Below, in pieces: positions 1-48,292 of a DNA stretch of 48,292 nucleotides (its first letter is position 1; each line of letters begins with the position of its first letter). Made by a program: the position numbers and the translations under genes. The notes below the pieces were generated by a model. The model made no database searches and was not told the origin of the DNA. It was given only the letters and a program-made list of their open reading frames with translations. This stretch comes from Rhizobium sp. Q54 (GTDB taxonomy: Bacteria; Pseudomonadota; Alphaproteobacteria; UBA828), in contig CAMDDO010000015.1 of NCBI GenBank assembly GCA_945892755.1, positions 1 to 48,292 on the forward strand. Direction: 5' to 3'.

Positions 1-286
1 GGGGCTGACACTCGCCTGGTGCGCGCTCAAGGCCGGCGTGCGGAAGCTTGACAGCTCGATCGGCGGTCTCGGCGGCTGCCCGTTTGCGCCCGGTGCCTCG
101 GGCAATCTCGCGACCGAAGATCTCGTGTTCATGCTCAACGAAGCCGGCTTCGAGACCGGCATCGATGTCGAGGCCTTGCGCCGCGCCGTCAGAATCGCCG
201 AGCGGCTGACCGGCCAATCGCTTGGCGGGCGCATCGGCGGCTTTCTCCGTGCGCAGGACGCAAGGCGGCAGGCCAAGGCAAGCTGA
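1..286 (+). CDS. Hydroxymethylglutaryl-CoA lyase, C-terminal fragment
   Basis: Only the last 94 or so codons are present; the gene begins outside the window, and the reading frame starts at base 2. The fragment carries the segment [19 protein letters not shown] followed by ATEDLVFML. This is the HMG-CoA lyase signature around the active-site cysteine of the GGCP(Y/F)A loop, near the C-terminus of these TIM-barrel enzymes. The family cleaves 3-hydroxy-3-methylglutaryl-CoA to acetoacetate and acetyl-CoA in leucine catabolism. Some homologues act on related acyl-CoAs, so the exact substrate is inferred. It is followed after 35 nt by a small AtzG-like gene on the same strand, so all three genes may be cotranscribed. 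Confidence 0.85.
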
Positions 287-321
287 ACAAACAATCGACC
301 AAACAGAGGATTTCCGGCCCC

Positions 322-531
322 ATGACCAAGATCGAAGGGCGCCAGATCGGCGCGCTCGCCAAGACGCTTTACGGCATCGAGCTCAGCGCGGCGCGCGCCG
401 ACATGCTGGGCGAGGTCATCGGCACGCTGTCGGACGGCGCGACCAAGGCGGTCGGCAGCTTGCCGATGGAAACCGAGCCCGCGCTGTTCGAGATCGCGCT
501 TGAAACCTGCCGGATGGGAGCCTCCCGATGA
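322..531 (+). CDS. Small AtzG/GatC-like (DUF4089-type) amidase partner
   Basis: A 69-residue, mostly helical protein whose stop codon overlaps the start of the downstream amidase (ATGA at 528-531), so the two are probably translationally coupled. The end of the conserved part, SLPMETEPALFEIAL, resembles the LPxxxEPAxxF tail of AtzG-type (DUF4089) proteins as I recall them. AtzG wraps around the amidase AtzE in the way GatC wraps around GatA. The size, helical content and position directly before an amidase gene all fit this reading. The function as a structural or stabilising subunit is inferred from family and context. A distant GatC homologue is the alternative; a tRNA-dependent role is unlikely because no gatB is nearby. 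Confidence 0.6.
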   Translation: MTKIEGRQIGALAKTLYGIELSAARADMLGEVIGTLSDGATKAVGSLPMETEPALFEIALETCRMGASR

Positions 532-1943
532 GCCATGACGTGCTCGATCTCGGCCTTGTCGAGGTTGCCCAGCTCATCCGCAAGAAGAAGCTTTCCTCGC
601 TCGAGCTGACCAAGGCGTGCCTCGAGCGCGTCGAAAAACTGCAGCCGATCATCAATTGCTTTATTCGGGTCGAAGCGGAAGCGGCGCTCAAGGCGGCGCG
701 CCGCGCCGATGCCGCGCTGGCCAAGAAGAAGCCACTCGGACCCTTGCACGGCGTGCCGCTCGCGCATAAGGACATGCTCTATCGCGTCGGCGGGCACACG
801 ACATGCGGCTCGAAGATCAGAAAGAATTACGTCGCGCAATCGACCAGCAGCGCGCTGCAACGCCTGCTCGATGCCGGCAGTATCTATCTCGGCGGGCTCA
901 ACATGGCCGAATTCGCGATCGGCCCGACCGGTCATAACGCGCATCACGGCCATTGCCGCAATCCGTGGAACCCCGAGCACGTCACGGGCGGCTCTTCGAG
1001 CGGCTCGGGCTCGGCGGTCGCGGCGCGCATCGTGTTCGGTGCTCTCGGCTCGGATACCGGCGGTTCGGTGCGCCTGCCCGCCTCGATGTGCGGCGTTGTC
1101 GGCATGAAGCCGACCACCGGCCTGGTCAGCCGCTATGGTGCCATGCCGCTGTCATTCACCCTGGATACGATCGGCCCGTTGACCAGAAACGTGCGCGACA
1201 ACGCGCTCATGCTGCGCCTGATCGGTGGCCCCGATCCGCTTGACCCGACCACCGCTTCCGGCAAGCCGGCCAATTTCGAAGCGGGTCTCGGCAAGGGCGT
1301 CAAGGGCGTGCGGATCGGCATACCCAAGAGCTATTTCTTTGACGTCGCGAGCCCCGAAGTGCGCGCGCTCTATGCGCAGAGCGTCGAGACCCTGCGTGAG
1401 CTCGGCGCCCACATCGTCGAGGTCAAGTTGCCCGACATGATCCGCCTGGTTCAATTGTCGAATCTTGTGCTGGTGGCGGAGGCCGCGACGTTTCACGCCA
1501 AATGGCTTAAAGAGCGCCCTTATGATTACCAGGAACAGGTGCGGCACCGGCTCGAGCCCGGCCTGTTGGTGCCGGCGGTTGCCTATCTCGAAGCGCTCAA
1601 TGCGCGCGCACGGGAACTCGAGGCGTTTTGCGCCGCGGCGTTGAGCAAGGCCGATGTATTGATCACCCCGGCCATGCCTTTCGCCGTGCCGCGGGTGGAT
1701 GAAACCGATGTCGGCGGCAGCCCCGAGGCAGCCGACATGGTGGCGCGCATCAGCTGGTGCTCGCGCGTCGCCAACTATCTCGGCATGCCAGCACTCGTGG
1801 TACCTTGCGGGTTGACCTCGAACTACATGCCGGCCGGCCTGCAATTGATGGCGCGGCCCTTCGCCGAGCCCTTGCTCTACCGGGTCGGTGCGGCCTTCGA
1901 GCAGGCGATCGGCTTCGACGCACACCGCCCGCCAATTATTTAG
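528..1943 (+). CDS. Amidase signature family hydrolase (AtzE/GatA-like)
   Basis: A 471-residue amidase-signature enzyme, normal for the family. The Ser-cisSer-Lys triad is visible: lysine in AHKDML (about residue 81), the glycine/serine-rich GGSSSGSGSAV segment (about 155-165), and the nucleophile segment DTGGSVRLPAS (about 174-184). Such enzymes hydrolyse carboxamides, ureido-carboxylates or allophanate-type substrates in the cytoplasm. The coupled small AtzG-like gene immediately upstream favours an AtzE-like role (1-carboxybiuret hydrolase family) or another small-amide hydrolase over GatA of the tRNA amidotransferase. The substrate cannot be read from the sequence. The gene ends 4 nt before the stop codon of the convergent ABC ATPase gene. 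Confidence 0.85.
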   Translation: MSHDVLDLGLVEVAQLIRKKKLSSLELTKACLERVEKLQPIINCFIRVEAEAALKAARRADAALAKKKPLGPLHGVPLAHKDMLYRVGGHTTCGSKIRKNYVAQSTSSALQRLLDAGSIYLGGLNMAEFAIGPTGHNAHHGHCRNPWNPEHVTGGSSSGSGSAVAARIVFGALGSDTGGSVRLPASMCGVVGMKPTTGLVSRYGAMPLSFTLDTIGPLTRNVRDNALMLRLIGGPDPLDPTTASGKPANFEAGLGKGVKGVRIGIPKSYFFDVASPEVRALYAQSVETLRELGAHIVEVKLPDMIRLVQLSNLVLVAEAATFHAKWLKERPYDYQEQVRHRLEPGLLVPAVAYLEALNARARELEAFCAAALSKADVLITPAMPFAVPRVDETDVGGSPEAADMVARISWCSRVANYLGMPALVVPCGLTSNYMPAGLQLMARPFAEPLLYRVGAAFEQAIGFDAHRPPII

Positions 1944-1947
1944 GTGG

Positions 1948-3063
1948 TCAAACCGGCTCGCCGATCATGCTCTGGCTGCCGGCTCCCTTGGTCATGAAGT
2001 GCGCGGCGTCGGGCGCGAAGGTCGCTTGCGCCTGGTCGCCGACCTTGGTCGGGCGCGCGAAGAATTCCTTGTCCTCGATCACCGCGACGAGTCGCGCGCC
2101 GTTCTTCCGCGTCAGCGTGACCTTGACCCAAGAGCCTTGATATTCGATGGCGTGAACCTGGCCTGAAATCGCGCTGCCGGCCGCCTCCTTGGCCGCGAGA
2201 TGGATGTGGTCGCGCCTGATGCCAAAATCGACTTGATCGCCAATGCGATGCTGGCCGGCGGCCGCGCGATAGCGCTCGCCGCCCTCGCCGTCGACCAAGG
2301 CAACGCCATTCTCGATGCCAACGATCTTGCCCGCGAAGCTGTTCCAGCCGCCCATGAATTCGGCGACATAGGTCGTGCGCGGCTTGTTGTAGATTTCCTG
2401 GGCCGGTCCGGCCTGTTCGATGCGACCGGTGTTCATCACCACGACCATGTCGGCCAGCGCCAGAGCTTCGGGCTGCGTGTGCGTGACGTGAATGAAGCTG
2501 ATGCCGATTTCGATTTGAAGCCGCTTCAGTTCCTCGCGCATTTGGAGCCGCAGATATTCATCGAGCGCCGAGAGCGGTTCGTCGAGCAGCAGAACCTTGG
2601 GATTGGTGATCAGCGAGCGGGCGAGCGCGACGCGCTGCTGCTGGCCGCCGGAGAGTTGGGCCGGCATGCGCTCGGCCAGGTGGTCGAGTTGCACGCGGCG
2701 CAGCACGTCCATCGCCTTGGTGCGCCGTTCCTGCTTGTGGACCCCGCGCATCTTCAGGCTGAACGCCACGTTGTCGACGACCGACAAATGAGGGAACAGC
2801 GCGTAGCTCTGGAACATCATCGACGTGCCGCGCTGCACGGGCGGCAAACCCTCGACAGGCTTGCCGCCGATCAGGATGTGGCCGGAGGTCGTGGTTTCAT
2901 GGCCCGCGATCATGCGAAGGATGGTCGTCTTGCCGCAGCCCGAGGGCCCGAGCAGGCAGCAATAGCAGCCATCGGGGATGGTCAGGTTGATGTTCTCGAC
3001 CGCGGCGGTCCCGCCGAACATCTTAGTTACATTCTGAATCTGAACTTCGCCCTGTCCCGACAT
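1948..3063 (-). CDS. ABC transporter ATP-binding protein (PotA/UgpC type)
   Basis: A 371-residue importer ATPase. Motifs in order are Walker [10 protein letters not shown] (about residues 38-46), Q-loop [12 protein letters not shown], signature [13 protein letters not shown], Walker [14 protein letters not shown] and switch histidine VTHTQ. A C-terminal region of about 130 residues (from about 240) fits the TOBE domain of the spermidine/putrescine, sugar and iron importers. The substrate is unknown: no permease or binding-protein gene is adjacent, so it is an orphan here and its membrane partners must lie elsewhere. It is transcribed divergently from the acyl-CoA dehydrogenase gene and converges on the amidase. 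Confidence 0.85.
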
Positions 3064-3259
3064 TTGCCTAGCTTGCTCCTGATCGATCCAATACAGCGCC
3101 GCGCGTGTCCTGGCGGTATGCCCGCGCTACAATTTTCGATCGGCGTGGCAAGCGCAACATAAATCGCCCGCGCCCCCCCCCCACGGAGCCGCTTGTCGGG
3201 TACCGGCCTGCCATGAGATACCGCCGAGACGCCCGTTTCGACCAGGATGATGACCCGCC
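3064..3259. other. Divergent intergenic region with a 10-C tract
   Basis: This 196-nt gap separates two divergent genes (ABC ATPase leftward, acyl-CoA dehydrogenase rightward) and must contain promoters for at least one of them. I see no convincing -35/-10 pair. A run of ten cytosines lies at 3173-3182. Confidence 0.4.
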
Positions 3260-4432
3260 ATGAGCCAGACCCCGATCCGCACAATCGAACCGGAGGACGA
3301 GAGAGCGATTCTCGACGCCGTCGAGCGCTTCATCGAACGCGACGTCAAGCCCAAGGCCGGCGCGCTCGATCATGCCGACGAGTACCCGCACGAGATGGTC
3401 GAGCGGATGAAGGAGATCGGCTTGTTCGGCGCCACCATCGGCACCGACTATGGCGGGCTCGGCCTGCCCGCCACGACCTATGCCAAGATCGTCGAACGGC
3501 TCTCCTATGCCTGGATGTCGGTCTCCGGCATCATCAATTCGCACTTGATCATGGCGGCCGCGGTCGAGCGCTTCGGCACCGACGATCAAAAGCAAAAATA
3601 TCTACCCCGCTTCGCCACCGGCGAGCTGCGCGGTGGCGTGGCCTTGACCGAGCCGGATTGCGGCACCGATCTCCAGGCGATCCGTACCATAGCCAAGCGC
3701 GAGGGCAATCAAGGCTACGTCGTCAACGGCGCCAAGATGTGGATCACCAATTCCTATTATGGCAATTGCTTCGCGCTCCTGACCAAGACCGACCCGACCA
3801 CGACGCCCGCGCATCGCGGCATGAGCCTGTTCATCGCCGAGAAGGGCGAAGGGTTCAAGGTCAGTCGCAAGTTGAAGAAACTCGGCTATCACGGTATCGA
3901 CACGTGCGAACTGGTGTTTGAGGACTATCGCGTGCCGGCCGAGAATCTGATCGGTGGCGCCGAGGGTCGCGGGCTGCAGCAAATCCTTTCCGGGCTCGAG
4001 CTCGGCCGCATCAATATCGCGGCGCGCGGTGTCGGCATCGCCCATGCCGCGCTCGATGAATCAGTGCGCTACGCCCAATTGCGCAAGACCTTCGGCAAAC
4101 CGATCCATGAGCATCAGGCGATCCAACTCAAACTCGCCGACATGGCCACCCGCGCACAAGCCGCACGCCTCTTGACCCGTGATGCGGCCGAGGCCTACAC
4201 GCGCGGCGAGCGCTGCGACATGGAGGCCGGCATGGCGAAATTGTTCGCCTCCGAGGCCGCGATCGAAAACAGCCTGGATGCCATGCGCGTGCATGGCGCC
4301 TATGGCTATTCGCAGGAATTCCCGATCGAGCGGATGTATCGCGACGCGCCGCTTCTCGCCATCGGCGAAGGTACCAACGAGCTACAGCGCATCATCATCG
4401 CGCGCCAGCTGATCGAACGGAGTAGGATCTAA
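3260..4432 (+). CDS. Acyl-CoA dehydrogenase
   Basis: A 390-residue flavoenzyme of the acyl-CoA dehydrogenase fold, usual length. Visible family motifs are ALTEPDCGTDL in the middle domain (flavin and substrate contacts), the KMWITN strand, the C-terminal bundle segment RKTFGKPIHEHQAIQ, and YGYSQEFPIERMYRDA followed by IGEGTNELQR. The glutamate near residue 370 is the likely catalytic-base position of the medium/short-chain type. The reaction is alpha-beta desaturation of an acyl-CoA with electrons passed to ETF; chain specificity cannot be deduced. The MaoC hydratase and the phosphotransferase gene are convergent next to it, so the local theme is acyl-CoA oxidation. Confidence 0.9.
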   Translation: MSQTPIRTIEPEDERAILDAVERFIERDVKPKAGALDHADEYPHEMVERMKEIGLFGATIGTDYGGLGLPATTYAKIVERLSYAWMSVSGIINSHLIMAAAVERFGTDDQKQKYLPRFATGELRGGVALTEPDCGTDLQAIRTIAKREGNQGYVVNGAKMWITNSYYGNCFALLTKTDPTTTPAHRGMSLFIAEKGEGFKVSRKLKKLGYHGIDTCELVFEDYRVPAENLIGGAEGRGLQQILSGLELGRINIAARGVGIAHAALDESVRYAQLRKTFGKPIHEHQAIQLKLADMATRAQAARLLTRDAAEAYTRGERCDMEAGMAKLFASEAAIENSLDAMRVHGAYGYSQEFPIERMYRDAPLLAIGEGTNELQRIIIARQLIERSRI

Positions 4433-4468
4433 AATCTGCCTCGGACGCGTTGGTGGTAGGGCCGTGCG

Positions 4469-4990
4469 TCAATAATCCGCTTTGTCCTCGACCGCGTGCC
4501 CGCGCTTTGGCACCAGGATCGTGCGCTCGAAGCTCATGAACGGGGTACCATCGGCCTTCTTGCCGAGTGTCTTGAAGCGCACGATGCCCTGGGTCGGGCG
4601 TGATTTGCTCTCGCGCTTTTCCAGGATATTGGATTCGGCATAGATGGTATCGCCCGCAAAGACCGGCGCGCTCAGCTTGATGTCGGTCCAGCCCAGATTG
4701 GCGATCGCCTTGTGGCTGGTGTCGCTGACCGACATGCCGGTCACCACCGCGAGCGTGAACGCACTGTTCATCAGCGGCTTGCCGAACTCGCTCTTCGCCG
4801 CATAGGCATTGTCGAAGTGCAAGGGATGCGTGTTCATGGTCAGCAGCGTGAACCAGATATTGTCGGTCTCGGTCAGGGTGCGCCCGGGTCGATGCTCATA
4901 GACATCGCCGACCGTGAAATCCTCGAAATAGCGCCCATAGGTTTCGCGGTAGCGCTGCGGGCCGATCTGTTTCGCGGTCTGAACCATCAT
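4469..4990 (-). CDS. MaoC family (hot-dog fold) dehydratase/hydratase
   Basis: Start chosen at the ATG ending at 4990. It is preceded by a good Shine-Dalgarno (AGGGAG, then ACG), and starting further upstream would overlap the neighbouring gene. A second ATG follows directly at 4987. The 173-residue product carries the MaoC hot-dog motif: YFEDFTVGDVYEHRPGRTLT, then TETDNIWFTLLTMNTHPLHF, where the Asp and His are the usual catalytic pair of R-specific enoyl-CoA hydratases. ERTILVPKRG near the end is typical of the single-domain group. It starts 7 nt after the stop codon of the phosphotransferase gene, so the two form one transcription unit. It probably hydrates an enoyl-CoA formed by a dehydrogenase such as the one convergent to it. 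Confidence 0.85.
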   Translation of the reverse strand: MMVQTAKQIGPQRYRETYGRYFEDFTVGDVYEHRPGRTLTETDNIWFTLLTMNTHPLHFDNAYAAKSEFGKPLMNSAFTLAVVTGMSVSDTSHKAIANLGWTDIKLSAPVFAGDTIYAESNILEKRESKSRPTQGIVRFKTLGKKADGTPFMSFERTILVPKRGHAVEDKADY

Positions 4991-4997
4991 CGTCTCC

Positions 4998-6101
4998 CTA
5001 GAAGGTTCGCTGTTGGGCGATTTCGTGCGCGAATTCGAAGAGCCCATCGACGATCGGGCCGAAGCGCGCATAGCGTTCGTCGTGCGATTCACCGCGCCTG
5101 TAGCGCGCATAGATTTGCTGGAATATCACGCCGAGCTTGAGCATCGCGAGGACGCGTTGAAACAGGATGTTGGAGACATCGCGTCCCGAGCGCCGCGCAT
5201 AGGCCTCGACCACCTCGCTCCGGCGCGGGAAACCATGCCCGGCGGTCGGCATTTGATCGAGGCTCAGCATGGCCGGCGGGTCGCCCGGCTCAGCCCAATA
5301 GCTCAATAACGTGGCGAGATCGAACAAGGGGTCGGCGCGCGTGCCTTGATCCCAATCGAGCAGTGCGACCGGCTCGAGCGTCGCCGGATCGAGCAGCACG
5401 TTATCGAGCTTGAAGTCATTGTGGATGAGCGTTGGCGGACCATCAGGCACCGGGTTGGCGGCCAGCCAATCGGCCACCGCAAGCGCGGCCTTGGGCGGGG
5501 CATCATCGCTCGCGATCATCAGGCGTTGGCGCCAACCAGCGGTAGCCCGCGCGAGGAAACCATCCGGTTTGCCGAAGGCATTGAGCCCGACCGCCGCGAG
5601 ATCGATGCCATGAACGCCGGCCAGAACCTCGACCAACATCGTGCCCAGCGTCGCGCCGATATTGGGAATAGCCGCGAGCACGGGCGGCATCGTGCCGCCG
5701 ATCGAGAGACCGGGTCGGTTTTCCATGATCAGGAACTGGCCGCCGATCACGCTTTCATCGAGCGTGTGATACAGGCTTCGCGGCGCCAACGGAAAGGCGC
5801 TGCCGATCGCGCTCAAGATCGTGTGCTCGCGCTTCATGTCGTTGGCGCCGGGCGGAATCTTTCCCATGGGCGGGCGGCGCAGCACACGCGTCACGCCATC
5901 GAGCACGACGAGATAGTTGAGATTGCCGTAACCGGTCGCGAACTGGCGCGGTCGATCCCTTTCCGGATCGAAGCGCATACCACGGGCAGCGAGATGGCGA
6001 GCCAACGCGGCCCAGTCCTGCAAGGTCTCGGTTTCGGGGCTATGGAACTTTGGCGCCGTGTCGATCAAAGGGGCGCGCACGGAGCCGGCGGCGCTCGTCA
6101 T
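4998..6101 (-). CDS. Phosphotransferase family protein (APH / ACAD10-type kinase)
   Basis: A 367-residue aminoglycoside-phosphotransferase-fold protein. The catalytic loop is HNDFKLDNVLLD and the Mg-binding segment is LLDWDQGTRADPLFDLATLLSYW. The N-terminal FATGYGNLNYLVVLDG strand with VLRRPPMG is typical of the subgroup related to the kinase domain of ACAD10/ACAD11. In that family the kinase phosphorylates 4-hydroxyacyl-CoAs so that an acyl-CoA-dehydrogenase partner can eliminate phosphate. The next two genes downstream are a MaoC hydratase and, on the opposite strand, an acyl-CoA dehydrogenase. A role in hydroxy-fatty-acid catabolism is therefore a reasonable inference, but antibiotic resistance is unlikely. 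Confidence 0.8.
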   Translation of the reverse strand: MTSAAGSVRAPLIDTAPKFHSPETETLQDWAALARHLAARGMRFDPERDRPRQFATGYGNLNYLVVLDGVTRVLRRPPMGKIPPGANDMKREHTILSAIGSAFPLAPRSLYHTLDESVIGGQFLIMENRPGLSIGGTMPPVLAAIPNIGATLGTMLVEVLAGVHGIDLAAVGLNAFGKPDGFLARATAGWRQRLMIASDDAPPKAALAVADWLAANPVPDGPPTLIHNDFKLDNVLLDPATLEPVALLDWDQGTRADPLFDLATLLSYWAEPGDPPAMLSLDQMPTAGHGFPRRSEVVEAYARRSGRDVSNILFQRVLAMLKLGVIFQQIYARYRRGESHDERYARFGPIVDGLFEFAHEIAQQRTF

Positions 6102-6119
6102 GATGGCTGAGGGTCTCGG

Positions 6120-7052
6120 TCATCGCTCAGGTTGAATCGGGCGCACGATAATGACCGCCTCCGGCACGGTCAATTCGCTCGCCAGCGGGCGGACGGCACG
6201 CCGCCTGTGCACCACACAGAGCGCGAGACCGAGCATGACCAGCGCGGCCCCGACAATCTTGAGCGGGCCGAATTCCTCGCCCCTGAGCGTCGCCATGAAG
6301 GTCATGCCAAAGACGGGGATCAAGAGCGAAAAGGGCGCGATCAGCGTTGCCGAGTGGCGGCGCAGCAGCGTGCTCCAGATCAGATAGCCGATGCTGGTCG
6401 AGATCAGCCCGATGAAGATAGCCGCGAGGTAGTGCGTGGCGTCGGCGCTGATCAGCCGGTCGATCACCCTGGGCCCGCCTTCGAGCGCGTAGGACAGGGC
6501 AAAATTAATCGGCACGGCCGGCAAATGGCACCAGGCCAGCAATCGAATCAGATCGACCGCCTTGATCAGCTTGAAGATGATATTGGAGACGCCCCACGCC
6601 GCCGCCGAGCCAAGGACCGCGAGGAACCCAATCAGTGGGCCTCCGCCCGGCAATGACAGAGCGATTACGATCATGCCGCCGGCGGCAATCGCGATGCCGA
6701 CATATTGGATCGCGACCGGGCGCTCCTTGAGCAAGACATAGGCTAGCGCGGTGGTGAAAAAGACCTGCGACTGCACGAGCAACGAAGCGATACCACCCGG
6801 CACGCCGAGATCCATGCCGACGAACATGCCGATGTGCTGAAGCATCGCAAGCGTCAGCGAAAGCCCGAGGAACAGGCCGAGCGGTACGCGCGGCGGACGG
6901 ATCAGCACAAGAACAGGCAAAGCCGCGGCAGCGACGCGCACGAACGCCACCAAGATTGGCGGGAACGCCTCGAGCGCGTAAGAGATGACAACGAACGAAA
7001 AACCCCAAAGCGAGGTCACGGCAAGCGCGAGCAAAATCGAACCGGGGGTCAT
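6120..7052 (-). CDS. DMT superfamily (EamA) transporter
   Basis: A 310-residue integral membrane protein with about ten hydrophobic segments arranged as two EamA repeats. The first starts MTPGSILLALAVTSLWGFSF; the second includes GSAAAWGVSNIIFKLI and the later IGYLIWSTLLRRHSATLIAP. Members of this drug/metabolite family export amino acids, nucleosides or other small metabolites, and the substrate is not predictable. The gene lies 18 nt upstream of the phosphotransferase gene on the same strand and is probably cotranscribed with it and the MaoC gene. Its C-terminus is a hydrophilic tail containing RRRRAVRP-like basic residues, expected to be cytoplasmic. Confidence 0.8.
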   Translation of the reverse strand: MTPGSILLALAVTSLWGFSFVVISYALEAFPPILVAFVRVAAAALPVLVLIRPPRVPLGLFLGLSLTLAMLQHIGMFVGMDLGVPGGIASLLVQSQVFFTTALAYVLLKERPVAIQYVGIAIAAGGMIVIALSLPGGGPLIGFLAVLGSAAAWGVSNIIFKLIKAVDLIRLLAWCHLPAVPINFALSYALEGGPRVIDRLISADATHYLAAIFIGLISTSIGYLIWSTLLRRHSATLIAPFSLLIPVFGMTFMATLRGEEFGPLKIVGAALVMLGLALCVVHRRRAVRPLASELTVPEAVIIVRPIQPER

Positions 7053-7225
7053 CTGAAAGGTGCTCGGCCGACCAATGAGGGTTGAATTATCAGAAGCCTA
7101 ACAGACCAGCGAATCGCCCGTGCACGCGATTTGCCCGTTCCTGCCACATGCGCCGCGGACGGGTTGGATCGCGCGCGGAATTCAGCCATGATCAGCAGGC
7201 CCCGCGTCCCCAAGGATGATCCCGG

Positions 7226-7867
7226 ATGAGTGCCGAGCTTGAGGTCTATCAGCGCCAGAGCTTTGGTCAACGCCTCGGCCTGGGCAGGCGCGTCGGCCTC
7301 CTGGTGGTCGACTTCGTCAATGGCTTCAATGATCCCGCCCTGTTCGGGGGCGGCAATATCGGCCCGGCGATCGAGCGCACCGTGGACTTGCTTGATACCT
7401 GCCGCCGCATGGGCCTGCCGATCGCCTTCACCCGCATCGTGTTCGAGGCGGACGGCAGCGATCATAATCTGTTCGTCGCCAAAGTGCCGGCGCTTGGCGG
7501 GCTGACCGAGAGCGCATTGCCATCGCAAATCGTGCCCCAGCTCAGGCCGAGGCCGGGCGAGTTGGTCGTGCGCAAGCGCCTGCCTTCGGCCTTTTTCGGG
7601 ACCGACCTGGCCGCCTGGTTCACTGCCAAGGGCATCGACACACTCCTGATCGTGGGCTGCACCACCAGCGGCTGCGTGCGCGCGAGCGTGCTCGACGCGC
7701 TGTGTCATGGCTTTCGTCCGATCGTCGTATCTGATTGCGTCGGCGACCGCGCGCTCAGGCCGCATGACGCCAATCTGTTCGACCTCGGCCAGAAATACGC
7801 CGATCTGATGGAGCGCGACGACGCGATCAAAGCGCTTGTCACGCATCGGCGCGAACAAGTCACCTGA
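7226..7867 (+). CDS. Isochorismatase-fold hydrolase, N-carbamoylsarcosine amidase-like
   Basis: A 213-residue cysteine hydrolase. The catalytic triad of the family is visible: Asp29 (LLVVDFVNGF), Lys117 (VVRKRLPSAFFGTDL) and Cys150 (GCTTSGCVRASVLDA). The stretch after the cysteine, HGFRPIVVSDCVGDR and then NLFDLGQKYADL, resembles N-carbamoylsarcosine amidohydrolase more than plain isochorismatases. That family removes the carbamoyl group of N-carbamoylsarcosine or deaminates maleamate. Homologues of the preceding and following creatinine-route enzymes, hyuA/hyuB and an FAD oxidoreductase, are encoded within 9 kb, which supports but does not prove this substrate. The gene is divergent from the EamA transporter. 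Confidence 0.75.
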   Translation: MSAELEVYQRQSFGQRLGLGRRVGLLVVDFVNGFNDPALFGGGNIGPAIERTVDLLDTCRRMGLPIAFTRIVFEADGSDHNLFVAKVPALGGLTESALPSQIVPQLRPRPGELVVRKRLPSAFFGTDLAAWFTAKGIDTLLIVGCTTSGCVRASVLDALCHGFRPIVVSDCVGDRALRPHDANLFDLGQKYADLMERDDAIKALVTHRREQVT

Positions 7868-7902
7868 AACTGACCCACCAACCAAGATAGAGACGGTCAA
7901 CA

Positions 7903-8931
7903 ATGAAAGCGATCGCAATCCGCGTCCATGGCGGCCTCGATAAACTGCTTTATGACGAGGTGCCAACGCCTGAGCCCGGGCCTGGCGAAGTGCTGGTGCG
8001 TGTGCGCGCCGCCGGCGCCAATCATTTCGACCACGACATTCGCGAGGGCGCCTCAGGCATCAAGCACGTCATGCCGCATGTGCTTGGCATTGAGGGTGTC
8101 GGCGAGATCGCCAAGCTCGGCGCCGGAGTCGACGGTCACAAGGTCGGCGCGCGTGTCGCGATCTACGCGGTGCGTTTTTGTGGACATTGCCATGTCTGCC
8201 TCTCGGGTCTCGAAGGCATTTGCATCAATCGCAAATTGATGGGCGTGCAGATCTGGGGCTGTTTCGCCGAATACGCCTTGTGCGCGGCCGATCAATTGAT
8301 CCCGCTCGCGGACAATGTTTCGTTCGAGACGGCGGCGGCGTCGGTGATCTGCTACGGCACGGCCTGGCACATGGCGGTGACGCTCGGCGCCGTAAAGGCC
8401 GGGCAGACCGTGCTGGTCAATGCCGCCGGCTCGGGCGTCGGCATGTCGGCGATCCAGGTCGCACGGCTGCACGGCGCGCGCATCATCGCCTCTGCCGGCA
8501 GCGACGCCAAGCTCGCCAAAGCCCGCGAGCTTGGCGCTGACGAGACGATCAATTACCGCAGCCAGAAAATCGGCGCCGAATGTCTGCGCTTGACCAGTGG
8601 GCGCGGCGTCGACCTGGTCATCGAATCGGTCGGCGGCGAGGTACTGCAACAAAGCATCGAGGCGCTCGCATTCAATGGCTCGCTAATCACCTGCGGCGCG
8701 CACGCGGGCGAAACCGTGCCGGTCAACATGATCGAGTTCTTTCGCAAGCACATTCGCCTGCAAGGCAGCCACTACGCCTCGCGGATCGAAGTGAGCCGGG
8801 TGTTCGAATTGCTCTCCGCCGGCAAGCTCAAGCCTGTCATCCACGGCGTCTTTCCGCTCAAGGATTACGCCAAGGTCGCGGCGCTGGTCGCCAATCGCGA
8901 CTTCTTCGGCAAGATGATCGTGGTGCCGTAA
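7903..8931 (+). CDS. Zinc-binding MDR alcohol dehydrogenase / quinone oxidoreductase family
   Basis: A 342-residue medium-chain dehydrogenase/reductase. The structural zinc lobe is intact, with cysteines spaced C-x2-C-x2-C-x7-C in CGHCHVCLSGLEGIC (about residues 89-103). The usual catalytic-zinc cysteine position reads ANHFDHD, so that ligand is absent. The nucleotide-binding motif is VLVNAAGSGVGMSAIQVA (Rossmann glycines). It therefore looks like an NAD(P)H-dependent reductase of the quinone oxidoreductase branch that keeps the structural zinc. Substrate unknown. It begins 35 nt after the hydrolase gene and is likely in the same operon. Confidence 0.8.
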   Translation: MKAIAIRVHGGLDKLLYDEVPTPEPGPGEVLVRVRAAGANHFDHDIREGASGIKHVMPHVLGIEGVGEIAKLGAGVDGHKVGARVAIYAVRFCGHCHVCLSGLEGICINRKLMGVQIWGCFAEYALCAADQLIPLADNVSFETAAASVICYGTAWHMAVTLGAVKAGQTVLVNAAGSGVGMSAIQVARLHGARIIASAGSDAKLAKARELGADETINYRSQKIGAECLRLTSGRGVDLVIESVGGEVLQQSIEALAFNGSLITCGAHAGETVPVNMIEFFRKHIRLQGSHYASRIEVSRVFELLSAGKLKPVIHGVFPLKDYAKVAALVANRDFFGKMIVVP

Positions 8932-8948
8932 GGGCCTTCCGTTGTCCG

Positions 8949-8977
8949 CCTCATCCTTCGACAAGCTCAGAATGAGG
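8949..8977. terminator. Palindromic hairpin between convergent genes
   Basis: An imperfect inverted repeat lies between the ends of the MDR gene and the convergent dihydropyrimidinase gene. Its arms are CCTCATCCT and AGAATGAGG around an 11-nt loop containing TTCGACAAGCT. It is followed by CCCCTTTT on the plus strand. The same kind of hairpin, with the sequence CTTCGACAAGCTCAG inside, is a familiar dispersed element in alphaproteobacterial genomes. Here it is well placed to end transcription from both sides; the terminator role is inferred. Confidence 0.5.
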
Positions 8978-9020
8978 CCCCTTTTAGGGAGCGGCGCCCA
9001 ATTCGCATCTCCTTCAGGGG

Positions 9021-10430
<1,410 letters not shown>

Positions 10431-10464
10431 GCGCCCTTCTCCTTCTTGCTTGAGGCCCCGCGCA

Positions 10465-12087
10465 TCATGACGCGCCGCGCGGCAAGCGTAAATCGGGGTC
10501 CGCGTCCGTGACAGTCTCGGAAAGCCCGAGCGCGGACGCCGCGCGGTCGGCAACTTCCGCCGGGGTCCCTTCGGCCGAGACACGATGCCAGACGATCGCG
10601 CCGGTATCGTGACTAAGCTGCAAATCAAGAACCGCGGGCGTCGCGTCGGACGCATCATTTGTGCGGGTATGGAGCCGGGCCCGCATCTTGTCCGGTGACG
10701 CCTCGAGCCAAATACCCTCGAAGGACACGCCTGCCTCGGCCGCGATCGCCTTGATGGCCGCGCGTGAATCCGCGCGATCGAAGACCGCATCGGCGATCAC
10801 GGCATGGCCTTGGCGCAGCGCCGCCATCGCACTCTCGCCAAGCCGACGATAGACCTCTTCCGAGACGTCGGACGCATAGGCGCTTTCGGGCAGTCTTGTT
10901 TCGTCCGCTACGCCAAACATGGTCTTTCGTATCACGTCGCTTCTGAAGTGCAGGGCACCCGGCGCCGGGCCGATCAGCGGCGCGAGCAAGCGCGCGAGCG
11001 TCGACTTTCCGCTGCCCGAGCGCCCTCCCACCGCGATCAACCGGGCCGGCATCGGCGTTAAATAGTCGAGCGCCGACCTGAGATAAGCCTTCGCGCCTCG
11101 ACGCAAGCGCTCGGCGTTCGCCGCGTCTTGTTGCGTGAACGCCGCCGCCGCGTTGGTCTTGGCCCGGATCGTGGCGCGCAGCGAAAGAAAGAGCGGCAGC
11201 AAGGCGAGGCCCTCGACATCACCGGTCTGGCGTACATACCGATTGAGCAGGTGAATGGCAAAGGCACGGCCGACACGCCGATCGAGCTCGATGAGCAAGA
11301 AGGCGAGATCGTAGAACACGTCGATGCACGCGAAGCGGTCGTTGAATTCGATCGCGTCAAACAGCGTCGCCCGACCCCGCCACAAGCACAGATTACCGAG
11401 ATGCAAATCGCCATGACAGCGGCGCACGGAGCCATTTGCGAGCCGCTCGCCAAGGCGCGCCGCGTTCCGATCAAGCGCCCTCGCCGAGGCGGCACGCACG
11501 CGCTCGACAGAGGCTTGGTCGAATAGCGCGGGATGCTCCGTGAGCCCCGCGGCATTGTCGGCAATGACCCAGCGCAGATGATTCGCGCCACCGCCATGCT
11601 CCTGCCTCTCGCCGACCCGTTCGGCATCGCGATGTAACGTCGCAAGCGCGTCAGCCGCATCGTCCATCAAAGCATCGTTGAGCCGGCAATCGGCCGCGAG
11701 CCGGTCGAACAGGTCCGTCGCCGGCACGCGGCGCATATGGACGGCCCATTCGATCGGCACGCCCTTGGCGCCGATCGAGAGTTGCCCATCGCTGCCGCGC
11801 ACAATCGGCTCTACGCCCAGGTAGAGCGCCGGCGCGGTCCGTCCGTTGAGCTCGACCTCGCGTTCGCAGCAGACCCGCCGGCGTTCGAGCGTGCCATAAT
11901 CCATATAGGGGTAGCGCACCGCGCGTTTGACTTTGTAGACGCGCTCGCCGGCCAGAAACACGATCGAGCCATGCGTGTCGATCCGCTCGATCGGCGCATC
12001 GCCCAGGCCATACGCGGCGCCTGACTCAAGGAAACGGAGCGCCTCGGATTGATCCTCGGTCACATGCGAGGGCGCGGCGGGTAACAT
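10465..12087 (-). CDS. Bifunctional APH-like / P-loop kinase fusion protein
   Basis: A 540-residue two-domain protein. The first 330 or so residues are an aminoglycoside-phosphotransferase-like domain with catalytic loop CHGDLHLGNLCL and metal segment FDAIEFND. The last 190 or so are a P-loop ATPase beginning VGGRSGSGKSTLARLLAP (Walker A near residues 354-362), resembling gluconate-kinase-type or COG0645 kinases. This fusion is widespread in proteobacteria, but its substrate is unknown to me. It lies 34 nt upstream of hydA and 24 nt downstream of hyuB on the same strand. It is probably cotranscribed with the hydantoin genes, although a functional link is only contextual. Confidence 0.8.
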   Translation of the reverse strand: MLPAAPSHVTEDQSEALRFLESGAAYGLGDAPIERIDTHGSIVFLAGERVYKVKRAVRYPYMDYGTLERRRVCCEREVELNGRTAPALYLGVEPIVRGSDGQLSIGAKGVPIEWAVHMRRVPATDLFDRLAADCRLNDALMDDAADALATLHRDAERVGERQEHGGGANHLRWVIADNAAGLTEHPALFDQASVERVRAASARALDRNAARLGERLANGSVRRCHGDLHLGNLCLWRGRATLFDAIEFNDRFACIDVFYDLAFLLIELDRRVGRAFAIHLLNRYVRQTGDVEGLALLPLFLSLRATIRAKTNAAAAFTQQDAANAERLRRGAKAYLRSALDYLTPMPARLIAVGGRSGSGKSTLARLLAPLIGPAPGALHFRSDVIRKTMFGVADETRLPESAYASDVSEEVYRRLGESAMAALRQGHAVIADAVFDRADSRAAIKAIAAEAGVSFEGIWLEASPDKMRARLHTRTNDASDATPAVLDLQLSHDTGAIVWHRVSAEGTPAEVADRAASALGLSETVTDADPDLRLPRGAS

Positions 12088-12111
12088 CGCCCCGCGCCCG
12101 CTGTGCCCGCC

Positions 12112-13917
12112 TCAGTGCTTTTGTGCGGCACGCATCATGGTTTTGCGGCGTGCCTCGGTCGCGGCGACATCGAGCGTGCCGGCGGCATCACACACGACAC
12201 CGTATTTGTCGCGGGCGGCTTCGACCGAGACCCATTTTTCACGCACATCGCGCGCGACGAGCTCGGCCTTGCGCTCGAGCGGCGAGCCGTAGCCACCGCC
12301 GCCAGGGGAAAACGAGACGATGGACTCGCCCTCTCGAATCAATGCCTGGGCGCACGCGGCCAACGGCTCGAGATCGCCGTTGAGGGTCCGGCGGAACTGG
12401 CTGGCACTCCGCCCAGGTCCGCCGTCGCGCACGCCCTCGGCTGGCGTGATGGTGCCGTCCGTGACGTAGCCGACCTCCATGTCTCCCTCGGTCGACCCGA
12501 ACTCGACGAACATGGATTCACCACCCCGCGTGCGCCCTGCCCCGCCGCTATCGGTAACGTAGTGGCGGTCGCGCACAAACATGGGGAAGCGCATCTCGTC
12601 GAGCTCCACCGAATCCTGGAAGCAGCCGCCGGCATTGCCGATATGGCCGATCGAGATCCAGGCATCGGCTTGCGGACTCGCGGCACCACCGCCCCAGCCG
12701 AGAAAGATCTGATTCACGTAGGCGCCATGCGTCTTCTTGCTAGTGCCCGAGATGACGCCGATCGAGGGCGGGATGAGCGAACCGGTCGAGGCCATGCCGA
12801 AGCCATCGCCAATTTCGGCAATGGCGCGCGCGACCGAATTGCCGAGCCGGTCGGCGACATTGGTGGTGGCGACCGAACAGCTTGTCGGGTGCTTCGGTAT
12901 GCCGACCACGCAGCCCTCGCGCAAATGCATCTTGATGCGACGAAACGAACCCTGATTGGTCGGCACCGGCGCCGCGATCCCGTTGAAAATGCCGAGCAGG
13001 ACCGATGATTCAGTGCATGCCTGACTCAAATTGAGGCCGCACGGATAGTTGTCGGGGTTGTCGCGTAGATCGACCTCGATCATGGCTTCCTTTGGCTTGA
13101 TTTCGAGCACAATCTTGATCGGGATGCCCTGCTCGGCGCCAGGAATCGGGTCGTGCATGCTAGTCGTGATTGCTTTGCCGGCCGGCATCGCACGCACCGC
13201 GTTGATCATCAACTGCTCGCTGTAATCGAACCACTGGTCGGCGAACTGCTCGAGCGTGTCCCAGCCGACTTCTTCACCGAATTGGAGCATCTCGCGCTCC
13301 CCGATGCGCGCGGCGCCGAGCATGGCAAGGTAGTCGCCCCACCATTGCTGAGGCACCCGAATGCGCAGCTGACACATGCGTATGATGTCGTCGATGTCTT
13401 TGTAGGCTTCTTGGATCTTGACCGCCGGAAAGATCAGCGCGCCCTCGTGGTACACGTCGCGCGCGCCGCCATGATAGGTGGTCGGAATCGAATTGCCGCA
13501 ATCGGCCTGATGCGCCTTCGCCACCATGGTGAAGCGGTGGATGCCCTTGTCGTCGATCACCGGCACGAGAATGGTGTGGTCCGCCGGGTGCGAGCAGCCG
13601 TGATAGGGCGAGTTGTGGAGATAGGCATCGCCTTTTTTTAGCTCGGGGTGAAATTGCTGCATGGCCTCGGCCATCATGTCGGCGCCGCGCAGCACGTGGA
13701 TCGGCAGGCTTTCGGACACCGTGAGCAGGCGATTGTCGCCCGTCACCAAGCAGCACGAAAAATCGCGCGCGCTGTTCAACACGCCGGAGCGTCCGGTGCG
13801 TAGCAGCGTATTCGCCATTTTGCGGCAGATCGCTTCCATGCGCTTGTTTAGAATCGCGAGCTCGACACCATCGAGCTCGCGGCCTGATTTCAGTTTGCGT
13901 GCGGGGGTTGCGGCCAT
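12112..13917 (-). CDS. hyuB: Hydantoinase B / oxoprolinase family protein
   Basis: Start set at the ATG ending at 13917 (MAATPARKLKSG); the longer frame would run into hyuA. The 601-residue protein shows HyuB family features: LDGVELAILNKRMEAICRKM near the N-terminus, then DAYLHNSPYHGCSHPADHT, and a glycine-rich end with SFSPGGGGYGSPLER. HyuB pairs with HyuA to form ATP-dependent N-methylhydantoinase/5-oxoprolinase-type ring-opening enzymes, or acetone/acetophenone carboxylase subunits in other lineages. It starts 16 nt after the hyuA stop codon, so the two subunits are almost certainly made together. Hydantoinase is favoured over carboxylase because the group contains no small carboxylase gamma subunit and has a dihydropyrimidinase gene. 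Confidence 0.85.
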   Translation of the reverse strand: MAATPARKLKSGRELDGVELAILNKRMEAICRKMANTLLRTGRSGVLNSARDFSCCLVTGDNRLLTVSESLPIHVLRGADMMAEAMQQFHPELKKGDAYLHNSPYHGCSHPADHTILVPVIDDKGIHRFTMVAKAHQADCGNSIPTTYHGGARDVYHEGALIFPAVKIQEAYKDIDDIIRMCQLRIRVPQQWWGDYLAMLGAARIGEREMLQFGEEVGWDTLEQFADQWFDYSEQLMINAVRAMPAGKAITTSMHDPIPGAEQGIPIKIVLEIKPKEAMIEVDLRDNPDNYPCGLNLSQACTESSVLLGIFNGIAAPVPTNQGSFRRIKMHLREGCVVGIPKHPTSCSVATTNVADRLGNSVARAIAEIGDGFGMASTGSLIPPSIGVISGTSKKTHGAYVNQIFLGWGGGAASPQADAWISIGHIGNAGGCFQDSVELDEMRFPMFVRDRHYVTDSGGAGRTRGGESMFVEFGSTEGDMEVGYVTDGTITPAEGVRDGGPGRSASQFRRTLNGDLEPLAACAQALIREGESIVSFSPGGGGYGSPLERKAELVARDVREKWVSVEAARDKYGVVCDAAGTLDVAATEARRKTMMRAAQKH

Positions 13918-13933
13918 GGTGATGCGTCTCCGA

Positions 13934-16000
13934 TCAATGCGGCGTGATAGCGAGGCTGCCCGAAGGCCGGCGCACGGCGCTTGCGCCCGGGTCGAGCACC
14001 ACGGTGGTGAAGGATGATTCGATGATCGCCGGGCCGCTGATCCGGTGGTCGCTCGGCAAGGCTTCGAAGCGGTGCACCTCGGCCTCCACCAAGCCGTGAT
14101 CGGCGAAAAAAACACGCCTCTTGCTCGTCGCGCCGCGGGCTCCCTTTGGCTGCACGATGGTCAGCCGCTCGGTATCGCGCAGCCGGCAGCGCACGCTGGC
14201 GCGCCAGCCCACCACTTCGACGGCGGATTTGGTATCCGCGATCGCGAAAATCTGTTCGTGGACGGCGTGAAAATCCTGGCGCAAGGTTTCGATGTCGGCC
14301 GGGCCGTCGAAGCGGGGTTTGCGCAAATGCACCTCGATTTCCCAAATCTGGCTCGGATAGCGCGCCTCGGCGGTGAACTCGACGATCTGCTCGATCGAGC
14401 CAGCGCCTGGCCCCGCGATGAAGGCCTGGCATTTGGCGTCGAGCGCGGCGAGCGTTCTATTGACTCCGTCGCGGTCGAACGACGCGGTCGAGGTGTAATG
14501 GGTCGCCGATTGCTCGGCCCTTAGATCCGAGATCAGACCGCCGGCCGCGCTCAACGCCGCGCCGGTTTCGGGGATGACCAATTCGGCGCAGCCGAGCCGA
14601 CGAACGATCGCGACCGCGTTCAAACCGGCCGCGCCGCCGCCGCCGATCAAAACCGCACCGCGCGGGTCGATGCCCTGATTGACCGTAATGTCCTCGATCG
14701 CGTGCACCATGTTCTCGGTCGCCACCCGCATGATCGAGGCCGCCGCGTTGTGCAGATCGAGCCCGAGCGGCCGCCCAACCTTGGCCATGATGGCGTCCGC
14801 CGCCTTGTCGCGGTCGAGCCTCATGGCGCCGCCCAAAAAGAACGCCGGGTCGATCCAGCCAAGCACGACACAGGCATCGGTCACGGTCGGCTCGGTGCCG
14901 CCCTTGCCGTAGCAGACCGGGCCCGGCACGGCGCCGGCGCTACGCGGCCCAACATGCAAAAGGCCGCCCTGATCAACCCAGGCGATCGAGCCACCGCCGG
15001 CGCCGATGCTCTTCACGTCGACGGCCGGAAAACCGGTCATGTGGCCGCGATAGACCGGGCCGATCCAGGTCTCGCGCGTCCAGGGGATGCGGCCGTCGCG
15101 CACCAGGCTAACGTCAAACGTGGTGCCGCCGGTATCGGCGATGATGGCGTCCTTCGCGCTCGAATCCTGCCGGGCATAAAAGCGCCCGGCGAGTGGCGCC
15201 ATGGCGGGGCCCGAATTGATCGAATGGATCGGCGCGTCCGCCATGGCGAGCGCATCCATCGCGCCGCCCTGGGTCGTTACCACGAGCACGCGCCCCTTGA
15301 AGCCGGCCTCACGTAGGCGCCGTTCGAGACTACCGAGATAGGCTCCCATCAAGGGCTTCAGCGACGCATCGATCGCAGCCGAAGACGCGCGTCGATATTC
15401 GCGCAACGATGGGTTGATTCGATGCGACAAGGTATAGGGAATGCCAGGCAGATATTGCTCGATTAATTCACCGAGGCGTTCTTCATGTTTCGAATTAACG
15501 ATGGACCACAAGAGGCAGACGGAGACCGCCTCGACCTTCTTCGCTTTGAGCTCTTCAAGGATGGTGCGGGCCGCCTTCTCGTCCAGCGGCTCAAGCACCT
15601 TGCCGTCGAACGAAATGCGCTCGTTCACTTCATAGGTCAGCGAGCGCGGAATGAAGGGATCTGGATAGGGCTCCTTGAAATTGAACATGTCGCTCCGGCC
15701 GCCCTCGCGGATGACCAGAATGTCGGGGTGGCCCTTGGTGGTCAGAAAGGCGGTCTTCGCGGTATTACCGGTCACGATGGCGTTGATCGCGCGCGTCGTG
15801 CCGTGGATGAAGAGCTCGCCCTTTTCCAGCATCTCGCGTTGGCCGAGCCCGATATCCTTGCCGGCGAGACCGAGCGCATCGAGGACGCCCCGCACAGGAT
15901 CGTCTGGCGTGGTCTCCGCCTTGTACATGCGGATTTCGCCCTTGCCGTCCTCCACCAGTAGGTCCGTGAACGTGCCGCCCGTATCAACCGCGAACCGCAT
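13934..16000 (-). CDS. hyuA: Hydantoinase A / oxoprolinase family protein
   Basis: Start set at the ATG ending at 16000, giving MRFAVDTGGTFTDLLVEDG, the phosphate-1 motif of the ASKHA-fold ATP site at the very N-terminus as expected. The 688-residue product also has FIHGTTRAINAI, the second ATP-site segment IIADTGGTTFDVSLV, and GRVLVVTTQGG. HyuA carries ATP hydrolysis in N-methylhydantoin, hydantoin or 5-oxoproline ring opening together with HyuB. It is the first gene of the leftward operon and is divergent from the FAD oxidoreductase across 156 nt, where the operon promoter should lie. I cannot separate N-methylhydantoinase from other family activities. Confidence 0.85.
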   Translation of the reverse strand: MRFAVDTGGTFTDLLVEDGKGEIRMYKAETTPDDPVRGVLDALGLAGKDIGLGQREMLEKGELFIHGTTRAINAIVTGNTAKTAFLTTKGHPDILVIREGGRSDMFNFKEPYPDPFIPRSLTYEVNERISFDGKVLEPLDEKAARTILEELKAKKVEAVSVCLLWSIVNSKHEERLGELIEQYLPGIPYTLSHRINPSLREYRRASSAAIDASLKPLMGAYLGSLERRLREAGFKGRVLVVTTQGGAMDALAMADAPIHSINSGPAMAPLAGRFYARQDSSAKDAIIADTGGTTFDVSLVRDGRIPWTRETWIGPVYRGHMTGFPAVDVKSIGAGGGSIAWVDQGGLLHVGPRSAGAVPGPVCYGKGGTEPTVTDACVVLGWIDPAFFLGGAMRLDRDKAADAIMAKVGRPLGLDLHNAAASIMRVATENMVHAIEDITVNQGIDPRGAVLIGGGGAAGLNAVAIVRRLGCAELVIPETGAALSAAGGLISDLRAEQSATHYTSTASFDRDGVNRTLAALDAKCQAFIAGPGAGSIEQIVEFTAEARYPSQIWEIEVHLRKPRFDGPADIETLRQDFHAVHEQIFAIADTKSAVEVVGWRASVRCRLRDTERLTIVQPKGARGATSKRRVFFADHGLVEAEVHRFEALPSDHRISGPAIIESSFTTVVLDPGASAVRRPSGSLAITPH

Positions 16001-16156
16001 GACTGTCAAAACCCTCTGCCGACGCGCTGAACCCAAATAAGAAGCGAGCGTCGACCGTAGCGGTTTTCCGGAGGGCCGCCAAGGCTGTGATCACAGTGCT
16101 TGAGGCTGAGTTTCGAGCGTTCTATGGTTGCCCCCGCCACGCGATCGAGGTTCGCT

Positions 16157-17284
16157 ATGTTGACCGCCGATGTCGTCATTGTCGGCGCCGGAATGGCCGG
16201 CGCGTCCGCGGCCTATGAAATTGCCGCGGCAGTGCGCGTTGTCCTGATCGAGCGCGAGTCCATGCCGGGCTATCATTCGACCGGACGCTCGGCGGCGCTC
16301 TTTACCGAGGCCTATGGCAATCGCGTGGTGCGGGCGCTCACGGTCGCGAGCCGGGCGTTCTATGAGGCGCCGCCCGCTGGTTTTAGTGACCATCCCATGC
16401 TCTCGCCGCGCGGCGCCCTGTGGGTCGGAACCGACGCTCAAATGGCCACGCTCAAGCGGCAATACCACGAAACGCATGAGCTGGTTGCGAGCATAAATTG
16501 GGTTGACGCGCATGAGGCGCGGCGCATCGTCCCGGCTTTACGCGAAGATTATGTCGCGGCCGGTGTCTATGAGCCCGATGCCATGGACATCGACGTCAAT
16601 GCCCTGCATCAGGGTTATTTGCGTGGCCTCAAGGCACGCGGTGGTCGACTCATCACCGATGCCGAGCTGATCTCGCTTAAACATAGCGGCGGGATCTGGC
16701 GGTTGGACACTAAAGCCGGCCCCATCGAAGCGCCGATTGTCGTCAATGCCGCAGGCGCTTGGTGCGATGAGGTCGGCCGGCAAGCCGGTGCGAAACCGAT
16801 TGGCCTCGTGCCCAAGCGGCGCACGGCGATGATTTTTGATGGACCGCCAGCGACGGGCTTCGAGCACTGGCCTCTGGTCGGCGATGTCGGCGAAACCTGG
16901 TACGTCAAACCTGAATCAGGGCGCCTGTTCGGCTCGCCCGCCGATGAAACGCCGGTTCCGCCATGTGATGTGCAGCCCGAGGAGCTCGATATCGCTCTGG
17001 CCGCGCACCACATCGAGGCGGCGACAACGCTCAAGGTCGGCCGCATCACCCGGAAATGGGCCGGGCTCCGCAGTTTCGTCGCCGACAAGACGCTGGTCGC
17101 CGGCTTTGATGACCAGGCCGAAGGATTTTTCTGGGTTGCCGGTCAAGGCGGCTATGGCATCCAGACGGCCCCCGCCATGGGCGCCTTGGTTGCCGCGCTC
17201 GTGAGGCGGGATGGTTTGCCGCCGCATGTCGCCGCGCGGGGCCTGAGCGAGGCCGATCTATCACCCCGCCGACTGCGGACCTAA
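16157..17284 (+). CDS. FAD-dependent amine/amino-acid oxidoreductase (DAO family)
   Basis: Start chosen at the ATG at 16157, preceded by GAGG at a suitable distance; it puts the dinucleotide motif VVIVGAGMAGASAAYEIA at residues 5-22. The 375-residue product has the DAO-type continuation VVLIERESMPGYHSTGRSAAL and a C-terminal FAD segment FFWVAGQGGYGIQTAPAMG. The family includes sarcosine, dimethylglycine and D-amino-acid oxidases or dehydrogenases. Next to hyuAB and the N-carbamoylsarcosine-amidase-like gene, a sarcosine-type substrate is attractive but unproven. Its last four bases overlap the convergent hisI stop region. Confidence 0.8.
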   Translation: MLTADVVIVGAGMAGASAAYEIAAAVRVVLIERESMPGYHSTGRSAALFTEAYGNRVVRALTVASRAFYEAPPAGFSDHPMLSPRGALWVGTDAQMATLKRQYHETHELVASINWVDAHEARRIVPALREDYVAAGVYEPDAMDIDVNALHQGYLRGLKARGGRLITDAELISLKHSGGIWRLDTKAGPIEAPIVVNAAGAWCDEVGRQAGAKPIGLVPKRRTAMIFDGPPATGFEHWPLVGDVGETWYVKPESGRLFGSPADETPVPPCDVQPEELDIALAAHHIEAATTLKVGRITRKWAGLRSFVADKTLVAGFDDQAEGFFWVAGQGGYGIQTAPAMGALVAALVRRDGLPPHVAARGLSEADLSPRRLRT

Positions 17285-17673
17285 TCCTCGATCGGCTCGC
17301 TGATCGTTTCGAGTTCACCGGCGCGCAGCGCGCGGAAAAAGCAGTTCGGTCGATTGGTGTGACATGCCGGACCTTCTTGCTCGACCAGCAGCAAGACCGT
17401 GTCGCCATCGCAATCGACGCGAAAATCGACCAGGCGCTGCACATGGCCCGAGCTCTCGCCCTTACGCCAGAGCGATTGCCTCGTGCGCGACCAATAGCAG
17501 GCACGGCCGGTCGAGAGCGTCTCACGCATCGCCGCCGCGTTCATCCAGGCCAACATCAGAACTTCGCCAGAATCATGGCGCTGGGCTATGACCGGCACTA
17601 GGCCTCGCGCGTCGAATACGATCGTATTGGTCAGTGCCTCGATCCGATCCGGCTTCATGGCCGCCCAGCTCAT
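17281..17673 (-). CDS. hisI: Phosphoribosyl-AMP cyclohydrolase
   Basis: The start at 17673 overlaps the znuB stop (ATGA), indicating translational coupling; a second ATG lies at 17658. The 130-residue product is a stand-alone HisI without a HisE domain. All expected metal-site residues are present: Asp87, Cys88, Asp89 and Asp91 in VDCDGDTV, then Cys104 and Cys111 in ACHTNRPNCFF. LAWMNAAAM and YWSRTRQSLWRKGESSGH are further family hallmarks. It opens the ring of phosphoribosyl-AMP in histidine synthesis and is a zinc enzyme. Its place at the end of a zur-znuC-znuB operon, with no other his genes near, suggests it is a Zur-controlled copy linked to zinc limitation. Whether another hisI exists in the genome is unknown. 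Confidence 0.9.
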   Translation of the reverse strand: MSWAAMKPDRIEALTNTIVFDARGLVPVIAQRHDSGEVLMLAWMNAAAMRETLSTGRACYWSRTRQSLWRKGESSGHVQRLVDFRVDCDGDTVLLLVEQEGPACHTNRPNCFFRALRAGELETISEPIED

Positions 17674-18500
17674 GCCAGCGTCTCCACTTTGGTTGATCGC
17701 GCGCCGCTCGCCGCCCGAAACACTATGGCCAGGCCCGAGGCCGCGACAAACAGGGCGAGCGCGGCGACAACGATCGAAGGGCCGGCCGGGCTGTCCCATG
17801 CCAGGGAGGCGCCGAGGCCGCCGGAAACCGAAAGAACGCCGGCGAAGCTTGCGAGGATCGCCATCATTTCGGGCGTCGCGGCAAAGCGCCGCGCCGTCGC
17901 GGCCGGGATCAAGAGCAGTGCCGTCACCAACACGACGCCGACAATTTTCATAGCGATCGCGACCGTTAGCGCGACCAGAAGCATGAAAACGATGCGTGCC
18001 GCGCGCACCGGCACGCCTTCGGCGCGCGCGAGTTCCGCATGCACAGCAAGCGCGAGCAAAGGCCGCCAGAACCAAGCGAGCACGAGCAGCACCGCCGCGC
18101 CGCCGCCATAGATCCAGTAAAGATCGGTGCGACCGATGGCGAGCACGTCGCCGAACAAATAGCCCATGACGTCAATCCGCGCACCTTCGACCAGGCTGGC
18201 GCTGACCAGGCCAAGCGCCAACGTGCCGTGCGCCAGAATGCCGAGCAGCGTATCGGTCGCGAGCCGCTTCTGTCGCTCGAGTCCGAGCAGGAGCAACGCA
18301 ATGCCAACGCAAACCACAAGGATCGCGGCGTTCACGTCGATCCCCGCGGCAAACCCGATGGCGACGCCAAGCAAAGCGCCATGCGCGAGCGAATCACCGA
18401 AGAACGCCATGCGCCGCCAGACCACGAAGCAGCCGAGCGGTCCCGCGACCAGCGCGACGCCGATGCCTCCAATCACCGCGCGCACGAAGAAATCACTCAT
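17670..18500 (-). CDS. znuB: Zinc ABC transporter permease
   Basis: A 276-residue membrane protein with about eight hydrophobic segments, in the ABC-3 permease family. The N-terminus MSDFFVRAVIGGIGVALVAG is followed by GCFVVWRRMAFFGDSLAHGALLG, a family hallmark. ARIVFMLLVALTVAIAMKIVGVVLVTALLLIPAATA matches the conserved C-terminal half. It forms the zinc channel with ZnuC and receives zinc from ZnuA. Its ATG overlaps the znuC stop (ATGA) and its stop overlaps the hisI start, so expression is tightly linked along the operon. Confidence 0.92.
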   Translation of the reverse strand: MSDFFVRAVIGGIGVALVAGPLGCFVVWRRMAFFGDSLAHGALLGVAIGFAAGIDVNAAILVVCVGIALLLLGLERQKRLATDTLLGILAHGTLALGLVSASLVEGARIDVMGYLFGDVLAIGRTDLYWIYGGGAAVLLVLAWFWRPLLALAVHAELARAEGVPVRAARIVFMLLVALTVAIAMKIVGVVLVTALLLIPAATARRFAATPEMMAILASFAGVLSVSGGLGASLAWDSPAGPSIVVAALALFVAASGLAIVFRAASGARSTKVETLA

Positions 18501-19369
18501 GGGCGAGCGGCCTCACGGTCGGAGGTATGATCGTGATCGTGGCTATGGGCATGGCCGGGCCGGTGATCCGGCCCTTTGGCTGAGCCTTCGATCGGCATGA
18601 CCTCGCCGGCGGGCCCATGGGCGTGATCATGCGCGTGGGTGTAGACCGCGATGCTGGAAGCCGCGCGCGCGCCGAACAAGGCGAGATATTCGGGGTGGCG
18701 GCTAACCGCGTCCGGCGCGCCCGAGCAGCAGACGTGCCCGTTCAGGCAGACTACGCGGTCGGTCGAGGCCATCACGACGTGAAGATCGTGGGAGATCACG
18801 ATCACGCCGCAGCCGTGCTCATCGCGGATGCGGCCAATCAGGCCGTAGAGCTCGAGCTGGCCGCCGAGATCGACTTGCTGGAGCGGTTCGTCAAGCACCA
18901 ATAGATCGGGGTCGCGCAACAACGCCCGCGCGATCAGAACGCGTCTGAACTCGCCGCCAGAAAGCTCCACCAGTTGACGGCGCGCCATGCCGGTACACCC
19001 GACCTCCTCCAGGACAGTCACGCGCCGCGCCCGTCCACCCGCCGTTCCGAGCGCCAAAAAGCGATCGACCGTCATTGGCAGCACCGGGTCAGGCTCGAAC
19101 CGCTGCGGCACATAGCCGATGCGGGCACCGGATTGAACTGCGATGCGGCCCTTCACCAGCGGCAGGAGACCAAGAATGGCGCGCACCAGGGTCGTTTTAC
19201 CCGACCCGTTCGGCCCGATCAGGCTTACGATCTCGCGCCGATTGACCTCCAACGAAACATCGCGCACGACGCTGCGCCCGCCTAGCGCAATCGACACGCC
19301 CTCGACTCGCAATAACGCCTGGCCCCCTGACAGGGGCGCCTCACGAAGCGCCAATGAGCGCACAATCAC
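18497..19369 (-). CDS. znuC: Zinc ABC transporter ATP-binding protein with His-rich tail
   Basis: Start taken as the GTG ending at 19369, which overlaps the zur stop (GTGA); no ATG in this frame fits better without deep overlap into zur. The 291-residue product has Walker A GPNGSGKTT (about 52-60), signature LSGGEFRRVLIAR, Walker B LLVLDEPLQQVDLGG and switch histidine VIVISHDLH. The last 60 or so residues are rich in His and Asp (for example THAHDHAHG and HAHSHDHDH) and should bind zinc at the cytoplasmic face. Such a tail would suit sensing or buffering of imported zinc. It supplies the energy for zinc uptake with ZnuB and ZnuA. Confidence 0.92.
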   Translation of the reverse strand: MIVRSLALREAPLSGGQALLRVEGVSIALGGRSVVRDVSLEVNRREIVSLIGPNGSGKTTLVRAILGLLPLVKGRIAVQSGARIGYVPQRFEPDPVLPMTVDRFLALGTAGGRARRVTVLEEVGCTGMARRQLVELSGGEFRRVLIARALLRDPDLLVLDEPLQQVDLGGQLELYGLIGRIRDEHGCGVIVISHDLHVVMASTDRVVCLNGHVCCSGAPDAVSRHPEYLALFGARAASSIAVYTHAHDHAHGPAGEVMPIEGSAKGPDHRPGHAHSHDHDHTSDREAARP

Positions 19370-19848
19370 TGGCAGCTCCCGCAACGGCCGTGGAGTTCGA
19401 TCATGCGGCGCTCGACCTCGAAGCCGAGCCGTTCCGCGCCGCGCGACACCGCCCGGCCGATCGTGACGTCGTCGATTTCGCGCACCGTGCCACAAGCATC
19501 ACAAATGAAAAATTGCGCGTCATGCCGGTGCGACGCATCGGCGCAGCCGACAAAGGCGTTCAAACTGTCGACGCGGTGAACCAGCCCGTGGGCCATGAGG
19601 AATTCGAGCGCGCGATAGACCGTGGGCGGCCGCGCCGCGCCGATCTCACCCGCGAGTTGGTCGAGAATCTCATAGGCTTTGATCGCCTTGTGACTGCGCC
19701 AGATCAGTTCGAGCACATGGCGACGCAGCGCCGTCAGGCGCGCACCACGACGCGCGCAGACGGCCTCGGCCGTGTCGAGCGCGTCGCGCACGCAACGGGC
19801 GTGGTTGTGCTTGGTGGCGGGCGCCAAGGCCGGAAGATCGCTCATCAC
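19366..19848 (-). CDS. zur: Fur family zinc uptake regulator
   Basis: A 160-residue Fur-family repressor. The winged-helix part includes LTALRRHVLELIWRSHKAIKAYEILDQL and the recognition segment RPPTVYRALEFLMAHGLVHR. The dimerisation domain holds CXXC cysteines in FICDACGTVREID and a second pair in GRCGSCQ at the C-terminus, which form the structural zinc site. ASHRHDAQFF supplies the usual regulatory histidines. Its position in a divergent zinc-uptake locus, with a Zur-box-like palindrome directly upstream, makes Zur much likelier than Fur or PerR. It heads the operon zur-znuC-znuB-hisI and presumably represses itself and znuA when zinc is plentiful. Confidence 0.93.
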   Translation of the reverse strand: MMSDLPALAPATKHNHARCVRDALDTAEAVCARRGARLTALRRHVLELIWRSHKAIKAYEILDQLAGEIGAARPPTVYRALEFLMAHGLVHRVDSLNAFVGCADASHRHDAQFFICDACGTVREIDDVTIGRAVSRGAERLGFEVERRMIELHGRCGSCQ

Positions 19849-19872
19849 AGTCCGCGATTGCCGAGCGTGAAT

Positions 19873-19887
19873 TGTTATATTATTACA
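19873..19887. promoter_or_regulatory. Zur box (predicted operator) between zur and znuA
   Basis: The sequence TGTTATATTATTACA is a 15-bp near-palindrome: only the pair at positions 4/12 and the central base break the symmetry. It matches the AT-rich TGTTATA-n-TATAACA operator pattern of Zur proteins. It lies in the 79-nt gap between the divergent zur and znuA starts, so a single bound dimer could repress both directions. Confidence 0.8.
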
Positions 19888-19927
19888 TAGCGTCCTTCTT
19901 GGCCTTCGTCAACGCGGCTTTCGCTCC

Positions 19928-20896
19928 ATGACCTTGTCCGTTCTCGCCAGTCGTTTCTTGCTGCCGCTCGTCCTTGTGCTCGGCGTAGCGGTGACGCTCC
20001 TTGACAGCGCTCAGGCTGCGGAACCGCCAAAGGTGGTCGCCAGCATCAAGCCGCTCGGCGCCCTGGTCACCGGCGTCATGGCCGGCGTCGCGAGACCGAC
20101 CCTACTGGTTTCCGGCTCAGCGTCGCCACACGACTATGCGCTCAAGCCCTCGGATGCCGAAGCGATCGAGACGGCGAGACTGGTGTTCTGGATGGGCCCT
20201 TCGCTCGAAGGTTTCCTGGCGCGGACGCTCGAGGCCCAAGGCCGCCCCTCGGTCCGCTTCGATCAGCGGCTAGGGGCATTGCTTCTGCCGCTCCGACTTG
20301 CTCCCGCGCTCGATCCCGCCTCGGACCGCCATGCCGAGACCGGGCACAGTCACGACCGCGCGGAATCGGCTGGAGCATCCCTGCCCGACCTTCACGCTTG
20401 GCTTGACCCGACGATCGCGGCCGCCATGGTCGAGATCATCGCCCAGGAACTGGCGGTGGCTGACCCCGAACGGGCCGCGCGCTACGAGGCAAACGCTGCC
20501 GCTCTAAAGACGCAGCTCGCCGCGCTCGACGCAGAGCTCGCAGCCAGCCTGGCGTCGATCCAGGACCGCCCCTTCGTCGTGTTTCACGACGCCTACCAGT
20601 ATTTCGAACGCCGCTACGGGCTGAACCGCATCGGCGTTCTGGCGATCCACCCCGAGGCACCACCCGGCGCACGGCACCTCGCCGCGCTCCGCGAAGTGAT
20701 CGCCGAGCACGGTGCCGTCTGCGTGTTTGCCGAGCCGCAATTCGAGCCCAAACTTATTCGCGCTTTGGTCGAAGGCAGCGCCGCGCACACCGCCACCCTA
20801 GACCCACTTGGGGCTGAATTAGCTGAGGGAGCAAATAGTTACACGGCTTTATTGCGAAACCTCGCGACCTCGCTCAGGGCGTGCCTGCTCGGCTAA
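19928..20896 (+). CDS. znuA: Zinc ABC transporter substrate-binding protein
   Basis: A 322-residue periplasmic cluster-A-I binding protein. It opens with a signal peptide (hydrophobic stretch about residues 8-28, ending in AQAAEPP). Zinc-ligand segments are visible: SASPHDYALKPSD (first His, about residue 60), the His-containing loop HAETGHSHD, DLHAWLDP, and FHDAYQYFERRYGL. The short His-rich loop sits just before the second ligand, as in other ZnuA proteins. It captures zinc for ZnuB/ZnuC. The gene is divergent from zur across the predicted Zur box and is probably monocistronic, since a gap of 319 nt follows. Confidence 0.92.
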   Translation: MTLSVLASRFLLPLVLVLGVAVTLLDSAQAAEPPKVVASIKPLGALVTGVMAGVARPTLLVSGSASPHDYALKPSDAEAIETARLVFWMGPSLEGFLARTLEAQGRPSVRFDQRLGALLLPLRLAPALDPASDRHAETGHSHDRAESAGASLPDLHAWLDPTIAAAMVEIIAQELAVADPERAARYEANAAALKTQLAALDAELAASLASIQDRPFVVFHDAYQYFERRYGLNRIGVLAIHPEAPPGARHLAALREVIAEHGAVCVFAEPQFEPKLIRALVEGSAAHTATLDPLGAELAEGANSYTALLRNLATSLRACLLG

Positions 20897-21215
20897 GAGA
20901 ACCTCATGGCCGGCGCGCTGAGGTCATGCCTAAGTCAAGTCGTGATCACGTCCAAAGGGCCTTCGGAACGGCCAAGCCTAGAGCAAGCAGAGCATTTCAA
21001 CAGCTTAAGCGCCCCCGGCGACTGTGATGTCGAACACACAGTGTCTGCTTGGCCCATAAGGATTTCTTAATCTATCTAGGCAGGAATTGTTTAAGTTTCC
21101 TAAAGGCATTTGTTAGTTTGGTCCGAGCACGAATCGAGTTGATACGAAGCCGTCGCGGCATTCGACGTTTGCGACCTAAGGTCGAACGGGCGCGGCAACC
21201 CAGGAACGGCGCACG
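20897..21215 (+). other. Intergenic region upstream of the sensor kinase gene
   Basis: There is no credible gene in this 319-nt gap. It holds a perfect 10-bp palindrome, CGTGATCACG, at 20941-20950. From about 21058 to 21115 it is distinctly AT-richer than its surroundings, the likely promoter zone of the downstream kinase gene. I could not assign -35/-10 boxes with confidence. Confidence 0.4.
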
Positions 21216-23192
21216 ATGTCGAAGATCCTCATTATCGATGACCGGGTCACCAACCGGCGCATTCTGTGCAAGCTCGCTGGCGAACTGGACTCCGATGTCC
21301 AGGTCGAAGCCTTCGCCGATCCGACGGAGGCCTTGGCGTGGTTGGACGCCGGCGGCGCCGACTTGATCATCACTGATTACAAGATGCCAAACATGGACGG
21401 GGCGGCCTTCATCGAGGCGGTGCGCCGCTTGCCGCATTGCGTCGACGTGCCAATCGTCGTTGTCACCGCATACGAGGACAGGGAATATCGTTATTCGGCG
21501 CTGAACTCGGGGGCGACTGATTTCCTGCTGAGCCCGGTCGATCACGAGGAATTCCGGGCACGCGTCCGCAATCTTCTAACCATGCAGCGCCAGCGCCAGC
21601 TGATTCGCCGGCGCCTCGAGCAGCTCGAGACCAGCCTCGAGAAAAGCAATCGCCTGCATCGTTCCGCCCTGCGTGAGAGCGAAGAAAAGCTGCGCCTCGT
21701 GATCAACGCGGTGCCGGCGATGATCAGTGTCGTGAATACCGAGCACCGTTACGTCTTCATGAACAACTTCCAGGCTTGGCTGCTCGGCATCGATCCAAGC
21801 GACGCGACGAACCGCACCGCGGAAGATCTGCTGGGGTCGGACTACGCGCAGCGCAGTCACGCGCTCGACCGCCAGGTCCTCGAATCCGGCCAGTCAGTGC
21901 CGCCCTATGAAGAGAATTTCGTCGACGCGACGGGACGCACGCGAACCTTGCTGACCACAAAGGCGCCGCTCCGCGATACTTCGGGCGACGTGCGCAATAT
22001 CGTGACGACGTCGATCGATGTTACCGAACGGAAACAGACTGGCGTCGCCCTGCAAGAACAGCGCAATTTTCTGCGCACGGTGCTCGACGTCAATCCGAAT
22101 TACATTTTCGCGCTCGACCAATTCGGTAGCTTCTCCCTGGTCAACAACGCGCTGGCCGGCGCATTTGGCACGAACGCTGACAAGATGCTCGGGGCCAAGC
22201 TGACGGACTTTTCCCCGGTCGTCGCCGAGGGTGAAATATTCGTGGCGGATTGCGCGACCGTCCTGAACGACAACTTGGCTCGGCTCGACGTCGAGCGACG
22301 TTTCACCGACTATGACGGACAGCCGCACTGGCTCCAGGTGGCCTATGTGCCGCTGGCCAAGGTGGCGGGTCGGCAAACCAAGGTGTTGGCCGTCTGCACT
22401 GAGATTACGGCGCTGAAGGATGCCGAGGCGTCAATGCGCGAGGCGAAGCTGGCCGCCGAAACGTCGAACCGCAGCAAGGCGAATTTTCTCGCCAATATGA
22501 GCCATGAACTTCGCACGCCGCTGAACGCGATCATCGGTTTTTCCGAGATGATCTCCGGGCAGGTGCTTGGGCAGGTTGAAATTCCCAAATACCGCGAATA
22601 CGCCACCGACATACAGGCCTCCGCCTCGCGTCTCCTCGCGATCATCGGCGACATTCTCGACCTCTCGAAGATCGAAGCCGGGCAGATCACGCTCTACGAG
22701 TCCGACGTCGACGTGCGAGCAACGATCGAACGGATCACGGCGAATTCGTTTGAACGGGCCCAAGCCAATGATATCGAGATTGGCCTTGAGATCGCGCCGA
22801 ATTTGCCCTTGTTGCGCGCCGATCCGCAGCGGATCAGTCAGGTGATGGATAACATCCTGTCAAACGCGCTCAAGTTCACGCCGCCCGGCGGGCGGGTCAC
22901 GGTGTCGGCGAGCACCGCGCCCGACAGCTCGCTTCACGTGTCGATCTCGGATTCAGGAATTGGGATGGACGAGGCCGAGATTCCGGTGGCGCTGACGCAT
23001 TTCGGGCCGATCGAGCAATCGATGACCCGTTCCCACGAGGGCACGGGCCTTGGGCTGCCGCTTTCGGTCGCATTCCTAAATATGCACGGTGCGCGTATGG
23101 ACATCACGAGCCGCAAGGGTTTCGGCACGACAATCGCCATTCTATTTCCGCCGGAGCGCAGTATCTGGCACGATGCGCGTCAGGCCATGTAG
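21216..23192 (+). CDS. REC-PAS-PAS histidine kinase
   Basis: A 658-residue soluble kinase. An N-terminal receiver domain (about 1-120, [15 protein letters not shown]) has the acidic pair Asp8/Asp9, phospho-acceptor Asp54 (ITDYKMPNM) and Thr84, but the usual conserved lysine is Ser106 (FLLSPVD). A coiled region and two PAS domains follow (about 155-270 and 285-400). The HisKA domain has [19 protein letters not shown] with phospho-His430, and the ATPase domain has [17 protein letters not shown] and GTGLGLPLS. No membrane segment is seen. A 47-56 nt gap separates it from the RpfC-like hybrid kinase downstream, so the pair is likely one operon. Its receiver could accept phosphate from that kinase's HPt domain; this is inference. 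Confidence 0.85.
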
Positions 23193-23248
23193 GCAGGGAG
23201 GTAGGCGGCTCGTTCGCTCGCGGACGCAGCACTGAGCCTTTGTCGCAA

Positions 23249-25909
23249 ATGACAACATTTGGTCAAGAGAACAACCCCGCCAACGCCGGGTCGGGGAATG
23301 GCGACTCGCCCCGCCGGTGCGGTCGACTGGCGGCCCTTCGGTCTCGCGTGGCCGCGATGCGGGTTGGCCTTCGCGCCCGATCTGATTCCGAGCATGAGCA
23401 AATCATGCTTCGGCTTGTTTTCGCTGCCATTATTTCTGTCTATCTGGCTGCCTGGGGCTTCGTCGAGGGCTTCGGCCCAACCATAAGGCTACCGGGCTAC
23501 GTGACAGCCGGCGGTGCGATCGCCGCACTCGGCCTGTTGGTTCATTTGCTTTACCGACCGGGGCCTTCCTGGCCGCGCCGTCTCTTGGCGATGGCGCTCG
23601 ACGCGGCGACCCTTTCCGCGTTCCTTCATTTGGGCGATGAACATACCGCCGCGTGGTACCCGGTTTATCTATGGGTGACGCTCGGCAATGGCTTCCGCTA
23701 TGGCCGGAAGGCGCTCTTGATATCGGGCCTGATGAGCCTGACTGGGTTCGCCTATGTCGTGATGTTCACGCCGATTTGGCAGGGCCACGCCGAATTGTCG
23801 GTCGGCCTGGTCGTGGCTTTGATCGTGATCCCGGCCTACGCCTCGGCATTGCTGAAGAAGCTCAATGCCGCCCACCGACAAGCCGAGGAGGCCAGCCAAG
23901 CAAAGAGCCGCTTCCTCGCCAATATGAGCCACGAGTTGAGGACGCCGCTCAACGCGATCACGGGCATGACCGATCTCATGCTCTCGACCCGTCTCGACCG
24001 CGAACAGCTCGACATGACGACCACGATCAAGACGTCGGCGCGCGCCTTGCTCGGCCTGATCAATGAGATCCTGGATCTCGAAAAAATCGAAGCCGGCAAG
24101 ATGACCCTTCGGGTCCGCGAATTCGATTTGCATCGCATGCTGGCGGCCGTTCATTCGATGCTGGATACGCAGGCCACAGGTAAGCATCTTCGCTTCGGCC
24201 TTCACGCCGACCCATCGGTGCCCTATCGGCTGAAGGGTGACGATCAGCTGATCCAGCAGGTGTTGGTCAATTTGACCGCGAACGCGATCAAGTTCACCGA
24301 TTCGGGCGATGTGACGATTGCCGTGAGCGAAGCTGCGGCCGGCAATCCGAGTCATACGACACTGCGCTTCGAGGTCAGCGACACCGGCATTGGCGTGCCG
24401 CCGGAGATGGCGTCGCGCATTTTCGAGAGTTTTGCTCAGGGCGATCAAACCATCGTGCGTCGCTTTGGCGGGACCGGCCTCGGCCTCGCGATCGCCAAAC
24501 AAATCGTCACGTTGATGGGTGGCGAGATTGGCATGCGTCCGCGCCTGGGCGGCGGCAGCACGTTTTGGTTCACCGTCGAAAGTGAGCGCCTGATAGCACC
24601 GCGGGTCGAGGGCGTGTTCCGCGGCGCTACGGCGAGCGTGCTGGTTATCGCGGGCGATGACGCGGAACGCGAATCGCTTGTCGGCGAAATGCGCCGGTTT
24701 GGGCTTACGGCCCGGGGCGTCGGCCAGGCGGCGCGCGCGGTTATTCAAATCCGGAACCGCCCTCGTGAAGAACGCCCTGACATCGTGTTGCTCGATGAGC
24801 GGAGCGCCGGAGCGGACGCCGCGGCCTTCGGCGCGTTGTTCGGGGGCGACGAGCACGCCGATGAGCTCGCCATTGTGGCGATCGGTCCGCCCCTGCCAAA
24901 CGCCCTTCTGCCGTCCGGTAGCGACACGAACTGCCTCACCCGCGTGAGCGACCCGCGCAATGAAACTGAGCTTGCCGCGGCGCTCAACCTCGCGCTTGCG
25001 TTCAGCGGGGCTGAATTGAGAGCGGATGCCGCGGCGTCGCACGCGTTCGAGCGCCGGCGCCGCCTTAACGTTTTGGTGGGCGAGGACAATCGGGTCAATC
25101 GCAAGGTTATCGCAAAGATCCTTGAGCGCGCCGGCCACCACGTGACATTGGGCGAGACCGGGGAGCAGGTTCTCGATCTGCTCGAAGCACGCAAGTTCGA
25201 TGTCGTTCTGATGGACGTCAACATGCCGGAGATGTCCGGCTACGACGTCACCAAGATCTTCCGCATGTCCGCTCCGGAAAAGCGCCACATTCCGATCATC
25301 GCCCTGACCGCGGACGCGACGCGGGAGGCCCAGCAACTCAGCGAAGAGGCGGGCATGGATGCCTATTTGACCAAGCCGATCGAAGCTGAACGCCTGCTCC
25401 AGACGATCGACACGTTGGTTAACGCGGGCGGCCAGACCGACTCTCGTCCGGCGGTGGCCGAACGGGCGCCAGCCAAGCCGCCGGCGCGGCAGTCGGTTCA
25501 CGAGCTTTCGCGCCACCCCCGCTTCCAGATCGTCTCGGAGCCGGCCATCGACGTATCCGTGCTCGACGATCTCATCGTGCTCGGCGGCAATCGGGCCTTT
25601 TTTGAAGAGCTGGTCGACGATTTCCTGGTCGACGCCACATCGCTGATCTCGGAGATGCGCGAGTCGGCCAATCTGAAGCGGGTCGCTCGCTTCAAGGACA
25701 ATGCCCATGCGCTGCGTAGTAGCGCCGCAAATCTCGGGGCAATGCGCCTGCACCGTCTCTTGCTTAGCGTTCGCGACCTATCCGGGGCGGAGTTCGAAAG
25801 TCGCGTGGCAGAGACGATGCAGGCGATCAGCGAAGAGTTCGAGCGGGTTCGCGCCTTCCTCGCCGACTATCTTAAATCGACGAGGGCGGCCGCGCGTCCG
25901 GTCATGTGA
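23249..25909 (+). CDS. RpfC-like membrane hybrid sensor histidine kinase (HK-REC-REC-HPt)
   Basis: An 886-residue protein from the ATG at 23249; a TTG at 23240 is the alternative start, and neither has a clear ribosome-binding site. Order: a basic cytosolic N-terminus ending [10 protein letters not shown] just before the first membrane segment; about five hydrophobic segments (about 54-200) with [15 protein letters not shown] between them; HisKA with [20 protein letters not shown] (His228); an ATPase domain with [18 protein letters not shown] and GTGLGLAIA; a degenerate receiver (about 460-585); a full receiver (Asp656 in LMDVNMPEM, Lys709); and an HPt domain (His820 in [13 protein letters not shown]). 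The layout, and many residues through the membrane, kinase and HPt parts, follow Xanthomonas RpfC, the DSF sensor. The end of the gene overlaps the convergent DSF-synthase gene. Confidence 0.85.
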
Positions 25910-26865
25910 GCGTCCGGCCCGTTGCCGGAATAGCGAATCTGAGAGCGGGCCAGGCGCTGCATCTTCCTTAGGTTGGACGAATCGAGTTCTAACGCGGCGT
26001 CGACCCAGACTGTGACGATGTCGGTCAGTTCCTGATACGTCACCGGGCTGAAGCGCCGCCGCACCTTGTAGAGCGCCCGATGCGCCGTGAAGTGCCGGGC
26101 ATGCCGGTCGATGTAGGCATAAACGCCGGACCGACCCTCGCCATTCGGCACAACGACGTCAACGACACCGAGCTCTTTGAGTTCGCCGGCGGTGTAGATC
26201 TTGCCGGAAAAAATCATCGCCTCGGCGCCCGCGACGCCGATCCGGCGAGCGAGAAAGCTGTAGGCGCCCATGCCGGGGAACAAATTGAATAGCACTTCCG
26301 GCAGTCCGAAACGTGCCTTCTCTTCGGCAATGATAAGATCGCTCGAGAGCGCGGCCTCGAACCCGCCGCCCAGCGTCTCGCCCTGGCATAGCGCGATGGT
26401 CACGATCGGCAAATCGAGCTTGTTTGCGTTCTGGTAGCAAATATCGACACAGGCTCGCGCGTAACGCAGCAACCCCGCCCGATCTTTTCGATCGACCAAA
26501 TGGCAGATCAAGCCAAGATCGCCGCCAAGATTGAAGACCTCCGGTCGCTCCGACGCCCAGGCGAGATAGCGGAAGGGCGGCGCGCCGACCCCGGCATAGC
26601 GTGCCTTGACCCGCTGCTGGAATGCTTGTACGTCGCGCAACAGCTTAGGCGTAAAGCTCGGGCGCTCCCGATGCTTCTGCTTGCACCACAGAAGCTCGAC
26701 GTCGCGATCAAGCTCGAAGCTAAGTTCCTCGTAGGCCGATTCAACCGGTTCAGCCTTCAGGTCGGCCACCTCATAAAGCGGTTTGAGCCGATCGATATCC
26801 GCCCGATCACAGAGCCCTGATGATGAAACATCGCCGTTCATGCGAAGAAACGCTGATTCGTCCAT
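25867..26865 (-). CDS. rpfF: RpfF-like DSF synthase (crotonase family)
   Basis: Start set at the ATG ending at 26865, which has GGAGG five bases upstream (26871-26875); an upstream ATG would add 52 non-conserved residues. The 332-residue product belongs to the crotonase superfamily, but its closest match by motif is RpfF. It has [34 protein letters not shown] and then [20 protein letters not shown]. The two catalytic glutamates, Glu170 and Glu190, are 20 residues apart, as in RpfF of Xanthomonas (Glu141/Glu161). RpfF makes cis-2-unsaturated fatty acid signals from acyl-ACP by dehydration and thioester cleavage. It converges on the RpfC-like sensor gene with a 43-nt overlap. It is longer than the Xanthomonas protein at both ends. 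The product is inferred. Confidence 0.85.
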
Positions 26866-26870
26866 GATGA

Positions 26871-26875
26871 CCTCC
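26871..26875 (-). promoter_or_regulatory. Strong Shine-Dalgarno that fixes the rpfF-like start
   Basis: GGAGG on the minus strand, five bases before the ATG that ends at 26865. It decides the start: upstream in-frame codons lack such a site and the residues they would add look non-coding. Confidence 0.7.
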
Positions 26876-27078
26876 GCCCTAACGATATGTACGCCTGCTT
26901 GTTCAAGTTCTTCCGCAGGTATCGCAGGAAATCCTACGCGAGCCCAAGTCGAGAGGCAACCGGAGCGATTGGTCCGGCCTTGGCGTTTACTGGCCATCTC
27001 GCGCGGCCCCAATATTGTCACAGCCGCGTGCGTCAGCTACCCACCAGCCTCTTCTAACGCCACCAGGTTCCCCCCTTC

Positions 27079-27957
27079 ATGACCGGCAGCGCGGCGTTTT
27101 TTGGCGCGAGCACAGCGGCGCTTTGGGGCGTCTCCGATGTCGTCGCGCGCTTTTCGGGGCGCTCGGCCGGTGTTCTGGTCACGACCTTGGCCATGCTGGT
27201 CGTCGGCTCGGTGTTGCTGGTCACCTACACGCTCGCGGCCGCGGAGCCGATTGATTGGCGTCCCGACGGGTTTTGGTTGATCGCGCTCTCCGGCGCTGGG
27301 ACGGCCTTCGGCACGCTGCTGATCTTTTCCGCGCTGACACGCGGACCGGTCTCCCTCGCCTCGCCGACCGTGGCCAGCTATCCGGCGATCACGGTGCCGC
27401 TATCGGTTGCGCTCGGCGCACGGCCCGATCTCATTCACTGGCTCGCCATGGTAGCGACCATGATTGGCGTCTGGCTGGTGGCACGCGCGGTCCGCGGCAA
27501 GGCAGAAATAGCCCTGCCGGACTATGAGCGCGGCAATGTCCGGCGTACGCTCATCCTCTCGATCGGCTCGGCCGTTCTCTTCGCGGTCGCCATCCTAGCC
27601 GCCGACCTCGCGGTCGAGCGCTATGGCTGGCTCCAAACCCTGATCGGCTCGCGCCTGATCGGCGTCGTAATTCTTATCGCGACAATGCTCGCGCGGCGCG
27701 TGCCGATACAGCCAATTCCGGCGCGCGCCTGGCCGTTGCTGCTCATCCTCGGCGTGCTCGATACCTCGGGCCACGCGCTGCTCTATATCGGGCTCAGCCT
27801 GCCCAATGGCGAATTCGCGGTCGTGGCGAGCGCGGCCTATACCGGCGTGACGACTTTGATCGCGCGGCTCTTCCTGCGCGAGCCCGTCTCGTCGACCCAG
27901 TGGCTTGGCATCGGCGCCATCATCGCTGGCGTTGCCGCGCTTTCCTGGTTTGGTTGA
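27079..27957 (+). CDS. DMT superfamily (EamA) transporter
   Basis: A 292-residue membrane protein with about ten hydrophobic segments in two EamA-type repeats. The N-terminus MTGSAAFFGASTAALWGVSD and the late segment YTGVTTLIARLFLREPVSSTQW, then LGIGAIIAGVAAL, are typical of the second repeat. Substrate unknown. It is transcribed divergently from the rpfF-like gene across 213 nt and is followed by a crotonase-family gene after 57 nt. An export role for a local metabolite is possible, but nothing in the sequence specifies it. Confidence 0.8.
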   Translation: MTGSAAFFGASTAALWGVSDVVARFSGRSAGVLVTTLAMLVVGSVLLVTYTLAAAEPIDWRPDGFWLIALSGAGTAFGTLLIFSALTRGPVSLASPTVASYPAITVPLSVALGARPDLIHWLAMVATMIGVWLVARAVRGKAEIALPDYERGNVRRTLILSIGSAVLFAVAILAADLAVERYGWLQTLIGSRLIGVVILIATMLARRVPIQPIPARAWPLLLILGVLDTSGHALLYIGLSLPNGEFAVVASAAYTGVTTLIARLFLREPVSSTQWLGIGAIIAGVAALSWFG

Positions 27958-28014
27958 GTGCCGGCGTGGGCCGCAGGCCCAATTGTCACAGCGACACCCC
28001 GGAGGAAAAGCACC

Positions 28015-28779
28015 ATGGCCGACCCGATCCTGATCGAGATGCATGGCGAAATCGCTCTCCTTACCCTCAATCGGCCGGAAGCGCGGAACGCAGTCAATTT
28101 CGAGGTCATGGACGCGTTCGACGACACCCTGCCCCGATTGAACGCCGATCCTGGGGTGCGCGGCGCGGTGCTGACCGGCGCCGGCAGCCAGGCCTTTTCG
28201 GCCGGCATGGATGTCAAGGTCGCGGCCGGGTTCGATGCTGAAGCCGCCGCGCGATGGATGAGGCGCACGAAACTCTTTTTCTCGACGCTGCGCCATTTCG
28301 ATAAGCCGCTGGTCGCCGCGGTGAACGGAGTCGCGGCCGGACTGGGCTATCAGATCGCGCTCCTTTGCGACGTTCGCGTCGGGCATGACGGCGCCCGCAT
28401 GGGTCAGCCTGAGATCAATGTTGGTCTTGCCAGCATCATCGGCGCGCACCTCATGGGCCTTTCGCTAGGCCATTCGCGTACCGTCGAGTTGACGCTTTCA
28501 GGCCGGCTGATGGCTGGTGCCGAGTGTCAGGCGCTCGGCCTGTTCCATCGGCTGGTCGAGGCCGACCAGGTGGTCTCACAGGCGCTCGACCTCGCGCGCA
28601 CGCTTGGCCAAAAGCCACCCAACGCCATGCGCCTGACCAAACAGCGCTTCCGTGAGGCCACGCAAGCCGCGTTCGACGCCACATTCGAGGCCGGTGCACA
28701 TTTCCAGGCTGAAGCCTATGCGAGCGGCGAGCCACAACGAGTGATGGCTGCCTTCATTGCCGAACGCGGCAAGCGCTAG
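28015..28779 (+). CDS. Enoyl-CoA hydratase/isomerase family protein
   Basis: Start chosen at the ATG at 28015, with GGAGGAAAAG just upstream; a start at 27958 would add residues unlike the family. The 254-residue product has the crotonase motifs LTLNRPEARNAVNF, the oxyanion-hole region FSAGMDVKVAAG, and MGQPEINVGLASIIGAHL. Of the two catalytic glutamates of crotonase, the second is kept (Glu133) but the first position is Gln113 in GLGYQIALLCD. Classical hydratase activity is therefore doubtful; isomerase, hydrolase or decarboxylase chemistry is possible. It is distinct from the rpfF-like protein and lacks its signature. Confidence 0.85.
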   Translation: MADPILIEMHGEIALLTLNRPEARNAVNFEVMDAFDDTLPRLNADPGVRGAVLTGAGSQAFSAGMDVKVAAGFDAEAAARWMRRTKLFFSTLRHFDKPLVAAVNGVAAGLGYQIALLCDVRVGHDGARMGQPEINVGLASIIGAHLMGLSLGHSRTVELTLSGRLMAGAECQALGLFHRLVEADQVVSQALDLARTLGQKPPNAMRLTKQRFREATQAAFDATFEAGAHFQAEAYASGEPQRVMAAFIAERGKR

Positions 28780-28795
28780 CAGCCTGCCCGCACGT

Positions 28796-29023
28796 TCAGC
28801 CCGAGCCGAACTCCTTGGACCGACGTACCGCGGCAACGCCGGGCAGGCGCTTTATTTCGTCGATCAGTCGCGCCGGGCCACGGCCGAGAACCATCAGGAA
28901 CCGATCGCGTCGCTCGATCTCGCCAAGGCCGAGCGCACTGAGCTTGGCGACGAAGCCCTCGAAGCCCTCGCTCGGTGTCGCGGCCAGGCGTATGGTGATC
29001 TCGATCGGTTCGGTCTCGGCCAC
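28796..29023 (-). CDS. Small protein next to the subtilase, possible I9-like inhibitor
   Basis: A 75-residue protein that begins 35 nt after the stop codon of the subtilase gene and is on the same strand. I do not recognise a named family. The sequence alternates predicted strand and helix in a beta-alpha-beta-beta-alpha-beta order: EITIRLAA, then FVAKLSALGL, EIERRD and RFLMVLG, then RLIDEIKRLPGVAAVRRS. This is the ferredoxin-like layout of subtilisin propeptides and free I9 inhibitors, and the ending IKRLPGVAAVRRS resembles the propeptide tail that docks into the active site. Its role as a protease inhibitor or chaperone is inferred from these two facts only. Confidence 0.55.
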   Translation of the reverse strand: MAETEPIEITIRLAATPSEGFEGFVAKLSALGLGEIERRDRFLMVLGRGPARLIDEIKRLPGVAAVRRSKEFGSG

Positions 29024-29058
29024 AGCCGTGTTTCCCTACAGCGCCCGGCGCACGATCG

Positions 29059-30429
29059 CTAGATCGGCGATTGGGCCAGTCCCTTGCCGACATCGCGCGG
29101 CGGCTGCTTGATCGGCGCGACAAGCTGAAGCACGCGCGCCCATAGCGCCCAGCCACGATATTTCTTGTCGGATTGCGCGATCAACGCAGCGATCCCGGCG
29201 ACATGGGGCGAGGCCATGCTGGTGCCGCTCATCGTCGCATAGCCGCCGCCCGGCTTGCACGACATGATCCCAACACCCGGCGCGGCCAGGTCGACCTCCT
29301 GACCCGGATTGATGCCGCCGCACGAGAAGAGCGCCGGCCTGAACGCGGGATCGATCGCACCGACCGCCAGGATCGACCGGCAATTCGCCGGCGCGCCGAT
29401 CGGCGCGATCATGCCGAGATGGCGCTTGCTCTCATTGCCCGCCGCCGCGATCACCAGCGTACCGGCATCGAGACAAATCTGCCCGACGTGCTCGTAGTCA
29501 TCGTCCGGCTGCTCGCCGGGGCGCACGCGCGAGCCGAGCGACATGTTAATCACCTGGCAGCCCTGATCGACCGCCCAATCCATCCCGGCGAGAATCGAGC
29601 GCTCGGTGCCGAACCCGTCGTCGCCAAGGACCTTGCCGGAGTAGATCTCCGCCTCATAGGCGACACCGTAGCGCTGCACGACGGCCCGGCTTGGCGTTCG
29701 CGGCCCGCACGCCGTTCCGGTCACATGCGTGCCGTGACCGTGCGTGTCGCCCGCCACGCTCTTGCTCGCAAACAGTTTTTTGACAATGGCACGGCCCTTG
29801 AAATCAGGGTGCGTGTCGTCGAGGCCGGTGTCGAGGATGGCGACCTTGATGCCCGCGCCGGTCAGCTTGGTCAGCGGCGCCTTGATCACGTTGATGCCCC
29901 AGGTCACGCCGCCGCCGACCATCGGCGCGACCGCCTCGCCCGCGCCTTCGGCGCCGATGTCGCCACCGACACCGCCGAGCAGGCGATCGGCCATCGCCAT
30001 GACGGCGTCGCGATAGCCTCTGATGTAATCGCGACCGAAACCATCCTGCGCCGCGAAAGCGACGGCCGCATCGTCATCCGCCGCGTCGCTCGGCATGCCG
30101 AGCGCGCGGAAGGTGCGTTCGGCGCGCGAGCCGATGATGGTCCGCGCTTCCATCGCCGCGCTGACCATTGGGTTGACACGCTCGGGCGTCTCGCGCACGA
30201 CGGCGAGGCCGAAGCGCTCGAAATACTGCACATCGGCGCCGCCAAGATCGTTGGGTACCGCCGCGGCGGCGCGAAACTCGCTCGACGAGGCGACCCGGAA
30301 TCCGGCCGAGGCGACACGCTTGATGCCAGCATTCCCGGCGTCGGGATTGAACCGGATCACATAGCCAAGACGCGGCGGTGCCGTTGTTGCCTCCGCCGAA
30401 GCGCTCTTGCCGTTTCGTGACACTGGCAT
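29059..30429 (-). CDS. Subtilisin-like serine protease (S8 family), no signal peptide
   Basis: Start taken at the ATG ending at 30429, preceded by GAGGGGG; the longer frame upstream lacks support. The 456-residue product has the complete catalytic set: Asp200 (VAILDTGLDDTHPDF), His232 (HGHGTHVTGTACG), oxyanion Asn332 (IAAAGNES) and Ser404 (SGTSMASPHVAGIAALIA). The N-terminus MPVSRNGKSASAEATTAPPR has no hydrophobic segment, so no signal peptide is seen and the enzyme may act in the cytoplasm. About 185 residues precede the catalytic domain; they include short strand-like parts but no clear I9 propeptide. A small protein encoded just downstream may serve that role. Its substrate is unknown. Confidence 0.85.
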   Translation of the reverse strand: MPVSRNGKSASAEATTAPPRLGYVIRFNPDAGNAGIKRVASAGFRVASSSEFRAAAAVPNDLGGADVQYFERFGLAVVRETPERVNPMVSAAMEARTIIGSRAERTFRALGMPSDAADDDAAVAFAAQDGFGRDYIRGYRDAVMAMADRLLGGVGGDIGAEGAGEAVAPMVGGGVTWGINVIKAPLTKLTGAGIKVAILDTGLDDTHPDFKGRAIVKKLFASKSVAGDTHGHGTHVTGTACGPRTPSRAVVQRYGVAYEAEIYSGKVLGDDGFGTERSILAGMDWAVDQGCQVINMSLGSRVRPGEQPDDDYEHVGQICLDAGTLVIAAAGNESKRHLGMIAPIGAPANCRSILAVGAIDPAFRPALFSCGGINPGQEVDLAAPGVGIMSCKPGGGYATMSGTSMASPHVAGIAALIAQSDKKYRGWALWARVLQLVAPIKQPPRDVGKGLAQSPI

Positions 30430-30524
30430 GACGTCCCCCTCTTTCCTGATGGCCACGCGTCGCCGCGCGCGCTCCATTCTATATCGAGCTCATAGCAAGC
30501 GTCCGATGACAAAAGTAGGGGTTC

Positions 30525-33500
30525 CTATCGTTCCGTCTCCTTAGGCGGCTCGGGGGGCTTGCCGTCGCCCCCGCCCGAGCTGCCGCCATCGAAGATCGAG
30601 AACAAATTCCTCAGGAACCCCGGCGCGATCGCGGCGAGCGGGTTGACCGTGATGGTCGGCTCCTCGAGCGGCCCGCGCACGGTATAGGTCGCCGCGAAAA
30701 TTCCGCCGCCCTCCTCGCCTCCGGTCAGAATGTCGCCGATCAACGGAATATTGCCGAGCGCGCTGTTGACCGAGTAGGCCGGCACGATCGTGCCCCTCAG
30801 ATCGGTCTCCTCGTTGCGGAGATTGACCGTTCCGCTGCCAGTGATGCCGAGCGCCGAGCCGGCGGTCTTGGCGTCCTTGATGGTGACCAGGTCGTCGAGC
30901 ACGGTAAACGGCATGTAGAATTGGTCGAAGGATAGGCCTTCGCCGCTCAACACGTCACCGATGCCGGTGAGCGAGGCAAACGCCAGTATGTTGGCAAGCG
31001 AGGGGGCGTTGCGGACTTTGTACTCGTCGATCTGGACGGAACCCTCGACCGGCTCGCCCTCCAGATCGTCGAAAATCGTCGCTTCAAGGTGGAGCCGGCC
31101 GCCGATCGCGTTGTCATAGATGTCGAAGGCGCGCGCGACCGAGCCGGCGTCTTCCGATTGCACGATCAACCGGCGCCGGCCGCCGTCAGGCTCGAGCCTG
31201 AGCCTCAGCGGCGCGCCGCTGGTCAGCGTGCCTTCGAGATAGGCGGTGCTCAAGCCCTCGCCGTCGAATACGATGCGCGCCCGCGTTGCGGTCAACTGCT
31301 GATCGGCGCGCGTGATCAGGCGCTTGACGGCAAGGTCGAGTTCGAGATCGGTGACCGGCTGTTCGCCCTTCCGCATGATGTCCCTGAGATAGGGCCGCAC
31401 GTCGAGGCTCTCGCCGCCGACCTGAATGTGCAGCGGCCCCTTGCGGTCGGCCGAGGGCGTAATGCGCACGCTGGCATCGGTCTGGCCGAGCAGCATGCGC
31501 GTGACGTTGACCTGCTTCAGGCCTCCGAGCGAAGGGTCGAGCGTCGCGCTGCCCTCGAAACGCGCATCCTTGGCTTGTAGCGTAAAGTTCTCGATTTCGA
31601 CGCCCCCCTGCTTGGGCAAATCGAGTTCGAGCGCGAGGTTGGCCGCCATCCCCTCGGGCTTTGACCAATAGAGCTCCGGGAGAGCCAGGGTCGCCTGCTG
31701 TAGATCCAGCACGGCGCTTGCCTGGCGCCTGAGGCGGTCGATGTCGGTATAGCGCAGCACGGTCGGCAAGGGGCCGCTCAGATAGGGCGCGAGGTCGATG
31801 CCGAATTGTTGCCGGGCCGCGTCATCGAGCGTCAGCGAAACCTCGTAGCGGCTCAAGAACGACGCGCTCTTGCCGAAATTCTCGCGCCAACTCACCTCGG
31901 CCGGCACACCCTCGATCTTCAAGGTGCCGGTCGCATCCATCCCGCTCTCGGAATCGACCGAAACCCGGAGTATGCCCTCGCTCGTCTTGAAGCCCGGAAT
32001 CAGACCATCGACCGCAAGCCCTTCGATCCTCGCGCTGGCGGTGAGCGCGATCTCCTCCGCCTTCAGACGCTTGAGCAAGAGGAATTGTGCGCCCAAATCG
32101 GCACGCATCTGGCCGGCAACCTGACTTGGCTTCAAGCCGACCTTCTTCAAATAGCCGAGCCGCGGCGCATCGAGCATCTCGAGCGCGGCGCGCGCGGCCC
32201 CCTCGAGTGAAACAAGCACGGTAATCGACGGCCGATCCTCGGTCGTCAGATCGCGCATTTCGGCGCTCGCCGACGCCGCGCGCAACTCGCCCACCATGCC
32301 ATCGCGCATGGTAACCGTCATGGTCAGGCCATCGGTGCGGCCTTCGCCGTCCACGCCGGTGACCTTGGGCAGCGTATCAAGGTAGTTGAGCGTAACGTCG
32401 GTGAACGCGTAGTCCAAGGCGAGCTCGCCCGGCCGCAGGCGATTGAAGCCGCCGGGCGCAAGCCGACCGGGCGGCAGTTTCAAATCGGCCGTCATGCGGT
32501 GCATGACGCCGGCGCTCGCGTTCGCGACGATCCAGTCACGCCCCCCGGGCGCGACGCCTTCGGGCCAAAAGCGCTTGAAGTCCTGGAGCGGCAGATCGAG
32601 CAGAACCAATTGACCGTCAACGCTGGCGCCCTCCGGCGCCTGGTCAATCAGGCCGGCGAAGGTCATCGACGGACCGCCTAAATCCAGGAACAGATCATCG
32701 ACGCGAAGTTGCGTGCGGTCCGCGTTGATCTCGCCGCGCGCCCGTCCGGCGGTGATGTCGAGCGTCTCCGGCATGACCCCGGCCAAACTGAGCCGGCCGC
32801 TATTGGCCGAGAGGTTGAATTTGGTCTGCCCGATGCGGCCGTCGTCACCGAGCGTAACCGCGACCTCGCCGGAGAGCGGCAGATCGATTGCCATCAGACC
32901 ATCGAGCCGAGGCACCACCGCCGCCAACCGCGCGGGCGTAAGATCGACGATGCGCAGGCGGCTCGCGATCGTCCCACTGTCGCGATCGTATACCGCGTCG
33001 CCGGAGATCGGCAGGTCGACGTCGCCGACCCGCGCCACAAGATCAACCCGGCCAAGAATACCGCGCGGATCGCGACTCAATACGATGTCGGCCTTGGGCG
33101 CCTGAACGATCAGGCCAAGCTCCTCGTCCTCGAGTGTGATATCGGCCCCGCGCACGCTGACTTCGCGCAAAAGACCGAGCGGCTTGTCGGGGTCGCGCGG
33201 CGCGATGACGCCGCCCAACAGGCTGCCGAAGGCCGGATCGCTCGGCCCGCTTGCTTTAGCCTCGCCGAAGCCGAAGCTGACCGAGCCGTCGAGCGCCCGG
33301 TGCATGAACACTTGGGGTCGCAACAGTTCGATGACAGTCGGCGCGACCCGGCCGCGCAGGAGCTGAAGCCCGCTCAAGCCAAGCGAGAGTTCGGGCACCG
33401 TGCCGAGCAAGCCCCCGCCGGCATCCTTGATTTTCACGTCGCGCACCAGGATATCGAGCGAGCGGTCCCAGCCTGCCCAGGTCAGGATGGTGTCGGAAAA

Positions 33501-33674
33501 TTCGACGCGATAGGACATGTCCTCGGCCTCGAACGCCTCGGCCAAATAGGGCGAGAGGAAGCCGAGCGACACCGGACCCGCCGAAAGCCGCCACGCCACA
33601 ACGGTGAATACGATCGCCAGGCTGCCAAACAGCGCGGCCAGCACTCGAATTCCGAGCTTGATTGCCCTTGTCAT
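30525..33674 (-). CDS. AsmA/YhdP-like (DUF3971) envelope protein
   Basis: A 1049-residue protein with one N-terminal membrane anchor (about residues 9-29, VLAALFGSLAIVFTVVAW) and a very long beta-rich periplasmic part. The C-terminal third, ending near FTVLDDLVTIKDAKTAGSAL and ITGSGTVNLRNEETDLRGTI, matches the AsmA-like C-terminal region of YhdP/TamB proteins. This family (YhdP, TamB, YdbH) forms bridges that move phospholipids between inner and outer membranes; DUF3971 is the usual label of the middle part in alphaproteobacteria. The last residues (about 1020-1049) are Gly/Pro-rich. It is divergent from glnE across 78 nt. The exact member of the family is not resolved. Confidence 0.8.
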   Translation of the reverse strand: MTRAIKLGIRVLAALFGSLAIVFTVVAWRLSAGPVSLGFLSPYLAEAFEAEDMSYRVEFSDTILTWAGWDRSLDILVRDVKIKDAGGGLLGTVPELSLGLSGLQLLRGRVAPTVIELLRPQVFMHRALDGSVSFGFGEAKASGPSDPAFGSLLGGVIAPRDPDKPLGLLREVSVRGADITLEDEELGLIVQAPKADIVLSRDPRGILGRVDLVARVGDVDLPISGDAVYDRDSGTIASRLRIVDLTPARLAAVVPRLDGLMAIDLPLSGEVAVTLGDDGRIGQTKFNLSANSGRLSLAGVMPETLDITAGRARGEINADRTQLRVDDLFLDLGGPSMTFAGLIDQAPEGASVDGQLVLLDLPLQDFKRFWPEGVAPGGRDWIVANASAGVMHRMTADLKLPPGRLAPGGFNRLRPGELALDYAFTDVTLNYLDTLPKVTGVDGEGRTDGLTMTVTMRDGMVGELRAASASAEMRDLTTEDRPSITVLVSLEGAARAALEMLDAPRLGYLKKVGLKPSQVAGQMRADLGAQFLLLKRLKAEEIALTASARIEGLAVDGLIPGFKTSEGILRVSVDSESGMDATGTLKIEGVPAEVSWRENFGKSASFLSRYEVSLTLDDAARQQFGIDLAPYLSGPLPTVLRYTDIDRLRRQASAVLDLQQATLALPELYWSKPEGMAANLALELDLPKQGGVEIENFTLQAKDARFEGSATLDPSLGGLKQVNVTRMLLGQTDASVRITPSADRKGPLHIQVGGESLDVRPYLRDIMRKGEQPVTDLELDLAVKRLITRADQQLTATRARIVFDGEGLSTAYLEGTLTSGAPLRLRLEPDGGRRRLIVQSEDAGSVARAFDIYDNAIGGRLHLEATIFDDLEGEPVEGSVQIDEYKVRNAPSLANILAFASLTGIGDVLSGEGLSFDQFYMPFTVLDDLVTIKDAKTAGSALGITGSGTVNLRNEETDLRGTIVPAYSVNSALGNIPLIGDILTGGEEGGGIFAATYTVRGPLEEPTITVNPLAAIAPGFLRNLFSIFDGGSSGGGDGKPPEPPKETER

Positions 33675-33752
33675 GAGGGGGCGGCTATGGTGCCTCTGCC
33701 GGCGTCGAAAGACCGCGATGGCGCGGCTCGGGCATTGTCATCAGACCTTTGA

Positions 33753-36752
33753 ATGTCAGTCCTGCCCTTCATAACAGATATGGCGAGTCTGCCGAAGCCG
33801 GCCGATGCGGAGGCTGCGGCGCGCGGCATCGAGGCCTGGACCTCACGGCTCGCCGAGTCGCCGCTCGCTGGATTCGGCGCGGCGGCGGCGCACGATGCCG
33901 GTGGCCAAGCGTTATTGGCCGCGCTGTTCGGCAATTCGCCCTTCCTGGGCCAGGCGATGCTGGCCGAACCATCGGTGCTTCATGCCGCCGCCACGGACGG
34001 GCTCGAAACCAGCCTGCAACAAATCATCGACCGGCTGGCGGATCCCGCGATGACGGCATTGCCGCGGGCCGACCTTGCGTCCGCGCTGCGAAGCGCGCGA
34101 CGCCGCGCGGCGCTCTTTATCGCGCTCGCCGATATCGCGGGCGCCTGGCAGGTCGAACGCGTCACTGGCGCGCTCTCCGCCTTCGCCGACGCGGCGATCA
34201 ACGCGGCGCTCGCCCATGTGCTGCGCGAGGCGGCCGGCAACGGCCAGTTCAAGCCGCTCGACCCGGCGCAACCGCTGCAGGATTGCGGCGTTGTCGTCAT
34301 CGGCATGGGCAAGCTCGGTGCGCGCGAGCTCAATTATTCGAGCGATGTCGATCTCATCGTGCTGTTTGACCCCGAGCGCGTTTCGCCACCGCCTGGCATC
34401 GACATCGGGCGCGAGATGCAGCGCATCGTGCGACGGTTCGTCGCCCTTCTCAGCGAGCGCACGCCGGACGGCTATGTCCTCCGCGTCGATCTTCGCCTCC
34501 GTCCCGATCCCGGCTCGACGCCACTCGCGATCTCGACCAATGCGGCCGAAACCTATTACGAGACGCTCGGGCAGAATTGGGAACGCGCCGCGATGATCAA
34601 GGCCCGGCCGGTCGCCGGCGATCTCGAGGCCGGCCACATCTTTGTCACGCGGCTGAAACCCTATGTCTGGCGCAAGCATCTCGATTTCGCGGCGATCCAG
34701 GATATCCACTCGATCAAGCGCCAGATCAACGCGCACAAGGGCCACGAGGCAATCGCGCTGCACGGCCACGACATCAAGGTCGGGCGCGGCGGCATCAGGG
34801 AAATCGAATTCTTCGCCCAGACCCAGCAGCTGATCTGGGGCGGCCGCCTGCCCGAGGTGCGCATGGCCGCGACCTGCCCGGCGCTGCGCGCGCTCGCGGC
34901 GGCCGGCCGCACCGAGACCGACGCCGTCGAGGAGTTGATCGCCGCCTATCGGTTCTTGCGCCGGCTCGAACACCGCATACAGATGGTGGCGGACGAGCAG
35001 CGGCACAACCTCCCCCTCGACGAGCCTGGCTTCGGCAGGATCGCCCGTTTCATGGGCTATGACGACCCGCGCGCCTTTGGGGCGGAGCTGACCGGGCATC
35101 TTGAGCGCGTCGAGCGGCGCTACGCCGCGTTATTCGAGGATGCGCCGGCGCTTGGCTCGGGCGAAGGCAATCTCGTCTTTACCGGAACCGAGGACGACCC
35201 CGACACCTTGCACACCCTTGGCTCGCTCGGCTTCGCCGAGCCCTCGCCGATCGCCGCTTGCATCCGGGGTTGGCACCACGGCCGCATCCGCGCCATGCGC
35301 TCGACCCGTGCCCGCGAACTCCTGACCGAATTGACGCCTGCGCTCTTGCGCGCCCTCGGCCAGACCGCGAACCCCGATGCCGCGTTCATGAAATTCAACG
35401 AATTTCTCTCGAATCTGCCGGCCGGCGTGCAGCTCTTCTCCTTATTCTACTCGAATCCTGGACTGCTCGGCGAGGTCGCCGAAGTCATGGGCAGTGCGCC
35501 GCGTCTCGCCGAACAACTCAGCCGCCGGCCGGGTCTGCTCGAGGGCATGTTGACCGGCGATTTCGACGCCGCCCTGCCGCCTTGCCTGAGCCTCGTCGCG
35601 GAGCTCGATCGGCTTCTCGCCAACGCGCAAGACTTCCAGGACATGCTCGATCTGGTCCGCCGTTTCGTGCACGACCGGCAATTCCAGGTCGGCATGCAGC
35701 TTCTGCGCATCAAGGTCGGCGCCCCGGCCGCGACCGCGATGCTAAGCGATATAGCCGAAGCTGCGCTTCTGGCGCTTCTGCCACGGGTCGAGGCCGAGTT
35801 CGCACGCAGCCATGGCGTAGTGCCCGACGGCTCGCATGCCGTGCTCGCGCTCGGCAAGCTCGGTTCGCGCGAACTGACGTTCGAGTCCGATCTCGATCTC
35901 GTCTTTGTTTACGATACCCCGCACGGTCTTGACGCCATGTCGGACGGCGAGCGGCCGCTTGCCGCGAGCCAATATTACGCTCGTCTCAGTCAGCGGTTGG
36001 TCGGTGCGGTCACGGCCATGACGCCGGAGGGCCGGCTCTATGAGATCGACACGAGGCTTCGTCCGTCCGGCAGCGCCGGGCCGGTCGCCTCGGAAATCGG
36101 CGCCTATCTGCGCTACCAATTCGAAGCCGCCTGGACCTTCGAGCACATGGCATTGACCCGCGCGCGCGTCCTGGCCGGCTCGCCGGCGCTGGCGCGAAGG
36201 CTTGACGACGGTATCAAAGCCGTGCTGACCCGCCCACGCGATCTCGACCGTCTCGCCGTCGATGTTGCCGATATGCGCACTCGCGTCGAAGCCGAGCGCG
36301 GTACCAACAATCCGTGGATGATCAAGCATAGCCGTGGCGGCCAACTCGATGTTGAGTTCATCGCGCAATATCTTTTGTTGCGCGAGGCACCGACCCATCC
36401 GACCGTGCTGACTCGCTCCGCGGCCGATGCCTTCGAACGCCTCGCCAAGGTGGGCGCCATCAGCGCCGACGAAGCGCGCGCGCTCGTCGGCCTGACGCAC
36501 TTCTTCCTTGCGCTTCAGGTTGTCTTGAGACTGACCGTTGGCACGGCACGCGAAGAGGCCCGCTTCCCCGTCGGCGTGCGCCAGGTCTTGGCGCGCTCGA
36601 CCGGCATGGCCGAATTCGGCGCGGTCAAGCGCCGTCTGATCGACGCACAAGCCTATGTCCGCGCCTATTTCAATCGTAGCATCGAGCGCCCGGCGGCGGC
36701 GGCGCGCCACCGCCTCAAGGCGCTCGCGCAGACAAGGGAGACCGAGGAATGA
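33753..36752 (+). CDS. glnE: Bifunctional glutamine synthetase adenylyltransferase / adenylyl-removing enzyme
   Basis: A 999-residue protein, normal for GlnE. It has two nucleotidyltransferase domains: the N-terminal adenylyl-removase with IGMGKLGARELNYSSDVDLIV (from about residue 183), and the C-terminal adenylylase with LALGKLGSRELTFESDLDLVF (from about 699). Each holds the Asp-x-Asp metal site. DIKVGRGGIREIEFFAQTQQL and SRGGQLDVEFIAQYLLL are the matching helical-bundle motifs. It adds or removes AMP on glutamine synthetase under PII control. Its stop overlaps the start of the peroxiredoxin gene (ATGA), which begins a coupled run of three genes. Confidence 0.95.
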   Translation: MSVLPFITDMASLPKPADAEAAARGIEAWTSRLAESPLAGFGAAAAHDAGGQALLAALFGNSPFLGQAMLAEPSVLHAAATDGLETSLQQIIDRLADPAMTALPRADLASALRSARRRAALFIALADIAGAWQVERVTGALSAFADAAINAALAHVLREAAGNGQFKPLDPAQPLQDCGVVVIGMGKLGARELNYSSDVDLIVLFDPERVSPPPGIDIGREMQRIVRRFVALLSERTPDGYVLRVDLRLRPDPGSTPLAISTNAAETYYETLGQNWERAAMIKARPVAGDLEAGHIFVTRLKPYVWRKHLDFAAIQDIHSIKRQINAHKGHEAIALHGHDIKVGRGGIREIEFFAQTQQLIWGGRLPEVRMAATCPALRALAAAGRTETDAVEELIAAYRFLRRLEHRIQMVADEQRHNLPLDEPGFGRIARFMGYDDPRAFGAELTGHLERVERRYAALFEDAPALGSGEGNLVFTGTEDDPDTLHTLGSLGFAEPSPIAACIRGWHHGRIRAMRSTRARELLTELTPALLRALGQTANPDAAFMKFNEFLSNLPAGVQLFSLFYSNPGLLGEVAEVMGSAPRLAEQLSRRPGLLEGMLTGDFDAALPPCLSLVAELDRLLANAQDFQDMLDLVRRFVHDRQFQVGMQLLRIKVGAPAATAMLSDIAEAALLALLPRVEAEFARSHGVVPDGSHAVLALGKLGSRELTFESDLDLVFVYDTPHGLDAMSDGERPLAASQYYARLSQRLVGAVTAMTPEGRLYEIDTRLRPSGSAGPVASEIGAYLRYQFEAAWTFEHMALTRARVLAGSPALARRLDDGIKAVLTRPRDLDRLAVDVADMRTRVEAERGTNNPWMIKHSRGGQLDVEFIAQYLLLREAPTHPTVLTRSAADAFERLAKVGAISADEARALVGLTHFFLALQVVLRLTVGTAREEARFPVGVRQVLARSTGMAEFGAVKRRLIDAQAYVRAYFNRSIERPAAAARHRLKALAQTRETEE

Positions 36753-37219
36753 GCAAAGCACTCGAAGAAGGCAGCAAAGCACCGGATTTCACCGCGCCGA
36801 CCGATGGCGGTGGCAAACTGAAGCTCTCAAGCCTGAAAGGCCAGAAGGTCGTGCTCTATTTCTATCCGAAGGACGATACGCCCGGCTGCACCAGCGAGGC
36901 CTGCGGCTTTCGCGACAATTTGAAGGCCTTCAGCAAGATCGACGCCGCGATCGTCGGCGTCTCGAAGGACAGCGAAAAGAGCCACGACAAGTTCAAGGAA
37001 AAATACGAACTGCCCTTCACGCTGGTGTCCGACGCCGACGGCAGGATTTGCGAGGCCTATGGCACCTGGGTCGAGAAGAGCATGTATGGCCGGAAATATA
37101 TGGGGATCGAGCGCGCCACCTTCCTGATCGATGAGAAGGGCGTGGTGCGTAATATCTGGCGCAAGGTCAAGGTCACCGGCCATGTCGACGAGGTGCTCGT
37201 AGCGGCCAAGGCGCTGTGA
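36749..37219 (+). CDS. bcp: Thioredoxin-dependent peroxiredoxin (BCP type)
   Basis: A 156-residue PrxQ/BCP peroxiredoxin. The peroxidatic and resolving cysteines are Cys47 and Cys52 in TPGCTSEACGFRD, five apart as in Escherichia coli BCP. KVVLYFYPKDD precedes them, and GIERATFLIDEKGVVR is the C-terminal strand motif. It reduces hydrogen and organic peroxides with thioredoxin as electron donor in the cytoplasm. The start overlaps the glnE stop, and the stop overlaps the GTG of the following ferritin-like gene. Confidence 0.93.
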   Translation: MSKALEEGSKAPDFTAPTDGGGKLKLSSLKGQKVVLYFYPKDDTPGCTSEACGFRDNLKAFSKIDAAIVGVSKDSEKSHDKFKEKYELPFTLVSDADGRICEAYGTWVEKSMYGRKYMGIERATFLIDEKGVVRNIWRKVKVTGHVDEVLVAAKAL

Positions 37220-38043
37220 GCGCCCCTTCTAATGTTCTGCCTGCTTCGCTGGCCGAAGCGGCACGCGTTGTTCTGCTGAGCGCCGAGCCGACCGACAAGT
37301 GCAAGGCCGCGCGGCGCTTCGCCGATGCATGGAAAACCGGCGCGATCAGCACCATTGGTCACGCAGAAATGCCGTCGCGCCCGGCCCGACCAACGCGCCC
37401 CCTTCTGTTACCGCCGCGCGACATGCCAAGGCGGCGCAAGGGCGGCTTCAAGGGACGCGTCGCGCTTTTGCACGCCATCGCCCATATCGAGCTCAATGCA
37501 GTCGATCTCGCCTGGGACATCATTGGGCGCTTCACGCACGAACCAATGGCGCCGCGCTTTTATGACGATTGGGTCGCGGTCGCCGATGACGAAGCGCGCC
37601 ACTTCGGCTTGCTCGCCGATCGGCTTGCCGCGCTTGGCGCCTCTTATGGCGATCTACCGGCACATGACGGCCTGTGGCAATCGGCGCAAAAGACCGCGCA
37701 CGATGTGCTCGCGCGCCTCGCCATCGTGCCGCTGGTCTTGGAGGCGCGTGGGCTCGACGTGACGCCCGCCATGGCCACGTCGCTGCGCGCCGCCGGTGAC
37801 GAAGAAAGCGCGGCGGTGCTCGATATCATCTACACCGAAGAAATCGGCCATGTCGCCGCTGGCTGGCATTGGTTCGAGGCGCTTTGCAAGGCGCGTGGCC
37901 TTGATCCCACCATCACATTCCGCGCCCTCGTGTCGCACTATCATAGCGGGCCGCCGAAGCCGCCATTCAACCACGAAGCGCGCGCCCGGGCCGGCCTTGC
38001 CCCCGCGTTCTACGAGATTTCTCCGGCCATCCTCGACGCTTGA
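37216..38043 (+). CDS. Ferritin-like domain protein (DUF455)
   Basis: A 275-residue protein with a GTG start that overlaps the bcp stop codon (GTGA). It has the DUF455 di-iron-type helices: LLHAIAHIELNAVDLAWD (about residues 85-102), VADDEARHFGLLADRLAALG (about 121-140) and IIYTEEIGHVAAGWHWF (about 202-218), with Glu/His residues in the ExxH-like positions of ferritin-like proteins. The name reflects family only; substrates are unknown, although some relatives are linked to tRNA or aromatic hydroxylation. Coupling to a peroxiredoxin suggests a redox or iron-related role, which is inference. Confidence 0.75.
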   Translation: MSAPSNVLPASLAEAARVVLLSAEPTDKCKAARRFADAWKTGAISTIGHAEMPSRPARPTRPLLLPPRDMPRRRKGGFKGRVALLHAIAHIELNAVDLAWDIIGRFTHEPMAPRFYDDWVAVADDEARHFGLLADRLAALGASYGDLPAHDGLWQSAQKTAHDVLARLAIVPLVLEARGLDVTPAMATSLRAAGDEESAAVLDIIYTEEIGHVAAGWHWFEALCKARGLDPTITFRALVSHYHSGPPKPPFNHEARARAGLAPAFYEISPAILDA

Positions 38044-38121
38044 TTGCCGTCCCTCGCGACGAACGCTAGCTTGCTCCCCAATGACCGCCCACAAGGCGGC
38101 CCGATCAATAGGGGGGAACCA

Positions 38122-40161
38122 ATGCCGTATCCGCGCCTATTTTCCGAATGGAAGATCCGCAATACCACGATCAAGAACCGGGTGGTGTTCCCGCCAACCT
38201 GCCCGACCTGGGTGACCGATCCGTGGAACGGCGTGTTCTTCGACATGGCGACGGACTATTACGCCGAGCGCGCCAAGGGCGGCGTCGGCCTGATCATCAT
38301 CGGCGGCACGCACGTGCACCCCTCCTCGATCAGCGCGCCGCTGCTGATGCCGCAGCTCTTTGACGACCGCAATATCGAGCCACTCGCAAAAATCGCGAAG
38401 GCGGTCCATGCCGAGGGCTGCAAGCTTGGCATTCAGCTTTGGCATTCGGGCGTGCGCGGCTTTCCGACCTATAAGCAGGCGCCGGGCTTCGACCCCGATG
38501 CGACCTGGTACACGCTCTCGCCCTCGCAGGTGCCCTTGGGTGAGTTCCCCGGCGCCTCGACGCCGAAGGTGATGGACGAGGACGAAATCGAGGAGATTCT
38601 CGAGGCCTATGGCGCGGCCGGACGGCGCGCCATTCAAGCCGGGCTCGATGGTGTCGAACTCCACCTCAGCCACGGTTATCTGCCCTGGCAGTTCCTCTCG
38701 CCGCTCTACAACAAGCGTACCGACCGCTGGGGCGGCTCTTATGAAAACCGCCTGCGCTTTCCGCTCGAGGCGCTGAAGCGCATTCGCAAGGGCATCGGCG
38801 ACAAGCCGTGGCTCGGCTTCCGCATCAACTCGACCTCGTTCTGGCCTGGCGATCTGGAGATCGAAGACATCGAGAAGATCGTGCCCGATATCCAGAAGGC
38901 GGCCGATACCGACTATGTCAATGTCTCGGCCGGCGTGCATCACACCTTCATCCACACGCCGATGGAGTTTCAGGGCGGTTGGGAACGCGGCTATGCCCGC
39001 AAGATCCGCGCGGTCTCCAACAGACCGGTGCTGGCCGTGGGCCGCATCAATTCGCCGGACATCGCCGAGACCCTGCTTGAGGCCGGCGATGCCGATGCGA
39101 TCTGCCTGGCGCGCCAGCTCTTCACCGACCCCTATTGGGCGAAGAAAGCGCAAGAGGGCAAGGCCGACGATATTCGCTCCTGCGTCGCGGCGAACTATTG
39201 TTGGAAGAGCGTGAGCCGCGGTGCGCGCATTCAGTGTGTCTATAATCCGGTGATCGGGCGCGAGCGCGAATGGGGCGAAGGCTCGCTCATTCGGGTCAAG
39301 CAACCGAAGAAGGCCGTCGTGATCGGCGGCGGCCCGGCCGGGCTCGAATATGCCCGCGTCGCCGCCGCGCGCGGCCACAAGGTGGTGGTGCTCGAAAAGG
39401 AATCGGAGACCGGCGGCCATGTGCGCTTGCAATCCTTGTTGCCGAGCCGCGCCGAATTCGGTGAGATCGGCCGCTGGTTGACCGATCAGGCGCGCAAGAA
39501 CGGCGCCGAGATCAGGACCGACAGCCCGGTCGATGAAGACGGGCTTGATGCGCTTCTGGCCGACGAGAAACCGGATCATGTCGTGATCGCGACCGGCTCG
39601 AGCGTCTGCGTCGACGGCTTTCAGGGCTGGACCGCCGAGCCCATCAAGGGTTGGGAATCAGGCAATTGCATTGGCTGGGATGAAGTCGTGCTCGCGAAGC
39701 AGCGCGCCGCCGGCGTCTCCTTCCCCGGTCACGTCGTGGTGCTCGACGATATGTGCGATGTCGTGGCGCCCTTGACCGCGGTCGCCATGAAGGACGCGGG
39801 CGCCGCCTCGGTCACCTTGGTAACGCGCTGGCCGATGGTCGGCATGGAGACCATGCTCGACGTCTATTTCGACTGGATCATGCCGAAGCTCTACAAGGCC
39901 GGCGTGCGCCTATTGGTCGATCACTTCCCGCGCGCGGTCGAAGGCAACAAGATGACTATCTTCAACGTGCACCACGAAGAAGCGGTCACGACCATCCCTG
40001 CCGATTGGATCGTGATGGCGACGGGGCGGCGCTCGGAAAACGCGCTGGCCGATCTGGTCAAGGCCAAACGCATTTCGGTCGAGACCATCGGCGATGCCAT
40101 CGCGCCGCGTTACACTTACGAGGCGGTCTACGAAGGCCACCGCGCGGCGCGGAAGTTGTAG
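38122..40161 (+). CDS. Old yellow enzyme / TMADH-type flavoprotein oxidoreductase
   Basis: Start at the ATG at 38122, preceded by GGGGGG. The 679-residue product has an FMN TIM-barrel (about 1-340) with PYPRLFSEWKIRNTTIKNRVV and HLSHGYLPWQFLSPLYNKRTDRWGG-type segments. An Fe-S linker follows (about 353-380), then a FAD/NAD-binding half with VVIGGGPAGLEYARVAAARG. This is the layout of 2,4-dienoyl-CoA reductase and trimethylamine or dimethylamine dehydrogenase. The Fe-S linker, with spacing CVAANYC and a further Cys 12 residues on, has Ala where the second of four cysteine ligands is expected. The substrate is unknown. The gene follows the DUF455 gene by 78 nt. Confidence 0.8.
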   Translation: MPYPRLFSEWKIRNTTIKNRVVFPPTCPTWVTDPWNGVFFDMATDYYAERAKGGVGLIIIGGTHVHPSSISAPLLMPQLFDDRNIEPLAKIAKAVHAEGCKLGIQLWHSGVRGFPTYKQAPGFDPDATWYTLSPSQVPLGEFPGASTPKVMDEDEIEEILEAYGAAGRRAIQAGLDGVELHLSHGYLPWQFLSPLYNKRTDRWGGSYENRLRFPLEALKRIRKGIGDKPWLGFRINSTSFWPGDLEIEDIEKIVPDIQKAADTDYVNVSAGVHHTFIHTPMEFQGGWERGYARKIRAVSNRPVLAVGRINSPDIAETLLEAGDADAICLARQLFTDPYWAKKAQEGKADDIRSCVAANYCWKSVSRGARIQCVYNPVIGREREWGEGSLIRVKQPKKAVVIGGGPAGLEYARVAAARGHKVVVLEKESETGGHVRLQSLLPSRAEFGEIGRWLTDQARKNGAEIRTDSPVDEDGLDALLADEKPDHVVIATGSSVCVDGFQGWTAEPIKGWESGNCIGWDEVVLAKQRAAGVSFPGHVVVLDDMCDVVAPLTAVAMKDAGAASVTLVTRWPMVGMETMLDVYFDWIMPKLYKAGVRLLVDHFPRAVEGNKMTIFNVHHEEAVTTIPADWIVMATGRRSENALADLVKAKRISVETIGDAIAPRYTYEAVYEGHRAARKL

Positions 40162-40178
40162 ATCGGACATCTCTCTAT

Positions 40179-40256
40179 CGTCATGCCCGGGCGAAGACCC
40201 GGGCATCCAGTCCTCTTCAGAAAAGACTGGGTTGCCGGGTCAAGCCCGGCAATGAC
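40179..40256. repeat. Palindromic dispersed repeat between convergent genes
   Basis: A 78-bp element lies between the flavoprotein gene and prfB, which converge. Its outer ends are inverted (GTCATGCC at the left; GGCAATGAC at the right), with internal pairs GCCCGGG/CCCGGGC and CCGGGT/AGCCCGG. It resembles the short palindromic intergenic repeats of many alphaproteobacteria. The strong hairpins may also stop transcription from both sides; other copies would lie outside this window. Confidence 0.65.
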
Positions 40257-40273
40257 AATTTGTGTGAGGCCCG

Positions 40274-41408
40274 TTACGACCTCGCCTTTCCCTCGCCCGG
40301 CTCGCCGATCACGCCGACGCGTTGCGCCAAGGAGGCGGCCATGAAAGCATCGAGGTCGCCATTGAGCACGGCGGAGGGGTTGGTGCTTTCCTTGCCTGTG
40401 CGCAAGTCCTTCACGAGCTGATAGGGCTGCAACACATACGACCTGATCTGGTGGCCCCAGCCGATGTCGGATTTCTGGGCATTGATCGCCGCCGCCGCTT
40501 CCTCGCGTATCTGCAACTCGCGCTCATAGAGCCGCGCGCGCAACATGCGCATCGCCTCGGCCTTGTTCTTGTGCTGTGAGCGCTCGGCCTGGCACTGCAC
40601 GACGATGCCGGTCGGGTTGTGGGTGATGCGCACCGCGCTGTCGGTCCGGTTGACGTGCTGGCCGCCCGCGCCCGAGGCACGATAGGTATCGATGCGGAGG
40701 TCCTTGTCGAGAATCTCGATCACAATGGTGTCGTCGATCACCGGGAAGACCCAAACCGACGCGAAGCTGGTATGGCGCCGCGCCGCCGAGTCATAGGGTG
40801 AGATGCGCACCAGCCGATGCACGCCGCTTTCGGTCTTGAGCCAGCCATAGGCATTGGCGCCCGACACCTTGACCGTGGCCGATTTGATGCCGGCTTCTTC
40901 GCCCGCGCTTTCTTCGATCCATTCGACCTTGTAGCCGTGCTGCTCGGCCCAGCGGATATACATGCGAAGCAGCATCTCGGCCCAGTCCTGCGATTCGGTG
41001 CCGCCGGCGCCGGCATGGACCTCGAGGAAGGCATCATTGCCATCAGCCTCGCCCGAAAGCAGGCCCTCAAGCTCGAGTTGCTTCGCCTTGATCTGGATAT
41101 TGCGTAGGGTTTCAACCGCTTCGGCGTGGACCGCCTCGTCGCCCTCTGCTTCGGCGAGCTCGGCGAGCCCTAGAGAATCAGCCAGTCCGGTCTCAAGCTT
41201 GTGGTAGAGGCCGAGCGAGTTGTCGAGCCTGGTGCGCTCGCGCAGGATTTTTTGCGCGGCGGCGGGATCGCCCCAGAGGTTCGGGTCTTCCGCCCGCGCG
41301 TTCAGCTCGGCGAGCTTCTTGGTCGAGGCATCGACGTCAAAGATGCCTCCTCAGCAGTACCAGCGACTGCTCGATTTCCTGGGCGAGGGAAGCGACTTCG
41401 GCACGCAT
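40274..41408 (-). CDS. prfB: Peptide chain release factor 2 (programmed +1 frameshift)
   Basis: Two reading frames joined by a +1 shift. Codons 1-23 lie at 41340-41408 ([20 protein letters not shown] and three more), followed by in-frame TGA at 41337-41339. Translation resumes at 41338 and continues to 40274, giving 377 residues. The second part holds the GGQ hydrolysis loop [14 protein letters not shown] and the stop-codon recognition segment [15 protein letters not shown], where the usual SPF is SPY. RF2 releases peptides at UGA and UAA; in the known mechanism a shortage of RF2 favours frameshifting and so restores it. It sits downstream of mrcA and convergent to the flavoprotein gene. Confidence 0.95.
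41336..41351 (-). promoter_or_regulatory. prfB programmed frameshift site
   Basis: Read on the minus strand: AGGAGG (41346-41351), CAT, CTT, TGA, C. The internal Shine-Dalgarno lies three bases before the CTT slip codon, the classic spacing for RF2 autoregulation. The ribosome slips from CTT onto TTT and then reads GAC. Confidence 0.93.
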
Positions 41409-41475
41409 GGCGGGCGACTCCGAGTTGACCAAATATCGAAGTGGGATAGACCGCAAGCGCGCGGCCGTCGTCAAG

Positions 41476-43893
41476 TCAATAGAGCGCGCCGAGGCCTTCG
41501 TCGGGCGTTGCACCGCGGCCGCCCTCGGCCGGCCGGCCGGTGCCGCCTCCACTGTCGAACGCGCTGCTGCTTGGCTCCGTGCCGGGGCGGAATGCTTCGA
41601 GAATGATCTTCTCATCGCCCGGCCTCGGCAGCGCGCCGGTCTCGAGCGCGACGCGCACGAAGCGCACGCCGTTCGGCACGCGAAACGGCACGGCGGGCTT
41701 GTCCGCCAGCGCCTCGGCGATGAAGTCGCGGAAGATCGGCGCCGCGACGCGCCCGCCGGTCTCTTTCGAGCCCAGATTGCGCGGCGTGTCGAAGCCGACA
41801 TAGGTGCCCACGACGAGGTCGGGCGAGAAACCGACGAACCAGGCATCGCGCTGATCGTTGGTGGTGCCGGTCTTGCCGGCGAGCGGAATGCCGAGCGAGG
41901 CGACCGCGCGCGCCGTGCCGCGTTGCACCACGCCTTCGAGCATCGAGACGGTTTGATAGGCGCTGACCGGATCGGCCACGGTCTCGCGCAAATCGGGCAG
42001 TGCTGGCGGCGCGCCAGCTTCGAAGCGCTCCGCCCGGCAACCCTCACACGGGCGCGCGTCGCGCCGATAAATCGTCAGGCCGGTCTTGTCCTGAATGCGC
42101 TCGATCACCGCCGGCTCGATCTTCTTGCCGCCATTGACCAGCATGGCATAAGCGGTGGTCAGACGGATCAGCGTGGTCTCGGCCGAGCCGAGCGAGGCCG
42201 ACAAATAGCGCGGCAGGTCGTCGTAGATACCGAAGCGGCGCGAAGTATCGGCGACCGCGTCCATTCCGACGGCCTGCGCGATGCGCACGGTCATCAGATT
42301 GCGCGAGTGCTCGACGCCATGGCGATAGGTGCTCGGGCCGTCGAAATCCTCCTCGTAATTCTCGGGCTTCCAGAGCGGCAGGCCCGGCCCCTGTTCGAGC
42401 ACGATCGGTGCATCCATCACGATGCTCGACGGCGTAAAGCCGTGATCGAGGCCGGTGAGATAGATGAACGGCTTGAACGCTGAGCCGGGCTGGCGATTGG
42501 CCTGGGTCGCGCGGTTGAATTCGCTATTGGCATAAGCGAGCCCGCCGACCATGGCGAGCACGCGCCCATTGTGCGGGTCGATTACCACCAGCCCGCCGCT
42601 GACCTCAGGCACCTGGCGCAACAGAAAATGTTCGGGGTCCTCGGGCGCCTTGGGCTCGACCAGGATCACGTCGCCCGGATTCAGCGCGTCGCCGACCTTC
42701 TTGATGGCCGGCCCGAGTTTGTAGTCGGATTTCACCCGACGCGCCCAACTTAAGTCCTCCAACGCGATCACGCCGCTTTTGCCGTCCGCGAAGCGGATCT
42801 CGGCCTGCTTGGCGGTGATCGCCATGACGAGCGCGATGCGCCAATTCGGTGCGGCGCCATCCGGCGCGATTTGGGTCCTCAGCGCGGACTGCCATTCCTC
42901 ATCAAGCGGCAGCGTAGCGAACGGCCCGCGCCAGCCATGGCGGCGGTCATAGGTCGACAACCCCGCGCGGAACACGCGCTCGGCGATCGCCTGCAGTTTG
43001 GGATCGAGCGTGGTGTGTACGGCAAGACCACCGCGATAGAGTTTGTCCTTGCCATAATTGGCCATCAGCCATCGCCGCGCTTCCTCGACGAAGTAGTCCG
43101 CCCTGACGATTTCCGTCTCGCCGCGCGCCCGCGCGACAAGCGGCTCAGCCATCGCCGCCGCCGCTTCGGCCCGGCTGATCGCGCCGTTCTCAAGCATCTG
43201 GCCAAGCACCCAATCGCGGCGCGCGACCGCCGCCGCCTGATTGCGCGCTGGGTGATAGTTGTTGGGCGCCTTGGGTAGCGCCGCGAGAAAGGCTGCCTCG
43301 CCAATCGTCAATTCGTCGAGCGACTTGTCGAAATAATCGAGCGCCGCGGCGGCGACGCCATAGGAGCCGGCGCCGAGATAGATCTGATTCATATAAAGCT
43401 CGAGAATGCGATCCTTCGTGTAGGCGCGCTCGATGCGGACGGCGAGGATCGCCTCCTTGATCTTGCGCGCGAAGCTCACTTCGGGCGTCAGCAGGAAGTT
43501 CTTCGCGACCTGCTGGGTAACGGTCGACGCGCCGACCATTTTCTTGTCGCCGCCGAGATTCGAGACGTTGGTAATCAACGCGCCGACCACGCTCATCGGG
43601 TCGACGCCGAAATGCTCATAGAAATTCTTGTCCTCGGCCGCGAGGAACGCCGAAACGACCAGCTTCGGGATCGCGCTCAAGGGCACGAAGACCCGCTTCT
43701 CGATGGCGTATTCGGCGAGCAGCCGGCCATCGCCGGCGTGCAGCCGCGTCACCACCGGCGGGTCATAGGCGGCCAATTGGCTATGGTCCGGAAGGTCGCG
43801 GCCATAAAAGTGAACGGCCAACGCGCCGCCGCCGGCCGCGATCGCCGCGAGCGCCAGAACGACGATGACGAAGATGATGAGAGCGCGTTTCAT
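41476..43893 (-). CDS. mrcA: Penicillin-binding protein 1A
   Basis: An 805-residue class A PBP. It has an N-terminal membrane anchor (about 5-27), then the glycosyltransferase domain with catalytic Glu87 in AFLAAEDKNFYEHFGVDP and the RILELYMNQIYLGAGSYG motif. The transpeptidase domain shows Ser471/Lys474 (QPGSAFKPF), SRN (in HSRNLMT) as the SxN motif, and Lys674 (AGKTGTTND) as the KTG motif. It polymerises and cross-links peptidoglycan. It lies between amiC and prfB on the same strand, a gene order common in alphaproteobacteria. The C-terminal tail is Gly/Pro/Arg-rich. Confidence 0.95.
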   Translation of the reverse strand: MKRALIIFVIVVLALAAIAAGGGALAVHFYGRDLPDHSQLAAYDPPVVTRLHAGDGRLLAEYAIEKRVFVPLSAIPKLVVSAFLAAEDKNFYEHFGVDPMSVVGALITNVSNLGGDKKMVGASTVTQQVAKNFLLTPEVSFARKIKEAILAVRIERAYTKDRILELYMNQIYLGAGSYGVAAAALDYFDKSLDELTIGEAAFLAALPKAPNNYHPARNQAAAVARRDWVLGQMLENGAISRAEAAAAMAEPLVARARGETEIVRADYFVEEARRWLMANYGKDKLYRGGLAVHTTLDPKLQAIAERVFRAGLSTYDRRHGWRGPFATLPLDEEWQSALRTQIAPDGAAPNWRIALVMAITAKQAEIRFADGKSGVIALEDLSWARRVKSDYKLGPAIKKVGDALNPGDVILVEPKAPEDPEHFLLRQVPEVSGGLVVIDPHNGRVLAMVGGLAYANSEFNRATQANRQPGSAFKPFIYLTGLDHGFTPSSIVMDAPIVLEQGPGLPLWKPENYEEDFDGPSTYRHGVEHSRNLMTVRIAQAVGMDAVADTSRRFGIYDDLPRYLSASLGSAETTLIRLTTAYAMLVNGGKKIEPAVIERIQDKTGLTIYRRDARPCEGCRAERFEAGAPPALPDLRETVADPVSAYQTVSMLEGVVQRGTARAVASLGIPLAGKTGTTNDQRDAWFVGFSPDLVVGTYVGFDTPRNLGSKETGGRVAAPIFRDFIAEALADKPAVPFRVPNGVRFVRVALETGALPRPGDEKIILEAFRPGTEPSSSAFDSGGGTGRPAEGGRGATPDEGLGALY

Positions 43894-43983
43894 GACCGAT
43901 GCCGTGGTTAAGGATTGACGCGCGACGCAAACGGCCGCGCGGCAGCATTGTCATCCGAGAAATGTGGTCTCACCGTGTCGGCT

Positions 43984-45273
43984 TCAACAATTCGGGCGAT
44001 CAAAATAGAGCGAAATAGCCCTGGTCACCGCGCGCATGAGCTTGACGCGATGCTTCGAATTGCCGAGCAGGCGCTCATCCTCGCGATTTGAAAGATAGCC
44101 GAGCTCAATCAGGACAGAGGGCACGTCCGGCGCCTTCAGCACGCGAAAACCGGCGAAGCGGTGCGCTTTCGGCACCATGCGCGAAAGCTGGGAAAGCTCG
44201 TCCACCAGGGTCGATGCGAAGACGGCCGAACAATTCATGGTCGATTGCTGCACCAGGGAAAACAAGATCTGAGCGACATCGGCATCATATTCCTCGGCCA
44301 GGGCGACGCCGGCAATCACGTCGGAATTATTTTCGCGCTGGGCAAAGGCTTCCGTCTCGGCGTCCGACGCTGTTTCGGACAGGGTGTAGATCGAGGCGCC
44401 ACGCAGCTTCGGGCTGTCATGCTGGTCCGCATGCAACGAAAGGAACAGCTGCGCCCCCGCGGCGCGGGCGCTCTCGACGCGCTGGGTCAGGGGGACATAG
44501 GTGTCCGAATCGCGCGTCAAGACGACGCCGAAACGCCCCGTCCCCTCAAGTTGGCGCTTCAATTCGCGGGCGGCGGCCAGTGTGATGGTCTTCTCCGTTG
44601 TTCCGCGCGTGCCAATCGCACCGGGGTCGATGCCGCCATGACCGGCATCGACCGCGATCACGATGCGCCCGTCTTTGCCGCGCGGCGGCGGGAGTGCCAG
44701 CGCCGATTCGACGGTCTGGTTCGTGCCGTCGAGCGCCCCGCCGGACATGGCGTCCTTGGCCGGATCGGCCGAATCGGGCGTACCCTTCCGCGTTTTGGGC
44801 TTGGCGACCGGCCCGCCGCCGCTCATTGCGATCTTGAGCTTGCCGCCCAAGGACTGACCGGGCTCGGCTTCTACCAGATCAAGCTGGAGGCGATGCCCCT
44901 TGCCGCCATCGAGCGAGCGGGCGTTCGTGGTCGCGATGCGGGCCGGACCACGCAATTCGGCGACCAGTCGCGACGTCTCCGGGTCAAAGCGGCCGAAGCG
45001 CAATTCGCTGACCAGCCCCGCCTTTGGCAAGCGGACGTCGGACTTCTCCGGCCATTCAACGACCGGAAGGTCGATCACAAGGCGATCCGGCGAGCCGAGC
45101 AGGAAAGCCTCGGCGGTCAACGGCCCCACCGAATCCACGGTGATTCGCGTTGCGCCATCCTTCAGGGCGACCGCAATGCTGGTGATGCGCGAGCCGGTGG
45201 CACACGCCGCATGGGCCGCCGCGCAAACCAAAACGACAACAAACAGTGTGACGAGCCGGCGCACAACGGCCAA
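43984..45273 (-). CDS. amiC: N-acetylmuramoyl-L-alanine amidase with AMIN domain
   Basis: A 429-residue exported protein. It has a signal peptide (about residues 1-24), an AMIN peptidoglycan-binding domain (about 28-132, for example TSIAVALKDGATRITVDS), a linker and a C-terminal Amidase_3 domain (about 203-427). Zinc ligands and the catalytic residues are present: His212 (DAGHGGIDPG), Glu227 (TEKTITL), His281 (LSLHADQHD) and Glu390 (VLIELGYLSN). It removes stem peptides from peptidoglycan during cell separation, probably under control of a LytM activator. It is followed 90 nt later by mrcA and is divergent from rne. Confidence 0.92.
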   Translation of the reverse strand: MAVVRRLVTLFVVVLVCAAAHAACATGSRITSIAVALKDGATRITVDSVGPLTAEAFLLGSPDRLVIDLPVVEWPEKSDVRLPKAGLVSELRFGRFDPETSRLVAELRGPARIATTNARSLDGGKGHRLQLDLVEAEPGQSLGGKLKIAMSGGGPVAKPKTRKGTPDSADPAKDAMSGGALDGTNQTVESALALPPPRGKDGRIVIAVDAGHGGIDPGAIGTRGTTEKTITLAAARELKRQLEGTGRFGVVLTRDSDTYVPLTQRVESARAAGAQLFLSLHADQHDSPKLRGASIYTLSETASDAETEAFAQRENNSDVIAGVALAEEYDADVAQILFSLVQQSTMNCSAVFASTLVDELSQLSRMVPKAHRFAGFRVLKAPDVPSVLIELGYLSNREDERLLGNSKHRVKLMRAVTRAISLYFDRPNC

Positions 45274-45739
45274 GGTGGACTCCTGCCGAGTCTCAGGTGC
45301 GACAGTTTCCCCAATTGTTCGAAGGGCTTCAACGCTGGCGTGCGACCGGCCGGGGTCCGGCGGGGGCGGGAATTCGGATTGTGTCGCTTTCCCATCCGCC
45401 CTATGATCCTTCGCGCACGATCGCCGCGGCGCGCTTTCCGTCGCTGCGCGAGCGGCCCTTCACGAAAGAGTCGCAGACGACTTTTCTTCAGGGCCGTGCG
45501 GGGCAGGTGGGGCGTTCCGCCCCGCCGCCGCGTGCCGGATGCTACAGACCGCACATCAGGCCAATTGCAGTTGATGTCGTCAATCGTCGCACGGTCCATC
45601 CCCTCCTGGCAGTCGCATCGCGCTGCCGTGTTCGACGGGTGGTTTCCGTGCACGCAGGATTTACCTTACCAAAACACCGGGCCAAGGCTGACCTCGCCGA
45701 TTTGTGGCGAGATCGCTCGTGCTCGCAGGACAACGAAAC
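45274..45739 (+). other. Long divergent leader between amiC and rne
   Basis: This 466-nt gap has no well-supported gene and must contain promoters for both amiC and rne. A strong hairpin lies at 45506-45526. A long rne leader would fit the known autoregulation of RNase E through its own 5' untranslated region. An Arg-rich open frame across the gap, ending at the rne start, is probably chance. Confidence 0.5.
45506..45526 (+). other. Stem-loop in the rne leader
   Basis: GGGGCG (45509-45514), loop TTC and CGCCCC (45518-45523) pair perfectly; a G-U wobble and two more G-C pairs extend the stem to nine. With no U-run after it, it looks like a structured leader element and not a terminator. Confidence 0.55.
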
Positions 45740-48292
45740 ATGACAACGAAAAGAATGTTGATCGACAGCAGCCACGCCGAAGAGACCCGCGTGGTTGTGG
45801 CGAGCGGCACCCGTCTCGAAGAATTTGATTTTGAAACGTCGACCCGTAAGCAGCTCAAGGGCAACATCTATCTCGCAAAGGTAACGCGCGTCGAACCGTC
45901 GCTCCAGGCCGCCTTCGTCGACTTCGGCGGCAATCGGCACGGCTTTCTGCCGTTCGGCGAGATTCATCCAGACTATTATCAGATCCCGCTCGCCGACCGC
46001 GAGGCGTTGTTCCGCGAGCAGGAACGCGTCGCGGAAGAGGCCGAAGCGAAAGAGGCGGCCAATGACGCACGGGCAGAGGCCGAGCCCCTCGCCTCGTCGG
46101 AACCGGAACCCGAAACCGGCGACCACCATCCGGAGGACGTGCTTCCGGAAGAGGTCGGCGGGCGCGAATCGGCGCTCGGCGATGATGAACCGCCTCCCTA
46201 CCAGGCGGCGAGCCCCTGGGACGAGCCGGCCAGTGCGCCGCCCATTATGGAGGGTGATTCCGAGCCGCCGTCCTGGGCCGCGGCCGATGCCGCGCCCGCG
46301 CCCCATTTGTCGCGCGCGCCTGATGATGACGATGCGATGGAGCGCGATCGCGAACAACCCTCGCTGTTCGACTCCGGGACACGCGACGAGAACGAGGAAC
46401 CGGACGCGCCGCCGATCGGTGGGCACATGTATGGCGACGAGGACCATGCGGCTTCAGGCGAGGAATTCGCACCCGCTTCTTCGGCCGGCCACGCGGACGC
46501 CGCGACCGAGCCGAGTCCCTCGCCGGCGCCCGAGGCGGAACCACGCGAACGGGCGAACGGCGGGGTTGAGGAAGTCGGCGGTGATGAGCTCGGCGACGGC
46601 GAACGGCGGCGTAGCCACGTCAGTCGTTCTCTCCTGTCGCGGCGCTACAAGATCCAAGCGGTCATCAAGAAGCGCCAGATCATGCTCATCCAGGTGGTCA
46701 AGGAGGAGCGCGGCACCAAAGGCGCGGCGCTGACCACCTATCTTTCGCTCGCCGGGCGCTATTGCGTCTTGATGCCGAACGCGATTCGCGGCGGCGGTAT
46801 TTCGCGCAAGATCGTCAATGCCGAAGACCGGCGCCGGCTCAAATCGATCACCAGCGAGCTCGAAGTGCCCGGGCGCATGGGGCTGATCGTTCGCACGGCT
46901 GGCATGAATCGGACCAAACCAGAGATCAAGCGCGACTTCGAATATCTGCTGCGTCAATGGGAAGGCATTCGCGATCTGACGCTGGGCTCGACCGCGCCTT
47001 GCCTGATCTATGGCGAAGCCAATTTGATCCGCCGCTCGATCCGCGACCTCTATTCCAAGGACATCGACGAAGTCCTGGTCGAGGGCGAGGAAGGCTATCG
47101 CATCGCCAAAGACTTCATGCGGACCCTGATTCCGAGCCACACCGCGAAGGTACAACCCTATCGCGACAGCGTGCCGCTCTTCGTCCGCCACCAGATCGAG
47201 AGCCAGCTCGATTCGATGTATAGCCCGCAAGTGCAGCTGCGCTCGGGCGGCTATCTCGTGATGAACCAAACCGAGGCGCTGGTCGCGATCGACGTCAATT
47301 CGGGGCGCGCGACCAAGGAACGCAATATCGAGGAAACGGCCTTCCGCACCAATCTCGAAGCGGCGGAAGAGGTCGCGCGCCAGCTCCGCCTGCGCGACCT
47401 CGCCGGGCTCATTGTCATCGATTTCATCGATATGGACGAAAGCCGCAACCAGCGAGCGGTCGAGCGTCGCCTGAAGGACGCGCTCAAAGTCGATCGCGCG
47501 CGCATTCAGGTCGGTCGGATCAGCGCGTTCGGCCTGCTCGAAATGTCGCGGCAACGCCTGCGGCCGAGCCTGGCCGAAGGCAGCATGGAGAAGTGCACCG
47601 CGTGCGGCGGCACGGGCATGTTGCGCTCGACCGAATCAGCCGCGCTCCATGTCCTGCGTGCGATCGAAGAAGAAGGCATGCGCGAGCGCGCGGCGGAAAT
47701 CCGGGTCCATGTCCCCGGCCGCATCGCCATGTATGTCCTCAACAACAAGCGCCAAGCGCTCGCCGATATCGAGGCGCGCTATGGCTTCGCGGTCGGCTTC
47801 TTGGAAGACAACACGCTGGTGCCGCCAGGGCACGAGATCGAGCGGGTCCGCGCGCGTGGCGAAGGACCTACGCCGGCCGACGTCCGCGCGTCACATGCGG
47901 TAACCGCCGAAACCACCGAAATCCCCGCGCTCGAAGACGAAGACGTTCCGGTCGTCGAAGAACGCGAAGAAGTCGCGCAAGTGTCCGAGGTCGCGTCCGA
48001 ACCCACCGAGGCAAATGGCGGCAGACGGCGCCGGCGCAAGCACGGACGCGGCTTCGAGCCGGCGGAGCGCACGCCCCGAGGCCGGGTCGAAGCGCAGCCA
48101 GCGGACGAGAATGAGGCACCGGCGTTTGCCTCGGGGGTGTCGGAACCGCACGAGATCGGGGAACCGGCCGAGGCTCAGCCAATTGCCGAAGCGACCGTAG
48201 CCGCGCCAGCCGTCGACGACGAAGACGAGGCAGCGCGCGCGGCGCGGCGGCGGCGGCGTGGTCGACGCGGTGGACGGCGGCGTCGCGGCGGG
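45740..48292 (+). CDS. rne: Ribonuclease E, N-terminal 851 codons (partial)
   Basis: Open from the ATG at 45740 to the window edge; a second ATG lies at 45755. The S1 domain begins KGNIYLAKVTRVEPSLQAAF and is split by an acidic, Glu/Pro/Asp-rich insert (about residues 90-298) before RRYKIQAVIKKRQIML and KEERGTKGAALTTYLSLAG. The catalytic aspartates are Asp518 (VAIDVNSGRATKERN) and Asp561 (IVIDFIDMD). The zinc-link is CTACGGTG (Cys619, Cys622). The C-terminal part, from about residue 740, is disordered, acidic with basic patches (for example RRRRRKHG), and should scaffold the degradosome. RNase E processes rRNA and decays mRNA; the gene's end is outside the window. Confidence 0.95.
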   Translation, partial: MTTKRMLIDSSHAEETRVVVASGTRLEEFDFETSTRKQLKGNIYLAKVTRVEPSLQAAFVDFGGNRHGFLPFGEIHPDYYQIPLADREALFREQERVAEEAEAKEAANDARAEAEPLASSEPEPETGDHHPEDVLPEEVGGRESALGDDEPPPYQAASPWDEPASAPPIMEGDSEPPSWAAADAAPAPHLSRAPDDDDAMERDREQPSLFDSGTRDENEEPDAPPIGGHMYGDEDHAASGEEFAPASSAGHADAATEPSPSPAPEAEPRERANGGVEEVGGDELGDGERRRSHVSRSLLSRRYKIQAVIKKRQIMLIQVVKEERGTKGAALTTYLSLAGRYCVLMPNAIRGGGISRKIVNAEDRRRLKSITSELEVPGRMGLIVRTAGMNRTKPEIKRDFEYLLRQWEGIRDLTLGSTAPCLIYGEANLIRRSIRDLYSKDIDEVLVEGEEGYRIAKDFMRTLIPSHTAKVQPYRDSVPLFVRHQIESQLDSMYSPQVQLRSGGYLVMNQTEALVAIDVNSGRATKERNIEETAFRTNLEAAEEVARQLRLRDLAGLIVIDFIDMDESRNQRAVERRLKDALKVDRARIQVGRISAFGLLEMSRQRLRPSLAEGSMEKCTACGGTGMLRSTESAALHVLRAIEEEGMRERAAEIRVHVPGRIAMYVLNNKRQALADIEARYGFAVGFLEDNTLVPPGHEIERVRARGEGPTPADVRASHAVTAETTEIPALEDEDVPVVEEREEVAQVSEVASEPTEANGGRRRRRKHGRGFEPAERTPRGRVEAQPADENEAPAFASGVSEPHEIGEPAEAQPIAEATVAAPAVDDEDEAARAARRRRRGRRGGRRRRGG

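Follow-up and report, generated by a model that had tools for sequence, protein, structure and literature searches.

Does a flavoprotein of the TMADH/DCR type still work with an iron–sulfur cluster when one of the cysteines expected to bind it is missing? Descriptions of these enzymes presuppose a [4Fe–4S] cluster on four cysteines. The question is raised by a gene in a 48,292-nucleotide contig of Rhizobium sp. Q54, called the window here. A sequence-only reading had noticed an alanine at the second ligand position of the encoded protein and had considered a [3Fe–4S] cluster, another ligand or loss of the cluster as outcomes.

Architecture of the flavoprotein and its linker

The gene lies on the forward strand at positions 38122–40161. 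From the ATG at 38122, nucleotides 38122–40158 translate without interruption into 679 residues and the stop codon ends at 40161; the open frame extends 5′ to a TTG at 38044. An FMN-binding TIM barrel (residues 6–349, positions 38137–39168; Pfam Oxidored_FMN, PF00724, 241.7 bits), a linker and a Pyr_redox domain (Pyr_redox_2, PF07992, residues 397–647) are joined in one chain, as in TMADH/DCR-type enzymes, according to both Pfam and full-length structural matches. The first Rossmann fingerprint, GGGPAG...GGH (39310–39420; PF07992/PF00070 from residue 397), marks an FAD or ADP site. In the second Rossmann domain the NAD(P)H fingerprint of FadH is absent: by alignment, the motif VVLDDMCDVVAP (39733–39777) replaces GxGxxG, with Asp542 (39745–39747) at the start of the would-be fingerprint. 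An AlphaFold model made with 22 sequences (mean pLDDT 73) supports this overall fold as a prediction; we took no cluster geometry from it because linker residues 353–383 have a pLDDT under 50.

Two sites stand out in the barrel. Cys27 (38200–38202), invariant in orthologues, aligns with the flavin-linked cysteine of TMADH in phmmer and orthologue alignments; we take its column to be that of TMADH Cys30, which carries 6-S-cysteinyl-FMN, and presumably also that of a cysteine in the YqjM-class, non-covalent OYEs. His181, His184 and Tyr186, all invariant in a 22-row orthologue alignment (A1), form an HxxHGY motif in the OYE arrangement (38662–38679), which we take to be the active site from the biochemistry of OYE and YqjM.

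Between the barrel and the Pyr_redox domain, the linker reads SCVAANYCWKSVSRGARIQCVYNP. Translation and alignments give its core as C354-VA-A357-NY-C360-x11-C372 (39181–39237), encoded as Cys354 (TGC, 39181–39183), Val355 (GTC), Ala356 (GCG, 39187–39189), Ala357 (GCG, 39190–39192), Asn358, Tyr359, Cys360 (TGT, 39199–39201) and Cys372 (TGT, 39235–39237). The sequence-only reading had described CVAANYC with a further cysteine 12 residues on, which is where Cys372 stands relative to Cys360, and was also right that the second ligand position holds an alanine encoded by GCG; the codon that it placed at about 39187 is that of Ala356, and the ligand-position codon is the next one, at 39190–39192. Five phmmer entries cover four different proteins of solved structure (2-naphthoyl-CoA reductase (NCR), the 6-HPON amine oxidase HisD, trimethylamine dehydrogenase (TMADH) and histamine dehydrogenase), and all four have a cysteine opposite Ala357, in agreement with the earlier view of a TMADH/DCR-type Fe–S flavoprotein with one expected ligand missing. 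With Ala357 at ligand 2, the window protein lacks the four-cysteine [4Fe–4S] linker of that type.

NCR is the best-scoring solved relative in the phmmer search. In a structural comparison, which covered matches ranked high by Foldseek, it aligned over 595 residues (Z 38.9, rmsd 4.7), level in Z with TMADH entry 2tmd (Z 38.3, 608 residues, rmsd 3.6; VIA-align). TMADH (1djn/2tmd) and HADH (3k30/6de6) share the three-domain layout with the window protein over its whole length, lack GxGxxG in the second Rossmann domain as it does and have a similar C-terminal IGDA.APR stretch. They differ in having four cysteines (CIGCNVC...C) and a YxxH active site, whereas the window protein has three cysteines and the OYE-like HxxHGY; their Tyr/His amine active site, YGAHSY, is absent from the window protein, which has HLSHGY in its place. 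FadH and NCR have the same three domains, but NCR has four linker cysteines where the window protein has three. The best NCBIfam name, mycofactocin FadH/OYE 2 (TIGR03997), was rejected at 462.2 bits against a curated cut-off of 793; the two members above that cut-off among 149 genomes (L129 and L130) both have the four-cysteine linker CLSCNQEC.

Three-cysteine linkers in orthologues and in the wider family

The alanine is shared by every orthologue that we read, which answers the check proposed in the sequence-only reading. All 22 rows of alignment A1 have Ala357, and each of the 51 loci with an identity of at least 54% reads CVAAN[YFL]CW, a count that includes the window itself and several second copies from one genome; the next match lies at 37%. 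At E ≤ 1e-100, an orthologue was found in 17 of 60 related genomes, all belonging to one family and the window's among them; each of these 17 has the CVAAN[YFL]CW linker. Orthologues at 54–73% identity in MAGs titled Actinomycetota, Acidimicrobiia, Thermoleophilia and others have the same linker. One locus search had used six patterns including CVAANYCW, and a locus found by CVAANYCW alone could not have shown a cysteine; the remaining orthologue searches used the whole protein as query. Because that one seed pattern contained the motif, the whole protein was also run against 399 genomes of the class to which one actinobacterial carrier belongs. Ten matched at E ≤ 1e-120, and alanine was kept in 11 of 11 loci, of which four came from genomes already sampled, four were identical to earlier loci and three were new (L194, L195 and L198); L194 and L195 read CVAANLCW. 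The full pattern CVAAN[YFL]CW-x10-C occurs in 35 non-duplicate rows of the family set described below. A plasmid search returned 520 records, all below 60% identity, which were set aside. The window genome also encodes a four-cysteine relative (L002, CIGCNIC) and a second three-cysteine protein (L003, CVGAAWC).

For the wider family we assembled 166 rows (82 three-cysteine and 84 four-cysteine), or 148 once copies were removed. The single-domain OYEs L004 and L067, the partial L005, L001 (represented by the window protein) and the gene-context loci were left out, and the length filter dropped L046, which reads CVAANYCW. L185 has a longer linker that the regular expression missed and was scored as four-cysteine; L076, shifted at column 360 by the alignment, reads CIACNTC. 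The second ligand position holds Cys in 82 of the 148 non-duplicate rows, Ala in 55, Gly in 4, Thr in 3, Ser in 2, and Ile and Met in one each. Sixty-six members are thus without a cysteine at this position, and the first, third and fourth cysteines are present in all 148. Three-cysteine proteins are 28 of the 95 representatives, but this share is no estimate for the whole family because its rows were collected for their likeness to a three-cysteine protein.

These proteins do not form a single group. On a tree of the 95 representatives (28 three-cysteine, 67 four-cysteine), built with the linker columns omitted, nine changes of state are needed, at least six of them forced by branches with SH-aLRT ≥ 95. 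A 40-row tree, with rows picked by hand (15 of the 28 three-cysteine and 25 of the 67 four-cysteine), has six changes, three of them forced, and on it a single three-cysteine clade was rejected by the AU test (lnL 677 lower, p-AU 1.8e-5). Many losses of the cysteine, or fewer losses, perhaps a single early one, followed by several regains, would both fit the tree. The window clade is one group of 12 rows (SH-aLRT 100), whose placement as sister to the amine dehydrogenases on the 95-row tree is weak (SH-aLRT 90); on the 40-row tree other rows are nearest by path. The observation is real: a conserved three-cysteine form of a known flavoenzyme architecture is met in several branches. It also tells against the hint of a defect in the sequence-only reading, since the alanine is fixed in the clade, a residue other than cysteine recurs in other branches and the other three cysteines are always kept.

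Several further loci are of note. L168 and L183 have the amine-dehydrogenase signatures VPHC and YGAHSY or YGAHAY, yet carry Ser at ligand 2 (CTGSNVC); from these residues, an O-ligated or a three-cysteine cluster is possible. Two three-cysteine flavoprotein genes (L060 and L068) stand in tandem at L133:8398–12619 in genome G408, which is the source of L035 and is titled Acidimicrobiia; genes for an amidase, an alpha/beta-hydrolase and a solute-binding protein are nearby. A gene of the M24 peptidase/creatinase family lies near the three-cysteine genes L003, of the window genome, and L047 (regions L135 and L134), with ABC and HlyD export genes between L003 and the M24 gene. A literature search, with most subscription journals outside its scope, returned no title or abstract opening on a three-cysteine member; we do not claim absence in print.

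Cluster type and competing explanations

The reading that we prefer, with a probability of roughly 0.55, is that of a functional three-cysteine [3Fe–4S] enzyme of the TMADH-like kind, relaying one electron at a time from FMN to an ETF-like partner. FMN in the TIM barrel would carry out the substrate chemistry at the OYE-type active site (His181, His184 and Tyr186). The linker would hold a [3Fe–4S] cluster through Cys354, Cys360 and Cys372, and the fourth iron would be absent because Ala357 replaces the fourth ligand. The cluster would then act as a one-electron relay linking FMN to a partner outside the protein, for which ETF is the likeliest candidate given that the C-terminal domain has no NAD(P)H fingerprint. 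For the window protein, we infer the cluster type, the redox role and the partner. That the cluster works is suggested by the retention of three cysteines wherever the fourth is absent; such retention would not be expected from drift after loss of the cluster, although it could in part be structural. The alanine variant is probably a working three-cysteine design and not a broken enzyme.

Known clusters lend this reading a precedent. In ferredoxins, CXXA/GXXC(X)nCP marks a [3Fe–4S] cluster; proteins carrying a different residue there were obtained in the [3Fe–4S] form and were judged not to gain a fourth iron (PMC6237146). The last linker cysteine of the window protein is followed by VYNP, and not by Pro as in ferredoxins, so in applying the ferredoxin rule we infer across folds. 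The CYP-associated [3Fe–4S] ferredoxins have CxxAxxC and one distant cysteine, like the window linker, but their fold is unrelated, and the likeness is one of cluster logic, not of kinship. Within the flavoenzymes, NCR gave a weak [3Fe–4S] EPR signal, described as a breakdown product (PMC6502838), which indicates that a TMADH/NCR-type fold can hold such a cluster. Of the outcomes entertained in the sequence-only reading, we judge [3Fe–4S] the likeliest.

A [4Fe–4S] cluster on the same three cysteines, its fourth iron bound by water or a small ligand (perhaps with aconitase-like lability) or by a remote residue, is the less likely outcome but one to be taken seriously. Dehydratases and radical-SAM enzymes often have [4Fe–4S] clusters on three cysteines. 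The ferredoxin of P. furiosus (CXXDXXC), a [3Fe–4S] protein in air, can be [4Fe–4S] without air (PMC6237146). Among the 66 non-duplicate three-cysteine rows, ligand 2 is Ser or Thr in five, but the Ala, Gly, Ile and Met of the other 61 are unable to ligate. As for remote ligands, 14 Cys, His, Asp or Glu columns are invariant across the 12 representatives of the clade and rare, under 15%, among the 83 outside it; eleven of these, Cys27 included, are also constant in seven further loci, and the remaining three (His486, Cys516 and Glu654) vary in L194 or L195. Cys516 (39667–39669), which all 12 clade representatives and none of the 83 others have, is ruled out as a replacement ligand by the leucine in its place in orthologues L194 and L195. 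A scan of the 95 representatives for ligand-type columns filled in at least 80% of three-cysteine and under 50% of four-cysteine proteins gave only His181, a barrel position, and Asp542, in the second Rossmann domain, and beyond these no replacement ligand common to three-cysteine members. The [4Fe–4S] alternative keeps its weight because eleven clade-specific positions remain and the model of the linker is not usable.

Loss of the cluster, which would leave the linker as a remnant and send electrons directly from flavin to flavin or to a partner, seems improbable. One ligand is indeed missing, and single-domain OYEs function without a cluster, but all 66 non-duplicate three-cysteine members, spread over several separate branches, retain the other three cysteines. 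A private mutation, named in the sequence-only reading as what would refute it, or a sequencing or assembly error in this genome, whose assembly has 117 contigs of which the window is one, has a negligible probability and is refuted by the orthologues read, none of which shows a cysteine. The alanine is fixed in the clade, and the congener, at 87% identity, carries it too.

Electron exit and gene neighbourhoods

Under the preferred [3Fe–4S] reading, the second Rossmann domain bears on where electrons leave. Asp occupies the first Gly position of the NAD(P)H fingerprint in 61 of the 66 non-duplicate three-cysteine rows (the others being three Gly and two gaps) and in 34 of 82 four-cysteine rows; these counts were taken at residue 542 because the regular expression misjudged rows (for example, L182, L162, L184, L124, L185 and L089). 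Rows with Gly at 542 lie mainly outside the half of the tree that holds the window clade, and the association between three cysteines and a missing NAD(P)H fingerprint stems largely from one deep split. By independent pairs, scored with the imperfect motif expression, three-cysteine state against NAD(P)H-motif loss is not significant (median p 1). FadH uses NADPH (PMC6502838), and TMADH and histamine dehydrogenase bind ADP and their cluster hands electrons to ETF (PMC6502838; PMC10180351). Electron transfer between FMN and FAD, which the sequence-only reading expected to be affected, is unproven for this protein: its second Rossmann domain has no GxGxxG, and the solved ETF-coupled relatives bind ADP, not FAD.

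A second three-cysteine lineage, with the linker CVGANYC, comprises 15 loci. In the neighbourhood of one genome (L131:2555–8793), a CVGANYC flavoprotein gene stands beside genes for a DUF3483/Fer4/CCG protein and for EtfA and EtfB, a layout that matches dgcAB_fixAB (dgcAB-etfAB). In the published dgcAB_fixAB operon, growth on dimethylglycine requires dgcA (PMC12093977). Because this lineage has the dgcAB_fixAB layout, a three-cysteine linker is compatible with a working enzyme, very probably one coupled to ETF. The naming of L110 as DgcA rests on operon layout and the published description rather than on a curated model. DgcA resembles the window protein in its three-cysteine linker (CVGANYC versus CVAANYC) and its lack of GxGxxG; DgcA-type proteins differ in being only 30–34% identical to it, in forming a separate lineage of the tree and in the active-site motif, SAVHQH in L110. 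The iron–sulfur state of DgcA deserves re-examination.

By our reading, neither dgcB nor etfAB is among the ORFs neighbouring the flavoprotein gene in the window, which are a DUF455 gene and apparent housekeeping genes. We take the order in the window to be glnE, a peroxiredoxin gene, a DUF455 gene, the flavoprotein gene and then prfB on the other strand; a family search placed the DUF455 gene among the ORFs 5′ of the flavoprotein gene. The congener shares this arrangement of homologous ORFs, apart from the DUF455 gene, which the ORF caller did not pick there.

A different setting was found in another genus of the family, where, in all six carriers (G007, G010, G012, G014, G016 and G018, six species), the gene comes directly after boxB: the match to the orthologue starts no more than about 45 bases from the end of the match to BoxB. 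In G007 (L025:3942–14001) the flavoprotein gene is preceded, in this order, by genes for enoyl-CoA hydratase, BoxC and BoxB and followed by those for hydantoinase A and hydantoinase B; BoxC scores 902 bits (cut-off 712) and BoxB 827 bits (cut-off 499). L045 has the same operon-like run; L023 begins at boxB on a short contig, and L026 is without hydantoinase genes downstream. BoxB was found in 16 of 17 flavoprotein-carrying genomes of the window's family, the exception being the window genome, and in none of four non-carriers; in the other ten BoxB carriers of the family, the BoxB and flavoprotein genes are on different contigs. More broadly, 33 of the 190 genomes covered in the class have BoxB. 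It was also found in G022 and G028, which lack this flavoprotein, and in two of eight more distant flavoprotein carriers. A search of 20 genomes, nine with BoxB, found no BoxA at E ≤ 1e-20 and covered two genomes of this other genus, G007 and G010; the control for this search matched 3 of 14 control genomes at the same threshold, with 0 above the cut-off. This gene order makes it plausible that, in that other genus, the enzyme acts on a CoA-linked aromatic compound or has a redox function alongside BoxB. For the window gene, a CoA-linked aromatic or BoxB-related role is only a lead, and a partnership with BoxB is not supported because BoxB was not found in the window genome.

Taken more broadly, it is a tentative and rather doubtful proposition that three-cysteine [3Fe–4S] relays, that of DgcA included, arose repeatedly for an NAD(P)H-free exit to ETF as an adaptation to a higher-potential exit; that they make up an unrecognised class within the OYE/TMADH-type flavoenzymes; and that in part of the window's clade the enzyme has become linked to aerobic benzoyl-CoA (box) metabolism, where it might serve BoxB as a redox partner in the absence of BoxA. 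Should three-cysteine sites be present in a sizeable fraction of the relatives, cluster type and potential would have changed several times within one scaffold. Such enzymes would, if this is true, offer a natural series for how a [3Fe–4S] as opposed to a [4Fe–4S] relay sets the electron exit, to ETF or to NAD(P)H, and, since the physiological role of DgcA is known, the question is open to direct testing in laboratory Pseudomonas.
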